Assembly (NCBI RefSeq): GCF_004364645.1
Contig: NZ_SOAW01000001.1
Coordinates: forward strand, 1,922,001-1,986,000
Reading direction: 5' to 3'
Length of the DNA: 64,000 nucleotides
DNA from: Naumannella halotolerans
GTDB taxonomy: Bacteria > Actinomycetota > Actinomycetes > Propionibacteriales > Propionibacteriaceae
Shown here: piece after piece, positions 1 through 64,000 of the stretch
Layout: every line of letters starts with the position of its first letter
Numbering within the stretch: position 1 is the first letter of the stretch
The notes under the pieces: generated by a model
What the model saw: the letters and a program-made list of their open reading frames with translations, nothing else
The model's database searches: none
Told to the model about the DNA's origin: nothing
Translations under genes and position numbers: made by a program

Positions 1-38
1 CCTACCTCAGGGCCGTTCTGCCTGCGGAGTACCGATGA
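1..38 (+). CDS. mnhD: C-terminal end of the upstream Mrp antiporter subunit, probably MnhD (partial)
   Basis: An open frame enters the window (first full codon at base 3) and stops at TGA 36-38, giving the tail YLRAVLPAEYR. The stop overlaps the ATG of mnhE at 35 (ATGA), the translational coupling seen between the other subunits here. Only eleven residues are visible. MnhD is inferred from the conserved D-E-F-G gene order of Mrp operons, not from any domain. Confidence 0.5.
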   Translation, partial: YLRAVLPAEYR

Positions 39-607
39 CACCTGACAAGAACACCGAGACCGATCCGCTGCCGCCGCGGCGATTCGGTCTGCAACCGCGG
101 ACGATCCTCGTCCTGGCCGTCATCTGGGTGATCCTGTGGGGCGAGTACACACTGTTCTTCCTGATCAGCGGTGTGCTGGTCGGTCTGATCATCACCCTGG
201 TCTTCCCGATGCCGCCGGTCTGGTTCGCCGGCCGCTTCCGTCCGCTGCGGGCCCTGCAGGCGCTCGCCGGTCTGCTGGTCGACATCGTCCGCTCCAGCAT
301 CTCGGTGGTCGCCACGGTGCTGCGCCCCGGGCCGCCGGTACGCAGCGGGATCATCCGGGTGAACCTGTTGAGCGACTCAGATCTGTACGAGGCGCTGACC
401 TGTGAACTGGTCAACCTGGTTCCCGGCACCCTGGTCGTCGAGGCCCGTCGGAGCACTCGCTCGGTCTACCTGCACGTGCTCGACATCGAGGCCGACAATG
501 CGGTCGACGATGCCCGGGACAACTTCCGCAAGGCCGAACTCCGGGTGCTGCGGGCACTGGCCAGCAAGGACGAGATCCAACAGGCACTGAGCAAGGAGGG
601 TGCATGA
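35..607 (+). CDS. mnhE: Na+/H+ antiporter subunit E (MnhE/MrpE)
   Basis: A 190-residue membrane subunit of the multi-subunit Mrp cation/proton antiporter, which exports Na+ (or K+) in exchange for protons across the cytoplasmic membrane. After a basic N-terminus, two hydrophobic segments (about residues 22-40 and 42-60) are followed by a cytoplasmic domain containing VNLVPGTLVVEAR, typical of MrpE. The ATG at 35 overlaps the preceding stop and the TGA at 605-607 overlaps the ATG of mnhF, so E, F and G form a tightly coupled operon. Length is normal for the family. Identification rests on sequence pattern and on the E-F-G order. Confidence 0.93.
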   Translation: MTPDKNTETDPLPPRRFGLQPRTILVLAVIWVILWGEYTLFFLISGVLVGLIITLVFPMPPVWFAGRFRPLRALQALAGLLVDIVRSSISVVATVLRPGPPVRSGIIRVNLLSDSDLYEALTCELVNLVPGTLVVEARRSTRSVYLHVLDIEADNAVDDARDNFRKAELRVLRALASKDEIQQALSKEGA

Positions 608-936
608 TCGCCGATCTGATCCTGCTGCTCGCGGCAGCACTGATGATTGCCGCCGCCGTGTTGACGCTGATCCGGATCACCCGCGGCCCGGGAACCCTCG
701 ATCGGGTGGTCGCCACCGACGTGTTGATCTCGGTGTTGATGTTGACCGTGGCACTGCGCACCGTGCAGACCGGTGACACCAGCTATCTGCCGGTGATCCT
801 GGCCCTTGCACTGATCGGCTTCGCCGGCTCGCTCAGCGTCGCCCGGTTCGTCTCCGACCGGGACAAGGCCGTCAAGTGGGGCCCGTCCAGCAAGGGCCGG
901 GACGGCACCCGTCCCCCGAAGGCAGGGGGACGCTGA
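604..936 (+). CDS. mnhF: Na+/H+ antiporter subunit F (MnhF/MrpF)
   Basis: A small 110-residue membrane subunit of the Mrp antiporter. Three hydrophobic segments are visible (about 3-22, 33-52 and 57-77), with the conserved stretch ITRGPGTLDRVVATDV between the first two, typical of MrpF. The C-terminal 30 residues are charged and rich in Gly/Lys/Arg, a little longer than the shortest MrpF proteins. ATG 604 overlaps the mnhE stop and its own TGA (934-936) overlaps the mnhG ATG. The role is structural and ion-translocating within the complex; it has no enzymatic motif. Confidence 0.93.
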   Translation: MIADLILLLAAALMIAAAVLTLIRITRGPGTLDRVVATDVLISVLMLTVALRTVQTGDTSYLPVILALALIGFAGSLSVARFVSDRDKAVKWGPSSKGRDGTRPPKAGGR

Positions 937-1538
937 TGCTCGACCCGGTACTGGACGTGGTCGGTGCTCTGCTGCTGCTCACCGGCGCCTTTCTCACCTT
1001 GGCCGCGGCGATCGGCCTGATCCGACTGCCCGATGTGGTGACCCGGATGCACGCGGCGACCAAACCGCAGACCCTCGGACTGATCTGCGCCATGATCGGC
1101 GTCGCGATCTACATCCGGGATCCGTCGATCACCGGCTGGGTGGTGCTGGCCATCATCCTGCAGATGATGACCGCACCGATCGCCGCGCACATGATCGGGC
1201 GTACGGCGTACCGCACCAACCAGGTGCATCGTGACCTGCTGGACATCGACGAGCTCGCCGATGACCTGTCCTCGGCCGGCTTCACCCTTGCCTCGGCGCC
1301 GAAGAAGCCGAGTTCGGACGACGAGAACGACGACCCCGATGACGACGGTCCCGATCACGACGACGATCCCGATCACGACCAACCCGATGACGACCATGAC
1401 CAGGTCGGGGAACCCGGGACCGATCGCGACGACGCACAGCCCGCTGCCGGGGCCGAACCGACCGGGGTCGATCATCCCCGAACCGAGGAGCAGACCGATG
1501 ACGCAGACGCCGGAACCACCGACGGCCACCGACCCTGA
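936..1538 (+). CDS. mnhG: Na+/H+ antiporter subunit G (MnhG/MrpG) with long acidic tail
   Basis: MrpG subunit of the Mrp antiporter, 200 residues from ATG 936, which overlaps the mnhF stop. The first 110 residues form the family domain: three hydrophobic helices and the conserved RLPDVVTRMHAATKPQTLG after the first. The usual length is about 100-130 residues. Here an additional 70-80 residue hydrophilic tail is dominated by Asp, His and Pro (repeated DD, DHDDDPDHD blocks, about residues 125-165). The tail is probably disordered and could bind cations; that is inference. The 3' end overlaps the next gene by 41 bases. Confidence 0.92.
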   Translation: MLDPVLDVVGALLLLTGAFLTLAAAIGLIRLPDVVTRMHAATKPQTLGLICAMIGVAIYIRDPSITGWVVLAIILQMMTAPIAAHMIGRTAYRTNQVHRDLLDIDELADDLSSAGFTLASAPKKPSSDDENDDPDDDGPDHDDDPDHDQPDDDHDQVGEPGTDRDDAQPAAGAEPTGVDHPRTEEQTDDADAGTTDGHRP

Positions 1539-2262
1539 TCCGGCAGATGCCTCCGCAGTGATCGATCCGCCGCGTCCGGTGGCACTGGTCACCGGTGGCA
1601 CCCGCGGCATCGGTGCCGCGATCGCCCGCAGCCTGGCCCCCGACCATCGGGTGTTGATCGGTGGGCGTGACGCCCGGGCCGCTGCTGCCCTGGCGACCGA
1701 GTTGCCCGACGCAGAACCGTTCGTCGTCGACCTGAACGATGCCCGGGCCACCGCCGAGGCGGTCGATACCTGTGCGGCCCTCGCCGACGGGCTGGATGTC
1801 CTGGTGCACTCGGCCGGGGTCTACAACGTCCAGCCGGTGACCGAAGCGACCCGCGAGGACTGGCGGCAGGTGCTGGAGACCAACCTGGTCGCCGTCGCCG
1901 ACCTGACCCGCCTGCTGCTGCCGGCACTGCGGCTGCGGAAGGGAATGGTCGTGGCGATCAACTCCGGGGCAGGAATGACCCCCGGCCCCCGCGGCATCCT
2001 GTACTCGACCTCCAAGTACGCACTGCGTGGCTGGACCGAGTCGCTGCGGGAGGAATGCCGTGGCGACATCCGGGTCACCGGCATCTTCCCGGGCAAGGTC
2101 GACACCGATATGCAACGCGAGGTCCAGGCCTCCCGTGGCAATGACTACCGACCCGAGCTGTACCTGCAGCCGGAGGCTGTCGCGGCAGCGGTACGGACCG
2201 CGGTCGACACCCCGCCCAACGGCGTGATCGATTCGCTGATCATCCGCCCGGTCAGCCGCTGA
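1498..2262 (+). CDS. Short-chain dehydrogenase/reductase (SDR)
   Basis: A classical SDR of 254 residues, a probable NAD(P)-dependent oxidoreductase of unknown substrate. Visible motifs are the Rossmann signature VTGGTRGIGAAIA (about residues 31-43), the HSAG loop, and the catalytic Tyr/Lys as YSTSKYALRG near residue 168. The preceding Ser lies in INSGAG. ATG 1498 is chosen because the SDR domain begins about 25 residues later; it puts the start inside mnhG, with a GTG at 1558 as the alternative. The domain is ordinary; the location directly behind an Mrp operon gives no clue to substrate. Confidence 0.85.
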   Translation: MTQTPEPPTATDPDPADASAVIDPPRPVALVTGGTRGIGAAIARSLAPDHRVLIGGRDARAAAALATELPDAEPFVVDLNDARATAEAVDTCAALADGLDVLVHSAGVYNVQPVTEATREDWRQVLETNLVAVADLTRLLLPALRLRKGMVVAINSGAGMTPGPRGILYSTSKYALRGWTESLREECRGDIRVTGIFPGKVDTDMQREVQASRGNDYRPELYLQPEAVAAAVRTAVDTPPNGVIDSLIIRPVSR

Positions 2263-2271
2263 GGGGAGCCG

Positions 2272-2366
2272 CACCGGCGGCACTCCGTGCCACCTACACC
2301 GGCGGCACTCCGTGCCACCTACACCGGCGGCACTCCGTGCCACCTACACCGGCGGCACTCCGTGCC
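2272..2366 (+). repeat. Four tandem 25-bp units (3.8 copies), each with a small dyad
   Basis: Units begin at 2272, 2297, 2322 and 2347 and are identical over their whole visible length; the last one stops after 20 bases. Each contains GGCACTCCGTGCC, a 5-bp perfect dyad with a 3-base loop. The array lies between two convergent genes, starting ten bases after the SDR stop. The stop codon of the carboxylase on the other strand (2344-2346) lies inside it, so the last residues of that protein are repeat-encoded. It could act as a bidirectional terminator or be an expanding minisatellite. No T-tract follows. Confidence 0.9.
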
Positions 2367-3873
2367 GACGCTCGGAGAAGTGGCGGTCCTTGCCCGCCGC
2401 CGCGGCGAATCGGGCGATCAATTCCGATCGCACCTCGGACGGCTCGATGATCGCGTCGATCACCAGATCGGCGGCCAACCGGAGAATGTCGATGTCGGCC
2501 TCGTACTCGGCGCGCAGGCTGGCCACATAGGTCTCCCGCTCGGCAGCCTCGTCGATGGCGTTGATCTTGTTCGCATAGACCGCGTTCACCGCCGCCTCCG
2601 GGCCCATCACCGCAATCTTCGCCGTCGGCAGGGCCAAGGTCGCGTCCGGGCCGAATCCGGGACCGCTCATCGCGTACAGACCAGCACCGTAGGCCTTGCG
2701 GACGATCAACGACACCGTCGGCACCGTCGCCTCGGAGACCGCAGTGATCATCTTCGCCCCGTGCCGGATGATCCCCTGCCGCTCAACCTCGGACCCGATC
2801 ATGAAACCGGGCACGTCGGCCAGGTACAACAACGGGACGTTGAAGGCATCACACTCGGTGATGAACCGGGCTGCCTTGTCCGCCGAGTCGACGAACAACA
2901 CACCCCCCTTGACCGCAGGCTGGTTGGCGACGATCCCGATCGGCCGTCCCTCCAACAACCCGAAACCCACCACCAGCTCCGGGGCGAATAGCGGCTTCAC
3001 CTCGAAGAAGGAGTCCTGATCGATGATCGCAGTGATCACCGTGCGGATGTCGTAGCCGACCGACTCGTTCGCCGGCACCAGCTCGTCGGTGAACTCCTCG
3101 GCCGGGGGCAGCGGATCGTAGACCGGCGGATGCCGGCGAAAATTCGACGGCAGATACCCGAAGTAGGCCTTGGCCTGCTCGATCGCGTCGTGATCGTCGT
3201 CGGCCAGTTGATCACCACAACCGGAGACGCTCGCATGCATCCGGGCACCGCCCATCTCCTCCAGGCTGACCTTCTCCCCCACCACCATCTCGGCCATCCG
3301 GGGAGACCCCAGGTACATCGAGGCATTCCCCTCCACCATGATCACCAGATCGCAGAAGGACGGGATGTAGGCACCCCCGGCAGCCGAGGGCCCGAACAGA
3401 CAACAGATCTGCGGCACCTTGCCCGAGAGAGCCACCTGGTTGTGGAAGATCCGGCCGGCACCGCGTCTGCCGGGGAAGAGCTCGACCTGATCGGTGATCC
3501 GGGCACCGGCGGAGTCGATGAACCAGAAGATCGGCAGTTCGTCGCGCAGGGCCGTCTCGGTCACCCGGATGATCTTCTCCACCGTCCGGGCACCCCAGGA
3601 ACCGGCCTTCACCGACGGGTCGTTGGCCACCACCAGTGCCGCTCGCCCGTCGACCAGACCACGCCCGGTGACCACCCCGTCGGCCGGGAGCCCGGTGGCC
3701 AGTGCATTGGCCAGCTGCCCGTCCTCGACGAAGGTCCCCTCGTCGAAGAGGGCACCGATCCGCTCCCGGACGAAGAGCTTGTTCTGCTCGGCGAGTTTCG
3801 CCGCTGCCCGCTCGCTCGGAGCCATCGTCGCCCGCCGGGCTGCCCGGATGGCATCGACATCGTTCTCGGTCAC
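2344..3873 (-). CDS. Acyl-CoA carboxylase beta subunit (carboxyltransferase), methylcrotonyl-CoA carboxylase-like
   Basis: A biotin-dependent carboxyltransferase of 509 residues that moves CO2 from carboxybiotin to an acyl-CoA. Both crotonase-like halves are present. The N-half has SAGARITDQVELFPG and GPSAAGGAYIPSFCDL; the C-half has VANQPAVKGGVLF, DVPGFMIGSEVE and RKAYGAGLYAMSGPGF, the usual CoA/biotin-site glycines. It lies 28 bases downstream of the acyl-CoA dehydrogenase on the same strand, so they are probably cotranscribed. The neighbours point to 3-methylcrotonyl-CoA (leucine breakdown), but propionyl- or other acyl-CoA substrates cannot be excluded. The last codons fall within the 25-bp repeat array. 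Confidence 0.88.
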   Translation of the reverse strand: MTENDVDAIRAARRATMAPSERAAAKLAEQNKLFVRERIGALFDEGTFVEDGQLANALATGLPADGVVTGRGLVDGRAALVVANDPSVKAGSWGARTVEKIIRVTETALRDELPIFWFIDSAGARITDQVELFPGRRGAGRIFHNQVALSGKVPQICCLFGPSAAGGAYIPSFCDLVIMVEGNASMYLGSPRMAEMVVGEKVSLEEMGGARMHASVSGCGDQLADDDHDAIEQAKAYFGYLPSNFRRHPPVYDPLPPAEEFTDELVPANESVGYDIRTVITAIIDQDSFFEVKPLFAPELVVGFGLLEGRPIGIVANQPAVKGGVLFVDSADKAARFITECDAFNVPLLYLADVPGFMIGSEVERQGIIRHGAKMITAVSEATVPTVSLIVRKAYGAGLYAMSGPGFGPDATLALPTAKIAVMGPEAAVNAVYANKINAIDEAAERETYVASLRAEYEADIDILRLAADLVIDAIIEPSEVRSELIARFAAAAGKDRHFSERRHGVPPV

Positions 3874-3901
3874 CGCTGAATCCCTCCCTGGCCCTGGACG
3901 C

Positions 3902-5071
3902 TCACTCGACCGGAAGACCCAGCCCCCGGGCGATCAGCATCCGCTGCACCTCCGAGGTGCCCTCACCGATCTCCAGGATCTTCGCATCCCGGTAGAACCG
4001 GGCCACCGGGTACTCCTCCATGAAGCCGTACCCGCCGAAGATCTGGGTGGCGATCCGGGTCGCACTGACCGCCATCTCGGTGGTCTGCAGTTTCGTGATC
4101 GCGGCAATCCGCTTGAACGCGGCAGGATCGGCACCGGCGTCCTTCATCCGGGCCGCGGTGTAGACCAAGGTGTGCGCGGTGTGCGCCATCACGTCCAGGT
4201 CGGCGATCTGGAAGGCCACACCTTGTTTGGATCCGATCGGCACACCGAAGGTCTTCCGTGAGCCCGCGTAGTCGAGTGCGTGGTCACGACAGGCGCGGAT
4301 GCAGCCGAGGGCGAGCGCGGCGATCGCCAGCCGGCCGTCATCCAGGGTGGCCAGAAACTGGGCGTACCCGCGACCCCGTGCGCCGAGCAGATGATCTTCG
4401 GGCACCCGAACGCCGTCGAAGGTCAGGGGATGGGTGTCGGAGGCATTCCAGCCGAGTTTGCGGTAGGCCGGCTCCACGGTGAATCCCGGGGTGCCGGAGG
4501 GGATCATGATGGTCGAGAGCTCGGCCCGCCCGTTCTCCCTCGTACCGGTACGCGCGGTCACCGTGACCACCGAGGTGATCGGCGTCCCCGAGTTGGTGAT
4601 GAACTGCTTCGAGCCGTTGATCATCCACTCCCCGTCGACCAGCTCGGCCCTGGTCCGGGTCGCACCGGCATCGGACCCCGCCTCGGCCTCGGTCAGCCCG
4701 AATCCGGCCAGGGCGCGCCCGGCGATCAGGTCCGGCAGCCAGCGCGACTTCTGTTCCTCGTTGCCGAAGGTGGCGATCGGGTTGATCCCGAGTCCGACCG
4801 CCGCCTCCAGGGTGATCCCCAGTGACTGGTCGACCCGGCCCAGTTCCTCGATCGCGATGCAGAGGCTGGTGAAGTCGCCGTACCCGCCGTACTCGGCCGG
4901 GGCATGCAGCCCGAAGAGACCCAGCTCCCCCATCCGCCGAACGGCCTCGGTCGGGAAGTGGTGATCGACATCCCACTGCTCGGCATGAGGCGCCACCTCC
5001 TCCCGGGCGAAATCGGCGACCACCTGCCGGAAGTCGGAGTGCTCATCGGTCAGCAGGACATCGGGCGCCAT
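3902..5071 (-). CDS. Acyl-CoA dehydrogenase, isovaleryl-CoA-dehydrogenase-like
   Basis: An FAD-dependent acyl-CoA dehydrogenase of 389 residues, forming an alpha,beta-double bond and passing electrons to ETF. Family signatures are FGLTEAEAGSD with GSKQFITN in the middle domain and DAKILEIGEGTSEVQ near the end. ATG 5071 (MAPDVLLTDEH) is chosen because it has GGAGAGG just upstream; the frame stays open further upstream through the operator region, which is unlikely to be translated. It is divergent from merR across a 74-bp gap and heads the dehydrogenase-carboxyltransferase transcript. Isovaleryl-CoA is the likely substrate by context only. Confidence 0.88.
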   Translation of the reverse strand: MAPDVLLTDEHSDFRQVVADFAREEVAPHAEQWDVDHHFPTEAVRRMGELGLFGLHAPAEYGGYGDFTSLCIAIEELGRVDQSLGITLEAAVGLGINPIATFGNEEQKSRWLPDLIAGRALAGFGLTEAEAGSDAGATRTRAELVDGEWMINGSKQFITNSGTPITSVVTVTARTGTRENGRAELSTIMIPSGTPGFTVEPAYRKLGWNASDTHPLTFDGVRVPEDHLLGARGRGYAQFLATLDDGRLAIAALALGCIRACRDHALDYAGSRKTFGVPIGSKQGVAFQIADLDVMAHTAHTLVYTAARMKDAGADPAAFKRIAAITKLQTTEMAVSATRIATQIFGGYGFMEEYPVARFYRDAKILEIGEGTSEVQRMLIARGLGLPVE

Positions 5072-5100
5072 CGCCTCTCCATTCACCGTGGGAGTGGGTC

Positions 5101-5119
5101 GCACAGGTTTTCCCTGTGC
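5101..5119. promoter_or_regulatory. Inverted repeat in the divergent merR/dehydrogenase promoter region
   Basis: GCACAGG and CCTGTGC are a perfect 7-bp dyad separated by five bases. It sits six bases from the larger palindrome at 5125-5144, towards the dehydrogenase, and would lie in that gene's 5' leader or core promoter. It may be a second operator or an mRNA hairpin. Confidence 0.5.
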
Positions 5120-5124
5120 ACTGA

Positions 5125-5144
5125 CGCTTACGTTAACGTAAGCG
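5125..5144. promoter_or_regulatory. 20-bp perfect palindrome, probable MerR operator overlapping the merR -10 box
   Basis: CGCTTACGTTAACGTAAGCG is perfectly symmetric and ends one base before the merR ATG. It contains TAACGT (5134-5139), a TAnnnT -10 hexamer exactly six bases before that ATG. Binding there would repress merR itself and could also control the divergent dehydrogenase. I recall that LiuR-type MerR regulators of branched-chain amino-acid catabolism bind palindromes with TTACGT half-sites; I could not check this. Confidence 0.8.
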
Positions 5145-5145
5145 C

Positions 5146-5586
5146 ATGGCGCGGCGCACCTGGTCGATCTCCGAACTCGCACGGGAGTTCGACGTCACCT
5201 TGCGCACCATCCGGTTCTACGAGGACAGACAGATGGTCTCCCCTGCACGCGACGGACAGCGCCGGATCTACTCCGAGCGGGACCGGGTACGGCTGCAACT
5301 GATCCTGCGCGGGCGCCGGCTCGGATTCAGCCTGGACGAGATCTCCCGGATCATCGACATGTACGACTCCCCGCCCGGTGAGGACGGCCAGTTGCGCTAC
5401 CTGCTGGCCGAGATCGACCATCGCCGCGAAGACCTGCTGCGCCGCCGCGCGGACATCGAGCAGACCCTGGCCGAACTGGACGATCTCGAACGACGATGCC
5501 GCAGCGATCTCGACCGGCTGCTCGACCCGGCGGGGCCCCGACGAGCAGCACCTGGGCGGACAACCCATGCCCATCCAGACCAGTGA
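5146..5586 (+). CDS. MerR-family transcriptional regulator, LiuR-like by context
   Basis: A 146-residue MerR regulator. The N-terminal winged helix shows SISELAREFDVTLRTIRFYE, followed by RIYSERDRVRLQLI, then a coiled-coil dimerisation helix (about residues 80-125) rich in Asp, Glu and Arg. No metal-binding Cys pairs are present, so an organic or acyl-CoA effector is more likely than a metal. The ATG directly follows the palindrome with no Shine-Dalgarno, so translation is probably leaderless. It is flanked by dehydrogenase and carboxylase genes on both sides, which argues that it controls them. Confidence 0.9.
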   Translation: MARRTWSISELAREFDVTLRTIRFYEDRQMVSPARDGQRRIYSERDRVRLQLILRGRRLGFSLDEISRIIDMYDSPPGEDGQLRYLLAEIDHRREDLLRRRADIEQTLAELDDLERRCRSDLDRLLDPAGPRRAAPGRTTHAHPDQ

Positions 5587-5650
5587 TCATCCAGACCAGC
5601 AGTGACTTCCAGACCACCAGTGATCACCCAGACCATGGGTGACAACCCAT
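5575..5650 (+). repeat. Four degenerate CCAGACC repeats followed by an inverted repeat
   Basis: CCAGACC occurs at 5575, 5591, 5609 and 5628, each followed after a few bases by a GTGA or GGTGA element, with spacing 16, 18 and 19 bases. The row begins in the last codons of merR. It is followed by ATGGGT GACA ACCCAT (5635-5650), a perfect 6-bp dyad. It occupies most of the 100-bp gap before the biotin carboxylase gene and may be a regulatory array or a degenerate minisatellite. Confidence 0.6.
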
Positions 5651-5687
5651 CCTGACCATGAGCAATCCGGAGAACGAGGGAGTTCAG

Positions 5688-7448
5688 ATGGCCATCAGCA
5701 AGGTGCTCGTCGCCAACCGCGGGGAGATCGCGGTCCGCGTGATCCGGGCCGCACGCGACGCCGGCATCGGCAGCGTCGCGGTCTATGCCGAACCCGACGC
5801 CGAGGCACTGTTCGTCCGGCTCGCCGACGAGGCCTGGTCCCTCGGCGGCGAGACCGCGGCCGACAGCTACCTGTCGATCGAGAAGATCCTCTCCGCCGCC
5901 TCCGCCAGCGGCACCGACGCCATCCATCCCGGGTATGGCTTCCTCGCCGAGAACGCCACCTTCGCCCGGGCGGTGATCGAGGCCGGACTGACCTGGATCG
6001 GGCCTCCCCCCGAGGCCATCGAGGTACTCGGCGACAAGGTACGGGCACGCCGGCTCGCGCAGCAGGTCGGCGCTCCCCTGGTGCCCGGAACCGCCGACCC
6101 GGTCGCCGATGCCGATGCCGTGCTCGCCTTCGCCACCGAGCACGGCCTGCCGATCGCGATCAAGGCTGCCCACGGTGGTGGCGGCCGGGGGATGAAGGTG
6201 GCCCGGGAACTGGACGAGATCGCCGAGCTCTTCGACTCCGCGACCCGGGAGGCGACCGCCGCCTTCGGTCGGGGTGAATGCTTCGTCGAACGCTATCTCG
6301 ACCGCCCGCGGCATGTGGAGACCCAGTGCCTGGCCGATGTCCACGGCAACGTGGTGGTCGTCTCCACTCGCGACTGCTCCCTGCAGCGGCGCTTCCAGAA
6401 GCTGGTGGAGGAGGCCCCGGCCCCGTACCTCAGCGATGAGCAGGAGCAGATCCTGCGTACCGCCTCCAGCGACATCCTCCGGGCGGCCGGGTACGTCGGT
6501 GCCGGGACCTGCGAGTTCCTGATCGGAGTCGACGGCGCGATCAGCTTCCTGGAGGTGAACACCCGACTCCAAGTCGAGCATCCGGTGACCGAGGAGGTGA
6601 CCGGGATCGACCTGGTCCGGGAGATGTTCCGGATCGCCGACGGCGAGGAACTCGGCTACACCGATCCCCCACCGCGGGGTCACTCGATCGAGTTCCGGAT
6701 CAACGCCGAGGAGCCGGCCGCTGACTTCCTTCCCGCGGCGGGCACCCTGACCGCCTGGCAGGCACCGACCGGTCCGGGGGTACGGGTGGACGAGGGCTAC
6801 CTGGCCGGGATGAGGGTGCCGAACAACTTCGACTCGTTGATCGCGAAGCTGATCATCACCGGTGCCGATCGGCAACAGGCGATCGAACGCGCCCGCCGGG
6901 CCCTGTCCGAACTCGTCATCGAAGGTATGCCCACCGTCGTACCGTTCCATCGTGCCGTGCTCGGTGACCCGGCCTTCACCACCGCCGAGGGTGACTTCGC
7001 GGTACACACCCGCTGGATCGAGACCGAATGGGACAACCAGCTGGTCCCCTACGCCGGTCCGGCCGGTGAGACCGCCTCTCCGGTGGAGATGACCGAGCTG
7101 GTGGTCGAGGTCAACGGCAAGCGGCTGCCGGTACGTATGCCGGTCGGCCACACCGCTGCGCCCGGTGGGACGCCGGGCCCCCGCCGCCGCAGCCCCCGGG
7201 CCACCGCCTCGGCCGGTCCGGCTGCGGCCAGCGCACTGGTCAGCCCGATGCAGGGGACGATCGTCAAGGTGCTGGCCGCCGACGGTGACGAGGTCGCCGC
7301 CGGTGACCCGATCGTGATCTTGGAGGCGATGAAGATGGAGCAGTCCCTGAAGGCGCACCGAGCGGGCGTCGTGACGGGCCTGCAGGCCGAGGTCGGGCAG
7401 TCCGTCTCCGGGGGCAGCGTCATCTGTGACGTGGTGGACGCCGGTTGA
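5688..7448 (+). CDS. Acyl-CoA carboxylase alpha subunit (biotin carboxylase-BCCP fusion)
   Basis: A 586-residue biotin-dependent carboxylase subunit that carboxylates its own biotin using ATP and bicarbonate, partner of a beta subunit such as the one at 2344-3873. Domains in order are biotin carboxylase N-lobe (1-110, [14 protein letters not shown]), ATP-grasp (about 115-320, [14 protein letters not shown]), the C-lobe (335-440), a basic Ala/Pro linker, and a C-terminal biotinyl domain with EAMKMEQ near residue 550. ATG 5688 is preferred over ATG 5658 because GAGGGAG precedes it. Its length fits actinobacterial AccA-type proteins, whose alpha subunit is often shared between beta subunits. Confidence 0.93.
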
Positions 7449-7563
7449 ATTACCGAAACACTACCCAGCCCAGTGACTCGCGGGTAACAATGGTCGAGGG
7501 GTGTGCCACCAGTCGCGGAATCCACCGTCTTCGGGGGCCATGAATGAGGAGAGGGGCGGTTTC

Positions 7564-7821
7564 ATGTTGGACGCCGACGCGCACAAGCAGGTGAGCAACG
7601 AAGACATCGACGCCAGCCTGACCGTGGAGGAGCTCGAGACCGCTTCGGGCAGGGTCAAGTTCGCCGGGCACTACACCATTCCACTGGGAACCGAGGACGA
7701 CACCCAGATGACCCTCACCTTCAAACCGGCCCGCGGTGAGGATGCGCCGGTGTCGCTGGACGAGTTCGCCACCATCGTCGGCCAGGCGATGGAGCACCTG
7801 ATCGAGCACCGCACCCACTGA
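7564..7821 (+). CDS. Small acidic protein of unknown function
   Basis: An 85-residue soluble protein that I do not recognise. ATG 7564 (MLDADAHKQV) follows AGGAGAGGGG at good spacing; earlier in-frame starts at 7540 and 7501 lack such a site. It is acidic (many Asp/Glu), with no signal peptide or membrane segment and no metal motif. The middle looks beta-stranded (KFAGHYTIPLG, TQMTLTFKPA) and the end helical (EFATIVGQAMEHLIEH). It is preceded by a 115-bp gap after the biotin carboxylase and followed by a GC hairpin at 7861, so it may be monocistronic. Confidence 0.7.
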   Translation: MLDADAHKQVSNEDIDASLTVEELETASGRVKFAGHYTIPLGTEDDTQMTLTFKPARGEDAPVSLDEFATIVGQAMEHLIEHRTH

Positions 7822-7860
7822 TCCGGGTCTGCGATGACGGTCGGTGGCCGCTGCTCGCCG

Positions 7861-7878
7861 GGTCGGCGCGGGCCGACC
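7861..7878 (+). terminator. GC-rich hairpin after the small acidic protein
   Basis: GGTCGGC and GCCGACC form a perfect 7-bp stem with a GCGG loop, 40 bases after the preceding stop. No U-tract follows, as is common in high-GC actinobacteria, so terminator function is only likely. Confidence 0.45.
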
Positions 7879-7908
7879 GCAACGGCGGTACAGTGACCAC
7901 TTCACCCG

Positions 7909-7933
7909 ATGTCGATAGCACTTCTATCGACAT
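7909..7933. promoter_or_regulatory. Perfect 10-bp inverted repeat upstream of the membrane protein
   Basis: ATGTCGATAG and CTATCGACAT are exact complements separated by CACTT. The site is 53 bases upstream of the next start codon and has lower GC than its surroundings. Without a T-run, and this close to a start, it looks more like a repressor operator than a terminator. Confidence 0.6.
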
Positions 7934-7986
7934 GAAGAAACGCTGAAAATGTCGGCGTCAGGTTTCGTCGCACCCACTTGTCGAAC

Positions 7987-8817
7987 ATGATGGTCGTTGT
8001 GGAACTTATTCTCCCCCTGATCCTGATCGGAGTGGTCGCGGCGGTGATCGCCATCATGATGCGACGCCGAGCCCTGGAGCAGGACCGCACCCGACGCGCG
8101 GAGCTGGAGTCCCAACTGTCGGCCTCGATGAAGGTGGCCGAGGAGGACGTGACCCGCTTCGGTGAGGAACTGCAGAACCTCGACGCCGATGTCGCCGGAC
8201 ACCCGTTGAACGAGGCGATGCAGCAGGACTACCACCGGGCACTGGATGCCTACGACAACGCCAAGACCTCCTTGGCTGCGGTGAAGGACCCCGACGAGAT
8301 CGGCAACGTGACCGAGATCCTGGAGGACGGCCGTTACGCCGTCGCCTGTGTGAAGGCACGGATCGCCGGTGACCCCTTGCCGCAGAAGCGTCCGCCGTGC
8401 TTCTTCAACCCGGCCCACGGCCCCTCGGTGAAGAACGTCCTGTGGGCGCCACCCGGCGGCGCCGAACGAGACATACCGGCCTGTGCCGCCGATGCCGAGC
8501 GCGTCGAGGCCGGTGCCGACCCCTACGTCCGTACCGTTCCGGTGGGTTCCAAGCGCGTTCCCTACTGGGAGGGCGGCCAGGCCTATGCCCCGTGGGCGCA
8601 GGGTTACTACAACTCCTGGCGCGGTTCCGACATGCTCACCGGCATGATGCTCGGCGGTCTGCTCTTCGGCGGCGGAGGCAACATCTTCGGTGGTATCGGT
8701 GAAGGCATCGGGGCCATCGGTGAAGGCATCGGCCAGGGCTTCGAGGGCATCGGCGAGGGCTTCGGCGACATCGGTCAGGGCATCGGCGACATGTTCGGTG
8801 ACATCTTCGGCGACTGA
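7987..8817 (+). CDS. Membrane-anchored coiled-coil protein with glycine-rich heptapeptide tail
   Basis: A 276-residue protein of unknown function. One transmembrane helix lies at the N-terminus (about residues 7-26), followed by RRR, which should place the rest in the cytoplasm. Residues 30-125 are helical and charged; residues 130-215 contain several Cys and Pro and an aromatic stretch (YAPWAQGYYNSWRG). The last 45 residues are repeats of about seven residues built on GEGIG/GFGDIG, a glycine-zipper-like pattern seen in proteins that insert into or stack on membranes. ATG 7987 or the next codon is the start; there is no Shine-Dalgarno. The 10-bp dyad at 7909 lies upstream. Confidence 0.75.
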   Translation: MMVVVELILPLILIGVVAAVIAIMMRRRALEQDRTRRAELESQLSASMKVAEEDVTRFGEELQNLDADVAGHPLNEAMQQDYHRALDAYDNAKTSLAAVKDPDEIGNVTEILEDGRYAVACVKARIAGDPLPQKRPPCFFNPAHGPSVKNVLWAPPGGAERDIPACAADAERVEAGADPYVRTVPVGSKRVPYWEGGQAYAPWAQGYYNSWRGSDMLTGMMLGGLLFGGGGNIFGGIGEGIGAIGEGIGQGFEGIGEGFGDIGQGIGDMFGDIFGD

Positions 8818-8832
8818 CCGACAGCGTCGGAT

Positions 8833-8853
8833 CGCACTCGACCGGTCGGTGCG
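8833..8853. terminator. Hairpin between convergent genes
   Basis: CGCAC-T-CGACC pairs with GGTCG-GTGCG with one bulged T, in the 41-bp space between the stops of the glycine-tail protein and the sirtuin. A smaller CCGAC/GTCGG dyad lies at 8818-8830. It probably terminates transcription from both sides. Confidence 0.45.
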
Positions 8854-8858
8854 GAGTC

Positions 8859-9713
8859 TCAGCGAACTGCTGTCTCGAGGAGTTCCTGCAACCCCAGTAT
8901 CGTCTCGGTCGTACCGGCCTCCAGGCGTACCGTCGCCAACTCGTCGCCACGGGTCGCTCCCCGATTGACGATCGCCACGGGCAGGTCACGTTTGGCCTGA
9001 TACCGGACGAGCCGTAGGCCCGACATCACCGTCAACGACGATCCGAGCACCACCAGTACCTGCGCGGCCTCGACCATCGCATAGGCCCGGGCGACCCGCT
9101 CCTTGGGTACCGATTCACCGAAGAACACCACATCCGGTTTCAGGATCCCGGCGCACCGGGGACAGTCCGGTACGACGAAGCCGCTCTCGTCATCGATGTC
9201 CAGGTCACCGTCGGGACGCAGTTCGGCCTCACCGGCCGGTACCGACAGCTCGGGCAGGCCGGGGTTGAGCGCCTCGAGCTGTCGCTGGAAGGCGGCCCGG
9301 TCGATCGACGCACGGCAGTCCAGGCAGATCACCTCGGCCAGCCGCCCATGCAGTTCCAGGACCGGATCGCTGCCGGCCTCGGTGTGCAGCCCGTCGACGT
9401 TCTGGGTGATCACCCCCTGCAACCCGCTCGCCTGCCCGAGTGCGGCCAGCGCCCGGTGCCCCGGGTTCGCAGCGACCTGTCGCATCCGCGGCCAGCCGTA
9501 GTAGGAACGCACCCAGTAACGGCGGCGGTTCGCCGGGTCGCCGACGAAGTCGGCGTAGAGCATCGGGTTCGCCGGAGGTGAAGCGGGGCCGCGGTAGTCG
9601 GGTATGCCGGAGTCGGTGGAGAAGCCGGCGCCGGTCAGCGCCAGCCAGCTCCGGCCGGCGATCAGCTCGGCCAGTCGCTGCACACCGTCGGACACCTCAA
9701 CCCACCTGGTCAC
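8859..9713 (-). CDS. Sir2-family NAD-dependent protein deacylase
   Basis: A sirtuin of 284 residues that removes acyl groups from lysines using NAD+. Motifs: GAGFSTDSGIPDYRG (NAD binding, about residues 28-42), TQNVDGLH, ELHG with the catalytic His, two zinc pairs (CLDC and CPRC), KPDVVFFGE and GSSLTVMSG. The spacing between the zinc pairs is longer than in CobB-type enzymes. GTG 9713 overlaps the 3' end of lpdA by 17 bases; GTG 9695, just clear of lpdA, is an alternative. It is probably cotranscribed with lpdA. Confidence 0.92.
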   Translation of the reverse strand: MTRWVEVSDGVQRLAELIAGRSWLALTGAGFSTDSGIPDYRGPASPPANPMLYADFVGDPANRRRYWVRSYYGWPRMRQVAANPGHRALAALGQASGLQGVITQNVDGLHTEAGSDPVLELHGRLAEVICLDCRASIDRAAFQRQLEALNPGLPELSVPAGEAELRPDGDLDIDDESGFVVPDCPRCAGILKPDVVFFGESVPKERVARAYAMVEAAQVLVVLGSSLTVMSGLRLVRYQAKRDLPVAIVNRGATRGDELATVRLEAGTTETILGLQELLETAVR

Positions 9714-11091
9714 GACGGTGCATCTTCCGGGCGGCTTCGGCGATCGAACCGCTCAACGAGGGGTAGACGGTGAAGGTGGAGGAGAACTCGTCCACGGTCA
9801 TCCGGGTCGAACAGGCCAGGGCGACCGGGAAGATCAACTCACTGGCCTTCGGTGCGACCACCACCCCACCGACGATGATCCCGGTCAGTGGCAGTACGAA
9901 CAGTTTGATGAAGCCGTCGGTGATCGCCTGCATCTTCGCCCGTGGATTGCCGGCCAGGGCAAGGGTGACCGATTTCGCGGGCAGTTCCCCGGCGTCGAGC
10001 TGACGCTGGGTGAAGCCGACCGTCGCGATCTCGGGGGAGGTGAAGACATTGGAGGAGACCTTCTTCAGGTCCAGCGGTTCGACCGCATCGCCGAGCGCAT
10101 GCCACATCCCCTTGCGCCCCTGCATGGCAGCCACCGAGGCGAGCATGAAGACACCGGTGCAGTCGCCGGCGGCATACACCCCGGGCGCGGTGGTACGCGA
10201 AACCCGGTCCACCTTGATGAATCCGCCCTCGTCGAGTTCCACCCCGGCCTCGACCAGTCCCATGTCATCGGTGTTCGGGATCGACCCGACCGCCATCAGG
10301 CAGTGGCTGCCCCGTACCTGCCGGCCGTCGGTGAGGGTGACGACCACTTCGTCGCCTTCGCGCTCGACCGATTCGGCCCGGGATTTCGCCATCACCTGCA
10401 TGCCACGCTTCTCGAACACGTCCTGCAGCACCCGGGCGGCGTCGTTGTCCTCCCCCGGCAGCACCGTCTCCCGCGAGGAGACCAGTACGACCTCCGAACC
10501 GAGCGCGTCGTAGGCGCTGGCGAACTCGGCGCCGGTGACCCCGGAACCGACCACGATCAGCCGTTCGGGCAGCTCGTCGAGGTGGTACAGCTGGGTCCAG
10601 GTGAGGATCCGCTCCCCGTCGGGACGGGCCGAGGACAGCACCCGCGGATGCGTACCGGTGGAGATCAGCACCACATCGGCGTCGAGCCGGAACTCGTCGT
10701 CCTCGGTGGAGACCACCACCGCATCCGGTCCGTCGAGCCGGCCTCGTCCGGCGATCACGGTCACCCCGGCGGCCGAGAGCTGCTTGGCGATGTCGCGCGA
10801 CTGGGCCTTGGCCAGCGCGCGTACCCGCTGGTTCACCGCAGCCAGGTCGACCTCGACATCGTCGAAGGGTGATTCCTCGCGTCCGCGCAGGCCGAGGGTC
10901 TCGGCGGTCCGGATCGTGTCCATCACATCGGCGGTGGCGATCAGGGTCTTCGACGGCACGGCATCGGTCAGCACCGAGGCGCCTCCCAGGGCAACCTCCT
11001 CGACCAAGGTCACCTCACCGCCGAGTTGGCTGGCCACCAGCGCAGCCTCGTATCCGCCCGGGCCTCCACCGACAATCACCACGCGAGTCAC
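9697..11091 (-). CDS. lpdA: LpdA-type NAD(P)H:quinone oxidoreductase, lipoamide-dehydrogenase homologue without redox disulfide
   Basis: A 464-residue FAD/NAD(P) flavoprotein of the pyridine nucleotide-disulfide family. It has GGGPGGYEAALVA at the N-terminus, GSGVTGAEFASAY in the NAD domain and AAGDCTG for FAD. Where lipoamide dehydrogenases have the CxxxxC disulfide, this protein reads GGASVLTDAVPSK, so both Cys are missing. The same loss is known for mycobacterial LpdA (Rv3303c), which reduces quinones rather than lipoamide. GTG 11091 has TAGACT exactly six bases upstream and no Shine-Dalgarno, so it is probably leaderless. Confidence 0.9.
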   Translation of the reverse strand: MTRVVIVGGGPGGYEAALVASQLGGEVTLVEEVALGGASVLTDAVPSKTLIATADVMDTIRTAETLGLRGREESPFDDVEVDLAAVNQRVRALAKAQSRDIAKQLSAAGVTVIAGRGRLDGPDAVVVSTEDDEFRLDADVVLISTGTHPRVLSSARPDGERILTWTQLYHLDELPERLIVVGSGVTGAEFASAYDALGSEVVLVSSRETVLPGEDNDAARVLQDVFEKRGMQVMAKSRAESVEREGDEVVVTLTDGRQVRGSHCLMAVGSIPNTDDMGLVEAGVELDEGGFIKVDRVSRTTAPGVYAAGDCTGVFMLASVAAMQGRKGMWHALGDAVEPLDLKKVSSNVFTSPEIATVGFTQRQLDAGELPAKSVTLALAGNPRAKMQAITDGFIKLFVLPLTGIIVGGVVVAPKASELIFPVALACSTRMTVDEFSSTFTVYPSLSGSIAEAARKMHRRDQVG

Positions 11092-11097
11092 GGGCCG

Positions 11098-11103
11098 AGT
11101 CTA
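11098..11103 (-). promoter_or_regulatory. -10 hexamer TAGACT for leaderless lpdA
   Basis: TAGACT on the minus strand is separated from the lpdA GTG by exactly six bases (CGGCCC), placing the start point at the start codon. It gives lpdA its own promoter, downstream of the hairpin at 11140-11216. Confidence 0.6.
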
Positions 11104-11139
11104 AGGGTCGGTCGCCTCCGCCGCGTGGTCGGCGTACCT

Positions 11140-11216
11140 CACCGCTGGAGTGGCTCCAGTTGCCGTTCAGGCCCGATCGGCGCCCGATCGGGGCATCTGG
11201 AGCCACCCCAACGGTG
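11140..11216. repeat. Long two-level inverted repeat between lpdA and the secreted hydrolase
   Basis: Outer arms 11140-11159 and 11197-11216 match at 18 of 20 positions. They enclose an inner perfect 9-bp dyad, CCCGATCGG/CCGATCGGG (11172-11180 and 11184-11192). The left arm is itself self-complementary (CTGGAG-TGG-CTCCAG). It starts six bases after the hydrolase stop and so probably terminates that transcript. The regular REP-like architecture could also mark a mobile palindromic element. Confidence 0.7.
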
Positions 11217-11221
11217 TCGGT

Positions 11222-12868
11222 TCAGCGGTTCGCCTGCGCCTGGCGGAGTCCCTCGCGCAGGTCGGCCGGCATCGCGTCCTCCGCCTCGACCGCCGGGCCG
11301 GTGCGTTGGGCCACCGCCTTGGCCGTGACCTCGGCGTCGGCGGTCGCCGGCACCGGCGCCGGAACCGGGTCGCACTGCTTGTCGCTGCGGTTGCCCGACT
11401 TGCGATCCGGCAGCTCACCGGTGTCGAGGTAGGCGGCGATCGTGTCGTCGGTGCAGGCGATGCCGGACAACGAACCCGAGTGGGTGGTGCCTCCGACACC
11501 CTCGATCAGGACCGAGTCCGGGAACTTCTTCCGGGTCGCCAGGGCACCGGAGAACACCGTCGCCGCGTCGTAGGTCTCGGCCACCATCAGGATCGGACTG
11601 TCCACCTTCGCACCGCTCACCTTGAACGGCTGCTTGTTCGCAGCGGCCGGCCAGTTCAGGCAGGGCGCGTTGTACCAGGTGTTGTTCCAGGCCATGAAGG
11701 GATGCTCGTCATGCATCGCCCAGGCATCGGCCTTGGTCGTGTTCCAGTTCGGCCACGGCGCATCGGTGCACTGCACGGCGTTGTAGGCCGCGAAGCTGTT
11801 GTCGTCCCCGGGCCCGCCGTACTGGTCCAGCAACAAGGAGCCGTCGCCGTCGTGGACCAGGGCCGCATAGGCCTCGGCGATGTCGGTCCAGCCGTAGACG
11901 TAGTAGCCGGCGCTGAGCATCACGTCGTTCAGCTCATCGGGACCGAGTTTGCCGTCGGCGGCCGCGCGCTTGTCGAGTTTGTCCAGCTGCTGGTAGTAGC
12001 CCCGTTTGATCTTGCGCCAATCGCTGCCCAGGCCGTACACGTCGTCGTAGTCGGCCAGCCACTGGAAGTAGTAGTCCAGGTTCTCGTCGAACTGCCGTTC
12101 CTGGTCCAGATTGGCCTCGTAGAAGGCGTTGTCGGCATTCAGCACCCCGTCCCAGACGAAGCGACCGACCTGCTCGGGGAACAAGGTGGCATAGACCTGA
12201 CCGAGATAGGTGCCGTAGGAGAAGCCGTAGTAGTTGAGCTTCTCCTGCTCCTCGGCCTTGCGCAGGCTGTCCAGGTCCTTGGCCACGTCGGTGGTCCGCA
12301 GGTACGGCAGCAGCGCCCGGGCGTCGGCGCTCTTGCAGTCCTTCGCGTACTGCTTGGTGGTCTGCCGCCACCACTTCATGTCCTTGGCCTTCTCCGGTAC
12401 GTAGTTCGGCCGGTCATAGCCCGCGCCGGCATAGTCCGGGTCGCAACTGAGCGCGGGCTCACTGCTGCCCACACCGCGGGGGTCGAAGCCGTACCAGTCG
12501 TACTTCGCGCCGACACCGTCGGGGATCGAACCGCCGAGGACGGAGTAGATCAGGCCGGATCCACCGGGTCCGCCGGGGTTGACCGCGATCATTCCCCGGT
12601 AGTCGTCATCGGTGTGCAGTTTGCGACTGACCGCGATCTTGATCTTGCGTGCGTTCGGCCGGTCGTAGTCCAGCGGGACCTCCAACATGCCGCATTCGGC
12701 GCCGGCATTGACCAGCCGGGCGCTGTCACACTCACCCCACTCGATGGCCGGCGGGATGTAGCTACTGGTCTTCTCCAACGGCGCCGCGACGGCGCCGGTC
12801 AAGCTGAGCGGGGCGATCAGGGCGGATGTGGCCACCACCGATGCCGCGAGCAACAATGCCTTCTTCAC
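11222..12868 (-). CDS. Secreted alpha/beta-hydrolase, tripeptidyl aminopeptidase (TAP) family
   Basis: A 548-residue exported serine hydrolase. A Sec signal peptide (MKKALLLAASVVATSALIAP, cleavage about residue 29, AVAA) is followed by the alpha/beta-hydrolase fold with oxyanion loop NPGGPGGSG (97-105) and nucleophile GFSYG (Ser217). ETYDAAT and GTTHSGSL carry the probable catalytic Asp and His. A C-terminal TAP-like segment follows. Relatives cleave N-terminal tripeptides from extracellular proteins; the exact substrate is unknown. GTG 12868 follows GGGAG. It is divergent from the PNP gene across 154 bases. Confidence 0.88.
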   Translation of the reverse strand: MKKALLLAASVVATSALIAPLSLTGAVAAPLEKTSSYIPPAIEWGECDSARLVNAGAECGMLEVPLDYDRPNARKIKIAVSRKLHTDDDYRGMIAVNPGGPGGSGLIYSVLGGSIPDGVGAKYDWYGFDPRGVGSSEPALSCDPDYAGAGYDRPNYVPEKAKDMKWWRQTTKQYAKDCKSADARALLPYLRTTDVAKDLDSLRKAEEQEKLNYYGFSYGTYLGQVYATLFPEQVGRFVWDGVLNADNAFYEANLDQERQFDENLDYYFQWLADYDDVYGLGSDWRKIKRGYYQQLDKLDKRAAADGKLGPDELNDVMLSAGYYVYGWTDIAEAYAALVHDGDGSLLLDQYGGPGDDNSFAAYNAVQCTDAPWPNWNTTKADAWAMHDEHPFMAWNNTWYNAPCLNWPAAANKQPFKVSGAKVDSPILMVAETYDAATVFSGALATRKKFPDSVLIEGVGGTTHSGSLSGIACTDDTIAAYLDTGELPDRKSGNRSDKQCDPVPAPVPATADAEVTAKAVAQRTGPAVEAEDAMPADLREGLRQAQANR

Positions 12869-13010
12869 TCATTTCTCCCTTGTCCTTCCCCCCGGCTTTC
12901 CTGGAAGGTCCAGGTGATCACCGACTCAACACCCGGTTGTCGCTCGCCGTCCAGTGGTTCGGCGAAACTCGCCTCCGGGGCTTGTCGCTGCCCCGGTCGG
13001 CCGAACGTGG

Positions 13011-13016
13011 CATAGT
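13011..13016 (+). promoter_or_regulatory. -10 hexamer CATAGT for the leaderless PNP gene
   Basis: CATAGT is followed by exactly six bases and then the GTG start of the PNP gene, with no Shine-Dalgarno between. No convincing -35 element is seen. Confidence 0.5.
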
Positions 13017-13022
13017 GCCCGC

Positions 13023-13832
13023 GTGAGCACGAACCTCGACGATCCTGCAGCCCTGGCCGAGGCGGCCGCCCGGACGATCCGCCGCGAGGCCGGCATCGGC
13101 ACCCTCGACCTGGCGATGGTCCTCGGCTCCGGCTGGTCGGCCGCCGCCGACGATCTCGGCACGGTGGTGCACACCTTCGAGCTGGCCGATCTGCCCGGTT
13201 TCTCCGCACCGGTGGTCGCCGGTCACGGTGGGCAGTTGCGGATCGTCGAGACCCCGAACCGGCGAATCGCCGGGGTGTTCACCGGGCGTACCCACTTCTA
13301 CGAGGGTCGCGGCGCGGTACCGGTCGTGCATGGGGTACGCACCGCCGCCGCTGTCGGCGCGACGGCGATCGTGCTGACCAACGGCTGCGGCAGCCTGAAC
13401 CCGGACTGGGGTCCGGGGACACCGGTGCTGATCGCCGACCACATCAATCTGACCGGCGCCTCACCGCTGGCCGGGGCCACCTTCATCGACCTCACCGATG
13501 CCTACTCCCGGCGGTTGCGAGAGCTGGCCCGCGAGGTCGACCCGGCCCTGCCCGAGGGGGTCTATGTGCAGTTCCGCGGCCCGCAGTACGAGACTCCGGC
13601 CGAGGTACGGATGGCGAAGGTCCTCGGTGGTGACCTGGTCGGTATGTCGACTGCACTGGAGACGATCGCCGCCCGGGAGGCCGGGATGGAGGTGCTCGGG
13701 ATCTCGCTGGCCACCAACCTCGCCGCCGGCATCTCGCCCACCCCGCTGGACCATGCCGAGGTGATCGAGGCCGGGCAGGCAGCTGCACCGAAACTCCGTT
13801 CGTTGTTGCGTGGTCTGGCGGAACGGCTGTGA
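13023..13832 (+). CDS. punA: Purine nucleoside phosphorylase (trimeric type)
   Basis: A 269-residue enzyme of the trimeric PNP/MTAP family, splitting (deoxy)inosine and guanosine with phosphate to the base and (deoxy)ribose-1-phosphate. Visible motifs are LGSGWS (phosphate loop, about residue 36), GRTHFYEG, the central NGCGSLN, and QFRGPQYETPAE followed by GMSTALET, which contact sugar and base. GTG 13023 is taken because CATAGT lies six bases upstream and the family domain begins at once. The next gene, a phosphohexomutase, overlaps by four bases; it may convert the sugar-1-phosphate product, a pairing common in actinobacteria. Confidence 0.93.
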   Translation: MSTNLDDPAALAEAAARTIRREAGIGTLDLAMVLGSGWSAAADDLGTVVHTFELADLPGFSAPVVAGHGGQLRIVETPNRRIAGVFTGRTHFYEGRGAVPVVHGVRTAAAVGATAIVLTNGCGSLNPDWGPGTPVLIADHINLTGASPLAGATFIDLTDAYSRRLRELAREVDPALPEGVYVQFRGPQYETPAEVRMAKVLGGDLVGMSTALETIAAREAGMEVLGISLATNLAAGISPTPLDHAEVIEAGQAAAPKLRSLLRGLAERL

Positions 13833-15499
13833 GCACCGGCGACCCGCTGCTCGATCGTGCCCGGGCCTGGCAGGCCGCCGACCCGGATCCGGTCACCGCT
13901 TCCGAGCTCGGCGCTCTGGTCGCGGCGGCCGAAGCCGAGGATCGCACTGCCCTGGCCGAACTGGCCGATGCCTTCGACGGTGACCTGGAGTTCGGCACCG
14001 CCGGTCTGCGCGGTCGGCTGGGCCCGGGTCCCAACCGGATGAACCGGGTGGTGGTCGGCCGGGCGGCGGCAGGACTCGGCGCCTATCTCGATCGACAAGG
14101 TCTCGGCGGCGGGCGGGTGATCATCGGTTTCGACGCCCGGCACAACTCCGAGGTGTTCGCCGCAGACAGTGCCGAGCTGCTGGCTGGAGCCGGTTTCGAG
14201 GTGTTGCTGGCCCCGGGCCCGGTGCCCACTCCGGTGGTCGCCTGGGGCATCGGCGCCGCCGACTGTGTGGCCGGGATCGTGGTCACCGCCTCGCACAACC
14301 CGCCGGTCGACAACGGTTACAAGGTCTACCTGGGCGATGGTTCGCAGATCGTCCCGCCGGCCGATGCCGAGATCGCAGCCCAGATCGCGGCGGTCGGTGA
14401 TCTTGCCGACCTGCCCCGCTCCGAGGACTGGGCCCATTGGGGTCCGGAGATCCTCACCGGTTACATCGACCGGGCAGCCGAGCTCGGCGCCCGGGCGGCC
14501 GGTTCTTCCCTGCGCTGGGTCCACACCGCGATGCACGGAGTGGGCTCGGCCGTGGTCCGCCAGGTGGTGGCGCGGGCCGGGATCCCGGCACCGATCGAGG
14601 TCGCCGCACAGGCCGAACCGGATCCCGACTTCCCCACCGTCAGCTTCCCCAATCCCGAGGAGCCCGGTGCCATCGACCTGGCGATCGCCACGGCGGTACG
14701 GGCGGCCGAGGCCGACGGAGAGCCGGTCGATCTGGTGGTCGCCAACGATCCCGATGCCGACCGTTGTGCGGTGGCGATTCCCACTGCCGACGGGTGGCGG
14801 ATGCTCACCGGCAATGAACTCGGATGGCTGCTCGCCGAGGATTTCCTGGCCCGTGGGGTGCAGGGCGCCTATGCCTGTTCGATCGTCTCCAGCATTCTGC
14901 TGTCGCAGATGGCCGCTGATCATGGTCAGCGCTTCGTACCGACGCTGACGGGGTTCAAATGGATCGGCCGGGTGCCCGGTCTGGCCTTCGGGTACGAGGA
15001 GGCGATCGGTTACTGCTGCGATCCGCAGCACGTACCCGACAAGGACGGCATCACCGCCTTGTCGACGATCCTGGCCATCGCCGCCGAGGCGAAGGCGGCG
15101 GGTACCTCGTTCGGCAGCCGGCTGGACCGGTTGGCGACGCGGTACGGCCGGCATCTGACCGACCAGCTCTCGGTCCGGGTGGAGGATCTCTCGATCATCG
15201 CCGAGGCGATGTCACGGCTGCGGGCGCAGCCACCGTCGATCTTGTGCGATCGCCCGGTGGAGGTCACCGACCTGTTGTCCGGCAGTGATCGACTACCCCC
15301 GACCGACGGTGTACTGCTGGAGGGCGATGGGGTACGCGCGGTCGTCCGCCCCTCGGGTACCGAGCCGAAGCTGAAGGCCTACCTGGAGGTCTGGAGCGCG
15401 CCGCCGGCCGAGGGTGCGTCGGGATCAGCCGTCGACCCGGAGCTGTCGGTCCGACTGACCCGGTTGCGGGCGGACATGACGACCGCACTCGGGCTGTGA
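13829..15499 (+). CDS. Phosphohexomutase (phosphoglucomutase/phosphomannomutase family)
   Basis: A 556-residue alpha-D-phosphohexomutase that interconverts sugar-1- and sugar-6-phosphates (or pentose equivalents). Four family sites are intact: phosphoserine loop VTASHNPPVDNGYKVY (about 150-165), metal site DPDADR (about 306), sugar-specificity loop GYEEAIG (about 387) and phosphate loop RPSGTEPK (about 507). It corresponds to the enzyme beside PNP in mycobacteria (PmmB). GTG 13829 overlaps the PNP stop, so the two are cotranslated; a phosphopentomutase role in nucleoside salvage is plausible but not proven. A strong hairpin follows at 15514. Confidence 0.9.
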   Translation: MSTGDPLLDRARAWQAADPDPVTASELGALVAAAEAEDRTALAELADAFDGDLEFGTAGLRGRLGPGPNRMNRVVVGRAAAGLGAYLDRQGLGGGRVIIGFDARHNSEVFAADSAELLAGAGFEVLLAPGPVPTPVVAWGIGAADCVAGIVVTASHNPPVDNGYKVYLGDGSQIVPPADAEIAAQIAAVGDLADLPRSEDWAHWGPEILTGYIDRAAELGARAAGSSLRWVHTAMHGVGSAVVRQVVARAGIPAPIEVAAQAEPDPDFPTVSFPNPEEPGAIDLAIATAVRAAEADGEPVDLVVANDPDADRCAVAIPTADGWRMLTGNELGWLLAEDFLARGVQGAYACSIVSSILLSQMAADHGQRFVPTLTGFKWIGRVPGLAFGYEEAIGYCCDPQHVPDKDGITALSTILAIAAEAKAAGTSFGSRLDRLATRYGRHLTDQLSVRVEDLSIIAEAMSRLRAQPPSILCDRPVEVTDLLSGSDRLPPTDGVLLEGDGVRAVVRPSGTEPKLKAYLEVWSAPPAEGASGSAVDPELSVRLTRLRADMTTALGL

Positions 15500-15513
15500 A
15501 CACAGCTGTGTGC

Positions 15514-15540
15514 GGCCCCGGTCGCCTCACCACCGGGGCC
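15514..15540 (+). terminator. Terminator hairpin after the phosphohexomutase
   Basis: GGCCCCGGT and ACCGGGGCC form a perfect 9-bp stem with a nine-base loop, 15 bases after the stop. A 12-bp palindrome ACACAGCTGTGT (15500-15511) directly precedes it. No U-tract. Confidence 0.55.
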
Positions 15541-15560
15541 CCGCCGGACGAGGTTTCGGG

Positions 15561-16145
15561 ATGATCGTCCTGGTGGCCGGCCCCTCGGGCAGCGGAAAAT
15601 CGCGGCTGGCGAGGCTGTCCGGAGCAACCCATCTCGCGCTGGACGACTTCTACTTCGATCTGGATCATCCGGGGCTGCCGATGATCACCATCGGTGAGGA
15701 GCCGATCGTCGACTGGGACGACTCGCGGAGTTGGAACTGCGAGGCGGCCATCGTCGCCCTGCAGGAATTGGTGGCAACCGGGTCGGCCACGGTGCCGGTC
15801 TACTCGATCAGCAGCAGCCGCCGCACCGGCAGCAAGCGGATCGAGTCGAACGATTCGGGTGTGATCGTCGCCGAGGGGGTCTTCGCCCCCGAGGCATTGG
15901 CCCCGATGCGTACCGCCGGTCTGCAGATCACCCCGATCTGGCTGGACCGGCCGCGGACGCTGAACGCGATTCGCCGGCTCGTCCGTGATCTGGCCGAGCG
16001 ACGCAAACCTCCGCATGTGCTGATCCGCCGCGGGCTCTCCCTGTGGCACGCGGAGAGCAGGCGGAAACGGTGCGCGCTCGAAGCCGGGTTCCGCCCGCTG
16101 ACGATGAACCGGGCCCGCCGACTGCTCGAGGCTGGCCGCCACTGA
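15561..16145 (+). CDS. P-loop kinase, uridine-kinase-like
   Basis: A 194-residue nucleotide-binding protein. The Walker A motif GPSGSGKS starts at about residue 7, followed by HLALDDFYFDLDHPG and the DDSRSWN segment, a layout like uridine/cytidine kinases, with a lid-like RRLVRDLAERRK near residue 140. It probably phosphorylates a nucleoside or small metabolite. The neighbouring PNP and phosphomutase genes support nucleoside salvage, though a hairpin separates them. ATG 15561 is chosen because the P-loop follows immediately; a longer in-frame start at 15510 would add 17 uninformative residues. Confidence 0.75.
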   Translation: MIVLVAGPSGSGKSRLARLSGATHLALDDFYFDLDHPGLPMITIGEEPIVDWDDSRSWNCEAAIVALQELVATGSATVPVYSISSSRRTGSKRIESNDSGVIVAEGVFAPEALAPMRTAGLQITPIWLDRPRTLNAIRRLVRDLAERRKPPHVLIRRGLSLWHAESRRKRCALEAGFRPLTMNRARRLLEAGRH

Positions 16146-16185
16146 CCGCAGTGCGACTGCCCTGTTCCTCGCGTACCCTCTTCCG

Positions 16186-16737
16186 GTGCCGACTCGTTCC
16201 CTGCGCGCAGTGATCCTCTGCCTCGCCTGGTGGTCGCCGGCGGCGGGGCCGCTGCTCGCCTCCCGGATCGTCCCGCGGGAGGAGAATCAGGGCGTCAACC
16301 TGTTCGGCCTCACCCAGGCTCAGTTCTCGGCGATCATGATCGGCTTCCTCTGCGGCTGTGCAGTCATGATCCTGCTGCCCTTGGTGTGTCGGCAGGGAGC
16401 TCGCTGGTTGCTGATCGCGTTTCCTACCGGATTGCTGGTGATCGCTGCACTGATCGGCGCCAGCGCCGTCGGCCTGCTCCCCGATCAGCGTGCGGACGAG
16501 ACCGTGCGCTCGGTCGGACAGGTCATCATCCTGCTCGCTGTGTTGGTGGTTCCGCCCGTCGTCGCCGCCTTGCTCACCCAGCGACCGCAGCCGAGTCCGC
16601 CCCCTCGTCCCCACCGCACCGGTTCCAAACGCACCGGTTCCAGACGCACCGGTTCCAAGCAGACCGGGACGAAGCGGGCGGGCAGCGGACGCACCGGGTC
16701 CAGGCGACCGGCTCAGCACCGCCGTACCAGGGCCTGA
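16186..16737 (+). CDS. Small membrane protein with basic pentapeptide-repeat tail
   Basis: A 183-residue protein of unknown function. Three hydrophobic segments are visible (about residues 8-26, 45-64 and 69-92), with a fourth at 107-126. The C-terminal 50 residues are strongly basic and made of about six pentapeptides of the RTGSK/RTGSR type. Such a tail could bind nucleic acid or phospholipid head groups; that is inference. GTG 16186 follows TACCCT (16174-16179) by exactly six bases and has no Shine-Dalgarno, so it is probably leaderless. The gene ends 168 bases before the ABC operon. Confidence 0.7.
   Translation: MPTRSLRAVILCLAWWSPAAGPLLASRIVPREENQGVNLFGLTQAQFSAIMIGFLCGCAVMILLPLVCRQGARWLLIAFPTGLLVIAALIGASAVGLLPDQRADETVRSVGQVIILLAVLVVPPVVAALLTQRPQPSPPPRPHRTGSKRTGSRRTGSKQTGTKRAGSGRTGSRRPAQHRRTRA
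16616..16705 (+). repeat. Six tandem 15-bp units encoding RTGS(K/R)
   Basis: Copies start every 15 bases from 16616. Units 1-3 are nearly identical (GCACCGGTTCCAA or a one-base variant, then AC or GC), and units 4-6 are diverged. The array stays in frame, so copy-number change would lengthen or shorten the tail without breaking the gene. Confidence 0.85.
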
Positions 16738-16905
16738 TCAACTCCCGCAACCGGATCGGCGGCGCGTTCACAGGTCACCATTGCGCCACGGTCGACACCA
16801 CGACCCACCGTTCACCGCCGGGCTGGGTACGGTGGCCCTTGCCAGAATCCGTCACACCCGCCGGGCGAGCTCGATTCGCCGGGTCACCTCGTCCAGGAGC
16901 CGCCT

Positions 16906-17757
16906 GTGTCTGCCGCGCACGACCGGCCGACCGCTGTCCGGGTCACCCATGTGTCCAAGACCTACTCCGACGGTGAACGGCCGGTCACGGCGCTGGCCGA
17001 CGTCGGCCTGGACATCGGACGCGGAGAGTTCGTCAGCATCATCGGCCCCAGTGGCTGCGGGAAGTCGACCCTGCTGCGCATGGCGGCGGGATTGGAACGA
17101 CCCGACCGAGGTGCCGTCGAGGTTTTCGGTCTCGGTCCTGCCGAGGCCGGGGAGGCCAAGCTGCTCGGCCTCGTACCGCAGCGCCCCGCCCTGCTGCCCT
17201 GGCTGGACGTCGGGTCCAACATCGCGCTGCCACTGCGACTGAATCCGGCGGCGGCCCGCCGTCGAGCGGAGTTGTCCACGGTGCCGAAGTCCGGTGACCT
17301 CGACGTCACCGAGCTGCTGCGCGCAGCCGGTCTGGCCGGCACCGAGAAGCTCCTCCCCCACGAACTGTCCGGCGGGATGCAGCAGCGGGTCGCAGTGGTC
17401 CGGGCCTTCGCACTGCAACCGGCGGTGCTGCTGATGGACGAACCGTTCTCGGCCCTGGACGAGTTCACCCGCGAAAGCCTGCAGGGCCAGCTGCTGAGCA
17501 TCTGGGCCGAGTTCTCCACCACGGTGATCTTCGTCACCCACTCGGTGACCGAAGCGGTACGGCTGTCGGATTCGGTGGTGGTGATGGCCCCGGGCAGGAT
17601 CATCGACCGGATCGACATCGATCTGGACCACCCTCGCAACGGTGAACAGCTGCAGTCCGCCCGGTTCCACCACTACGAGGATCTGCTGCGTTCGCGACTG
17701 CAATCGGCATGGCGCGAGAGCGCCCGGGGCACCGAGGCGCCGGAGGCACCACGATGA
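16906..17757 (+). CDS. ABC transporter ATP-binding protein, NitT/TauT family
   Basis: The ATPase of an importer, 283 residues. Walker A GPSGCGKSTLL (about residue 46), Q-loop VPQRPALLPW, signature LSGGMQQRVAVVRA, Walker B LLMDEPFSALDE and the H-loop THSVTEAV are all intact. LLPW after the Q-loop and the DEFTRESLQ region are typical of nitrate/sulfonate/thiamine-precursor importers. GTG 16906 follows AGGAGC. The next gene overlaps by four bases, giving an ATPase-permease-binding-protein operon. A TPP riboswitch upstream would have suggested thiamine precursors, but none is visible. Confidence 0.9.
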   Translation: MSAAHDRPTAVRVTHVSKTYSDGERPVTALADVGLDIGRGEFVSIIGPSGCGKSTLLRMAAGLERPDRGAVEVFGLGPAEAGEAKLLGLVPQRPALLPWLDVGSNIALPLRLNPAAARRRAELSTVPKSGDLDVTELLRAAGLAGTEKLLPHELSGGMQQRVAVVRAFALQPAVLLMDEPFSALDEFTRESLQGQLLSIWAEFSTTVIFVTHSVTEAVRLSDSVVVMAPGRIIDRIDIDLDHPRNGEQLQSARFHHYEDLLRSRLQSAWRESARGTEAPEAPR

Positions 17758-18539
17758 GCCACCGGCTGCGCCGGATCTGGCATCCGGCGATGTGGGGTCC
17801 GCTGGCTCTGTTGCTGATCGTTCTCGGCCTGGCCTGGCAATGGGGATCGCGGACCATGCCGTACCTGCTGCCACCGTTGCAGCGGGTCGCGGAGACTCTG
17901 GTCGAGGACTGGGACTTCTATCTCACCAATGCCGCGATCACCTTGTACGAGGCGTTGCTCGGGTTGGCGATCGGTACGGTCGTGGCGATGGTCGCGGCGA
18001 TCGCGATCAGTGAGTCCCGGATCCTCCGGCGCGCGATCCTGCCGCTGGCGGTGATCCTGAACGTGACCCCGCTGGTCGCGATCGCACCCGCACTGGTGGT
18101 CGCCTTCGGATTCGGTCCCGCCCCGAAGCTGATCGTCACCGCCTTGATCGTCTTCTTCCCGGTGTTGATCAACGTCGCCGCCGGTCTGCGTTCGGTGCCC
18201 GTGGAGGTGATGCAGTTCTACACCGTGATCCGTGCCTCTCGCACCGAGGTCCTCGTTCACCTCCGCCTGCCGACCGCGCTGCCGAACCTGCTGACGGCAC
18301 TGAAGATCGTCTTCCCACTGTCGATCATCGGCGCCGTGGTCGCGGAGATGTCTGCCCCCGGTGCCGCCGACGGGCTCGGCACCGTGATCAGCGTGGCCAG
18401 TTCGTCGAATCGTCTCGCGGTTGTCTGGGCGGCCATCGGAGTGTTGGCGGTGATGGGATCATTGCTGCTGTTGTTCGTCACGGTGATCGAGCGGTGGGTG
18501 CTGCGGTGGCACCGGGCCACGGTGGCGGGAGATGTCTGA
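17754..18539 (+). CDS. ABC transporter permease, NitT/TauT family
   Basis: A 261-residue membrane subunit with about six transmembrane helices and the coupling-helix region FYTVIRASRTEVLVHLRLPTALP reduced to its core RASRTEVLVHLRLPTAL (about residues 158-175), which contacts the ATPase. ATG 17754 overlaps the ATPase stop (ATGA); a longer frame starting inside the ATPase is not needed. It would form the dimeric channel for the substrate delivered by the lipoprotein encoded next. Confidence 0.9.
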   Translation: MSHRLRRIWHPAMWGPLALLLIVLGLAWQWGSRTMPYLLPPLQRVAETLVEDWDFYLTNAAITLYEALLGLAIGTVVAMVAAIAISESRILRRAILPLAVILNVTPLVAIAPALVVAFGFGPAPKLIVTALIVFFPVLINVAAGLRSVPVEVMQFYTVIRASRTEVLVHLRLPTALPNLLTALKIVFPLSIIGAVVAEMSAPGAADGLGTVISVASSSNRLAVVWAAIGVLAVMGSLLLLFVTVIERWVLRWHRATVAGDV

Positions 18540-18558
18540 TCGAACGGAGTACCAGAAC

Positions 18559-19641
18559 GTGCGCAGGTCCCTTCCGAAGGCACTCGTGGGGGCTCTGGCC
18601 GCTGCCTTGATCCTGACCGGGTGCACCGGTGGGACGCAGGAGACCGACACCGGGCGCGGCAGCGCCATCTCCGCCAAACGGTGTGCGCAGAACGAGGCGG
18701 CCGGGGAGATCACCTACCTGACGGGGTACCAGTACCAGTCCTCGGCGTCGATCCTGGAAGTGATCTCGGCCGAGGCGCTGGGTTATTACGACGCCCTGTG
18801 CCTGGACGTGACCATCGAGCCGGGCAACGGTGACACCGGTACGAACGCGCAGGTGCTGGCGGCGAACACGGTCCAGTTCAGCGCCGTCAGCCAGCAGGAC
18901 CTGTTGCTGTTCCACGACAACGGTGTGCAGATCCGCGGCATCTCCTCCTACTCCGATGCCGGCCTGGAGATCTTGATGACGATGCCGCAGATCACCGAGT
19001 TGCCGCAGCTGGACGGTACGACCTTGGGGCACAAGGGTTCGATGCCGACCACCGTGTTGGCGATGTTGGACAGTGCCGGGGTCGATGTGGACTCCCTGAC
19101 CCAGGTCACGGTCGGATTCGACCCGAGTGTGCTGCCGCGCGGACAGGTGCAGTCGCTGACCGGGTTCTTGTCCAACGAGCCGAACCAGCTGGCTGCCGCG
19201 GGTACCCCGCCGACGGTCTGGCGTCCCTACGACTACGGTGTTCCCTCCTCCCTGGGCGCCCTGGCGGTGAATCCCGCTTTCGCCGATGCCAACCCGAGCG
19301 CCACCGAGGATTTCCTGCGGGCCACCTTCCGGGCCTTCGACCACTGCGCGGTGAATGCCGAGGAATGTGTCGGCTATGCCGCCGACGTGGCCGAGGCCGG
19401 TTACGACACCGAGCACAACCTGTCGGTCTGGCAGTCCGAGGTGGAGGTCATCCGGGAGACCGCCGAGGGTCCGCTCGGGGAGATCGATCCGAGCAACATC
19501 GCCGCCATCAACCAGATGTTGATCGACTACGGCCTGGTGAACACACCGCTCAGTGATGCCGAGGCCGAGCAACTGTTCGACCCGTCGGTGGTGCCGACGT
19601 TGTACGACGACTCCGGGGCCTTGATCTGGCCTGCTCCCTGA
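18559..19641 (+). CDS. ABC transporter substrate-binding lipoprotein (NMT1/THI5-like)
   Basis: A 360-residue extracytoplasmic binding protein. The start is GTG 18559, with GGAG eight bases before it, giving the signal MRRSLPKALVGALAAALILTGC, whose LTGC lipobox predicts lipid anchoring at Cys22. The upstream ATG 18532 in the same frame would add nine polar residues. EITYLTGYQYQSSAS begins the mature domain, which has the NMT1/THI5 and taurine/nitrate binding fold (ANTVQFSAVSQQDLL). The ligand is unknown; thiamine precursor, sulfonate and nitrate are family possibilities. A convergent hairpin follows at 19647. Confidence 0.85.
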   Translation: MRRSLPKALVGALAAALILTGCTGGTQETDTGRGSAISAKRCAQNEAAGEITYLTGYQYQSSASILEVISAEALGYYDALCLDVTIEPGNGDTGTNAQVLAANTVQFSAVSQQDLLLFHDNGVQIRGISSYSDAGLEILMTMPQITELPQLDGTTLGHKGSMPTTVLAMLDSAGVDVDSLTQVTVGFDPSVLPRGQVQSLTGFLSNEPNQLAAAGTPPTVWRPYDYGVPSSLGALAVNPAFADANPSATEDFLRATFRAFDHCAVNAEECVGYAADVAEAGYDTEHNLSVWQSEVEVIRETAEGPLGEIDPSNIAAINQMLIDYGLVNTPLSDAEAEQLFDPSVVPTLYDDSGALIWPAP

Positions 19642-19646
19642 TCGGA

Positions 19647-19664
19647 CGCACTCACCCCAGTGCG
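19647..19664. terminator. Hairpin between convergent genes
   Basis: CGCACT and AGTGCG form a perfect 6-bp stem with a CACCCC loop in the 39-base gap between the binding-protein stop and the PPOX stop. It could terminate both transcripts. Confidence 0.4.
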
Positions 19665-19680
19665 CGCGCTCGCGGGCGGA

Positions 19681-20124
19681 TCAGCGGAGCTTGCGGCCGT
19701 AGACCCGTGCCACCTGCATGACCATCAGTACCCGACGTTCGTCGACCATCACCTGCCGGTACTCGTCCCAGTCCGGATGCTCCCCCGACGCCTTGCGGTA
19801 GTAGTCCACCAGCGCCTCGACGGCGGGGTCGTCGGCGGACTCGGCAGGGCCGTGCAGGGTCACCGGACCCTCCGCGGTCGCCCAGCTGTAGCCGTCGGGA
19901 CCGGTCACCTCGATCGCTGCCCGCGGGTCCCGGGCGAGGTTGCGGCCCTTGGCCCGATCGGCGGTGATCGAGACCTCGACGGTGTCGGTGTCGCGGTAGT
20001 AGAACTGGCTCACCGGTGACAACTGCGGCATCCCGCTGGCCTTGATGGTGGCGAGGATGCCCAAAGTGGTCTCGGCCAGGAGTTGGCGGGGGTCGAAGGA
20101 GTCGGGTGCGGCTGTTTCACTCAT
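19681..20124 (-). CDS. PPOX-class (F420/FMN-binding) split-barrel oxidoreductase
   Basis: A 147-residue protein of the pyridoxamine-phosphate-oxidase-like split-barrel family, which in actinobacteria often uses F420. Characteristic stretches are LGILATIKASGMPQLSPVSQ and TADRAKGRNLARDPRAAIEV, matching the cofactor phosphate-binding KxxNL region. The acceptor or substrate cannot be told from sequence. ATG 20124 has CATGAT six bases upstream and no Shine-Dalgarno, fitting the leaderless pattern of this window. Confidence 0.85.
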   Translation of the reverse strand: MSETAAPDSFDPRQLLAETTLGILATIKASGMPQLSPVSQFYYRDTDTVEVSITADRAKGRNLARDPRAAIEVTGPDGYSWATAEGPVTLHGPAESADDPAVEALVDYYRKASGEHPDWDEYRQVMVDERRVLMVMQVARVYGRKLR

Positions 20125-20175
20125 ACGGCCATCATGCCTGCCCTGCGCGCGGCGATCACCCGTACCGGACAGTGA

Positions 20176-21849
20176 TCAGTCGGCCAGCGATGCCAGGTAC
20201 CGATGCACCAACGGCACGACGGCCGATCCCTCGCCGCTGGCGGCGGCGACGCGCTTCATCGACCCTGCCCGGACATCGCCGGCGGCGAAGACTCCGGGTA
20301 CCGAGGTGGTCAGCGCCTCCGGTGGCACCCCGTCGATCCAGTACTCCTTGGCGACGTCGTTCCCGGTGTGGACGAATCCGTGTTCATCGCGCTGGATCTC
20401 GGCGGGCAGCCAGTCACAGTGCGGGTTGGCACCCAGCAGCAGGAACAGCGCCCCGGCCCCGACCTTCTCCTGGGCCCCGGTCAGGTTGTTGCGCAGCTTC
20501 AGCCACTCCAACCGTCCGTTGCCACCACCGTCGACCACCTCCGAATTGGCCCGGACGGTGATCCGCGGATTCGCCGCGATCTCCCTGATCAGGTAGTCCG
20601 ACATGGTCTCGCGCAGGTCGGCTCGGCGGATCAGGATGGTCACCGACCGGGCGAAACGGGAGACGTGCATGGCCGCCTGGCCAGCAGAATTGCCGCCGCC
20701 GACGACGTAGGCGTCACAACCCACGCAGTCGCGCGCGGCGCTGGCCGCGGCGCCGTAGTTGACGCCGAGGCCGACCAGTTCCTCGATCGAGTCCACCCCC
20801 AACCGCCGGTACTTCACACCGGTGGCGATGACGATGCTCCGGGCACGTACCTCACCCCGCGGGGTGTGCAGGACATGGCCGTCGGTACGCGGGTCGCCGA
20901 GCTCGAGCCGCTTCACCGGCATCGCTGCCTGCAGCAGGGCGCCGAAACGGCCGGCCTGGAAACGTGCGCGCTGGGTCAGCCGCATCCCCGAGATCCCGTT
21001 GGGGAACCCCAGATAGTTCCTGATCATGGAACTGCTGCCGGCCTGGCCGCCGATCGCATCGGCATCGACGACCGCGGTACTCAGCCCCTCGGAGGCGCCG
21101 TAGACCGCCGCCCCGAGCCCTGCCTGCCCCGCACCGACGATCACCAGATCGAACACCTCCGACTCGAATCGACCCGGCTGCTGCATCGGGGCGGCGAGTT
21201 CGGACAGGGTCGGACGCACCATCACCGGCATCGACTGGATCTTCACCAGGGGGTACTCGGCCTGCTCCGGATCGACCCCGAGCTCGTCGAACACCTCGGC
21301 GGCGTGGGGCGAATCGGGGGCGAATCGGTGGTGCGGGATTCCCTGCCGGTCGAGGAAGTCGGCGATCCGGTTCACCTCCGGGTCGGGCCCCGGCGTGATC
21401 ACCTTCACCATCGCCACGATCGGGGATCCCGAGGTCCAGCCCCAGTCCGACAACAGGTCGGTGAAGGATGCATGCAATTCCTCGTCCCGGGGTCCCCGGG
21501 GAATCACCGCGCCCAGGTCGATCCGACCGGTGGCCTTCGCCTCGCCGAGTTCCTCCCGGGCGAGCGACCAGTCATCCCAGCTGGCCATCAGCACCCGTTT
21601 GGAGGTCGGGCTCAGTGCCCGCAGGCAGTCCAGGGTGACCAGGCCGCCGGCATCGGGCAGGGAATGCTCGGCGACCACCATGGCGATCGGTGTCTGCCCG
21701 GCCAGCAACCGCTGGATCAGGCCCAGCGACTCGGCGAGCCCGTGGGCGGTCTCCACCCGGTACTCGGCCGCGTACCGGAGGAACGTCTGCTGCAGTGCCT
21801 CGGCGTTGGCCGAGCTGACCACGACGATGGCCGGAACCTGTTTCTCCAC
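20176..21849 (-). CDS. Receiver-like/thioredoxin-like/thioredoxin-reductase-like fusion flavoprotein
   Basis: A 557-residue multidomain protein. Residues 1-125 resemble a response-regulator receiver domain (ending near RVLMASWDDW). Residues 143-225 resemble a thioredoxin/glutaredoxin-like module without a CxxC (ITPGPDPEVNRIADFLDRQ). Residues 233-557 are a class II thioredoxin-reductase-like FAD/NAD(P) domain (IVGAGQAGLGAAVY, VVGGGNSAGQAAM, GVFAAGDVR). Where thioredoxin reductases carry CATC after GVxY, this protein has GAAA. A CVGC lies nine residues further on. It is therefore unlikely to be a classical thioredoxin reductase. GTG 21849 has TAGGCT six bases upstream (leaderless). Confidence 0.85.
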   Translation of the reverse strand: MEKQVPAIVVVSSANAEALQQTFLRYAAEYRVETAHGLAESLGLIQRLLAGQTPIAMVVAEHSLPDAGGLVTLDCLRALSPTSKRVLMASWDDWSLAREELGEAKATGRIDLGAVIPRGPRDEELHASFTDLLSDWGWTSGSPIVAMVKVITPGPDPEVNRIADFLDRQGIPHHRFAPDSPHAAEVFDELGVDPEQAEYPLVKIQSMPVMVRPTLSELAAPMQQPGRFESEVFDLVIVGAGQAGLGAAVYGASEGLSTAVVDADAIGGQAGSSSMIRNYLGFPNGISGMRLTQRARFQAGRFGALLQAAMPVKRLELGDPRTDGHVLHTPRGEVRARSIVIATGVKYRRLGVDSIEELVGLGVNYGAAASAARDCVGCDAYVVGGGNSAGQAAMHVSRFARSVTILIRRADLRETMSDYLIREIAANPRITVRANSEVVDGGGNGRLEWLKLRNNLTGAQEKVGAGALFLLLGANPHCDWLPAEIQRDEHGFVHTGNDVAKEYWIDGVPPEALTTSVPGVFAAGDVRAGSMKRVAAASGEGSAVVPLVHRYLASLAD

Positions 21850-21855
21850 GGCATC

Positions 21856-21861
21856 AGCCTA
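21856..21861 (-). promoter_or_regulatory. -10 hexamer TAGGCT for the leaderless flavoprotein gene
   Basis: TAGGCT on the minus strand is followed by GATGCC and the GTG start at 21849. The six-base spacing equals that of lpdA, PNP and purU, and there is no Shine-Dalgarno. Confidence 0.5.
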
Positions 21862-21948
21862 GGCCGGGGCGGACCGGTGCGCTCGGCGCGAGACTCCTCG
21901 GCGACACCGATCCGGCCGGGACGTAGCGAGTACGACTGCCCGGATCGC

Positions 21949-23651
21949 TCAGTCGATGCCCAGCAACTCGTGCAGATCGGTGACGAACACCTTGTGCGGC
22001 TCGTGTCGGTGAAGCACCTCCACTGCTGCGTCCCAGCCGGGCAGACTGGCCTTCGTCTGCGCCAGGTGCTCCGAACTCCGCCAGGCCACGCCGTCGGCAT
22101 AGCCCCACCGTTTCGACCACTCCACCCGCACCGTCGCCTCGGCCGGGTCGATGGCGGCGAACCATCGATCGAGTTCGGTGAAGAACGACGCGAGGTGAGG
22201 TGTTTCGGGCAGGGACAGCGTGTCCATCCAGACGATCGTGTCCCGTTCGGGATGATCGGGATCGGGCGCCGCCGCCGAGAACGCCGGGACGACCGCGGCA
22301 TCCACGTCGACCTCGGAAGGATCATCGGTACCGGTGATCCTGATCTGCATCCCCGAGTTGATCGGATATCGACGCTGTGAGCGGTACTCGGCCAGCAGCC
22401 CGGCGTAGAACTCGGTGAAGCCGTGGACGACCTGCTGCAGTCGTGCCCGTTCCACCAGTACCCCGTGGCTGCCTGCCGTGACCCGCAGCGTGGTCGGACG
22501 TACCCAGTTCAGGAAGTTGTTCGACGCACCCACATGCTGCGGTTTCCGCCGACGGTCAGACCGGTGTCGGTGACCGCCAACATGGTGTTGCAGAAGCTCG
22601 GCGCGAGGGCGGCGTTGCCCGAGGCGATCTCGCCGATCATCTGCGGGATCGGATCCGGCAGGTTGTCGGCGAACACGTAGTTGTACGGGCTGAACCGCGG
22701 GATCGCACCGCGCGGGCGTTCGTCCTTCACCTCCCAGGTCTGGACCCACGCCCGCTTGGTGAAGGCGTATCAGATCAGCCCGACCCGCCCGTACCGGTCG
22801 ACCAGTGCGGCCAGGGAGTCCGAACCCGCCTTGTCAGGATGGGCGAACAGCGTGGAGACGCCGATGTCGGTGCGGTTGCGGCAGTGGAAGTGTTCCTTCG
22901 CGCCGGCCTGAAGCGTCAGGTCGATGATCACACCGCGCCCCAACAGGGTCAGGTACGGCGCGATCTCGGCGGAGTCCCGTTCCAGCTCGGTGATGCCGAA
23001 TCCGCCCTTGACCTCGTCCCAGGTGACCACGGTCACGGCCACGATCAGGTTGGACATGCTGCCGAACCTCATCCCCGGCGACCGTTCCTCACCGTCCGCG
23101 GGTACGGCGGTGCCGTGGCCGTTGATCGCCACCGCACCGGCGACCGTGATCTGTCCCGGAGCCGGACAGGCCGCAATCCCCCGGTCATGATCGTCCAGGT
23201 GGGCGAGCAGGGACTCCACCGTCGCCCCGGCCTGTACCCGCACCCGGTCGTCGGCGATCATGGCGACATCGGTGAACCGGTCCCGCAGGTCCAGCAGGAC
23301 GACCTGCTCGGCCTGCTCCTGGTCGTCGGTAATCGTCCACGGTGCCCAGGAGTGCTGATGCCCCCTCACCCTGACCCGGTAGTCGTGTTCGACTGCCCAG
23401 TCGCACACCACCAGGATCTCCGAGCGTTTGGTCGGCACCGCAGTCCACACCGAGGAGACCGAAATGGTCTGGTCCCAGTTGCGGTACCGGTCCCGACGCA
23501 GTGACACGTCGGGGAAACCGGGCAGCACCTGATCGGCCCGGGCCGGCGTCTCGTAACCGATCCACCCCAGCGCAGCACCGGCCGCCGCACCCAACGGGCT
23601 GCGGCGGCGGATCGGATGCTGCCCGGATGGATCGCACTGTCCACCCGGCAC
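21949..23651 (-). pseudogene. Broken FAD-linked oxidase, cholesterol-oxidase (VAO-family, type II) like
   Basis: Three pieces in order make one flavoprotein. 23651-22773 encodes a Tat-like start (RRRSPLGAAAGAALGW) and the FAD domain (RVRGHQHSWAPW, AINGHGTAVPADG). An in-frame TGA at 22770-22772 falls where relatives have Trp (GLI-stop-YAFTKRAW). The frame continues to GGNRSMW and then shifts by one near 22533, where one G appears lost from a G-run, before NNFLNWVRPTTLRVTAG and the cholesterol-oxidase substrate-binding domain. The total length, 1703 bases, becomes 568 codons if one base is restored. As read, no functional product is possible; sequencing error is the alternative. GTG 23651 lies directly behind the secreted protein gene. 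Confidence 0.8.
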
Positions 23652-23654
23652 GGT

Positions 23655-24257
23655 TCAGTCCCGCACAGACGCGCAGAAACCGAGAATGTCGCGCAAGGTG
23701 GCGGGGATGTGGAACAGCGTGTCATTCACGGCGTAGACCGGAATCTGCAGGAACGGCTTGAGGATCAATTCCAGGACACGCCATGGCTGGGCGCTGCCGT
23801 TGAGGATGGCCACGAGCAGTTCGAAGTTGCCCTCGACGAACTTCGAGAGGTCCCGGCCGTGGTCGGCAAAGTTGGGAATGAGCCATTTGAGGAATCCGAC
23901 CGGTCCGGCGCAGATCGGAATGATCGCGAGTTCCTCGTCATGGCTCGGCGCCCACTCCCCGTCGCCGGTGAACGGCGAGGATGCGCTGAACCGGGACTTC
24001 GAGGCGGCACTGACCTGCTTGCTGCTGGCCGCGGTCCTGGTGGCCTTGGCCAACAGTTCGGTGGCATCGGCGCGCAGTTCTGCGTCCTCGATGGTGCTCA
24101 GCACGGACCTGACCTCGCTGGCGCTCACGCCGACGGCTGCGCCGACCGAGGTGTCGTCTGCATGGGCAGTGGTCATGCCGGACATGCCGACGGCCAGACA
24201 TCCTGCGGCCACGATCGCAGCGAGGCGGCCCGCTGTGCGGGAACTGATCGAGGGCAA
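23655..24257 (-). CDS. Secreted protein of unknown function
   Basis: A 200-residue protein with a clear Sec signal (RTAGRLAAIVAAGCLAVG, cleavage after AHA about residue 33). The mature part has a helical N-half and a hydrophobic C-half (GFLKWLIPNFADH, LELILKPFLQIPVYAVND), without recognised domains. The frame is open only from TTG 24257, which has no Shine-Dalgarno. An ATG at 24283 with AGGA at ideal spacing is out of frame by one base, separated by a poly-C stretch. One extra C would give a normal start, so the start may be damaged or misread. It is followed at once by the broken oxidase. Confidence 0.65.
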   Translation of the reverse strand: MPSISSRTAGRLAAIVAAGCLAVGMSGMTTAHADDTSVGAAVGVSASEVRSVLSTIEDAELRADATELLAKATRTAASSKQVSAASKSRFSASSPFTGDGEWAPSHDEELAIIPICAGPVGFLKWLIPNFADHGRDLSKFVEGNFELLVAILNGSAQPWRVLELILKPFLQIPVYAVNDTLFHIPATLRDILGFCASVRD

Positions 24258-24503
24258 GGGCAGCTTGGGGGTGGTGGGGGCATGATGAATTTCCTGTCGT
24301 CAACGAACTGAAATGTCCTCGGTGACGATTGCTCACACCGCGAGCACGCGTACCGATTGCGAGGATGCTAACCACAGATCAGAGAATCCCACAAGAAATT
24401 AGGAAGAACGTCTCAGCCTTTATCCGAATTCATCGATAGTTCCTCTTTCAATTGAATTGACGAGCTGGCGAATCCGAACAGAACTCAACGCGGGCAGACA
24501 TGA
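24258..24503. other. Intergenic region of reduced GC upstream of the secreted protein
   Basis: From about 24310 to 24480 the GC content falls visibly towards one half, with runs such as TTCAATTGAATTGA, unlike the rest of the window. It should contain the promoter for the leftward secreted protein gene (candidate TTGACG near 24297-24302 on the minus strand). No convincing gene is seen; a 24-codon frame starting at ATG 24366 lacks a ribosome site. The low GC may mark acquired DNA. Confidence 0.4.
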
Positions 24504-24552
24504 AAGGACCCGGAGGTGATGCCGGATGCCGGCATCGTCCTTCCGGGTCCTT
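24504..24552 (-). terminator. Strong two-level hairpin terminating metG
   Basis: Outer stem AAGGACCCGGA/TCCGGGTCCTT (11 bp, perfect) encloses an inner stem GATGCCGG/CCGGCATC (8 bp, 3-base loop). In the metG direction it is followed by TTTCAT. It begins 18 bases after the metG stop and is the most convincing leftward terminator in this part of the window. Confidence 0.75.
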
Positions 24553-24570
24553 CGACCGCCGAGGCGCCGA

Positions 24571-26355
24571 TCAGCCGATCGGCGCCCACTCCGGTCCGGT
24601 CCGCCCCAACTCCGCATCCAGCTTCGCGAACAGCGGTTTCGGCTTGTCCAACACGGTTCCGGCGACGATCGGGCGCGACTCCCAGACCGCCTGCTGGGTG
24701 GCGTAGTCACCCATCAGCACCGGGTAGTCCGGTCCGTCGTCCTGACTGACGGTACGGATCTGCGGCTGGGCGGCCCAGACGCCTTCACCGCCGAGCGCCT
24801 CGAACACCTTCTGCGCGGCATGGGGCAGGAACGGGGTCAGCAGGGTGTTCGCATCGCTCACCACCTGCAGTGCGACATGCAGCACGGTGTCCCGGCGGGC
24901 CGGGTCGTCCTTGAGCTTCCACGGCTCGGTCTCGGAGAGGTAGGCATTGGCCAGCCCGACCAGTCGCATCGCCTCGGCCAGGGCGTTCTTGAACCGCCGC
25001 TTGCCCAAGAGGTCACCGACGGTGTCGAAGGCCGCCCGGGAGGCGGTGAGCAGCCTGTCGTCGGCCTCGGTCAGCTCGCCGGCGGTCGGGATCTCGCCGT
25101 TGTTCTTGTGCGCCATGGAGATCGACCGGTTGACCAGGTTCCCCCACTCGTTGGCGAGTTCGGAGTTGTTCCGGCGGACGAACTCCTCCCAGGTGAAGTC
25201 GGCATCGGCGTTCTCCGGACCGGCGGCGGCGATGTAGTACCGCAAGGCATCCGGCCCGAACTCGGCCAGGAAGTCGCGGACGTAGATCACCAGACCGCGG
25301 CTGGTGGCGAACTTCGCACCGCTCATGGTCAGGAACTCGCTGGAGACCACCTCGTCGGGAAGATCCAGCTGCCCGTAGACCCCCTCGGTACCGCCGTGGT
25401 CACCCTTGCCGTTGTGTCCCAGCAGCAGCGCCGGCCAGATCACGGAGTGGAAGACGATGTTGTCCTTACCCATGAAGTAGAACCCGAGCGCCTCGGGATC
25501 CTGCCACCACTGCTTCCAGGCGTCGGGGTCACCGCTGCGCTGCGCCCATTCGATGGAGGCCGAGAGATAGCCGATCACCGCGTCGAACCACACATAGAGC
25601 CGCTTCATCGGCTGGTCGCGCCAGCCCTCCAGCGGGACCGGAACCCCCCAGTCGAGATCGCGGGTGATCGCCCGCGGCTTCAGGTCGTCGATGAAGTTCT
25701 GGGAGAACTTCAACACATTCGGCCGCCAGTCCTTCCGGGTCTTCAACCACGCGGTGAGCGCCTCGGCGAAGGCCGGCAGGTCGAGGAAGAAGTGTTCGGT
25801 CTCCACGAACTCCGGAGTCTCACCGTTGATCCGGGAGACCGGATTGATCAGGTCGGCCGGGTCGAGCTGGTTGCCGCAGTTGTCGCACTGGTCGCCGCGC
25901 GCCCCCTCGTACCCGCAGATCGGGCAGGTGCCCTCGATGTAGCGGTCCGGCAGGGTACGGCCGGTGCTCGGGCTGACCGCACCGAGGGAGGTCTTCGCCA
26001 CCACGTAGTCGTTCTCGTACAGCGCGGTGAAGATGTTCTGCACCACGGTGTAGTGGTTGTTCGTGGTGGTACGGGTGAACAGGTCGTAGGACAGGCCGAG
26101 CCCGGCCAGGTCCTCCACGATCACCCGGTTGTACTTGTCGGCCAGCTCGCGGGTGGACAGCCCCTCCTTCTCCGCCTGGACCTGGATCGGAGTTCCGTGT
26201 TCATCGGTGCCGGAGACCATCAGCACCTGGTTGCCGATCATTCGCTGGTAGCGGGCGAAGACATCAGCAGGTACGCCGAAACCGGACACATGCCCGATGT
26301 GGCGCGGACCATTGGCATAGGGCCATGCCACGGCGGTCAGCACATGAGAACTCAT
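24571..26355 (-). CDS. metG: Methionine--tRNA ligase
   Basis: Class I methionyl-tRNA synthetase, 594 residues, charging tRNA-Met. The HIGH motif appears as GPRHIGH (about residues 15-21), the zinc knuckle as [17 protein letters not shown] (about 145-161), and the KMSKS loop as KFATSRG (about 350). A C-terminal anticodon-binding helical domain follows. No C-terminal dimerisation (tRNA-binding) domain is present. ATG 26355 is used because [16 protein letters not shown] begins the catalytic domain; a frame extending to 26403 is not needed. TAGGCT lies eight bases upstream, suggesting a very short or absent leader. Confidence 0.96.
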
Positions 26356-26448
26356 GGTCACCCAGCCTACCGATCCCAGCCGGGGCCGCCGAACCGTCGT
26401 CACCCCTCGGATCGGACGTCAGCCCCTCGGATCGACACCGCTTGCACC

Positions 26449-26509
26449 ATCGGTTCCGCAGCAAACGCAGCCATCGAGACCCCATGACTGCATCCACTGC
26501 GGAACCGAT
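26449..26509. repeat. 13-bp perfect inverted repeat between metG and the kinase-like gene
   Basis: ATCGGTTCCGCAG (26449-26461) and CTGCGGAACCGAT (26497-26509) are exact complements 35 bases apart. A 12-bp direct repeat CCCCTCGGATCG (26403 and 26423) lies on its metG side. The block sits downstream of the kinase stop and upstream of metG, so it may serve as a terminator, a metG control element, or a palindromic repeat. Confidence 0.55.
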
Positions 26510-26519
26510 ACGACGGGGG

Positions 26520-27446
26520 TCAGTCCTGGACGGCCTTGGCGACGGTAATGCAGCGGGTGATCCAGGACCGATCGGCAGCATCCAGGCCTCGCCCGGTACG
26601 TTCGGCATCGGCCAGGGTCCAACCGGCGTTGATGATCATGCGGACGATCACCCAGTCCCGTGCCCGCTCCTCGTCCAGTCCGGCGGCATCGATCAGCGTG
26701 TGGAAGCGCTGGCGCAAGCCCTCCCGCAGCAGACTTCCCGTACCCAGCTCCTGCATCCGGTTGATCAACATCGGCGCAGGCTCGAACTGCGGGTCACCGG
26801 CGACCGGCTTCGGGTCGATCGCCAGCCAGGGCTCCCGGTCCGCGGCGAGGACGTTCCCGTAGTGCAGGTCGGCGTGCAGCAGACGGGCCGGTGGCGGGTC
26901 GGCCAGCAGGGAACGCCCCGTCGAGACCGCCTGTTCGACGTAGCGGTGAGGAATCGGCGCCGACCGCGGCAACCGGGCGAGGCGGTCGAGATCGGGGCTC
27001 ACCCAGTCGGCGAGGTCGCCGAACCTGGGTGAAGCCGGTACGTGCAACTGCCGGTACAGCCCGGCGACCAGCTCACAGGCCTCGACATCCCAGCGCTCGG
27101 CCAGGTCGGTGCGTTCCAACCGCTCCAGCAGCAACGCCCTTCGCCTCGGGTCGGCGCGTAGCAACCGGACCGCCCCGGCGCCGTCCCAGGTCCGCAGCGC
27201 CAACGGCTCATCGACGCTCTCGGTGTCCCCGTCGTAGGCCAGCTTCAGCACCGCCGGCCGGCCGTCGTCGAGGACCGGCAGCACCAAGGAGGCATGGCCG
27301 TGCCAGGCATGCTCCCCGTCGCGACGCAGCCCCCACTCGTCCAGCACCGCGGCCGCCCGGGCGGGCAGGGCGTCCAGCCAGGTCTGCCAGGACTCGCCGA
27401 GCACCGATCGGGCGAGCAACCCGGGAGGGAGGACGATCGGGCTCAT
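26520..27446 (-). CDS. Aminoglycoside/hydroxyurea-type phosphotransferase (APH(6)-like kinase)
   Basis: A 308-residue kinase-fold protein of the streptomycin-6-kinase-like family. Catalytic motif LLHADLHYGN (HxDxxxxN) near residue 200 and metal-binding AIDPKPVAGDP follow an N-lobe with VLKLAYDG for ATP. Members phosphorylate streptomycin or small hydroxylated metabolites; a chromosomal copy with no mobile context need not confer resistance. ATG 27446 is preferred over an upstream GTG at 27455. It follows the adenosine deaminase gene by 36 bases on the same strand and may be cotranscribed. Confidence 0.82.
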   Translation of the reverse strand: MSPIVLPPGLLARSVLGESWQTWLDALPARAAAVLDEWGLRRDGEHAWHGHASLVLPVLDDGRPAVLKLAYDGDTESVDEPLALRTWDGAGAVRLLRADPRRRALLLERLERTDLAERWDVEACELVAGLYRQLHVPASPRFGDLADWVSPDLDRLARLPRSAPIPHRYVEQAVSTGRSLLADPPPARLLHADLHYGNVLAADREPWLAIDPKPVAGDPQFEPAPMLINRMQELGTGSLLREGLRQRFHTLIDAAGLDEERARDWVIVRMIINAGWTLADAERTGRGLDAADRSWITRCITVAKAVQD

Positions 27447-27482
27447 CGGCACCACCGGGCGACCTCACGGCCGGAACAGCTC

Positions 27483-28562
27483 TCAGCCGGCGGTACGCAG
27501 CCGCGCATAACCCGGTTTGATCACCTCGTTGATCAGGGCGAGTCGCTGATCATGGGGCAGGAAGGCCGACTTGGCCGAGTTCAGGGTGATCCATTCGATG
27601 GTGTCGAGGTCGTAGCCGAACGCCTCGCTGAGCAGGGAGAACTCGCGGCTCAGCGAGGTCCGGCTCATCAACCGGTTGTCGCAACTGACCGTCACCCGCA
27701 TCCCGGCCCGCACCAGCACGTCGATCGGGTGCTCGGCGATGCTGGGGGCGATCCCGGTCTGCAGATTCGACGACGGGCACACCTCCAGCGGGATCCGAAG
27801 GTCCCGGATGTAGGCGGCCATCCGACCGAGTTGCAGCCCGTCGGCCGTCTCGGAGATGTCGTCGACCAGCCGTACCCCGTGGCCGATCCGCTGCGCCCCG
27901 CACAGATGGACCGCCTCCCAGATGGAGCGCACCCCGTGGGCCTCCCCGGCATGCACGGTGAAGCGGGCATTGGCCGCCCGCAGGCGGTCGAAGGAACGCT
28001 GGTGGCGACTCGGCGGGAAGCCGTCCTCGGGGCCGGCGATGTCGAAACCGGCGACCGAGTCGTCGCGATAACGGACCGCCAGGTCGGCGATGTCCAGCAC
28101 ATCCACGTGCTGGCGCATCCCGGTGATGATCTGCCGGGCGATGATGTCGTGGCCCGCCTCGGCGGCTGTCTGCATCCCCTCGGCGAGCCCGTCGCGTACC
28201 GCCTCGATCGCCTCGCCCAGCCCCAGGCCGGGCCCGACATGTTGCGCCGGTGCCCAGCGGGCCTCGGCGTAGACCACCCCGTCGGCTGCCTGGTCCTCGA
28301 CGAACTCCTTGGCCACGCGGTGCAGCGCCGAGGCGGTCCGAGTCACCGCGATCGTGTGGTCGAAGGTCTCCAGGTAACGCACCAGGGTCCCGGAGTCGGC
28401 CGCTTCGAAGAACCAGTCGCCCAGGGACTCGGCATCGGCGGCCGGCAGTTCGTGGCCGACCTCGGCGGCCAGGTCGATCACCGACTGTGGCCGCAACCCA
28501 CCGTCGAGATGATCATGCAGAGCGACCTTCGGTGCGGCACGCAGGGTGTGGATGTCGACCAT
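27483..28562 (-). CDS. add: Adenosine deaminase
   Basis: A 359-residue zinc hydrolase converting (deoxy)adenosine to (deoxy)inosine. Metal and catalytic residues are seen in KVALHDHLDGG (HxH, about residue 16), TVHAGEAHG (zinc His plus general acid Glu, about 210), RIGHGVRL and SCDNRLMS near 300, where the classical enzyme has a TDDP-type motif. This CDN/TDN variant is usual in actinobacterial members. ATG 28562 has TAGCCT six bases upstream, matching the leaderless pattern. With PNP, cytidine deaminase and the BMP importer in this window it forms a nucleoside salvage set. Confidence 0.93.
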   Translation of the reverse strand: MVDIHTLRAAPKVALHDHLDGGLRPQSVIDLAAEVGHELPAADAESLGDWFFEAADSGTLVRYLETFDHTIAVTRTASALHRVAKEFVEDQAADGVVYAEARWAPAQHVGPGLGLGEAIEAVRDGLAEGMQTAAEAGHDIIARQIITGMRQHVDVLDIADLAVRYRDDSVAGFDIAGPEDGFPPSRHQRSFDRLRAANARFTVHAGEAHGVRSIWEAVHLCGAQRIGHGVRLVDDISETADGLQLGRMAAYIRDLRIPLEVCPSSNLQTGIAPSIAEHPIDVLVRAGMRVTVSCDNRLMSRTSLSREFSLLSEAFGYDLDTIEWITLNSAKSAFLPHDQRLALINEVIKPGYARLRTAG

Positions 28563-28662
28563 GGAGGCAGGCTACTCGTCAGCTCCCGGGCTCGGAGGCT
28601 GCACACCCCACCCCTGTGCATCGATGCACATCCGGCGTGCATTGCTGGCCACCGAGAGTGCG

Positions 28663-28690
28663 TTGATCCCCAGACCCGATCAGCCATAGT
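28663..28690 (+). promoter_or_regulatory. Candidate promoter TTGATC-16-CATAGT for the MHS transporter
   Basis: A -35 TTGATC (28663-28668) and a -10 CATAGT (28685-28690) are spaced by 16 bases, 40 bases upstream of an ATG with AAGGAG. It is the best two-box promoter in the divergent add/MHS region. Confidence 0.45.
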
Positions 28691-28730
28691 GTGCTCGCAG
28701 TTCCCTTCGAGACTGACAAGGAGCTCAACG

Positions 28731-30098
28731 ATGAGCACAATCCCTGCCGCTCCGTCGAAGCAGACCCAGCTTCGCCGTGTGGTCGCCGCCTCCATGGCCG
28801 GCACGATCGTCGAGTGGTACGAGTTCTTCCTCTACGCCTCGGCCGCCACCCTGGTCTTCAGCCACATCTTCTTCCCCGAGTCCGACAATCCGCTGGTCAA
28901 CGTCATGTACGCGTTGGGCACCTATGCGGTCGGCTTCATCGCCCGCCCGTTGGGCGGGATCGTCTTCGGCCACTTCGGCGACAAATACGGCCGGAAGAAG
29001 CTGCTGCAGTTGAGCATCATCCTGGTCGGCGCGGCCACCTTCCTGATGGGGTGCATCCCCAGCTACGACACGATCGGCCCGCTGGCCATCGGGATCCTGA
29101 TCTTCCTCCGTCTGCTGCAGGGATTCGCCGTCGGCGGCGAATGGGGCGGCGCGGTGCTGCTCGTGGCCGAGCACTCACCCAAGGAGCAACGCGGCTTCTG
29201 GGCCAGCTGGCCGCAGTCGGCGGTGCCGCTGGGCAACCTGCTCGCCACGGCGGTGCTGTTCATCCTCAGCGCCACCCTCACCAGCGAACAGTTCCTGGCC
29301 TGGGGCTGGCGGATCGCCTTCTGGCTGTCGGTGGTGATCGTGATCGTCGGCTACTACATCCGGACCAAGGTCAACGACGCACCGATCTTCGAGGCTGCCA
29401 AGGCCGAGATCCAGGAAGGTGGTGCCGGTTACGGCGCGATCGAGGTCTTCAAGCGCTTTCCCCGCGGGGTCTTCACCGCCATGGGCCTGCGCCTGCTGGA
29501 GAACGTCTTCTACTACCTGCTGGTGACCTTCACCATCACCTACCTGACCTTCTCGGTCGATCTGGGGCAGAGCGACGTCCTCGGGTTGCTGTTGGTCGGC
29601 CACATCTTCCACGCGATCGCCGTACCGCTGATCGGCAAACTCACCGACCGGATCGGACGCAAACCGGTCTACGCCGTCGGTACGGTGCTGGCCGCGACCT
29701 GGGGCTTCTGGGCCTACCGGCTCTACGACACCGGCCAGGATCTCTACATCGGCATCGCCCTGGTCGCCGGCCTGTTGTTCCACGGGCTGATGTATGCCGG
29801 ACAGCCTGCGATCATGGCCGAGATGTTCCCCACCCGGATGCGCTACTCCGGAGTCTCCATCGGTTACCAGCTGACCGCGATCGTCGCCGGCTCGCTGGCG
29901 CCGATCATCGCCACCGCCCTGCTGAATCGGTACGAGAGCTCCACCCCGATCGCGATCTATCTGCTGATCTGTGGCGTGATCACCATGATCGCGGTGATCG
30001 CCTACCGGGAGACCAAGGGCCTGGACCTGCACGAGCTGGACAAGGCCGATGACGACTACCGGGCCGACCTGCGCGCCAAGCAGCAGGACGCGCTGTGA
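28731..30098 (+). CDS. MFS transporter of the MHS (metabolite:H+ symporter) family
   Basis: A 455-residue, twelve-helix secondary transporter. Family signatures are GTIVEWYEFFLYA at the first helix, ARPLGGIVFGHFGDKYGRKK between helices 2 and 3, LRLLQGFAVGGEWGGA, and GKLTDRIGRKP in the second half. MHS proteins import organic acids or zwitterions (shikimate, proline, alpha-ketoglutarate). ATG 28731 follows AAGGAG; the frame is open far upstream but without a start site. The next gene overlaps by four bases and resembles 3-hydroxybutyrate dehydrogenase, so a hydroxy-acid substrate such as 3-hydroxybutyrate is a reasonable guess. Confidence 0.92.
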   Translation: MSTIPAAPSKQTQLRRVVAASMAGTIVEWYEFFLYASAATLVFSHIFFPESDNPLVNVMYALGTYAVGFIARPLGGIVFGHFGDKYGRKKLLQLSIILVGAATFLMGCIPSYDTIGPLAIGILIFLRLLQGFAVGGEWGGAVLLVAEHSPKEQRGFWASWPQSAVPLGNLLATAVLFILSATLTSEQFLAWGWRIAFWLSVVIVIVGYYIRTKVNDAPIFEAAKAEIQEGGAGYGAIEVFKRFPRGVFTAMGLRLLENVFYYLLVTFTITYLTFSVDLGQSDVLGLLLVGHIFHAIAVPLIGKLTDRIGRKPVYAVGTVLAATWGFWAYRLYDTGQDLYIGIALVAGLLFHGLMYAGQPAIMAEMFPTRMRYSGVSIGYQLTAIVAGSLAPIIATALLNRYESSTPIAIYLLICGVITMIAVIAYRETKGLDLHELDKADDDYRADLRAKQQDAL

Positions 30099-30829
30099 GC
30101 CGACGGGTACTCGTCACCGGCGGTGGTCAGGGTCTGGGAGCTGCCATCTCCCGGGCCCTGGCCGTCGGCGGGAATCGGGTGATCGTCGCCGACCGCGATG
30201 CCGAACATGCCGAGGCCGTGGCCGGTGAGATCGGCGGTGAGGCCTGGGTGGTCGACCTGTCCGACACCGAGGCACTGGACGATCTCTCGCTCGAGGTCGA
30301 CATCCTGGTCAACAACGCCGGGATCCAGCGGATCCACCCGATCGAGGAGTTCCCGCCCGAGGAGTGGCGGCTGATCATGCGGGTGATGCTGGAGACCCCC
30401 TACCTGCTGACCCGGGCGGCGCTGCCGTACATGAAGCATCAGGGATGGGGACGGGTGATCAACATCTCCTCGGTGCACGGGCTGCGGGCGTCTGCCTTCA
30501 AGAGCGCCTATGTCGCGGCCAAACACGGTCTGCAGGGGCTGACCAAGACCACGGCGCTGGAGGGCGGACCGTTCGGGATCACCGCCAACACGGTGAATCC
30601 CGGCTATGTTGGGACCGCCCTGGTGACCTCGCAGATCGCCGACCAGGCGCGCAGCCGTGGGATCACCGAGGAGCAGGTGACCGATCAGGTGTTCCTCGCC
30701 AAGTCTGCGATCAAGCGCCTGGTCGAACCCGAGGAGGTCGCTGCGCTGGTCCGCTTCCTGGCCTCCGACGAGGCAGCGATGATCACCGGTGCGGCGCACA
30801 GCATGGACGCCGGCTGGTCGGCGGGCTGA
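30095..30829 (+). CDS. SDR oxidoreductase, 3-hydroxybutyrate-dehydrogenase-like
   Basis: A 244-residue classical SDR. Motifs: VTGGGQGLGAAIS, NNAGIQ, catalytic Ser in INISSVHG, and YVAAKHGLQGLTK. The segment NAGIQRIHPIEEFPPEEW and the HGL after the catalytic Lys recall bacterial D-3-hydroxybutyrate dehydrogenases, which oxidise the compound to acetoacetate with NAD+. GTG 30095 overlaps the transporter stop, so both are made from one message. Together they look like an import-and-oxidise pair. A perfect hairpin follows 14 bases later. Confidence 0.82.
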   Translation: MSRRVLVTGGGQGLGAAISRALAVGGNRVIVADRDAEHAEAVAGEIGGEAWVVDLSDTEALDDLSLEVDILVNNAGIQRIHPIEEFPPEEWRLIMRVMLETPYLLTRAALPYMKHQGWGRVINISSVHGLRASAFKSAYVAAKHGLQGLTKTTALEGGPFGITANTVNPGYVGTALVTSQIADQARSRGITEEQVTDQVFLAKSAIKRLVEPEEVAALVRFLASDEAAMITGAAHSMDAGWSAG

Positions 30830-30843
30830 TCGGCCGGAGTCAT

Positions 30844-30872
30844 CGATCCCCGTCGGCCACCGACGGGGATCG
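30844..30872. terminator. Perfect 13-bp hairpin between convergent operons
   Basis: CGATCCCCGTCGG and CCGACGGGGATCG with a CCA loop. It lies between the SDR stop and the stop of the leftward ABC operon, and is symmetric enough to serve both. No U-tract. Confidence 0.65.
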
Positions 30873-30933
30873 CGACACCCGACGAAGACGGACACCGCGA
30901 AGCCGGTCCTGCACTGCGACCTCGACGCCGGGC

Positions 30934-31791
30934 TCAGCCCTTCAACGATCCGGCCGTCATCCCGGCCACGAACCACCGCTGCAGGAACACATAGGCCACG
31001 ACCATCGGGATGCTGGCGATGATCACCCCGGCGAACAGCATCGGATAGTTGGTGCTGTACTCCCCCTTGAAGTCCAGCAGTGCCTTCGGCAGCGTCGCCT
31101 TCTCCGGATCGGTGATGAACAACAGCGGGTACAACAGATCGTTCCAGTGCATCACGAACAGGAAGATCGCCACCGCCGCCACCGACGGTGCCGAGATGGG
31201 CAGCGCGATCTGCCAGAAGATGTGCCAATTCGAGGCGCCGTCGACCTCCGCGGCCTCGAACAGCTCCTTCGGCAGGGTCTGGAAGAAGCCGGTGAGGATG
31301 AAGATCGCCACCGAACAGGTGACGGCGATGTTGATCAGGATCAACCCCAGCAACGAGTTCGTCAGCCCGAGCTGCCGGAAGATCACGTACTGCGGGATCA
31401 TCGCCACCTGTGCGGGAACTGCCAGACCGAGCGCGAACAGCACATAGATCACGGTGCCTGCCCGACCTCCGAGCCGGACGATCGCGAACGAGGCCAGGGA
31501 AGTCAGCAACAAGGTCGCACTGACCGAGACCACAGTGACGATCGCCGAGTTGGCCAGACTGCGACCCAGTCGGTCACCGCCGAGCAGCTCGGTGAAGTTC
31601 GACATGGTCGGATCGGTGGGCAGGCCGAACGGATCGGCATACATCTGCGTGGTCGTCTTCAAGGCGGTGAAGACCACCACCGCCAGCGGTACGACGATCA
31701 GCACCGCATAGATCGCCAGCACGATCCAGCGGGGCAACTCGGTGAGATCCCGGCGGCGGCGACGCCCGGGTACGGTTTCGCCGACGCTCAT
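30934..31791 (-). CDS. Carbohydrate-type ABC transporter permease (MalG-like)
   Basis: A 285-residue permease of the CUT1 group with about six transmembrane helices. The EAA coupling motif is present as EAAEVDGASNWHIFWQIALP near residue 190. It ends with VAGMTAGSLKG, a typical MalG-type terminus. ATG 31791 overlaps the stop of the partner permease (ATGA). It is the last gene of a four-gene operon starting with a flavin monooxygenase. No ATPase gene accompanies it, so a shared MsiK-like ATPase elsewhere would be needed, as in many actinobacterial CUT1 systems. Confidence 0.92.
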   Translation of the reverse strand: MSVGETVPGRRRRRDLTELPRWIVLAIYAVLIVVPLAVVVFTALKTTTQMYADPFGLPTDPTMSNFTELLGGDRLGRSLANSAIVTVVSVSATLLLTSLASFAIVRLGGRAGTVIYVLFALGLAVPAQVAMIPQYVIFRQLGLTNSLLGLILINIAVTCSVAIFILTGFFQTLPKELFEAAEVDGASNWHIFWQIALPISAPSVAAVAIFLFVMHWNDLLYPLLFITDPEKATLPKALLDFKGEYSTNYPMLFAGVIIASIPMVVAYVFLQRWFVAGMTAGSLKG

Positions 31792-32720
31792 CGGTCACCG
31801 CCTCCCGAGGCCAGGGCGACGGCCCTGCGCTGCAGCACCGTGATCACCGCGATCAACACGACGAAGATCACCGACTGCGCGGCGGCGTAACCCATCTCGA
31901 AGTTTCGGAACGCCGAGGTGTAGATCAGCGTGGACAGGATCTCGGTGGCGTAGTTCGGCCCGCCGCCGGTGGAGGCGATGATCAGGTCGAAGGCCTTGAA
32001 CGACTGGATCGTGGTGTAGGCGACGACGATCATGGTGGCCGGCCGAACCAGCGGGAAGGTGACCTGGCTGAACTGCTGCCACCGGCCGGCACCGTCGATC
32101 GCCGCGGCGTCGTACAACTCCTCCGGGATCTGTTGCAGCCCGGCGATGAACACCACCATCATCTGCCCGGTGTGGAACCAGATCTGGGCGATCGCCAGGT
32201 AGTAGATCGCCAGCTGCTGATCACCCAGCCACGGCTGCTGCAGACTCTGCAGCCCGACACCGGCCAGCAACCGGTTGGCCAGGCCGAAGGTCGGGTCGTA
32301 GATGAAGGTCCAGATGAACGCGACCGAGACCGAGGACAGGATCGTGGGGAAGAAGAACAGGGCCCGCAGCGCCACCGAGGTACGGCTGTTCCGCACCAAC
32401 ATCAGCGCCAACAGCAAGGACAGCACGGTCTGGCCGATGACCACGGTGAGCATGAACTTGAACGAATTGCCCACCGCCTTGGCGAAGACGCTGTCATTGG
32501 TCAGCAGGTTCGTGTAGTTGTCCAACCCGACATTGGTGTATCCCGCCGAGATCCCGTCCCAGTCGGTCAGCGAGTAGTGCACCGCCTGCACCGTCGGCCA
32601 GAGCACGAACCACAGGTAGATCACCGCGGCCGGGGCGAGGAAGACCAGCAGCAGCGGGTCGACCCGCCGGCGGTGCCGACGTCGGATCGCGCCGGCCGGA
32701 ACCCGGGCCGGCGCGGTCAC
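31788..32720 (-). CDS. Carbohydrate-type ABC transporter permease (MalF-like)
   Basis: A 310-residue permease with a basic N-terminus (RRRHRRR) and about six transmembrane helices. The coupling segment reads DAAAIDGAGRWQQFSQVTFP near residue 210. GTG 32720 starts two bases after the binding-protein stop, and its own stop overlaps the next permease. It pairs with the MalG-like protein to form the channel of a sugar or sugar-acid importer. The sequence gives no direct evidence of substrate. Confidence 0.92.
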   Translation of the reverse strand: MTAPARVPAGAIRRRHRRRVDPLLLVFLAPAAVIYLWFVLWPTVQAVHYSLTDWDGISAGYTNVGLDNYTNLLTNDSVFAKAVGNSFKFMLTVVIGQTVLSLLLALMLVRNSRTSVALRALFFFPTILSSVSVAFIWTFIYDPTFGLANRLLAGVGLQSLQQPWLGDQQLAIYYLAIAQIWFHTGQMMVVFIAGLQQIPEELYDAAAIDGAGRWQQFSQVTFPLVRPATMIVVAYTTIQSFKAFDLIIASTGGGPNYATEILSTLIYTSAFRNFEMGYAAAQSVIFVVLIAVITVLQRRAVALASGGGDR

Positions 32721-32722
32721 GC

Positions 32723-34009
32723 TCAGCGGTTCTCCTCGACCAGCTTCTGTGCCTGTTCGGCAGCCTGTTCCGGGCTGGCGCCGGTGGCGACGGCGACCAG
32801 GGAGTTCTCGATCGCCGACCGGATGTCCAGGTTCAGGAACTGGAAGCGTGGTGCCAACAGGTTGTTCCGGGTGGCCCAGGGTGCCAGTGCCTGCAGATCG
32901 GCGTTCTCGTACTCCACGCCGCTGACCGTGACGTGCTGGGAGGTGCCGTTGGCATAGACCGCGGCATTCTCCGGCTGGGACAGGAACTCCACCCAGGCCA
33001 GGGCGCCGGCAGCGTTGCCTGCTGCGGAGTTCACTCCGAGGATGAAGGTGGAGTTGAAGATGCCCTCGTACTTCGGCTGTTCGTCGGCGCTGTTGGTCAT
33101 CAAGGGGGCGAACTCCAGGCCGAACTCTCCCCCGGCCTCGCGTACCTGTCCGATCTGGTAACTGCCGGTCGGCAGGATCGCCGCCTCCCCCTGGCTGAAC
33201 TGGGCGAGCACCCCATCGACCCCGGCACCGGCGAAGTTATCCTGGAAGTACCCCGACAACTCCTTGAACTGCGTCAGCGCCGCGATCCACCAGTCGTCGG
33301 TTGCGGCGTAGCGACCGTCCTCGATCCCGGCGAACATGTCGTCGCTCGGCCCATGGTTCATCACCAGCGAGTTGATGATCTGGAACGCGTTGGCGGGGTC
33401 GTTGCCCGGCCAGGCGATCGGCACCACGCCGATACCGCGCAGCTTGTCCAGCGCATCCAACCAGGCGTCCCAGTCGGCCGGCGCCTGACTGAGGCCGGCT
33501 CGTTCGGCCAGGTCGGTGTTCAGCAGGGGCATGTTGAAGATCAACTGGTACGGAAAGCCCAGCTGGCTGCCGCCGGAGGCACCCGGAGTGATCAGGTTCG
33601 CCTCGTAGTTGCCACCGAAGGCGGCATCACTGAGATCGGCGAACAGCCCCAACTCGGCGAACTGGTTGAACTGCGCACCGGCCAGCGCGGTCAGGGAATC
33701 ACCGATCGCACCGTCGCGGGCCTTCTGCGCGGCCGTCGACTGGTACTGCTCGGACGGATCGATGGTCTGGGTCAGCTCGACCCCGGCGTGCGCCGCCACG
33801 AAGGAGGCGGCCAGCTCGTCCAGGATCGCCTTGTCCTCGTTGCGCCAGTGGTAGAAGTTCACCTCACCGGTGATTTCACCCCCGGACTCGACCGGGTCGG
33901 CTGCGCCACCGGTGGTGCTGCCGGGACCGCCGCAGCCGAGGGTGGCGGCGATCCCGAGACCGGCCAAGGAGCCCAGCATCCCGCGACGGGTGATGGTTTT
34001 CGCAGTCAT
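32723..34009 (-). CDS. Carbohydrate-type ABC transporter substrate-binding lipoprotein
   Basis: A 428-residue extracytoplasmic solute-binding protein (CUT1 type). ATG 34009 gives a Tat-like lipoprotein signal, TRRGMLGSLAGLGIAATLGC, with a TLGC lipobox. The mature domain begins EVNFYHWRNEDKAILDEL and contains the usual sugar-binding-protein features (AILPTGSYQIGQVREAG, FILGVNSAAGNAAGA). The frame is open upstream into the monooxygenase but the signal fixes the start. It lies 13 bases after the SsuD-like gene, so the operon order is monooxygenase, binding protein, two permeases. Confidence 0.9.
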   Translation of the reverse strand: MTAKTITRRGMLGSLAGLGIAATLGCGGPGSTTGGAADPVESGGEITGEVNFYHWRNEDKAILDELAASFVAAHAGVELTQTIDPSEQYQSTAAQKARDGAIGDSLTALAGAQFNQFAELGLFADLSDAAFGGNYEANLITPGASGGSQLGFPYQLIFNMPLLNTDLAERAGLSQAPADWDAWLDALDKLRGIGVVPIAWPGNDPANAFQIINSLVMNHGPSDDMFAGIEDGRYAATDDWWIAALTQFKELSGYFQDNFAGAGVDGVLAQFSQGEAAILPTGSYQIGQVREAGGEFGLEFAPLMTNSADEQPKYEGIFNSTFILGVNSAAGNAAGALAWVEFLSQPENAAVYANGTSQHVTVSGVEYENADLQALAPWATRNNLLAPRFQFLNLDIRSAIENSLVAVATGASPEQAAEQAQKLVEENR

Positions 34010-34022
34010 CGTCGACCTTCCC

Positions 34023-35174
34023 TCAGAACCCGGCAACCAGCCGGTTCGTACGTACCATAGCCGCCCGACGGGCGGCGAACCGAGGCAGCACCTCGGCGCC
34101 GACTCGAGCAGCCTCCTCGCGGTGTGGATATCCGGAGAGGATGAACTCGTCGATGCCGAGGTCGGCGTACTCGACCAATCGGTCGACCACCTGGTCGTGA
34201 CTGCCGACGATGGCGGTGCCCACCCCCTCACGGACCAACCCGATACCGGTCCACAGATTCGGCGCGATGGTCAGGTCGGCCACATCGGCGGGTACGTCGG
34301 TGCTGCGCAGGCCGCGCATCCGGGCCTGCCCGACCGAATCCATCGCCTGCAGCCGCTGCTGCACCTTGGCGACCACCTCGGGGGCGAAACCGGCCTGCAT
34401 CTGCGCCGCCACCTGCCAGGCCTCCTCGGCGGTGTCCCGACTGATCACATGCACCCGCAGACCGAAACCGATCGGCCGCTCGCCGGCCAGCTCCCGTACC
34501 CGCGCGATCCGGGGAGCCAGTTCGGCGGGCGGTTCGGCCCACAAGAGATAGCTGTCGGCCGCCTTCGCGGCGACTTCCAGCGCGGCATCGGAGGCGCCAC
34601 CGAAGAAGATCGGCACCGGTGCTCCGGCCGGCGCCACGAGCTGGGCGCCGACCAGCCGCAGATGCCGTCCCTGCAGATCGACCCGCTCCCCCTGCAACAG
34701 CGGGGTCAGCGCCTGCAACACCTCGTCGGTGATCTCGTACCGTTCGTCGTGGGCGACATGGCTGCCGTAGGCGGCCTGCTCGGCCGGGTCCCCGCCGGTG
34801 ACGACATTCAGGATGATCCGGTCCCCGTGCAGTTTCCGGAAGGTGTCGGCCTGCTGGGCGAGCAGGGTCGCCGAGGACAGACTCGGCCGAAGGGCGACGA
34901 TGAAACCGAGCCGTTCGGTCCGGGCGGCGATCGCCGAGCAGACCACCCACGGGTCCGGGCAGCCGATGCCGACAGGGGTCAGCGCGGAGTGGAAACCACC
35001 ACGCTCGGCCGCCTGTGCCACCTCGGTCAGGTAGCTCAGGTCGGCCTCCCGGGCGCCGGCCCGCGGTCCGGACCGGAATGCCGGAACGACTCCGGGGGTC
35101 GAGGCGTCGCCGCGAGTCGGCAGGAACCAGTGGAATCGGGTCGTTCCGAGGCGGGTCGGTACATGATCAACCAT
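34023..35174 (-). CDS. SsuD-like FMNH2-dependent monooxygenase (LLM class)
   Basis: A 383-residue luciferase-like monooxygenase close to alkanesulfonate monooxygenase SsuD. Aligned stretches include RFHWFLPTRGD, ALRPSLSSATLLAQQADT, ILNVVTGGDPAEQ, PIFFGGASDAALEVAA, DSVGQARMRGL, PNLWTGIGLVREGVGTAIVG and ILSGYPHREEA. SsuD uses FMNH2 and O2 to release sulfite from sulfonates, leaving an aldehyde. No flavin reductase gene is adjacent. ATG 35174 has TAGACT seven bases upstream and no Shine-Dalgarno. Its position as first gene of a sugar-type importer operon suggests a sulfonated sugar such as sulfoquinovose, but this is inference. Confidence 0.88.
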   Translation of the reverse strand: MVDHVPTRLGTTRFHWFLPTRGDASTPGVVPAFRSGPRAGAREADLSYLTEVAQAAERGGFHSALTPVGIGCPDPWVVCSAIAARTERLGFIVALRPSLSSATLLAQQADTFRKLHGDRIILNVVTGGDPAEQAAYGSHVAHDERYEITDEVLQALTPLLQGERVDLQGRHLRLVGAQLVAPAGAPVPIFFGGASDAALEVAAKAADSYLLWAEPPAELAPRIARVRELAGERPIGFGLRVHVISRDTAEEAWQVAAQMQAGFAPEVVAKVQQRLQAMDSVGQARMRGLRSTDVPADVADLTIAPNLWTGIGLVREGVGTAIVGSHDQVVDRLVEYADLGIDEFILSGYPHREEAARVGAEVLPRFAARRAAMVRTNRLVAGF

Positions 35175-35335
35175 GAACACGAGTCTATTGATCGAGTTTG
35201 TGTAGATGGTGGACCGTCTCCCGGTTCGAGACGACGCCCTCCCATGTTGACTGTAACCGGGGGTCCGCAGCGCGGCGGGATAGCCTCGGCACATGGACCG
35301 TCCGATCGCCGAGCTGCCCACCCGGACCGCAGCCG

Positions 35336-36382
35336 ATGGCCGACGAGTGCACTGACCGACAGCCGCCGGCCGAGCGCAACTGGGAGTTGCTGGACGAACC
35401 GACCAGCGGCTCCCGGACGGCCGTTCGCGAGGGCTCGTGGAAACCGCAGCCCGTCCCCCGGATCCGGCCGAGGTTCACCGCGGCCGACCGGCGAGTGGGT
35501 CTGGTCCTGGCCGGCCTGCTCGCGTTCGTCGCGGTCTGCGGTCTCACCCTGCCCGGTCTGATGGGCACCACCCACCCCGATTACCGGGCGGCCTGTGCGA
35601 GCCTGCCGATCGAACCGGTACGTGCCCTGCTCGGCCCCGATGCACGGGCGGAGGGATTCAGCGCCTCGACCTTTCACTGGCAGTGCGGGTTCGCAAGCAC
35701 CTCCAATGCCGGGTTCTCGTCGCTGACGCTGACCGCGAGGTACGACCGGGACGATTCACACCTGGAGGGCGCCGAGCCGGTCGAGGTCGCGGGCACGGAT
35801 CGGGCCGGCCTGGTCATCGACGACAGCTGGGCCGCTTTGTGGACACTGACCGATGCGATCGCCTACGACATCGATCTGCAGGGGCCCGTGGTCTCCCAGC
35901 CGCTGTCCGCACAGGACCTGCTGGCCGTCGGCAACGCCTGGGTGCCGCGGCTCACCGAGCTCGGCATCAGCCAGCGGGACGTGCGTGATGCCGCCGGCGA
36001 TCCCTGCCGGGACGTGATCGCCCGGCCGGTCGAGTCGGCGTTCGATCGGCCGGTCGTCGTCAGCGGGATCTGGCAGGAGGTCGGAACGAGCAGCTGCACG
36101 GTCTACGACGCCCTGACGGTCGAACCATTGACCGAGATCACCTGGGACCGTGACCCCGCGCGGGAGGTGTACGACGCCGCATTGCGTCCCCTCCCCACGG
36201 ATGCACCCGGGCTTCGCGGACCGTACGAGGGGTCGTCGATCCCTCGGGGCAGACGTGCGATCGCCCACCGCGACGGTGTCACGGTGGGCGTCACCTTCCC
36301 GGACCGGGAGTTCCGCGATGGCCGGCTGCCGGAGACGTTGATCAACTCCGCCGCCCGCCGGATCCCGCCCGATCTGGACTGA
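35336..36382 (+). CDS. Membrane-anchored extracytoplasmic protein of unknown function
   Basis: A 348-residue protein that I do not recognise. After a polar N-terminus of about 50 residues comes one transmembrane helix (about 51-73, RVGLVLAGLLAFVAVCGLTL). The rest should be outside the cell. The outer part contains four or more Cys (HWQCGFAS, DPCRDVIA, SSCTVYDA) that could form disulfides, and two similar-looking halves, suggesting a duplicated domain. ATG 35336 is the chosen start; an in-frame start further upstream would overlap the divergent promoter of the monooxygenase. Confidence 0.65.
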   Translation: MADECTDRQPPAERNWELLDEPTSGSRTAVREGSWKPQPVPRIRPRFTAADRRVGLVLAGLLAFVAVCGLTLPGLMGTTHPDYRAACASLPIEPVRALLGPDARAEGFSASTFHWQCGFASTSNAGFSSLTLTARYDRDDSHLEGAEPVEVAGTDRAGLVIDDSWAALWTLTDAIAYDIDLQGPVVSQPLSAQDLLAVGNAWVPRLTELGISQRDVRDAAGDPCRDVIARPVESAFDRPVVVSGIWQEVGTSSCTVYDALTVEPLTEITWDRDPAREVYDAALRPLPTDAPGLRGPYEGSSIPRGRRAIAHRDGVTVGVTFPDREFRDGRLPETLINSAARRIPPDLD

Positions 36383-36479
36383 CGATCCCAGCCCGACCGC
36401 GAGTGACGGACCCGGATGAACCGATCCCGGCCGCACCGCAGTGCGGTCCGCCGGGGCCGGGGTCGCGGGACCGTGTCGG

Positions 36480-37025
36480 TCAGCCGTTCAGTTCGTCGAT
36501 CACTGCGGTGTTGAAGGCCTTCAGGTCACCGGGGTTCCGGGAGGTGATCAGCACCCAGCCGTTCGCCGGGCAACGCTTCACCTCCTGATCCACCCAATTG
36601 GCCCCGGCGTTCTCCAGGTCGATCTTGACGCTCTCGTAGGAGGTCAGCGTCTTGCCCTTCGCCACACCGGCGTCGATCAGCGCCCACGGCGCGTGACAGA
36701 TGGCGGCGATCGGCTTGCCTGCGTCGGCGAACTCGTTGATCAGCCGCTGGCTGTCGGCGTTGCCGCGCAACGTGTCGGCATTGACGGTCCCACCGGGCAA
36801 TACCAAGATGTCGTATCCATCGGCGGAGACACCCTCCAGGCTGCCGTCGGGCTCGTAGGTGGAGGCCCAGTCCTTGTCGCCGGTGACGGTCTGCACCGTC
36901 TTGCCCGAGGTGCTCAGGACGCTCACCTCGACTCCGGCCTCGGTGAGCGCGGACACCGGCTCGAGGAGCTCAGGCTCCTCCACGCCGAAATCGGTAACTG
37001 CAATCAGTGCTCGTGAATTGGCCAT
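36480..37025 (-). CDS. DJ-1/PfpI family protein (class I glutamine-amidotransferase-like)
   Basis: A 181-residue DJ-1/PfpI-fold protein. The nucleophilic Cys lies in IAAICHAPWALI (about residue 113), with an upstream Glu in VTDFGVEEPELLEP and the strand ILVLPGGTVNAD. Members act as deglycases, chaperones or hydrolases of small aldehydes; exact activity cannot be read from sequence. ATG 37025 has TAGCCT seven bases upstream (leaderless type). It lies 219 bases downstream of the cytidine deaminase on the same strand, separated by several palindromes, so probably has its own promoter. Confidence 0.87.
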   Translation of the reverse strand: MANSRALIAVTDFGVEEPELLEPVSALTEAGVEVSVLSTSGKTVQTVTGDKDWASTYEPDGSLEGVSADGYDILVLPGGTVNADTLRGNADSQRLINEFADAGKPIAAICHAPWALIDAGVAKGKTLTSYESVKIDLENAGANWVDQEVKRCPANGWVLITSRNPGDLKAFNTAVIDELNG

Positions 37026-37065
37026 GTCTTCGAGGCTACCCGCGGCCCCGGGAGCTGCCCAAGGG

Positions 37066-37195
37066 CCAGGATCCTGGTAGCACGGCATGCCGTCGGGTGG
37101 TTACCGCATCCAGCCGGGGTCGGCGATGGCATGCAGGCGTCCACGGCCACGACATTTCAGGTCGTCATTCGGCCACTGCTGCCGTATCCGGCAGC
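37066..37195. repeat. Cluster of short palindromes between cdd and the PfpI gene
   Basis: Three perfect dyads occur in 130 bases: CCAGGATCCTGG (37066-37077), ACGGCATGCCGT (37082-37093), and GCTGCCG-TATC-CGGCAGC (37178-37195). The last lies 50 bases after the cdd stop on that strand and could end the nucleoside-importer transcript. The others may be operators for the PfpI gene. No gene is seen in this 219-base gap. Confidence 0.5.
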
Positions 37196-37244
37196 TGCGA
37201 CCGGATGACGACCACAAATGCCCGGCCCGGATCGTGCCCCGGGG

Positions 37245-37658
37245 TCAGCCGCGTTCTGCCCAGGCGTCCAGATCGTCGGAGCCGAAGGCATAGGGCAGGA
37301 TCCTGCTCATGGGCACCGGGCCGTCCGGACTGTCGACCAGCAGCTCCGGGCCGCCGTGCTCCCACAACAGCTGGCGGCAGCGCCCGCAGGGCATCAGCAG
37401 CTGGCCGGCACCGTCGACACAGGCGAAGGCGATCAGCCGTCCACCGCCGGTCGCCGCCAGTTCGGAGATCAGACCGCATTCGGCGCACAAGGTCACCCCG
37501 TAGGCGGCATTCTCCACATTGCACCCGGCGACCATCCGGCCGTCGTCGACCAGCGCCGCTGCCCCGACCGGGAACTTCGAATAAGGCACGTAGGCGCGTG
37601 CGGTGAGGTCACGCGCACGCGCCCGCAGTGCCTCGAAGTCGACCTCCAAGGCACTCAC
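37245..37658 (-). CDS. cdd: Cytidine deaminase
   Basis: A 137-residue zinc enzyme converting (deoxy)cytidine to (deoxy)uridine. The active site is NVENAAYGVTLCAE (zinc Cys plus catalytic Glu) and PCGRCRQ (two zinc Cys), typical of the tetrameric class. GTG 37658 overlaps the stop of the preceding permease; a longer frame through that permease is only read-through of GC-rich sequence. It is the last gene of the BMP-type nucleoside importer operon, so imported cytidine can be deaminated at once. Confidence 0.93.
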   Translation of the reverse strand: MSALEVDFEALRARARDLTARAYVPYSKFPVGAAALVDDGRMVAGCNVENAAYGVTLCAECGLISELAATGGGRLIAFACVDGAGQLLMPCGRCRQLLWEHGGPELLVDSPDGPVPMSRILPYAFGSDDLDAWAERG

Positions 37659-39076
37659 TCGCTCTTGTCGAACGGCTTGCCGCTGGCTGCCGGGGAACGC
37701 ACCCGGCCGACCAGCCCGGCGACGGCGATGATCGTGGCGATGTAGGGCAGCATCAACAGGAACTGGCTCGGCACCGGAGTGCCCAGGGTCTGCACCTGCG
37801 AGGCGAGCTGGGTGACGAAGCCGAAGAACAGCGCCATCAGCGTCGCCCAGATCGGATGCCAGCGCCCCATGATCAACGCAGCCAGGGCGATGAAGCCGTT
37901 GCCACCGGTCATGTCCTTGATGAACGCGCCACTGAAGCCGATGGTGAAGAAGGCGCCACCCAGGCCGCCGAAGACTCCGGCCAGCAGGACCGCCGACCAA
38001 CGGACCCGGTTGACGTTCACACCGACGGTGTCGGCAGCCTCGGGGTGTTCACCGACCGCCCGGACCCGCAGGCCCCACTTGGTCCGAAAGACCAGGAACC
38101 AGACGAAGATCACCGCAGCCACCGCGAGATAGACCAGGGCGGTCTGCTCGAACAGCACCGAACCGAAGAACGGGATGTCGGAGAGCAGCGGGATCGCGAT
38201 CTGCTTCATGATCGGCGGCGAGTTGAACGCGCTCGTGTCCTCCTGCACCAACTGGTCGAAGAGGAATCCGGTGATACCGGAGGCGAACAGGTTCAACACG
38301 ACACCGAGGACGACCTGGTCGACCTTGAAGTTGATCGAGAACACCGCCAGCAGGGCCGACATGGCGACGCCGCCGAGAACCGCCGCGATCAATCCCGTGG
38401 TCAGCGCCACCGCATTCGAGGCGCCGGCCTCGGAAGCGATCGAGGCACACAGTGCGGCGGTGAAGGCTGCGGTCAGGAACTGACCCTCGATGGCGACGTT
38501 GACCACACCGGCTCGTTCACACAGCACACCGCACAGCGCACCCAGGATCAGCGGCGTGGCGAAGGTCAACGTTCCGCTGATCTGATTGCTCAGCGGGAAC
38601 GGCAGGTCACGGCCGGCCGCAGCCCAGGTGAGGAACCCGAGCAGGACCGCCACCGCGGCGATCGTCCCGAGCAGACGCATCCAGCGGCGGAACTGCTTGC
38701 CGTACAGGTAGCCGACGGCGACCCCGACCAGCAGCAGACCGCAGATCAGCACCGTCGGCTGACCGGGCAGGGTGATCGTCGGCAACTGCACCGTGTCGAA
38801 GGCATTCGACAAGGCGAAGTGCGCCGCACCGGCCGTGGAGGTCAGGGCCAGCGCGAGCAGCACGACCCCCACCACACCGATCAGGACGCCGACCGATCGA
38901 CGCTGGCTGCGGGCCTGCGCCGACTCCAGCCGGACCGGATCCTGCTCGGCCTGCGGAGCAACGCTCTGTCCGTCCTTGCCTCGGCGCTCGACCGACTCGT
39001 GCGGCTTCACCGGACCGGCCGTCGACTCGTCGACCATCGACCGACCCTCCTCCGGGTTCTCCTCCTGCGGGCTCAT
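37655..39076 (-). CDS. Nucleoside ABC transporter permease 2 (BMP/YufQ-like)
   Basis: A 473-residue permease with about ten membrane segments. The BPD_transp_2 core is marked by LCERAGVVNVAIEGQFL, NFKVDQVVLGVVLNLFASG and the GVNVNRVRWSAVLLAG region. The N-terminal 80 residues are polar and highly charged, a longer leader than in Firmicute YufQ. ATG 39076 overlaps the stop of permease 1 (ATGA), and its stop overlaps cdd. The complex would import purine and pyrimidine nucleosides delivered by the BMP lipoprotein. Confidence 0.9.
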   Translation of the reverse strand: MSPQEENPEEGRSMVDESTAGPVKPHESVERRGKDGQSVAPQAEQDPVRLESAQARSQRRSVGVLIGVVGVVLLALALTSTAGAAHFALSNAFDTVQLPTITLPGQPTVLICGLLLVGVAVGYLYGKQFRRWMRLLGTIAAVAVLLGFLTWAAAGRDLPFPLSNQISGTLTFATPLILGALCGVLCERAGVVNVAIEGQFLTAAFTAALCASIASEAGASNAVALTTGLIAAVLGGVAMSALLAVFSINFKVDQVVLGVVLNLFASGITGFLFDQLVQEDTSAFNSPPIMKQIAIPLLSDIPFFGSVLFEQTALVYLAVAAVIFVWFLVFRTKWGLRVRAVGEHPEAADTVGVNVNRVRWSAVLLAGVFGGLGGAFFTIGFSGAFIKDMTGGNGFIALAALIMGRWHPIWATLMALFFGFVTQLASQVQTLGTPVPSQFLLMLPYIATIIAVAGLVGRVRSPAASGKPFDKSE

Positions 39077-40323
39077 GCCGGTGCCCCCCGTCGTCCGGCG
39101 GGTCGCAGCAGCAGTGTGATGAACGGGGCGACGGTACGCACCAGCGCCGGCGCCGCGACGAACAACACGATCAGGGCCTGCAGCACCACGGTCAGCGTCA
39201 GCGGGGTCTGGGCCACCGACTGCATCGACAGCCCGCCGGCCTTGAGTGCGCCGAAGAGCAGGCCGGCGAAGACCACACCGCCCGGCTTGGAGCGACCGAG
39301 CAACGCCACCGTGATCGCGTCGAACCCGACCGTGCCGACCAGGCCCGCGCTCAGCGGCACCGCGGTACCGCCTGCACCGGGTGCCAACGCCGCCTGGGCG
39401 CCGGCCAGACCTCCGAGACCACCGGCGATCATCATCGTCAGCACGGTGGTCCGGGCGACCGAGATGCCGGCGGTGGCGGCGGCGTGCGGGTTGGCACCGA
39501 CCGCCCGGATCGAGAACCCGAGGGTGGAACGGTCCAACAGCCACCACATCCCGACCGCCGCGAGGACGGCCAGGAAGAATCCGAGATGCAGCCGGGTCCC
39601 CTCGATCCGCGGCATGGTGGCGAACCAGTCGATGATCGGCGAGATCGGGTCGGTACGCCCGGGCCGCTGGAAGGCGGTGGTGGTCAACAGCCAGGCGAGC
39701 AGACCGGAGGCGATGTAGTTGAGCATGATCGTGACGATCACCTCGTGGGCACCGAACCGGGCCTTCAGGAATCCGGCGATGCCGCCCCACAGGGCACCGG
39801 CGAGGAAACCACCGATGATCGCCAACAGCAGGGCCAGGTACCAGATGCCGGTGATCGAGAAACCGACCCAGGCGGCAACGATCGCCCCGACCACGGCCTG
39901 GCCCTGGGCGCCGATGTTGAACAGACCGGCTCGGAAGGCCAATGCCACACCCAGACCGGCGCAGATCAGCGGTGCCGCCTGGGCAGTCGTCTCGGCCAGT
40001 GGCCGCAATCCGCCGATCGAACCGGCCACCAGTGCCGAGTAGGCGCCGGAGACCTTCTCCCACGACGCCCCCAGGGGAAGCTCGGGCGCGGTGAACAGGT
40101 ACGCGTACTGACTGATCACGGCCGGATCGGAGATGATCATCAGGACCGCGCCGACCAGGAAGGCGAGGATGATCGCGATCAAGGTCGTCAGCGCATCGGC
40201 GTACCAGGTGCGCCGCCGGTTCACATCCGAGAGGAAGGCCCGCAGCCCTCCCCGCCCACCCGGCGGGGTCGAGGCACCGCCGCCGGTCAGCGCGGGCTCG
40301 GTCGGTGCGAGTTGATCAGACAT
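39073..40323 (-). CDS. Nucleoside ABC transporter permease 1 (BMP/YufP-like)
   Basis: A 416-residue permease of the same family as its neighbour. Recognisable parts are AFRAGLFNIGAQGQAVVGA, GAHEVIVTIMLNYIASG and RAVGANPHAAATAGISVA, typical YufP-class motifs. About nine to ten membrane segments follow a short polar leader. ATG 40323 overlaps the end of the ATPase gene by eight bases. With permease 2 it forms a heterodimeric channel. Confidence 0.9.
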   Translation of the reverse strand: MSDQLAPTEPALTGGGASTPPGGRGGLRAFLSDVNRRRTWYADALTTLIAIILAFLVGAVLMIISDPAVISQYAYLFTAPELPLGASWEKVSGAYSALVAGSIGGLRPLAETTAQAAPLICAGLGVALAFRAGLFNIGAQGQAVVGAIVAAWVGFSITGIWYLALLLAIIGGFLAGALWGGIAGFLKARFGAHEVIVTIMLNYIASGLLAWLLTTTAFQRPGRTDPISPIIDWFATMPRIEGTRLHLGFFLAVLAAVGMWWLLDRSTLGFSIRAVGANPHAAATAGISVARTTVLTMMIAGGLGGLAGAQAALAPGAGGTAVPLSAGLVGTVGFDAITVALLGRSKPGGVVFAGLLFGALKAGGLSMQSVAQTPLTLTVVLQALIVLFVAAPALVRTVAPFITLLLRPAGRRGAPA

Positions 40324-41854
40324 TGCTGCTCGCCTCCTCGTAGGGAACACCGGCCATCATCAGACCGAGCACTTCGCGGCCGGTGTCACCGGGGACGATG
40401 CCCACCACGCGTCCGCGATACATCACCGCGATCCGGTCCGACAGGGCCAGGATCTCATCGAGTTCGGTGGAGATGATCACGACCGGGGTCCCCTTGTCGC
40501 GCTCGTCGACGATCCGTTTGTGCAGGAACTCGATGGCGCCGACATCGACCCCGCGGGTCGGTTGCGAGGCCACCAACAGCGACAGCGGGCGGGAGAGTTC
40601 ACGGGCGAGCACGACCTTCTGCTGGTTACCTCCCGACAGCGACTGCACCGGCGTCGCTGCCGAGCCGGTACGGATGTCGAACTCCTCGATCAACTTCGCA
40701 GCGTTGTCGGCGATCGCGCGACCGTTCAGTGCCAACCCGCGAGCGAACGGCGGTCGATCGAACTGGTTCAGGATCAGGTTCTCCGAGACCGAGAAGGGAC
40801 CGACGAATCCGTCGTGCTTGCGGTCCTCGGGCACGAATCCGATCCCGGCCTCGATGGCCTGTTTCGGGCTCAGCTGGGTGATGTCGCGCCCGTCGAGGAC
40901 GATCGACCCGCTGTTCACCGGCGCCAGCCCGATCAGGGCATCGGCGAGTTCGGACTGTCCGTTGCCCTGTACCCCGGCCAGGCCGAGGATCTCCCCGCCC
41001 TCGACCTCGAAGCTGACCTCGTCGACGACCACCAGGCCCGAGGGCGAGGTCATCGTCAGGTCATTGATCTGCAGCCGGGCTCCGGTCGGCCGCGCCGGTT
41101 CCTTGTCCACGGTGAGGCTGATCGCCCGACCGACCATCATCTCGGCGAGCTCTGCCTCGGTGGCGCCCGGTTCTGCCTCACCGACCACCGCGCCGCGGCG
41201 GATCACGGTGGTACGGTCGGCGACCTCGCGTACCTCACGAAGTTTGTGGGTGATGAAGACCAGGGCCTTGCCCTCGTCCCGCAGTTCGCGCATGACGGTG
41301 ATCAACTCGTCGATCTCCTGCGGCGTCAGCACCGCGGTCGGCTCGTCGAAGATCAAGTAGTCGGCGTCATTGGCCAGTGCCTTGATGATCTCCACCCGCT
41401 GCTGCACACCGACAGGCAGGTCCTCGACCACGGCATCGGGATCGACCGACAGTTTGTACCGCTCGGAGAGCTCCCGGACCCGGGTGCGTGCACGATTCGC
41501 GCTCAGCACACCGGCGGTGCTCTCCTCCCGGCCGAGCATCAGGTTCTCGGCCACGGTGAACGGCTCGACCAGCATGAAGTGCTGGTGCACCATGCCGATC
41601 CCGCGCGCCATCGCGTCCTTGGGATTGTCGATCCGGATCGGCCGGCCGTCGATCAGGATCTCTCCCTCATCGGGCTGCAGCAGCCCGTAGAGGACATTCA
41701 TCAGGGTCGACTTGCCGGCGCCGTTCTCCCCCAGCAGGCAGTGGATCTCGCCGGGACGGATCAGCAGGTCGATGCCGGAGTTGGCAACGACCGGGCCGAA
41801 GCGCTTGGTGATCCCTCGCAGCTCCAGCCCGGTCGTCGTTGTGGATTCGGTCAT
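40316..41854 (-). CDS. Nucleoside ABC transporter ATPase, double-domain (BMP/YufO-like)
   Basis: A 512-residue ATPase with two ABC cassettes. The N-terminal one has GENGAGKSTLMNVLYG, the Q-loop MVHQHFMLVEPFTVAENL (the HQHFML form is characteristic of nucleoside/BMP importers), an unusual signature LPVGVQQRVEI and Walker B LIFDEPTAVL. The C-terminal one has GVQGNGQSELADALIG (degenerate Walker A, as in this family), LSGGNQQKVVLARE and LLVASQPTRGVD. Start and stop overlap the flanking genes by 4 and 8 bases. Confidence 0.93.
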   Translation of the reverse strand: MTESTTTTGLELRGITKRFGPVVANSGIDLLIRPGEIHCLLGENGAGKSTLMNVLYGLLQPDEGEILIDGRPIRIDNPKDAMARGIGMVHQHFMLVEPFTVAENLMLGREESTAGVLSANRARTRVRELSERYKLSVDPDAVVEDLPVGVQQRVEIIKALANDADYLIFDEPTAVLTPQEIDELITVMRELRDEGKALVFITHKLREVREVADRTTVIRRGAVVGEAEPGATEAELAEMMVGRAISLTVDKEPARPTGARLQINDLTMTSPSGLVVVDEVSFEVEGGEILGLAGVQGNGQSELADALIGLAPVNSGSIVLDGRDITQLSPKQAIEAGIGFVPEDRKHDGFVGPFSVSENLILNQFDRPPFARGLALNGRAIADNAAKLIEEFDIRTGSAATPVQSLSGGNQQKVVLARELSRPLSLLVASQPTRGVDVGAIEFLHKRIVDERDKGTPVVIISTELDEILALSDRIAVMYRGRVVGIVPGDTGREVLGLMMAGVPYEEASSNV

Positions 41855-42963
41855 CCCTGGGGCTGTGCCGCGGACTCGATGGTGATCTCGCCGGCGACGA
41901 TCTGGCCCTTCAGGGTCTCGATCTCGGTCTTCAGCTCCTCGGGAATGGTGGACTCCGCCTCGTGGTACGGCGAGAGACCGGTGCCGTCGTTCTCCAGGGT
42001 GCCGACATAGGCCTCGTTGGTGAACTGATCGTTGAACGAATCGGTGATCGCCTGCTGCACGGCCAGGTCCATGCCCTTGTAGACCGAGGTCAACAAGATG
42101 TCGCAGTAGCTCTCGGCGCTCTCACAACCGTCGGTGTCGACCCAGATGCCGCGGACATCGCCGCCACTCTGCTGGGCGACCTGCAGCGCACCCTCACCGG
42201 CCGGTCCAGCGACCGGCAGGATCACGTCGGCGCCCTGGCTGGCCAGGTTCTGCGCGGTCTGCTGTCCGCCCTGGACGTTCTCGAACGGGGTGTCACCGGG
42301 GACGAACTGTCCGTCCTGGGCCTCGGAGTCCCAGCCCAGTACCTGGACGTCGGTGCCCTTCTGCTGATTGTAGTACTCCACACCCTGGGCGTAGCCGTCC
42401 ATGAAGATGGTCACGGTCGGGATGTTCTGGCCACCGAAGGTGCCGACCTTGGCGGTCTGCGAGACACCTGCGGCCAGGTATCCGGCGAGGAAGCTGGATT
42501 CGGCGGTGTTGAACTCCAGCGGCTTCAGGTTGTCCAGGTCCTCGTAACCCTCCGGTGCCGCGTCGACGATCGCGAAGTCGACATCGGGGTTGGCCTCCGC
42601 GGCAGCCATCGTGTCATCGGCCAGCAGGAAGCCGACGGTGACGATCACACCACAACCGGCATCGACCATCTGCTGGATGTTCTGGGCGAAGTCGGCGGTA
42701 CTGGTCGACTCGATCTCGTTGGTCTCGATGCCCAGCGCCGAGGCGGCGTCGGTCATGCCCTTGTGGGAGGTCTGGTTGAACGACTTGTCGTCGAAGCCGC
42801 CGGAGTCCGAGACCATGCAGGCGGTGAAATCGGACGTCGCCGCGGTGCTACCGCCGGTGGCCTCCCCGCCGGGCTCGGTCTCCCCGGGAGGTGCGGCACA
42901 TCCGGCCATCGCCAGGGCAAGTGCGCCAACCGTCGTACCGGCGGCGAGGAATGACTTCTTCAT
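41851..42963 (-). CDS. BMP-family nucleoside-binding lipoprotein
   Basis: A 370-residue substrate-binding lipoprotein, first gene of the nucleoside importer operon. Signal peptide MKKSFLAAGTTVGALALAMA with lipobox MAGC puts the lipidated Cys at 22. BMP-family features are CMVSDSGGFDDKSFNQ at the start of the mature domain, GVIVTVGFLLADD and GTFGGQNIPTVTIFMDG. ATG 42963 follows AGGAG. TAGTGT (43012-43017, minus strand) is a likely -10 box about 50 bases upstream, and the leader contains a GTGGG/CCCAC dyad. The downstream cytidine deaminase supports nucleosides as ligands. Confidence 0.92.
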   Translation of the reverse strand: MKKSFLAAGTTVGALALAMAGCAAPPGETEPGGEATGGSTAATSDFTACMVSDSGGFDDKSFNQTSHKGMTDAASALGIETNEIESTSTADFAQNIQQMVDAGCGVIVTVGFLLADDTMAAAEANPDVDFAIVDAAPEGYEDLDNLKPLEFNTAESSFLAGYLAAGVSQTAKVGTFGGQNIPTVTIFMDGYAQGVEYYNQQKGTDVQVLGWDSEAQDGQFVPGDTPFENVQGGQQTAQNLASQGADVILPVAGPAGEGALQVAQQSGGDVRGIWVDTDGCESAESYCDILLTSVYKGMDLAVQQAITDSFNDQFTNEAYVGTLENDGTGLSPYHEAESTIPEELKTEIETLKGQIVAGEITIESAAQPQG

Positions 42964-43083
42964 GTATGCGACTCCTGAACATCGGTGGGTTCTCCCACAT
43001 GACAGGGTCGAACACTACCGAGCCGAGTCCGCGTTGTGAGACTTTCCGCAGCGCCGATACTGAGCTGTTACCTGCGGGTACGC

Positions 43084-44376
43084 TCAGAGCGCCGCGGCGG
43101 CGGTCAGGAAGTGCACACCGACCTCGATCGCACCCTCATCGGCCATGAAATCGGGACGATGCAGATCGGGCCAGTCGTGGCCACCGACCGAGCGCACACC
43201 GAGCCGGGCCATCGCTCCCGGGGCATGCGACAGCAGCACGCCGAAGTCCTCCCCGCCGAGCGACTGCGGGGTGTCCACCATCGCCTCCCAGCCGAGCACA
43301 GCCTGCCCGGCGCGGGTCAGCCGGGTGACACCGGCGGGGTGGTTCACCGTCGGCGGGATGTCCCCGCTGAGGAAGACCTGCACCTCCAGCTCCCCCCAGG
43401 GGGCGGCGACTTCCTTGGCCAGTCCCGGGAGTGCGGTGCGAGCCGCCCGCCAGGTGGCCGGGTCCAGGCAGCGCAGCGTTCCCTTCAGGGATCCGGCCTC
43501 GGGAATGGCGTTGTTGGCATGGCCGGCCTCGATCACACCCCAGACCAGGGAGGCCGTACCGCGGGGATCCACCCGCCGGGACAACAGCAGCGGCAGCCGA
43601 TTGGCCAGATCGGCCAGGCCGCCGATCAGGTCGGCCGACAGCTGGGGCCGCGAGGTGTGGCCGCCGGGACCGTGCACCTCGATGGTCACCTTGTCCGCCG
43701 CGGAGGTGATCGGGCCGGTCCGCAGGCCGATCTGGCCGACGTCGACACCGGGATCGCAGTGCAGCGCGTAGACCTCGTCCACGCCCAGCATCCGGTTGTC
43801 GCCGACCACGTCGATGGCCCCACCGGGTGAGGACTCCTCGGCCGGCTGGAAGATCAACCGGACACCGCGGGCCAGCTTTCCCTGGTCGCGGAGCTCGGTG
43901 AGCAACTGGGCCACCCCGAGCAGGATCGTGGTGTGCACGTCGTGACCACACGAATGCGCCACCCCGGTGTTGGTGGAGGCGAACGGCAGACCGGTGGTCT
44001 CGGTCAACGGGAGTGCGTCGATGTCGGCACGGAGCCCGAGCAGTCCCGCATCGGGGTCGACAAAGTCGGGGACGATGTCGCAGGTCAGGCCGGTGCCAAC
44101 CCGGAGGACCGACGGCTGCAACCCGAGTCGCCGCAGCTGTTCGGCGATCACCTCGGTGGTGCGCACCTCTTCGCGGCCCAACTCCGGGTGTGCGTGCAGG
44201 TCGCGCCGGACGGCGACCAGACCGGGCTGCAACTCGGCTGCGCGGGTGGTGATCCACTCGGTGAGTTCGCGTTCGCTGGGGACCGCCGCAGCTCCCGTAC
44301 CCGCCGAGCGGTCGGCCGTCACTGCGCGATCGGGTGCTGACGGGTCGGACATATCCGTTCTGTTTGCCTCTCTCAT
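43084..44376 (-). CDS. M20-family amidohydrolase (N-acyl-amino acid/peptide deacylase)
   Basis: A 430-residue metal-dependent amidohydrolase. Metal ligands are in AHSCGHDVHT (about 145), PAEESSPGG (general base Glu) and the later LHCDPGVDVGQIG, with HGPGGHTSRP in the lid domain. Members remove acyl groups from amino acids or cleave small amide conjugates. ATG 44376 is taken because TAGGAT lies 11 bases upstream; ATG 44352 is an alternative. It lies downstream of a kinase-like gene and 120 bases upstream of the BMP operon, similar to an arrangement common in actinobacteria. Confidence 0.88.
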   Translation of the reverse strand: MREANRTDMSDPSAPDRAVTADRSAGTGAAAVPSERELTEWITTRAAELQPGLVAVRRDLHAHPELGREEVRTTEVIAEQLRRLGLQPSVLRVGTGLTCDIVPDFVDPDAGLLGLRADIDALPLTETTGLPFASTNTGVAHSCGHDVHTTILLGVAQLLTELRDQGKLARGVRLIFQPAEESSPGGAIDVVGDNRMLGVDEVYALHCDPGVDVGQIGLRTGPITSAADKVTIEVHGPGGHTSRPQLSADLIGGLADLANRLPLLLSRRVDPRGTASLVWGVIEAGHANNAIPEAGSLKGTLRCLDPATWRAARTALPGLAKEVAAPWGELEVQVFLSGDIPPTVNHPAGVTRLTRAGQAVLGWEAMVDTPQSLGGEDFGVLLSHAPGAMARLGVRSVGGHDWPDLHRPDFMADEGAIEVGVHFLTAAAAL

Positions 44377-44462
44377 GACGAAATTCGATCCTAGCCCTTG
44401 GGCCGCGGTCATGGTTCGGCCGTTCGCCACGTGGCCGCGCCGGTCGGCACCGCGGGCGAGGT

Positions 44463-45722
44463 TCAGCCGGCTCGGCGGGCCAAGGTGTCGGCCGCGTCGA
44501 CGATGCCGACCGTCTCGGCATGCCAGTTCGGCTCCTGCACCCGGTACGGCCCGGTGGCCAGGGAGATCGCGATGGCCGAGGCACGCAATCGCAGTTCCAC
44601 CGGATCCACCCGGTCGTCGAAGACCGGCACCCAGGTGGCCAGCAGGTTCTGCACCCGTTCGGCCTGCCGGGTGTTCATCCGCTGCACCGTCGAGAGGTGG
44701 GCGACCATGCAGGCGAGGTCGTCGGCGCGGCGTCCGGGACCGATGGTGTCGATGTCCAACAATCCGACGACCCGGCCGCCGGAGACGTGGACCTGTCCTT
44801 CGTGGAAGTCGCCGTGGGTCGGCTCGGTGCCGGCCGGAACACCGGCCAACCCCTGTTTGACGATGGCCGCGATCTCGTCCAGTCGCCGGGCCTGGTCCGG
44901 CGCCGCGCGACTGACCATCTCCACGTAGTGATCGAGAGAGGCGACCCACGACGAGCGCGAGTTCAGCGCCGCCACCGCCGGCGGCATCGCGTCCAAGGTG
45001 GCGATCAGGTCCTCGGCGGTGCACGGTGCGGTCGGTTCGAAGAGGGCCGAGGCCAGGGGCACACCGGGCAGTTCACGCAGGATCAGCAGATGGTCCTCGG
45101 TGATCGTGAGCACCTCCGGGGCGGGCACACCGGCACCGGACAGCAGTTGGTGACGGCGTCGCATCGGACCGACGGCCCGGGTGCGTACCGCCTTCACATA
45201 ACAGGCACCGAGGCCGCGGACGACGATCCTGGCCACCGCCCGGCGGCGTGGGCGATACCCGAGGAGTTCGATCTCCACCTCGTCGGCGGAGATGTCGCGC
45301 CCGACCAGCGGGCCGAGTACCTGGGCCATCTCGGCCGGATAGGCCAGTCGCCGCAAGCCCGGCAGATCGGGGTCCTTCGGGTGGATCCAGACCACCACCT
45401 CCCGATCGCCGTCGTGGAAGATCTCGGCCCGGGAATCGGATCTGGTGGTCTGCCCCGCCCGGGCGCTCACCCCCAACAACTCGGTCCGCCGCCCCTGCGG
45501 CCAGTCGACCACCGTGGAGAAGGTGGCGGTCGTCGAATGGTTGGGCTGGGTGTCGACGTGATCGATCCGCCACTCGACCAGCCGGCCTCCGGCATGGGAG
45601 ACGGCGGCGCTCAGCAACGGGCCGACACGCTCGGAGGTCAGCAACTCCGATCCGTCGTCGGAGCTGACCGTCATTCCCGGCACCACCACGTTCGGCAGCC
45701 TAACCAACACCGGTTCGGGCAC
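44463..45722 (-). CDS. Phosphotransferase/kinase-like protein (APH fold)
   Basis: A 419-residue protein whose C-half is an APH-type kinase: catalytic PTHGDFHEGQVHV (HxDxxxxQ, near residue 305) and metal site GLLDIDTIGPG. The N-terminal 180 residues (DWPQGRRTELLGVSARAG, EVVVWIHPKDPDLPGLRRL) form an unusual extension of the sort found in some actinobacterial maltokinase-like or unknown APH proteins. The position after HGDFH where APH enzymes have Asn is Gln. The start is uncertain: GTG 45722 gives the longest frame, ATG 45674 is an alternative. The substrate is unknown. Confidence 0.75.
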   Translation of the reverse strand: MPEPVLVRLPNVVVPGMTVSSDDGSELLTSERVGPLLSAAVSHAGGRLVEWRIDHVDTQPNHSTTATFSTVVDWPQGRRTELLGVSARAGQTTRSDSRAEIFHDGDREVVVWIHPKDPDLPGLRRLAYPAEMAQVLGPLVGRDISADEVEIELLGYRPRRRAVARIVVRGLGACYVKAVRTRAVGPMRRRHQLLSGAGVPAPEVLTITEDHLLILRELPGVPLASALFEPTAPCTAEDLIATLDAMPPAVAALNSRSSWVASLDHYVEMVSRAAPDQARRLDEIAAIVKQGLAGVPAGTEPTHGDFHEGQVHVSGGRVVGLLDIDTIGPGRRADDLACMVAHLSTVQRMNTRQAERVQNLLATWVPVFDDRVDPVELRLRASAIAISLATGPYRVQEPNWHAETVGIVDAADTLARRAG

Positions 45723-45768
45723 CGGAGAGGTGGTCAGGTGTGTTCACACCGAGCAGCAGCACTAGCCG

Positions 45769-45842
45769 AACGTCACACTCGATCCGGCGGCGGTGCCGGT
45801 CCCTCGGCGTGTCGACGGACCGGCGCGATCGAGTGTGACGTT
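45769..45842. repeat. Large perfect inverted repeat (16-bp arms) with inner 8-bp stem
   Basis: AACGTCACACTCGATC (45769-45784) and GATCGAGTGTGACGTT (45827-45842) are exact complements. Inside them GCCGGTCC (45795-45802) pairs with GGACCGGC (45817-45824). The element lies in the 178-base gap between trpS and the kinase-like gene, downstream of trpS. It may be the trpS terminator, though no U-tract follows. The long perfect arms also fit a dispersed REP- or MITE-like element. No gene is seen in this gap. Confidence 0.75.
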
Positions 45843-45900
45843 TGTCTTCTGCGCGGCGCAGGTGAGCCAGCCGCGGATCAGCACAGGCCGAACGCGACGA

Positions 45901-46896
45901 TCAGAGCAGGCCCAACTTGCGGTAGACGTCGACCTGGGTCACCGAGGCGACCTCCCGCGCACGCTCGGCGCCGCGGGCCAGGATCCGCTGCAGTTCTGCC
46001 GGGTCGTCGAGCAGTGCGAAGGTCCGGGCGCGGAACGGTACGACGAGTTCGTCGACCACCTGGGCCGCTGCCTTCTTCAGGTCGCCGTAACCACCGCCGG
46101 CCAGTTCCTCGGCCACTGCCGCGACGTCGGTCCCGCGCAGCGCGGCGATGATCGTCAGCAGGTTGCTCACCCCGGGCTTGTTCTCCGGGTCGTAGACGAT
46201 CTCCCGACCCGAGTCGGTGACCGCGGAACGGATCTTCTTCGCCGTCACCTTCGGCTCATCGAGCAGTTCGATCAGACCGGTCGGCGAGGAGGCCGATTTC
46301 GACATCTTGATCGTCGGATCCTGCAGGTCGACGATCCGGCCGACCGACTTCACGATGTGCGGTTCGGGCACCACGAAGGTCTGCCCGTACCGGCCGTTGA
46401 AGCGCACGGCGAGGTCACGGGTCAACTCCAGGTGCTGGCGCTGGTCCTCCCCGACCGGGACCTTGTGCGCCTGGTAGAGCAGGATGTCAGCGGCCATCAG
46501 CACGGGGTAGGTGAACAGGCCGACGTTGGTCGTCTCCGACCCGCGCCGCTCCGACTTGTCCTTGAACTGGGTCATCCGGGAGGCCTGCCCGAAGCCGGTG
46601 TAGCAGCTCAGTGCCCACATCAGCTGGGTGTGCTCGGGGACCGCCGACTGCAGGAACAGCACCGAGCGTTCGGGGTCGATGCCGCCGGCGATCATCTGCG
46701 CCGCGCTGCGCACCACCCGATGGCGCAAGACCTCGGGGTCGGGCTGTTCGTTCAGCGAGTGCAGATCGGCGATGCCGAAGAAGGTCTCGTACTCCCCCTG
46801 CATACTCGCCCACTGCCGCAGCGCACCCAGGTAGTTCCCCAGGTGGAAGGAATCACCGGTCGGCTGGAACAGGGACAGGACGCGCTCACTTGCCAT
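45901..46896 (-). CDS. trpS: Tryptophan--tRNA ligase
   Basis: Class I tryptophanyl-tRNA synthetase, 331 residues, a normal bacterial length. The HIGH-equivalent is PTGDSFHLGNYLGA near the N-terminus and KMSKS is exact (IKMSKSASSPTG, about residue 197). DLHSLNEQPDPEVLR and VPVGEDQRQHLELTRDLA are family signatures. ATG 46896 (MASERVLSLFQPTG) is used since upstream residues in the frame are not part of the family. It diverges from the acetyltransferase gene across about 108 bases. Confidence 0.96.
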   Translation of the reverse strand: MASERVLSLFQPTGDSFHLGNYLGALRQWASMQGEYETFFGIADLHSLNEQPDPEVLRHRVVRSAAQMIAGGIDPERSVLFLQSAVPEHTQLMWALSCYTGFGQASRMTQFKDKSERRGSETTNVGLFTYPVLMAADILLYQAHKVPVGEDQRQHLELTRDLAVRFNGRYGQTFVVPEPHIVKSVGRIVDLQDPTIKMSKSASSPTGLIELLDEPKVTAKKIRSAVTDSGREIVYDPENKPGVSNLLTIIAALRGTDVAAVAEELAGGGYGDLKKAAAQVVDELVVPFRARTFALLDDPAELQRILARGAERAREVASVTQVDVYRKLGLL

Positions 46897-47004
46897 GGCT
46901 CCGATCCTCCCACCAGCCTGTGCGCGATTGCCAACCGATCGGTCCACCCCGGTGGAGCGGAAACCGGCTTGCGGCAGCCCACCGGTCGCCGATTGCATAC
47001 GGCC

Positions 47005-48132
47005 ATGGACAATGCGAGCCGACGGACCAGCTTCCCCGACGGTGTCCCGGAGCTGCAGGACACCCTCACCGGGGTACGGCTGCGCCCGCTCGCCGAGGAG
47101 GATCTACCGGCGGTGATCGAGCAGTCCCGGGATCCGGAGACGATCCGCTGGACCACCGTGCCCGCCCCCTACGGCATCGCCGAGGCGCGCGGCTTTCTCG
47201 AACAGGTCCAGGCCCGGGGTTGGCGAGAAGGCACGCAGGCGGGTTTCGCGATCGAGGACGAGGTCGACGGTGTCCGGCGATACTGCGGCCAGGTCGACCT
47301 CCGGTTCACCGACCCCGGACAGGCCGAGGTCGGGTTCGTCCTGCACCCGACCGCCCGCGGTCGCGGTCTGATGGCCCGTTCGGTACGTCAGGTCGCCGTC
47401 TGGGCCTTCTCCACCTGTGGGGTGCAGGTGATCCGCTGGTACGCAGCGATCGGCAACTGGGCGTCGCGGAAGGCGGCCCACGACGCCGGTTTCATCTTCG
47501 AGGGGGTGGGCCGGCTGCGGGTTCCGCTGCGCAGCGGACTGGTGGACGGCTGGATGGGCTCGCTGAGCCTGCCCGACCTCCACCGACCGGTGGTGCCCTG
47601 GCTGCAGATCCCGACCCTCGACGGTCGGACGGTACGGCTGCGCCCGCTGCGTGAGGACGATGCCGACCGGTTGGCCGAGGCCTTCGCCGATCCCGAGTCC
47701 CGGCAGTACCTGGTGAACCTTCCCGACCCGTACCGCCGCAGCGATGCGCTGAGCTTCATCGAGGACTGTCGCGACGGCGCCGCGCGTCGCCGACTGGCCG
47801 CCTTCGCCCTGGCCGATCCGGGAACCGACACATGCCTGGGCGCGCTGCACCTCAACCATCTCGACCACTACGCCCGCCGGGCCTCGGTCGGGTACGTGGT
47901 GCACCCGAGAGCTCGCGGACGCGGGGTCGGGGTGGAGGCCCTGCGGCTCGCCACCGACCACGCCCGCACAGCGGGCTGGTCGCCGTCGATGCATCTGCTC
48001 GCCGACCCGCGGAACCGGGCCTCGCAGCGGGTTGCGGAGAAGGCCGGCTGGCGACGGGTCGGTGAACTGCGGCAGACCGAGCCGGAACCGGACGGCAGCT
48101 TTTCCGACCTGGTGATGTGGGCCCATCCGTGA
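47005..48132 (+). CDS. Tandem-domain GNAT acetyltransferase
   Basis: A 375-residue protein with two GNAT N-acetyltransferase domains. Domain 1 (about 20-185) has LRPLAEEDLPAV and the acetyl-CoA loop HPTARGRGLMARSVR. Domain 2 (about 205-370) has LRPLREDDADRL and HPRARGRGVGVEALRLATDH. Both retain the RGxG pyrophosphate-binding pattern, so both could be active. The layout resembles RimJ/RimL-type enzymes acting on proteins or small amines; the substrate is unknown. ATG 47005 is chosen because the in-frame region upstream is antisense to trpS. It converges with the chimeric PucR gene, leaving only four bases. Confidence 0.85.
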   Translation: MDNASRRTSFPDGVPELQDTLTGVRLRPLAEEDLPAVIEQSRDPETIRWTTVPAPYGIAEARGFLEQVQARGWREGTQAGFAIEDEVDGVRRYCGQVDLRFTDPGQAEVGFVLHPTARGRGLMARSVRQVAVWAFSTCGVQVIRWYAAIGNWASRKAAHDAGFIFEGVGRLRVPLRSGLVDGWMGSLSLPDLHRPVVPWLQIPTLDGRTVRLRPLREDDADRLAEAFADPESRQYLVNLPDPYRRSDALSFIEDCRDGAARRRLAAFALADPGTDTCLGALHLNHLDHYARRASVGYVVHPRARGRGVGVEALRLATDHARTAGWSPSMHLLADPRNRASQRVAEKAGWRRVGELRQTEPEPDGSFSDLVMWAHP

Positions 48133-48136
48133 CCGG

Positions 48137-49453
48137 TCAGCCCGCCACCAGCAGCGCGTACCACAGCTCGGCCCGGACGGCGAAGGAGGACAGGTCGCGT
48201 CCCAGCAGTTGCTCGGCCTGACGGATCCGGGATCGGACGGTGTGTCGATGCGTCCCCAACGCCCGGGCGGTGTCCTCGATCCGTGCGTCATGCAGCAGCC
48301 AGGTCCGGACGGTGGCGCACAGGTCGGTACCGCGAGCGGTGTCGTGGTCGGCGAGCGGACGCAACAGTGCCCGGGCACGGGCGACGGTTCGGGCATCGGC
48401 GTCGGCCAACAGGCCCACCGCCATCGGGCTGAATCGGTTGACTCCGCTGCCGCGCCGCCGGGCGAGTTGTGCCTCCTCGACGGCCCGGTCGAATTCGCCG
48501 AGGGTGGTCGGGGTGGACACTCCGATGGCCACCCCGAACCGCTCGGCGATCCCATTCAGCAGTTCGTCGCGTTCACCGGGGATGATCAACAACAGCCCGT
48601 CCGGACCGGCACCGAAGAACAGGTCGCCGTCGTGCAGCCGCAGGTGAGCGGACAGGCCATCGGCCTGTTCGGTGGCGGCAACCCGCACCCGGCCGGTCGG
48701 CAGATCGCCCCAGACCGCCTTGGCGATCTCCCGTGCCACCGTCTCGTCACCGGCGAGCAGCGCGCCGATCACACCGGCCCGCAGCGAGGCATGGGTACGC
48801 GCCAGGGTTTCGTTCTGGCGCAAGGCGAAACCGGCCATCGCGGCCACCGAGGTGACCACGCCACGGGCCTCGCTGTCGAGACGTTCGGCGGCGATCGCGA
48901 GCGCCCCGTGGTGGATCCCTCCGGCACCCAGGGTCTGCAGCAGGACGGTCCGCTCGCCCACCCGAGCGGCACCGCCGGCGCTGGTCCGGCGGGCGAGCAG
49001 TCGCCGCACCTGTGTACCCATCTCCTCGGCCACATCCGCCGCGAGCGGTCCGGAACTGCGCACGAGTCCGGCAGCGCCGTCGTAGAGCCCGACCCAGGTC
49101 TGCAACTGACGCCCGAGCTCGTCGATCGTCGGGCCCAGGCCGTCCTCGCGCAGGGCGGCCAGGGCGATCGCCCGTTGGGCCGCGATGGCCCAGCTGCTGC
49201 GGGCATAGGCAGCGGCGGCGATCCGCGGTGCCTCCAGCAGTTCGATCTGCGGGTCGAGCAGACTTCGGGCCCGGGCGAGCTCGGTCGGGTCGACCACCAT
49301 CACCACCGGTTCGTAGGCGGCGACGGCGTTCGCCACCTCCGACCATGCGTGGTAACCGGAGTCAGGATCGGCACCGAGGGTGATGCCTTCGCGGGGAAAG
49401 GCCATCCAGGTCCGCCGGTGCGGTGCGGTTTCGGCAGGCATCCGCCAGTTCAT
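48137..49453 (-). CDS. Chimeric gene: agmatine deiminase N-terminus fused in frame to a PucR-type regulator
   Basis: The first 76 residues (MNWRMPAETAPHRRTWMAFP ... ELLEAP) match the beginning of agmatine deiminase (AguA). In AguA these are followed by DDAWMRD and the catalytic domain; here the sequence changes at about 49225 to RIAAAAYARSSWAIAAQRAI, the middle of a PucR-family regulator. A GGDEF-like region and the C-terminal HTH (TARALGTHRHTVRSRIRQ, near 400) follow. The deiminase active site and the PucR N-terminal domain are both missing. ATG 49453 lies close behind GGGGGAG. This looks like an in-frame deletion between adjacent aguA and pucR genes; whether it is functional is unknown. Confidence 0.8.
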   Translation of the reverse strand: MNWRMPAETAPHRRTWMAFPREGITLGADPDSGYHAWSEVANAVAAYEPVVMVVDPTELARARSLLDPQIELLEAPRIAAAAYARSSWAIAAQRAIALAALREDGLGPTIDELGRQLQTWVGLYDGAAGLVRSSGPLAADVAEEMGTQVRRLLARRTSAGGAARVGERTVLLQTLGAGGIHHGALAIAAERLDSEARGVVTSVAAMAGFALRQNETLARTHASLRAGVIGALLAGDETVAREIAKAVWGDLPTGRVRVAATEQADGLSAHLRLHDGDLFFGAGPDGLLLIIPGERDELLNGIAERFGVAIGVSTPTTLGEFDRAVEEAQLARRRGSGVNRFSPMAVGLLADADARTVARARALLRPLADHDTARGTDLCATVRTWLLHDARIEDTARALGTHRHTVRSRIRQAEQLLGRDLSSFAVRAELWYALLVAG

Positions 49454-49607
49454 TGCTCCCCCTGTCGACGAATCTCGAAGCACGGTGACGGAACCGATGA
49501 GTCGGCGACGGGCCGAGCGTTCCGATCACCGGTGGATCGGTATCTCGCTGACGGTATCCCGCGCTCACACGTACCGGCGCCGTTGGCAGCAAAGTCCCGG
49601 GAAGAAA

Positions 49608-49638
49608 AATGAGCACCGCGCATCGCGCGGTGCTCATT
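49608..49638 (-). terminator. Strong intrinsic terminator of the small peptide gene
   Basis: AATGAGCACCGCGC and GCGCGGTGCTCATT form a perfect 14-bp stem with a 3-base loop. Read leftward it is followed by TTTTCTTC, the clearest U-tract in the window. It lies 36 bases after the stop of the peptide gene at 49675 and has no other upstream gene on that strand, which supports the peptide being transcribed. Confidence 0.85.
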
Positions 49639-49674
49639 CTGGGGGGGAGTCTTCGATGGGTCGCGTCCGGTCGG

Positions 49675-49821
49675 CTACCAGCCGAATCCGTTCGCGACGC
49701 GGACCGATTGCACGGAGGTGTCACCGGTGGTGCTGGGCGCGACTGCCGCAGCGTTTCCGGCAACTCCCACAAGCAATGCGGTCGCCAAGGCAACCTTCAC
49801 AAATACCGTTTTGATCGTCAC
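49675..49821 (-). CDS. Small secreted peptide (48 residues), candidate signal or antimicrobial peptide
   Basis: GTG 49821 to TAG 49675, too short for routine gene calling. It encodes a Sec signal peptide, MTIKTVFVKVALATALLVGV then AGNAAA with cleavage after residue 26. The mature peptide has about 22 residues: a Ser/Thr-rich segment (VAPSTTGDTS) and the end VQSVRVANGFGW. GAGGAG lies nine bases before the GTG. A terminator with a U-tract follows. There are no Cys, so lanthionine or disulfide bridges are excluded. It diverges from a TrmB/LuxR-type regulator, the arrangement expected for a regulated or sensed peptide. No processing, export or modification genes are adjacent. Confidence 0.72.
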   Translation of the reverse strand: MTIKTVFVKVALATALLVGVAGNAAAVAPSTTGDTSVQSVRVANGFGW

Positions 49822-49865
49822 CGCGCACGACTCCTCAGCCAGATTTTTCTACGAAGGCGGGGGGC

Positions 49866-50020
49866 ACGCGGCCCGGGGTCCGAGACTTGGCGGGGGGACA
49901 CATGTCTGCCGAATCTCCGAGGAGTTCGACCATCGAACCCCGGGTGCCGCGTAGCAAGATCATTGCAACCGAACCATCCTCATGTCTCGCCAGATCACTG
50001 GCAGGATGATGCATGGCATC
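49866..50020. promoter_or_regulatory. Nested dyads in the divergent peptide/regulator promoter region
   Basis: Outer arms ACGCGGCCCGGGGT (49866-49879) and ACCCCGGGTGCCGCGT (49936-49951) pair apart from two extra bases in the right arm. Inside them GAGACTTGGC (49882-49891) faces GCCGAATCTC (49908-49917), 8 of 10 paired. Perfect short dyads follow: GTTCGA-CCA-TCGAAC (49923-49937), GCCAG-ATCA-CTGGC (49989-50002) and GATGC-ATG-GCATC (50008-50020), the last two within 60 bases of the regulator start. These are plausible operators or transcript folds. Confidence 0.55.
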
Positions 50021-50046
50021 TTGTTGCCCATTACGGAGGAGAGTCA

Positions 50047-51006
50047 GTGATCGAGTTGGGGGACGCCGAACGCTTGGTGTACCGGGAGCTGCTGAAGACG
50101 CCCGGGGCCGCGTTCCCACAGCTTGTGCAGCGATTGCAGATCGACCACGACCAAGCCCGCTCGGCGCTCGACAATCTCCTGTCGGTGAAGCTGGCCACCG
50201 CCGATGAGCAGGGCGGGCTTCATGCGGTGCCGCCGCAGCTCGGTTACGCGGGCCTGATCGGCGAGGTCGAACGTGACGCCCAGGACCGACTCCGCGCGGC
50301 GGATCTGGCTCGGGGACAGATCACCGAGATGGCCTTCGAGTACGCCGAGTTCCGCAGTCACGAGGCGATCATCGAGCTGACATCCCTCGACGCGGTCCGG
50401 ATGCGGCTGGTCGATCTGAGCCAGCAGGCGAAGGTCAGTTGTGACGCGCTGGCACCCCAACGCAATGTGTCCACCGACACCATCGAGGCAAGCCGTCCGT
50501 TGAACAACCAGGCCCTGGAGCGTGGTGTGGTCATGCGCTGCATCTACCCGGACAGTCTGCGAAATGAGCCCGGCACACTCGAGTACGCACGCTGGCTGGC
50601 CGATCACGGCAGCGGCCTGCGGACCACCCCGGTGGTGCCGCTGCAGATGGTGCTGATCGACTCCGAGGTCGCCTTGATCCCGATCGATCCCGATGAACCA
50701 CAACTCGGCGCACTGGAGGTGCACAGCCCGGGGGTGGTCACTGCCTTGACGGCACTGTTCGACATCACCTGGGAGCGTTCGACCGAACTCGATGCCGCCC
50801 CGGTCCCGAACAGCCGCGGACTGACACCCCAGGAGGCGGAGGTGTTGCGCCTGCTCGGCAGCGGCCACACCGACGAGTCCGCAGCCCGGCGGCTGCAGAT
50901 CTCGGTACGCACCCTTCGCCGGTTGATCGCCGATCTGACCGATCGCCTGGAGGCCCACAGCCGCTTCGAGGCCGGGGTGAAGGCAGCGAACCGCGGCTGG
51001 ATCTGA
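50047..51006 (+). CDS. TrmB/LuxR-type transcriptional regulator
   Basis: A 319-residue regulator. The N-terminal 70 residues form a winged-helix, TrmB-like module (LVYRELLKTPGAAFPQLVQR, DQARSALDNLLSVKLAT). Residues 75-245 contain the effector-like central domain common in this actinobacterial family (RGVVMRCIYPDSL, DSEVALIPIDPDEP). The C-terminus is a LuxR HTH (LTPQEAEVLRLLGSGHTDES ... ISVRTLRRLIADL, about 258-300). There is no receiver domain, so it is not a classical two-component regulator. GTG 50047 follows GGAGGAG. It is divergent from the small secreted peptide gene, suggesting local control or peptide response. Confidence 0.85.
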   Translation: MIELGDAERLVYRELLKTPGAAFPQLVQRLQIDHDQARSALDNLLSVKLATADEQGGLHAVPPQLGYAGLIGEVERDAQDRLRAADLARGQITEMAFEYAEFRSHEAIIELTSLDAVRMRLVDLSQQAKVSCDALAPQRNVSTDTIEASRPLNNQALERGVVMRCIYPDSLRNEPGTLEYARWLADHGSGLRTTPVVPLQMVLIDSEVALIPIDPDEPQLGALEVHSPGVVTALTALFDITWERSTELDAAPVPNSRGLTPQEAEVLRLLGSGHTDESAARRLQISVRTLRRLIADLTDRLEAHSRFEAGVKAANRGWI

Positions 51007-51064
51007 GCGGCGACGCGCATCGCGCCTGAGCTGGCACGGATGCCGATCGTGGCATCATCGGCGG

Positions 51065-51622
51065 GTGCGCAACCGCCTTCTCGCCGGAGTCGCCGTCGGC
51101 ACCGTCCTGCTCGCCGGCGGCTGCGGCGGCACCACGGTCACCGCGCCGGAACCGACCACCCCACCGATCGCCTCGGGCAGCCCGCCACCGCTTCCCGACG
51201 AGAGTGCCACGCCGAGCTTCGAGCCCGACGACGTCGAGCCGCGCTCCGGGCCGGAGACCGAGTTCGTCTCCCAGACCGGCCGGGGAACCCTGCAGGTGGT
51301 GGAGTTCGCCTGGCACGAGCAGGGCGCCGATGCCGAGGCCGTACCGCCGGAGAAGTCCTACCTGGTGCTGAAGTTGAAGATCACCTGCGCCGACGGCGAG
51401 TGCTACCACAATCCCGCCGCCTTCCGGGTGGACAGCGGCGACGGCGAGGTCACCTTCACCGGTGGACGCGACGGGTACGGCCCGTTGCTGGGCAGCGGGA
51501 CACTCGACACCGACGACGAGGTGGAGGGCATCGTCAGCTTCGACCTCACCCAGTCCGAGGCCACCCTGCAGTTCCTGGACGAGTTCGACGATGTCGCCGG
51601 TGAGGTCGAGATCCCCGAATGA
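51065..51622 (+). CDS. Lipoprotein of unknown function (DUF4352-like)
   Basis: A 185-residue exported protein. MRNRLLAGVAVGTVLLAGGC is a lipoprotein signal with a somewhat atypical AGGC lipobox, followed by a Pro/Ser/Thr-rich linker to about residue 60. The rest is beta-rich (TLQVVEFAWHEQG, SYLVLKLKITCADGECY) and resembles the Ig-like DUF4352 fold. Two Cys there may form a disulfide. GTG 51065 is preceded by CATCAT (51053-51058) at six bases with no Shine-Dalgarno, so it is probably leaderless. It starts 58 bases after the regulator. Confidence 0.72.
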   Translation: MRNRLLAGVAVGTVLLAGGCGGTTVTAPEPTTPPIASGSPPPLPDESATPSFEPDDVEPRSGPETEFVSQTGRGTLQVVEFAWHEQGADAEAVPPEKSYLVLKLKITCADGECYHNPAAFRVDSGDGEVTFTGGRDGYGPLLGSGTLDTDDEVEGIVSFDLTQSEATLQFLDEFDDVAGEVEIPE

Positions 51623-51704
51623 GCCCGGGGATTGCTGCCGCTGCCCTCCTCGATGTCGGACCGAGCGCCTAGAATCGACGGAGGTTCGACGGACAAGGAG
51701 CCCC

Positions 51705-52355
51705 ATGTCGCAGCAGTGGCCCGGTTATCACACCAATCCCTCCCCGTCGGATCCGTATTCCCCAGCAGACCCCTACGCCACCGAGCAGGGGTACGTCCCG
51801 ACGGGGTACGAGCCCAACCCGGCAGCCGGTGAGCCACCTCGACAAGGCATTGGCACCCCAGGCGCCGATGCCCCGCCCTGGGCCGCCGAAGCGACCGCCC
51901 CGTACCGGACCCCGGACCCGACGGCGGACTGGGGACAGCCGCAGTCCGGTTTCGACCCCGCCACCGCCGGTCGCCCCTACGATCACGGGTACGGCAACCA
52001 GACCACCAGCAGCGACCACGGGTACGGCGCCCCCTACGGTTACGGCCCCGGTCACGACCACCCGGGTTCGGCGATCGCGCCGTACCCGGCTGCGTCCCCC
52101 TACGCCCAGTTCGGCGACCGCCCGAACTCGTCACGGTCGAAGGTGGCGGCTGCCCTGCTGGCCTTCTTCCTCGGCACGTTCGGTGTGCACAACTTCTACC
52201 TCGGTCACACCGGTCGCGGGATCGCCCAGTTGCTGATCACCGTCCTGTCGCTGGGGTTCCTCGCGCCGTTCACCGCGATCTGGGCGCTGATCGAGTTCGT
52301 GCTGATCCTCACCGGCTCCTTGACCGACGCCGACGGCCGACCATTGTCCAACTGA
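51705..52355 (+). CDS. TM2-domain membrane protein
   Basis: A 216-residue protein. Residues 1-140 are low-complexity, rich in Pro, Tyr, Gly and Asp (many PYGYG/DHGYG-like patches). The C-terminal TM2 domain has two transmembrane helices and its signature ALLAFFLGTFGVHNFYLG followed by GRGIAQLL. ATG 51705 follows AAGGAG by five bases, and TAGAAT (51670-51675) is a likely -10 box. TM2 proteins are of unknown biochemical function. The Tyr/Pro-rich part is typical of actinobacterial members. Confidence 0.87.
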   Translation: MSQQWPGYHTNPSPSDPYSPADPYATEQGYVPTGYEPNPAAGEPPRQGIGTPGADAPPWAAEATAPYRTPDPTADWGQPQSGFDPATAGRPYDHGYGNQTTSSDHGYGAPYGYGPGHDHPGSAIAPYPAASPYAQFGDRPNSSRSKVAAALLAFFLGTFGVHNFYLGHTGRGIAQLLITVLSLGFLAPFTAIWALIEFVLILTGSLTDADGRPLSN

Positions 52356-52404
52356 CCAACTGTCCAACTGACCTCACCATTCGGCCCGCCGCAGGCCGGA
52401 CGGG

Positions 52405-52410
52405 TACCCT
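52405..52410 (+). promoter_or_regulatory. -10 hexamer TACCCT for leaderless purU
   Basis: TACCCT is followed by six bases and the GTG of purU. The same hexamer with the same spacing precedes the gene at 16186. No Shine-Dalgarno is present. Confidence 0.55.
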
Positions 52411-52416
52411 GCCGGG

Positions 52417-53289
52417 GTGTCGCAGTCCCCGCAGAACCTGCCCGAAACCCCAGAGTCGCACCTGGTGCTCACGCTGACCTGCCCCGATCGCCCCGGCATC
52501 GTCCACGCCGTCACCGGTGCGGTCGTCGAGGCCGGTGGCAACATCACCGAGTTGCAGCAGTTCTCAGCCGACTCCGGACAGTTCTTCCTCCGGCTGCAGG
52601 CGAAGGTCAACGACCCCGCAGTCCTGCGTACCCGACTGGCCGAGATCTCCCCCCGCTTCGACGCCGGCTGGAACCTGGACCGGGTCGACCGGAAGGTACG
52701 GACGCTGATCCTGGCCTCGAAGGCCGGCCACTGCCTGAACCAGCTCCTCTTCGCCCAGCGTGACGGCACCTTGCCGATCGAGGTGCCGCAGGTGCTGGCC
52801 AACCACCCGAACCTGGCCGAGCTGGCCGACTTCCACCAGGTCCCGTTCGAGCACCTGCCGGTGACCCCGCAGACCAAGTCCGCCTTCGAGGACCGGGTAC
52901 GGCAGATCGTCGCCGAGCACGACATCGAACTGGTGGTGCTGGCCCGGTACATGCAGATCCTCTCCCCCGAGCTGTGCGCCGATCTGGCCGGCAAGGCGAT
53001 CAACATCCACCACTCGTTCCTTCCCGGTTTCAAGGGCGCCAACCCGTACCGGCAGGCACACGAACGCGGAGTGAAGCTGATCGGTGCCACCGCACACTTC
53101 GTCACCAGCGAGCTCGACGAGGGACCGATCATCGAACAGGACGTGATCCGCGTCGACCATTCCCGCACCCCGAGTGAGCTGGTCCGGATCGGCCAGGACG
53201 CGGAGTCGCGGACCCTCACCGAGGCGGTACGGCTGTTCGCCCAGCACCGGGTGCTGCTCGACGGTCGCCGGACGGTCGTCTTCTCCTGA
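52417..53289 (+). CDS. purU: Formyltetrahydrofolate deformylase
   Basis: A 290-residue enzyme hydrolysing 10-formyl-THF to formate and THF. It provides formate for PurT and keeps the folate pool balanced. An N-terminal ACT domain ([20 protein letters not shown], residues 15-90) precedes a formyltransferase-like domain with [14 protein letters not shown] (about 210) and [16 protein letters not shown]. The catalytic Asn/His/Asp set is seen as N-I-H-H and the D of SELDEGP. GTG 52417 fits the leaderless pattern. It should not be confused with purN (56491-57084), which lacks the ACT domain. Confidence 0.94.
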
Positions 53290-53525
53290 CTCGCTTCACC
53301 TGGGAGCACACGCTCCTTCAGCAGCCGGTCCCGCCTGACCCGTTCCCATCGGTGCCCGCCGGGGCTCTCCCCTGCCGTGCGGCCAGCCGCCGACCGCCAC
53401 CTCGCAAGTGTTCCGGTCGGCCCGGGTCGGCCGATCGCCCGGACCGATCCCACCCGGCGCCACCGGCCGCCGCAGTGCTAGCGTCGGTTCACCGATCCGC
53501 CACCGCTGCCATCAGGAGAAGTCTC

Positions 53526-54518
<993 letters not shown>

Positions 54519-54519
54519 G

Positions 54520-54554
54520 CCGCCGGGGCCCGGTCAGAAACCCGGGCCCGGCGG
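54520..54554. terminator. Hairpin shared by mdh and the DUF3017 gene
   Basis: CCGCCGGGGCCCGG pairs with CCGGGCCCGGCGG (one bulged G, loop TCAGAAAC). It begins two bases after the mdh stop. The right arm and loop form the last codons of the leftward gene, so it can end both transcripts. Confidence 0.6.
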
Positions 54555-54854
54555 TGGGATCACCACGGCCAGGACAACGATCCCGGTACCGCTGAGCAGC
54601 AACACCGCGGTGTCCATCGCCCGTGAGCGCACCTGCAACGGTCCGGCCAGCCGAACCGGCAGCAGCAGACGACACAAGGCGGCGAGCAGGACCGCCCCGC
54701 CGCAGATCATCAGGCCGAGTCTCCACGCCCCGACCGCGGTGACCAGCAGACCGGCCAGCAGCACTGCGCACGCCGTGAGCACCGCCACCAGGTCACCTCG
54801 AGCGCCCTGGGTGTCGTCGGTCACCGGGCCCCTGTCAGCCCCCCTGTCAGCCAT
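54534..54854 (-). CDS. DUF3017-family small membrane protein
   Basis: A 106-residue protein with three hydrophobic segments (about residues 22-40, 45-62 and 80-98) and a short polar N-terminus. Its size, helix pattern and position next to mdh and downstream of purH fit the actinobacterial DUF3017 family, whose function is unknown. ATG 54854 is the family-like start. Its 3' end overlaps the mdh terminator hairpin. Confidence 0.7.
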   Translation of the reverse strand: MADRGADRGPVTDDTQGARGDLVAVLTACAVLLAGLLVTAVGAWRLGLMICGGAVLLAALCRLLLPVRLAGPLQVRSRAMDTAVLLLSGTGIVVLAVVIPPPGPGF

Positions 54855-54917
54855 TGTCCCGCCCTCTCCGCGGCCGGGCTCCCGGCCCGACCGCTCGGCG
54901 CCTGCGCAGCCAGGCCA

Positions 54918-56510
54918 TCAGTGGAAGAAGTGCCGGGTCTGGGTCAGGTACATCGTCACCCCGGCCGCCTGGGCGGCCTCGATGGTCTCGGCGTCGCGGA
55001 TCGAACCACCGGGCTGCACGATAGCCCGTACCCCGGCATCGATCAGGATCTGCGGACCGTCGGCGAACGGGAAGAACGCATCGGAGGCGGCCACCGAGCC
55101 GTAGACCCGGTCACCGGCGCGGCGTACCGCCAGGCGACAGGAGTCGACCCGGTTCACCTGGCCCATGCCGACACCGACCGCGGCGGTGTCCTTGGCCAGC
55201 AGGATCGCATTGGACTTGACCGCCCGTACCGCCCGCCAGGCGAAGGCCAGATCGGCCAGGGTGGCCTCGTCGGCTGCCCGGCCCGACACCAGCTGCCAGT
55301 TGGCGGGATCGTCCCCCTCGGCCTGGTACCGATCCACCTGCTGCACCAGCAGCCCGCCGGAGATGGAACGCTGCTCGGTCGGACTCGGTTCGGTGATCGG
55401 GCACCGCAGGATCCGCAGGTTCTTCTTCGCCTGCAGCCTCTCCAGCGCCTCGGGGCTGTAGTCAGGTGCGACGATCACCTCGGTGAACACCTCGGCCACC
55501 TGGGCGGCCATCTCCGCGTCCACCTCCCGGTTGGTGGCGATCACCCCGCCGTAGGCCGAGACGGGGTCGGTCGCATGGGCGGCCCGATGGGCGGCGGCGA
55601 TGTCTGCGGCAACTGCGATGCCGCACGGGTTGGAATGCTTGATGATCGCCACCGCGGGCTCGGTGAAGTCGAGTGCGGCCCGGCGGGCGGAATCGGCATC
55701 GACCCAGTTGTTGTAGGACATCGGTTTGCCGTGCAGCTGTTCGGCGCCGGCCAGCCCCGGCTCCTGACCGCGGTAGAGCGCGGCGGCCTGGTGGGAGTTC
55801 TCCCCGTACCGCAGCACCTCGGCCCGCCGCCAGGTGGCCCCACGCCATTCGGGAAAGCCGGTGCCCTCGGAAGTGTCGGTGAGCACCGATCCCATCCAAC
55901 CGGCGACGGCGACGTCGTAGGTGGCCGTGTGCTGGTAGGCGCGGGCGGCCAGCAGGGTCCGCTCGGCCAGGGTGAAGCCGCCGTTGTCGAGTGCGGCGAA
56001 CAACTGCGGGTACTGGTCGGGAGAGGTGATGATGGCGATCGAGGCGTGGTTCTTGGCCGAGGCCCGGACCATCGCCGGCCCGCCGATGTCGATCTGCTCG
56101 ATCACCTGCGCCGGGGCGGCACCGGAGGCGACCGTCTCGGCGAACGGGTACAGGTTGCTGACCACCAGGTCGAACGGCGCGATCCCCAGTTCCTCGAGCT
56201 GAGCCAGATGCTCGGGCCGTCGCTGATCGGCCAGGATCCCGCCGTGGATCGCCGGGTGCAGCGTCTTCACCCGTCCGTCGAGCATCTCCGGGGAGCCGGT
56301 CACCTGTTCCACCTCGGTCACCTGCAGGCCGGCGGCGGCCAACTGCCTGGCCGTCGACCCGGTGGAGACGACCTCCACCGAAGCGGCCTTCAGCGCCGCG
56401 GCGAGCTCGGACAGGTGCGCCTTGTCGTAGACCGAGACCAGCGCCCGGCGGATCGGCCTGCGACCGTCGGCACCGGTGCCTTCGACGGGATCAGACGGGG
56501 CGTTGCTCAT
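54918..56510 (-). CDS. purH: Bifunctional AICAR transformylase/IMP cyclohydrolase
   Basis: A 530-residue bifunctional enzyme of the last two steps of IMP synthesis. The N-terminal IMP cyclohydrolase domain starts [18 protein letters not shown] and has [10 protein letters not shown]; the C-terminal AICAR transformylase domain includes the catalytic Lys/His region [11 protein letters not shown] (about 290) and [10 protein letters not shown] with the C-terminal GGSIRD. ATG 56510 lies inside purN, a 20-base overlap. It belongs to a perM-purN-purH transcript. The end ([11 protein letters not shown]) is standard. Confidence 0.96.
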
Positions 56511-57084
56511 GGTTCTCCTCCTCGGCGAGCCGGCCGACGGTGTCGATCAGGATCTGCCGTTCGATGGTCTTGATGCGTTCGTGCAACGAGTCGGCGGTGT
56601 CATCGGTCTGCACCGGTACGGCGGCCTGGTCGATGATCCGGCCGGTGTCGACACCCTCGTCGACCCAGAAGATGGTCGCCCCGCTCACCCGTACCCCATG
56701 GGCGAGGGCATCGCGTACCGCATGCGCACCCGGGAAGGAGGGCAGCAGGGACGGGTGGGTGTTGATCATCGCGCCGCCGAAGCGCTGCAGGAACGCGGGC
56801 CCGACGATCCGCATGAACCCGGCGCTGACCACCAGATCGGGTGCGAACTCCTCCACCGCGCGGCACAGGGCCCGATTCCATTCGTCACGATCGGCACCCT
56901 TGGCCAGCGGTACGACCGCCGTCGGGATCCCGGCCGTCGCTGCACGCTGCAGGGCCTGCGCCTCGCCACGGTCGGTGACCAGCCCGGCGATCTGCACCTC
57001 GAGAGTGCCGTCGGCGACGGCATCGATCAGGGACTGGAACAGGGAGCCGGTACCGGAGGCCAGTACGACGATTCGGTACGCCAC
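56491..57084 (-). CDS. purN: Phosphoribosylglycinamide formyltransferase
   Basis: A 197-residue GAR transformylase using 10-formyl-THF in purine synthesis. Motifs are [12 protein letters not shown] near the N-terminus, [23 protein letters not shown] (catalytic Asn/His) and [10 protein letters not shown] (catalytic Asp). GTG 57084 is used; TAGGCT lies seven bases upstream, overlapping the perM stop, suggesting an additional leaderless start inside the operon. It overlaps purH by 20 bases. Confidence 0.95.
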
Positions 57085-57094
57085 GCGCAGCAGC

Positions 57095-58321
57095 CTAACC
57101 GGTCGCCTGCTGTTCTCGCCTCGCCCGCAGACCCACGATCATCATGGCGAAGAAGGCTGCGGTGAGCGCCATCGCCCCGGGTACGTAGGCGAGCAGCTGC
57201 GGCAACCGGGGTCCGAGGTCGACCAACCGCTCGGTTCCCAGGTCGCCGCCGGCAGACCACCCCAGCAGCACCCAGCAGGCACCGGCCAGCAGCCCGGCGG
57301 TGCCGGCGACCGCGATCGCCTCGGTCAGCGATGCCTGGGGACGCCTGCCGGTGACCATCACGGCAGCGCCGAGCCCGGCCAGTGCGGCCACCACGAACCA
57401 CGCCGCGGCAGCGATCGGCGGCATTCCCTCGGTCGGCAAGGCCCCGAACAGCGGGATCCCCGGCAGCAGGCCGAGCTCCACCCCACCCGGTGCCACCACC
57501 GAGGCGTCGCCGAGGCCGAAGCCCGCGCCCAGGGCGTAACTGGTCGCCCAGATCACCGCGTTCACCAGATAGGCCAATTGGGCCACCGCCAGGCCTGCCG
57601 AGGCCAGTCCCCCGACCTGCAGCCCGGTGACCAGGGCTGCCACCTGCTCCCGGTGGGTGAACAGGCTCCAGCTGAACAATGCCGCCCCGACGATGCCCGG
57701 GATCACCACCGCGGTGGCGGTCGCCAGCGGCAACGCGGCCACCGGCGCCGGGAGCAGCGCCGGCGCTGCGGGCAGCGCGCGCACCGCCCCGAGACCGCTG
57801 CCGATCAGCGCCACCACGGCGGCGCCGATCAGGGCCGCACCCAGCGGTCGTCCGACCAGCGCGGCGATACCGGTGATCACCACGACATAGGTGCCGGTGA
57901 TCGTGGCGGTCACGACCAGGGCGCTCCTGAGCGGCCCCTCGGCCTGCGGATGCGGTGTGGGCGGATGTTCCTCCCGACGACCGCGTACCGCGATCGAACT
58001 GAGCCACCCCAACAGGGCGATGATCGCCGCCGTGAAGGTCAACGGGATGATCGTCCAGCCGGGTTCGGACACCCCGTGGGCGAGCAGCCAGACGGTGGTG
58101 CCGTAGCCGATCGCGTCGGCGAAATCCTCGGTCGGCCCGGCCAGCCACCCCAGGACCACCGCAGCGGTGGCCAAGGTCCAGCCGGCGACCGCGGTGAGCC
58201 CCGCAGCACCCAGCGCCAGCATCCACCAAGGGAGTTTCGGCGCTTCACCGTGGGAGCGTTCTTCTGCTCGCACTCGGAACCGCAGCGGGGTCGCATGCGT
58301 TCGGGTGGTGGAGCTGCTCAT
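57095..58321 (-). CDS. perM: PerM-like (DUF6350) integral membrane protein
   Basis: A 408-residue protein with about nine to ten hydrophobic segments and a polar N-terminus of some 30 residues. It sits immediately upstream of purN-purH, exactly as the mycobacterial gene for PerM (Rv0955), an integral membrane protein tied to cell division and persistence. The sequence has no enzyme motif; conserved features include IGYGTTVWLLAHG and GLASAGLAVAQLAYLVNAV. The assignment leans on synteny, size and topology. ATG 58321 is used. Confidence 0.8.
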   Translation of the reverse strand: MSSSTTRTHATPLRFRVRAEERSHGEAPKLPWWMLALGAAGLTAVAGWTLATAAVVLGWLAGPTEDFADAIGYGTTVWLLAHGVSEPGWTIIPLTFTAAIIALLGWLSSIAVRGRREEHPPTPHPQAEGPLRSALVVTATITGTYVVVITGIAALVGRPLGAALIGAAVVALIGSGLGAVRALPAAPALLPAPVAALPLATATAVVIPGIVGAALFSWSLFTHREQVAALVTGLQVGGLASAGLAVAQLAYLVNAVIWATSYALGAGFGLGDASVVAPGGVELGLLPGIPLFGALPTEGMPPIAAAAWFVVAALAGLGAAVMVTGRRPQASLTEAIAVAGTAGLLAGACWVLLGWSAGGDLGTERLVDLGPRLPQLLAYVPGAMALTAAFFAMMIVGLRARREQQATG

Positions 58322-58420
58322 ACGGCCCCATGTTTCCGCACCAGCGGCGAGGAAATCGCGATGACGCGCTGGCCGAGCTAAAGTTGTTCGGTCTCTGTCA
58401 ACCAGAAAGGACGTCGCCCC

Positions 58421-60484
58421 GTGACTGAAGGGCAGGAGAACCGCCCCCGTCGGGCAGCCTCCGACGATGACCGATCAACCCCGTCGACGGACGCCGCGAG
58501 CCCCACAGGTGGGCGCCGCGCTGTCGACGCAGATGCGTCATCGGCAGCCCCGACGACTTCTGGTGGCTCCCCGTCCTCGCCCGATGGCGATGTCGATGCC
58601 GCGGCGAAGGCCCGCCGGGGCCTGCTGCCGGAACCGGTGCTGCAGGCCGATCAGCGTCCTGCCCGGCAGGTCCGCGTGCAGCGGTCCAGTTCGTCGCCGA
58701 CGACCGACGAGGCGCGCAACGCCGAGACGGTGATGCTGCCGAAGGTCACCGACGACTCACCGGCCCCCGATTCCACCAGGCCCGCTGCCGGTACGGCGGC
58801 CGCGGCGGTCGCCGGGTCCGCAGCCGCGGCCGGTGCCGGTGCCGGCAAGGAACAGGCGGCCGCGGCGACCTCGCACGACCCCGACGCGACCAATGTCATC
58901 CCGGTGGTGAAGGAACCGCTGGCCAAGCCGGAGCCGGCGGCGAGCAGTGGCGCTGCGGCCACGACCGGCGACGCCGAAGCAGCCACCGCGCCCGGTGTTG
59001 CGGCGGCCGCCCAGCCCAACCCCTGGGCGCGTCCCGGTTCGGCCTCGGCCTCGGCCGCCTCACCGGGTACCGCCCAGCAGCCCAAGGTGGCCGCGGCGCA
59101 GGCGGCGAAGGATCCGGCTGCCGACGCCAACGAGCCACAACCGCCGAAGGTCCGTCGCTCCCGCAGCGCCGGCTGGGCGCCGGCCGACGGTGCGGATCGG
59201 ACCCGCCGGCGCCGGGTGATCGCGCTGAGCGTCGCCACGGCAGCAGTGCTGCTCTCGGTGATCTCGCTGGTCACCTTCGCCGCGCTCGGTCCGCAGCGCG
59301 GCGTGGTCGCCGGTGAACCGGCGCAGACCGTGGAACCGACACCGCCGGCTGTGGTGAACGCCGATTCGTTGATGACCGCCGAGGAGGCGACGAAGATCGA
59401 CGACTCCCGTGACTGGACCGTCCGCGACACCCAGCCGGGCCGTGGTTCCTACGAGCCGGTCTGCATCGGTTCGGACCCCAACCTGCCGGCACCGGAGCTG
59501 AGCCACTGGCGCAGCCTGGAGGCCACCGGTGACGACAGCACCGCAGCCCTGCACATCGCCGATGCCTACTCCACGGCCGAACAGGCCGAGGAGGTCTACG
59601 ACAACTACCTCGCCGCGCTCGGTGACTGCAGCCGCGGGGGTACGTTCTGGCTCCGCAACGGGATCGAGATCTCCGGTCTCGGCGATGAGGCAGCCGGCGC
59701 CGTCGCCACCTACCAGTCCACCGAGGACGACGAGCAGCACAGCGTCGTCGTCTCGCGTACCGGCCGGATCGTCGAGGTCGTGGACGCCACCCGGACGAAG
59801 GACACCTTGGACTCGCAGAACATCGTCGACGCCTTGGCGCCGGCGGTGAACCGCCAGTGCAACATCGCCGGCGGGCTGTGCGCCTCGGGCAAGCTGGAGG
59901 CCTCCGACACCGCACCGGCGCAGCCGGCGGATCCGCAGGGCTTCCTGGTCGGTGCCGACATCCCCCGGATCAGCAAGGGTGTCGGCCAGTGGGGTGAGGG
60001 TGCGATCAGCGACTCGGTCGATCTGCGTACCAGCCAGTGCGTCGGTCAGGACCTTGCCGATGCCGGAGGCTCGGACGCCGAGGGTCAACAGATGACCATG
60101 TTGCTCACCGACGACACCGCCCTACCGGACAACTTCGGTCTGGACGAGGTCGTGATCAGCCTGAAGGACGCCAATGCGGCCAACGAGCTGCGGGACAACA
60201 TCGTCGAGAGCCTGGAAGGGTGCGCCGATGCACGACTGACCGCCAAGGCCGACAAGGTCGGTGACGACCTGAAGTTCGACGTCGGTGACGACGAGGCCGT
60301 CGGTGCGGCCTACACCGCCGAGGACAAGGTCGACGAGTCGCAGGCGACCAACTTCCGGCTCGGTCTGGTGACGGTGGACAACAAGATCGTCTTCGTGCAG
60401 GCGACCAACGTGACCGATGACTTCAACTTCACCGACGACCAGTGGCGGGCCGTGGTGACCCGCGCCGCCGAGCGCAGCGTCTGA
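58421..60484 (+). CDS. Membrane-anchored protein with disordered N-terminus and PknH-like sensor domain
   Basis: A 687-residue protein. Residues 1-260 are low-complexity, rich in Ala, Pro, Ser, Thr and acidic residues. One transmembrane helix spans about 267-290 (RVIALSVATAAVLLSVISLV). The outside part (300-687) carries pairs of Cys (YEPVCIG ... GDCSRGG, QCNIAGGLC, SQCVGQ ... EGCAD) and two related modules, resembling the extracytoplasmic domain of PknH-type kinases. There is no kinase domain. GTG 58421 follows AAAGGA; TAAAGT (58380-58385) is a likely -10 box. A strong hairpin follows at 60498. Confidence 0.7.
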   Translation: MTEGQENRPRRAASDDDRSTPSTDAASPTGGRRAVDADASSAAPTTSGGSPSSPDGDVDAAAKARRGLLPEPVLQADQRPARQVRVQRSSSSPTTDEARNAETVMLPKVTDDSPAPDSTRPAAGTAAAAVAGSAAAAGAGAGKEQAAAATSHDPDATNVIPVVKEPLAKPEPAASSGAAATTGDAEAATAPGVAAAAQPNPWARPGSASASAASPGTAQQPKVAAAQAAKDPAADANEPQPPKVRRSRSAGWAPADGADRTRRRRVIALSVATAAVLLSVISLVTFAALGPQRGVVAGEPAQTVEPTPPAVVNADSLMTAEEATKIDDSRDWTVRDTQPGRGSYEPVCIGSDPNLPAPELSHWRSLEATGDDSTAALHIADAYSTAEQAEEVYDNYLAALGDCSRGGTFWLRNGIEISGLGDEAAGAVATYQSTEDDEQHSVVVSRTGRIVEVVDATRTKDTLDSQNIVDALAPAVNRQCNIAGGLCASGKLEASDTAPAQPADPQGFLVGADIPRISKGVGQWGEGAISDSVDLRTSQCVGQDLADAGGSDAEGQQMTMLLTDDTALPDNFGLDEVVISLKDANAANELRDNIVESLEGCADARLTAKADKVGDDLKFDVGDDEAVGAAYTAEDKVDESQATNFRLGLVTVDNKIVFVQATNVTDDFNFTDDQWRAVVTRAAERSV

Positions 60485-60497
60485 GCCACGACCGAAC

Positions 60498-60529
60498 ACG
60501 GCCCCGGAGCAGCCTTGCTCCGGGGCCGT
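60498..60529 (+). terminator. Perfect 14-bp terminator hairpin
   Basis: ACGGCCCCGGAGCA and TGCTCCGGGGCCGT with a GCCT loop, 14 bases after the stop of the sensor-like gene. TCGTCGTCC follows rather than a true U-tract. Confidence 0.7.
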
Positions 60530-60540
60530 TCGTCGTCCCG

Positions 60541-60622
60541 GGCGGAACTGCCAGCCGGAACACCCGAGCCATGACCTGCACGCCGGGCATTCGAGCCGGG
60601 ACATGCAGGCCGGGACATGCAA
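60541..60622 (+). repeat. Degenerate 14-15-bp tandem units between two terminators
   Basis: Units of the form GCCGGGACATGCA are seen at about 60595 and 60610, preceded by weaker copies (GCCGGGCATTCGA, AGCCGGAACACCCGA). The row fills the gap between the sensor-gene hairpin and the suc terminator. No gene is seen here. Confidence 0.45.
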
Positions 60623-60654
60623 ATGGGGCCCGGCCCCAACGGACCGGACCCCAT
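60623..60654 (-). terminator. Terminator of the sucCD operon
   Basis: ATGGGGCCCGG pairs with CCGGACCCCAT (10 of 11). Read in the suc direction it is followed by TTTGC and starts 15 bases after the sucD stop. Confidence 0.6.
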
Positions 60655-60669
60655 GCGGGAACGCTGCGC

Positions 60670-61560
60670 TCAGGCAGACAACCCCTGCATGATCTCGCGC
60701 ATGCGCTCGGCGGTCTCGCTGGGGGTCTTGCCGACCTTCACCCCGGCTGCCTCGAGTGCTTCCTTCTTCGCTGCCGCAGTACCGGCCGAACCGGAGACGA
60801 TCGCACCGGCGTGACCCATGGTCTTGCCCTCCGGTGCGGTGAATCCGGCGACGTAGCCGACAACCGGCTTGGTGACATTGGCCTTGATGTAGTCGGCAGC
60901 CCGCTCCTCGGCGTCGCCACCGATCTCACCGATCATCACGATGGCATCGGTCTCCGGGTCGTTCTGGAAGGCCTCCAGGGCGTCGATGTGGGTGGTGCCG
61001 ATGATCGGGTCACCACCGATACCGATCGCGGTGGAGAAGCCGAACTCCCGCAGCTCGTACATCATCTGGTACGTCAGGGTGCCCGACTTGCTGACCAGAC
61101 CGATCCGGCCGGGGCCGGCGATGTTGGCCGGGATGATGCCGGCATTGGACTTCCCGGGGCTGATCAGACCCGGGCAGTTCGGTCCGACGATCCGGGTCTG
61201 CTTGCCCAGTGAGTAGTTGAAGAACTCCGCGGAGTCCTTCACCGGGATGCCCTCGGTGATCACCACGGCCAACGGGATGTCGGCGTCGATCGCCTCCACC
61301 ACGGCGGCCTTGGCGAAAGCCGGCGGGACGAAGAGCACCGAGACATTGGCCCCGGTCTCCTTCATCGCCTCGGCGACCGTACCGAAGACCGGCACCGAGA
61401 CACCGTCGGGGAAGTCGACAGTGGTGCCGGCCTTGCGGGGGTTCACCCCGCCGACGACCTTGGTCCCGGAGGCGAGCATCCGGGTGGTGTGCTTCATGCC
61501 CTCGGAGCCGGTCATGCCCTGGACGATGACCAAGCTGTTGTCATCCAGAAAAATAGCCAT
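60670..61560 (-). CDS. sucD: Succinyl-CoA synthetase alpha subunit
   Basis: A 296-residue subunit that carries the phosphohistidine and binds CoA in the TCA step succinyl-CoA to succinate. CoA-binding [15 protein letters not shown] is at the N-terminus; the phosphohistidine loop is [13 protein letters not shown] (His near residue 250). [12 protein letters not shown] and [11 protein letters not shown] are typical. It lies 16 bases after sucC on the same strand. Confidence 0.96.
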
Positions 61561-61576
61561 TCTGTTGCGTCCGTCC

Positions 61577-62749
61577 TTACTTCGCTGCCAGCTCGGCGGC
61601 CTTCTTGGCCGCGCCGTCCATGGTCTCCTCGATGCTCACGAGGGGATGGTTGAAGTCGGCCAGGATCTGCCGGCCCTCCTCCACGTTGTTGCCGTCCAGT
61701 CGGACGACCAGCGGCTTGGTGGCGTCGTCACCGAGCGTCTTCAACGCACCGACGATGCCGTTGGCCACCGCGTCACAAGCGGTGATGCCACCGAAGACGT
61801 TGACGAAGACCGACTTCACCTGCTCGTCACCGAGGATCACGTCCAGGCCGTTCGCCATCACCTCGGCCGAGGCACCGCCGCCGATGTCGAGGAAGTTGGC
61901 CGGCTTGGCCACGCCACCGGTGTAGTCCTCACCGGCATAGGCGACGACGTCCAGGGTGGACATGACCAGTCCCGCACCGTTGCCGATGATGCCGACGTTG
62001 CCGTCGAGCTTCACGTAGTTCAGGTGCAGCGCCTTCGCCTTGGCCTCCAGCGGATCGGCGGCCGCCGCGTCCTCGAACTCGGCATGCGATTCCTGACGGA
62101 AGTCGGCGTTCTCGTCCAGGGTCACCTTGCCGTCCAGGGCGACGATGTCACCGGCACCGGTCTTCACCAGCGGGTTCACCTCGACCAGGGTGGCGTCCTC
62201 TTCGTTGTAGACCGTCCACAGGGTCTTCAGCACCTCGGCGATCTTGGCCGCGTCCTCACCCTCGAATCCTGCGGCGGTGACGATCTCGGTCGCCTTGGCA
62301 TCGTCGATGCCGACGTTCGGATCGACAGGTACGCGGGCCAGCGCCTCGGGGCGCTCCACGGCGAGCTGCTCGATCTCCATGCCGCCCTCCTTGGAGCACA
62401 TGGCGAGGTAGGACCGGTTCGCCCGATCCAGCAGAATCGAGAAGTAGTACTCCTCGGCGATGTCTGCGCCCTCGGCGATCATCACGGTCCGTACCTCGTG
62501 ACCCTTGATGTCCATGCCGAGGATCTCTGCCGCCTTCTGCTCGGCCTCCTCCGGGCTCTTGGCGACCTTCACGCCGCCGGCCTTGCCGCGGCCACCGGTC
62601 TTGACCTGTGCCTTGACGACCACCACCGGGCTGCCGATCTGCTCCGCGGCCTGCTTCGCCTCGGCCGGTGTGGTCGCGGTCAGCCCCTTGAGCACCGGCA
62701 CGCCGTGCTTCTCGAACACGTCACGCGCCTGGTATTCGTAGAGATCCAC
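61577..62749 (-). CDS. sucC: Succinyl-CoA synthetase beta subunit
   Basis: A 390-residue ATP-grasp subunit. [19 protein letters not shown] begins the nucleotide-binding domain; [19 protein letters not shown] is the ATP-grasp lysine loop, and [13 protein letters not shown] with [10 protein letters not shown] contact the alpha subunit and phosphate. Length is normal. GTG 62749 follows GGAG at five bases. Its leader begins with a strong hairpin and a -10 TACAGT at 62805-62810 (minus strand). Confidence 0.96.
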
Positions 62750-62776
62750 TAGCGCTCCAATCCTGTTGTGTGAATG

Positions 62777-62810
62777 GGCGGCGGACGAGCCGCCGCCAGA
62801 GGCGACTGTA
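62777..62810 (-). promoter_or_regulatory. sucC -10 box and 5' leader hairpin
   Basis: TACAGT (62805-62810 read leftward) predicts a start near 62798. The transcript would then open at once with GGCGGCGG/CCGCCGCC (62777-62784 and 62790-62797; 5-base loop). A hairpin at the very 5' end can stabilise mRNA. No -35 consensus is clear. Confidence 0.45.
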
Positions 62811-62858
62811 TCCCGTCAGCGCTGTGGATCGCGCGCCGGGTCGGGCCGGTCGCGTGGT

Positions 62859-62926
62859 GCTCTCTCAGGCGACACCCGCCGTTCACTCAGACAACCGCCC
62901 GGCCAGTCTGAGAGAGCCCCTCAGAC
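62859..62926. promoter_or_regulatory. Mutually exclusive stem-loops in the sucC/cell-wall-protein intergenic region
   Basis: GCTCTCTCAG (62859-62868) pairs with CTGAGAGAGC (62908-62917). GTCTGAG (62906-62912) can instead pair with CTCAGAC at 62886-62892 or at 62920-62926. The options exclude one another, as in a switch, but they might also be overlapping protein sites. The rest of the 495-base gap (62750-63244) holds the promoter candidates and a 14-bp palindrome CAACTCCGGAGTTG (63103-63116); no gene is seen. Confidence 0.45.
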
Positions 62927-63158
62927 AGAACCCCGGGTGCGCGCCTGCGACGCGCCGGAACCGCCTCCTCGCTATGTGTTTCAGGTCACTCCCGACCCTG
63001 GGAGGGGAATCGCCGGAATCCCGGGAACTCTCCGTGCAACCGCACCAGGCCTGGCTCTGCGCGGGCCGAACCGGGACCGCGGCGGTACCGGCAACGCACC
63101 GGCAACTCCGGAGTTGGAAGTCTCCCTGAGAATTGCTAAGGTTTTTTCCACGTTCCGA

Positions 63159-63186
63159 TTGATCTCCGGTGCCCGGCTGGTTATCG
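63159..63186 (+). promoter_or_regulatory. Candidate promoter for the gene at 63245
   Basis: TTGATC (63159-63164) and TTATCG (63181-63186) with a 16-base spacer. The leader would be about 50 bases and contains a CGACG/CGTCG hairpin (63213-63227) just before the Shine-Dalgarno GAGGAG. Confidence 0.3.
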
Positions 63187-63244
63187 TCGAGCGGAGCGTG
63201 AGCAGGCGGGAACGACGAGAGACGTCGCCCTTTGAGGAGATTTC

Positions 63245-64000
63245 GTGACGAAGAACGCGTGGGGATTCAAGAAGAGTCGCAGCGGGCACACCGCCGATGA
63301 CACTTCTTCGATTCGCACCACCGTCACCCAGGGCATCGGAGCACTCGCCATCTCCGCGCTCGGACTTGCAGTCGCCGCCACCATCACCTTGAACTCCACG
63401 GTGAACACGGTCAATGCATCGCAGACCGCCGTCGCCTCCGAAGCGGGTCAGCCCAACTCCAACCGCGCCGAGCCGGCTGCAGGCGCCGAAGGTACCAGCA
63501 GCGTCGACGCCGAGGCCGCAGCCGACGCCGCCGACAGTGCCGAGAACGCCGAAGCCTCCGCCGAGGACGGCGATCTGGAGCAGTTCTCCCGCGACCGCGA
63601 GGGCAGGGCGAGCCGGAGCACCATCCGGGTGGCACTGGACACCGCCGTCGAGAGCGAAGTCGCCGCCGACCGCACCGAGAGCCTGGACGAGGTCGCCGAG
63701 AACGCCGGCAGCGAGTCCCGCAAGGCCGTTGCCTCCGCCCGGAACGAGGCCCTCGAGGCCGAGGTCGAAGCGGCCCGCCGCGAGGAGGCCCGCGCCCAGG
63801 AGGCCAAGAAGAAGGCCGAGGAGGAGGCCAGGCAGGCCGAGGACTCCGGCACCTTGCAGAACCAGCAGAACGACACCAGCGCGCCGACCACCAGCATCGC
63901 CAGTGGCGAGGTGTCCGGTGAGGGTGGCGTCAGCCCGATCGCCAAGGGCTCCTACCGGGTCGGCGCCCGCTGGGGTGCAGTCGGCTCCTGGTCGCGCTAC
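63245..64000 (+). CDS. Secreted coiled-coil protein, probably M23-type peptidase (partial, runs off window)
   Basis: A frame open from GTG 63245 to the window end, 252 codons, preceded by GAGGAG. An uncleaved or signal-anchor hydrophobic helix lies at about 30-52 (GIGALAISALGLAVAATITL). Residues 60-230 are Ala/Glu/Arg-rich and predicted coiled coil (EAEVEAARREEARAQEAKKK). The last visible residues, SYRVGARWGAVGSWSRY, are like the beginning of lysostaphin-type M23 peptidase domains in actinobacteria, where a GxxHxGxDF motif follows. That motif lies beyond the window, so the catalytic assignment is an inference. Confidence 0.6.
   Translation, partial: MTKNAWGFKKSRSGHTADDTSSIRTTVTQGIGALAISALGLAVAATITLNSTVNTVNASQTAVASEAGQPNSNRAEPAAGAEGTSSVDAEAAADAADSAENAEASAEDGDLEQFSRDREGRASRSTIRVALDTAVESEVAADRTESLDEVAENAGSESRKAVASARNEALEAEVEAARREEARAQEAKKKAEEEARQAEDSGTLQNQQNDTSAPTTSIASGEVSGEGGVSPIAKGSYRVGARWGAVGSWSRY

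Follow-up and report, generated by a model that had tools for sequence, protein, structure and literature searches.

The 64,000-nucleotide stretch of the Naumannella halotolerans genome analysed here (the window) raises the question of why a monooxygenase of the SsuD family, whose ordinary members act on alkanesulfonates, should be encoded at the head of an operon for a CUT1, or sugar-type, importer. The first-pass annotation had suggested that the pairing serves to import and oxidatively desulfonate a sulfonated sugar, and the gene neighbourhoods of the importer's relatives lend comparative support to that reading. Judging from these sequence comparisons, we consider it probable, at roughly two chances in three, that the operon is a minimal oxidative desulfonation cassette that imports sulfoquinovose, the sugar of the plant sulfolipid, or a small sulfoquinovoside, and cleaves its C-S bond with an SsuD-type enzyme, mainly for sulfur.

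The operon occupies positions 30934-35174 on the minus strand, with the monooxygenase gene followed by those of a binding protein and two permeases, all three of the CUT1 type (Table 1). All four reading frames are open, and the recomputed intergenic spacings of 13, 2 and -4 bases, together with the family matches, confirm the operon arrangement that had been described. A Pfam-level scan found the SBP_bac_1 protein and two BPD_transp_1 proteins that define a CUT1 importer; an NMT1-type binding protein, SsuC permease and SsuB ATPase (SsuABC) are absent from the operon. Scanning of the adjoining genes bore out the earlier observation that no ATPase, reductase or glycosidase lies beside it, and neither an aldo-keto reductase of the SmoB/SquF type nor an SQase is encoded by the two flanking genes scanned. 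An NMT1-type transporter is present outside the operon, at 16906-19641, about 11 kb away.

Table 1 Genes of the monooxygenase-importer operon and its two neighbours, with positions in the window
Feature	Position	Strand	Remarks
SsuD-family FMNH2-dependent monooxygenase	34023-35174	-	First operon gene, 383 aa; Bac_luciferase/SsuD
CUT1-type solute-binding lipoprotein	32723-34009	-	428 aa; SBP_bac_1; family adjoins sulfoquinovose genes elsewhere
CUT1 permease, UgpA-like	31788-32720	-	310 aa, GTG start; BPD_transp_1
CUT1 permease, GlcU/UgpE-like	30934-31791	-	285 aa; BPD_transp_1; 4-base overlap with preceding gene
3-Hydroxybutyrate-dehydrogenase-like SDR	30095-30829	+	Downstream of operon, convergent
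Protein without Pfam match	35339-36382	+	Upstream of operon, divergent

The monooxygenase had been called SsuD-like, and it falls among SsuD sequences rather than with non-sulfonate LLM enzymes. It is 45% identical to E. coli SsuD, its best PDB sequence matches (299-324 bits) are all titled alkanesulfonate monooxygenase, and all seven residues at SsuD positions C54, N105, W196, R226, H228, R297 and Y331, which we take to be flavin/sulfonate-site positions, are kept. Its scores of 372.5 bits against NF001939 and 362.1 bits against the SsuD equivalog TIGR03565 fall short of the curated thresholds, 510 and 518.2 respectively, and its lineage is 44-46% identical to E. coli SsuD, compared with 47-56% for the rest of the actinobacterial or unnamed sequences in our SsuD set. 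When alignment columns were compared with those of 32 other SsuDs (six Chloroflexota sequences and L032 were left out), positions 57, 134 and 195, near-invariant in the 32, were altered in the window lineage; position 11 is Arg in this lineage and variable among SsuDs generally. These comparisons make the lineage of the window enzyme a divergent branch of SsuD. Its exact position among SsuDs is tentative: a second tree, which dropped L007, L010 and L012 and added two SquD sequences, moved the lineage beside E. coli SsuD and L021 (90/80). L036 and L044 were left out of both trees, and the second frame of L017 was also excluded ahead of any counts. Orthology to SquD was ruled out by an identity of 31-32% to these two sequences, which are Novosphingobium LLM genes in SQase regions and SquD by position, and by their separate long branch in the tree. 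Position 195 is Leu in the window lineage, Met in SquD and Thr in the 32 comparison SsuDs; this hydrophobic likeness was kept out of the argument, as most other positions of SquD differ too.

The same four-gene order, led by the SsuD gene, occurs in Brachybacterium sp. Z12, Paractinoplanes tereljensis, Actinoplanes lutulentus and A. philippinensis, which account for 4 of the 36 loci encoding monooxygenase relatives, and the pairing is therefore more than chance. These four cassettes were recovered by searching with the monooxygenase, not with the binding protein. The UgpA-like and GlcU/UgpE-like permeases of the window are 81% (over 274 residues) and 74% (271 residues) identical to their Brachybacterium counterparts, and the gaps in the remaining three cassettes are 9, 4 and -4 bases. 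With the window included, five genomes share the order, and their SsuDs fall into two lineages. The hypothesis that the CUT1-linked SsuDs arose once, with one clade for both cassette types, was rejected (AU p = 0.033); in the binding-protein tree, one clade of the five SsuD-linked sequences was not rejected (p = 0.633). The one other genome of the window's genus that we examined encodes SsuD, and the importer is absent from it.

Searches with the binding protein alone recovered relatives at 44-54% identity in 17 genomes besides its own, and these place the importer in a family that adjoins sulfoquinovose-specific genes. Ten of the 17 encode, no more than 5 kb from the binding-protein relative, a homologue of the sulfofructose-phosphate aldolase YihT that is 45-54% identical to the E. 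coli protein. The accompanying isomerase is SftI-like in eight of these ten genomes and an E. coli-type YihS sulfoquinovose isomerase (60-62% identity) in the other two. One aldolase (L078) matches YihT-type structures at 265-274 bits, compared with 58.5 for its next match, and the best PDB match of one kinase (L067) is YihV. The YihT-containing clusters belong to genomes that share the class and order of the window. One of the remaining seven (locus L073) has a TauD-type dioxygenase instead, 42 bases upstream of the importer when counted to an ATG start. Against the sulfosugar reading, none of the 17 genomes has an SsuD gene adjoining the binding protein, and around six of the importer loci every sulfonate gene that we tested for is missing. 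A plasmid search with the binding protein gave no match.

These neighbourhoods bear on whether the operon encodes a neutral-sugar importer merely co-transcribed with an unrelated flavoenzyme. Among the best 50 of 1563 PDB fold neighbours of the predicted binding-protein model (mean pLDDT 89), most are ordinary oligosaccharide-binding proteins, and the strongest PDB sequence match is the raffinose/panose-binding protein 4zs9; none of the 17 PDB sequence matches or the best 50 Foldseek matches bore a title recognisable as SmoF. However, the fold neighbours are only 14-20% identical, and such matches to a predicted model would not discriminate between a neutral-sugar and a sulfosugar ligand. By sequence, the protein does not group with ordinary disaccharide importers, the outcome that would have counted against the original proposal. 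Given the order recurring in five genomes and two SsuD lineages, together with the sulfoglycolytic neighbourhoods, we regard chance co-transcription with a neutral-sugar importer as highly improbable.

A different possibility is ordinary scavenging of alkanesulfonate sulfur, in which a normal SsuD would work with a CUT1 importer recruited for alkanesulfonates or for a C3 breakdown product of sulfoquinovose (dihydroxypropanesulfonate or sulfolactate). The enzyme is nearest SsuD/MsuD, and the Actinoplanes-type cassette SsuDs, 52-55% identical to E. coli SsuD, adjoin SsuABC-linked SsuDs in our first tree. Yet the importer family sits beside gene sets leading from sulfoquinovose to sulfolactaldehyde, and its ligand should therefore be the sugar rather than a C3 product; the divergence of the window enzyme lineage noted above also argues against a normal SsuD. 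We thus judge the alkanesulfonate explanation unlikely. Co-presence of importer and SsuD was set aside as evidence. An SsuD-like match (E 1e-40) was found in seven of the 17 importer genomes, namely all five stand-alone-importer genomes of group f2/g268 and two YihT genomes (G040, 43%; G652, 39%); there was none in the other eight YihT genomes, the TauD genome or stand-alone-importer genome G782. In four of the five grouped genomes the SsuD gene lies on the importer's contig, 41-56 kb off. SsuD is nevertheless so common in the order (98 of 293 genomes at E 1e-60) that this co-presence carries little weight.

For sulfosugar desulfonation, the cassette would need partners encoded elsewhere, and a genome-wide search of the kind proposed by the first-pass annotation found candidates for several. 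Two UgpC/MalK ATPases score 451.0 and 432.1 bits against NF008653 (cut-off 432), one of them without a called permease beside it within 12 kb, so that an MsiK-like ATPase is on hand as a candidate partner for the importer. The genome also has six flavin-reductase-domain genes and one NIR_SIR (sulfite/nitrite reductase) gene. The GH31 sulfoquinovosidase profile (PF01055) had no match in the genome and was positive in 6 of 14 control genomes; YihT had no match at E 0.001 in a search without a built-in positive control, though the same query finds the 45-54% homologues in relatives. In the mechanism we propose, the binding protein and two permeases would take up sulfoquinovose or a small sulfoquinovoside, energised by a shared, unlinked UgpC/MalK ATPase. 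In the cytoplasm, an unlinked reductase would supply reduced flavin to the SsuD-derived monooxygenase, which with O2 would cleave the C-S bond to give sulfite and a 6-aldehydo sugar; an assimilatory reductase would then convert sulfite to sulfide.

Because the cassette comes with neither a sulfoquinovosidase nor a dedicated aldehyde reductase, its chief gain is probably sulfur. An overlapping variant keeps the same import and C-S cleavage and has an unlinked aldo-keto reductase convert the 6-aldehydo sugar to glucose, which is burned as carbon. The known sulfo-ASMO pathway does so with SquF, as described in part of PMC12890257. Here, however, besides the lack of such genes at the window operon's flanks and of GH31 in the genome, no aldo-keto reductase or SQase was recognised by eye among the genes listed near the four other cassettes, and we consider carbon acquisition quite unlikely as the purpose.

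Oxidative sulfoquinovose desulfonation has so far been studied mainly in proteobacteria. The likeness drawn earlier to sulfoquinovose monooxygenase pathways (sulfo-ASMO/sulfo-SMO; Agrobacterium Smo, Novosphingobium Squ) holds as a functional analogy, an LLM-class FMNH2-dependent monooxygenase with oxidative C-S cleavage proposed here as well. It does not extend to orthology of the enzyme, and beside the window operon there is no gene for an SQase, an aldo-keto reductase, an ATPase or a flavin reductase. Nor is the binding protein close to its counterparts in three rhizobial SQase clusters (22-25% identity), which look sulfo-ED. Plasmid records of two Rhizobiaceae, retrieved by way of SQase, had the look of sulfo-ED rather than sulfo-SMO. 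The sulfo-SMO monooxygenase (SquD/SmoC) turns sulfoquinovose into sulfite and 6-dehydroglucose, and the aldo-keto reductase SmoB/SquF is a 6-dehydroglucose reductase. The Agrobacterium sulfo-SMO monooxygenase is treated along with an SQ-glycerol ABC transporter in part of PMC9594981. Compared with SsuD/MsuD plus SsuABC systems, the window enzyme belongs to the same family and keeps the seven site residues, whereas a CUT1 importer stands in place of SsuABC. Actinobacterial sulfo-EMP clusters of Arthrobacter AK01/AK04 are reported to include ABC importers (PMC8873060); the window's importer family occurs in YihT clusters, whose pathway cleaves C-C, in contrast to the C-S cleavage proposed here.

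If this reading is correct, the cassette would be a compact, pared-down route to the sulfur of sulfoquinovose, and an example of an importer with swapped downstream chemistry. Part of PMC12890257 counts sulfoquinovose among the most abundant organosulfur compounds. A pathway survey was keyed to SmoB plus SmoC (part of PMC13372026), and surveys of that design, or keyed to sulfoquinovosidase, could miss an SsuD-type route; the binding-protein family would then be a candidate marker for sulfosugar users. More tentatively, and with somewhat less than even confidence, we suggest that a second monooxygenase route for sulfoquinovose arose in actinobacteria out of SsuD, separately from SquD/SmoC and probably in each of two SsuD lineages. 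One sulfoquinovose importer would then serve three interchangeable fates (C-C cleavage, flavin oxygenation and iron oxygenation), of which the SsuD-based one would be a module dedicated to scavenging sulfur. The L073 locus, which pairs a TauD-type enzyme with the window's importer family, resembles, in having a dioxygenase, the sulfo-ASDO pathway of Marinobacterium, where oxidative sulfoquinovose desulfonation relies on the dioxygenase SqoD, whereas the window uses a flavin enzyme.

All four reading frames that the first-pass annotation had assigned to this minus-strand operon were recovered at its positions, with recomputed intergenic gaps of 13, 2 and -4 bases, and a scan of the nearest genes showed no ATPase, reductase or glycosidase beside the operon. 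Judging by the relatives that bear names, the host is probably an actinobacterium. The product of the first gene, P0001, scored 372.5 and 362.1 bits against two SsuD models, both under the curated cut-offs (510 and 518.2, respectively). Gene content, order, protein families and neighbourhoods are direct observations; the best reading, inferential as to ligand, reaction, ATPase and reductase partners and sulfur role, is one in which the importer would take up sulfoquinovose or a glycoside of sulfoquinovose, P0001 would release sulfite by FMNH2/O2-dependent desulfonation, and the sulfite would then be assimilated, so that the operon would serve mainly in sulfur supply.

Features of the operon, its surroundings and two loci of relatives (positions in the window unless a locus is named)
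Feature	Position	Strand	Observation
Monooxygenase P0001	34023-35174	-	Bac_luciferase match; SsuD models more specific
Binding protein	32723-34009	-	SBP_bac_1
Permease	31788-32720	-	BPD_transp_1
Permease	30934-31791	-	BPD_transp_1
Symporter/dehydrogenase pair	27294-30829	+	Metabolite/H+ symporter, then 3-hydroxybutyrate dehydrogenase-like gene; convergent to operon
Second ABC importer	16906-19641	+	ATPase, permease, NMT1/THI5-like binding protein
Dioxygenase-importer unit	L073:7553-9805	-	TauD/AtsK-like dioxygenase directly before importer
Monooxygenase of Brachybacterium sp. Z12	L017:8001-9117		Split over two reading frames

Of the two nearest genes, the convergent one, on the opposite strand, encodes a 3-hydroxybutyrate dehydrogenase-like SDR, and a Pfam scan of the divergent neighbour protein gave no match. 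The symporter/dehydrogenase pair looks like a unit unrelated to the operon; the Pfam match of the symporter starts only at residue 497 of the ORF as listed, which places the true start well inside it. For the second importer, about 11 kb from the operon, the nearest models were SaoA for the ATPase and SaoP for the permease, and neither match reached its cut-off.

With the binding protein alone as query against three overlapping whole-genome sets (396, 293 and 394 genomes), we detected relatives at 44-54% identity in 17 genomes other than its own, together with weaker ones at 38% in two more genomes and at 30-35% in 13 small genomes of a single family, f100. Surroundings were fetched for all 17, both 38% genomes and two of the 13 f100 genomes (21 loci), and neighbouring genes were called at E 1e-10 with a query set that included the Yih proteins of E. 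coli K-12. Within 5 kb of the importer, 10 of the 17 have a homologue of YihT at 45-54% identity (L066, L067, L070, L077, L078, L100, L102, L103, L104 and L105); eight of these loci have an SftI-like isomerase and the remaining two an E. coli-type YihS (60-62%), and a YihV-like kinase is present in 8/10. In one locus, L073, a dioxygenase of the TauD family stands in place of YihT, 42 bases before the binding-protein ATG, and this unit may be an equivalent of the pathway that uses a sulfoquinovose dioxygenase. The queried genes were absent from the fetched stretch in six loci (L071, L072, L074, L075, L076 and L101), and likewise at both 38% loci (L068 and L069). A 169-residue protein, DinB-like by eye, precedes the stand-alone importer on the same strand and at a conserved position in four genomes of one genus (L071, L072, L074 and L076). 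Both f100 loci (L106 and L107) carry SftI-like and YihV-like genes, with YihT in L107; their genomes, of 1.3-1.4 Mb and from the same class as the window, hold the distant importer at 33-34%, which suggests streamlined sulfoquinovose users. An SsuD gene adjoined the importer in none of the 21 loci.

Sequence comparison firmly identifies the L078 aldolase as YihT-type (265-274 bits against YihT-type structures; next match 58.5), and the best PDB match of the L067 kinase is sulfofructose kinase (96.7 bits; next 67.7). The sulfoquinovose isomerase model was the sole NCBIfam match at E 1e-20 for the isomerases of L067 and L078, at scores (269.4 and 281.8 bits) under its cut-off of 700. GH31 genes also stand beside the importer in L066, L067, L078, L100, L103 and L104. 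None of their products aligned with YihQ R301, W304 and Y508, which we take as the positions for comparison, and L077 was also unaligned there; the L078 GH31 scored 332 bits to YicI versus 132-144 to YihQ-type structures. These enzymes may represent an unrecognised type of sulfoquinovosidase, or may act on something else. In the kinds of gene present, the loci combining YihT, isomerase, kinase and importer agree with sulfo-EMP clusters with ABC importers described in Actinobacteria (PMC8873060).

An alignment of 24 binding proteins revealed a shared invariant set that includes H54, W55, R56, E58, D59, P153, Y154 and Q155, and because of these common residues the SsuD-linked and sulfo-EMP-linked members probably share a ligand class. 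In its predicted fold (mean pLDDT 89) the protein is similar to binding proteins for raffinose, xylobiose and chitin oligosaccharides, which share 14-20% identity with it in the best 50 of 1563 matches, a model-based resemblance that is not discriminating. Identity to the binding proteins of three rhizobial SQase clusters is just 22-25%.

P0001 and E. coli SsuD share 45% identity, against just 31-32% for two Novosphingobium LLM genes, which were assigned as SquD by position and whose regions also hold an aldo-keto reductase and a gene of the YihQ type. Its PDB matches agree with this comparison, with 299-324 bits for SsuD/MsuD-type entries and 137-147 bits for 7olf and 7oh2, presumably SmoC structures. 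Phylogenetically, P0001 and its relatives at L016 and L017 form one lineage (support 100/100) apart from the SsuDs of Actinoplanes-type cassettes, and the exact place of this lineage among SsuDs differed between two trees. A single group joining this lineage and those cassette SsuDs, six sequences in all, was rejected (p 0.033). The residues that we take to form the flavin and sulfonate sites of SsuD are kept in P0001. All three lineage members share the changes A57 to Pro and T195 to Leu at positions near-invariant in 32 other SsuDs; H11 is also replaced, by Arg, at a position that varies widely among SsuDs. Such a pattern would fit an altered specificity.

Scanning one genome per species for P0001 relatives yielded 36 loci, four of which keep the binding protein and both permeases behind the monooxygenase in identical order: Brachybacterium sp. 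Z12 (L017), Paractinoplanes tereljensis (L019), Actinoplanes lutulentus (L020) and Actinoplanes philippinensis (L028), the last three with monooxygenase-binding protein gaps of 9, 4 and -4 bases. Since its monooxygenase occupies two frames, the Z12 gene is either broken or affected by a sequencing error; its close relative L016 has a single frame through the corresponding stretch, and carries no information on pairing because its sequence stops within the monooxygenase. When 42 SsuD loci were queried with E. coli SsuA, SsuB and SsuC, all three lay near SsuD in five (two from one metagenome-assembled genome), and SsuA and SsuB in three further loci, all short. These counts thus make the CUT1-SsuD pairing a minority arrangement, yet a recurrent one. 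Its distribution is patchy: an SsuD match at E 1e-60 occurs in just 10 of 197 genomes of the family, the host's own included, and within the genus the single further genome examined encodes an SsuD, with the importer absent at E 1e-30.

Two reviews trace the sulfo-ASMO pathway mainly to alpha- and betaproteobacteria and describe it as using SquD and SquF, in many cases together with SsuE (PMC12890257; PMC9594981), and a 2026 survey that scores a genome as positive if SmoB and SmoC are encoded reports frequent sulfo-SMO clusters in Actinomycetota (PMC13372026). That frequency counts against novelty of the window operon, which, judged by its enzyme, would probably fall outside the survey's definition as given there. 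A non-exhaustive literature search by title found no description of a sulfoquinovose operon combining SsuD with a sugar importer.

Elsewhere in the host genome, no GH31 was found by a search whose positive controls recovered GH31 in 6/14 genomes, and YihT gave no match in a search without a built-in positive control. Candidate ATPase partners are two UgpC/MalK proteins, both encoded on contig C3, one inside its own CUT1 operon and the other with no permease called in the 12 kb read. Six genes with flavin-reductase domains could include a reductase partner, and a single NIR_SIR gene encodes a sulfite or nitrite reductase.
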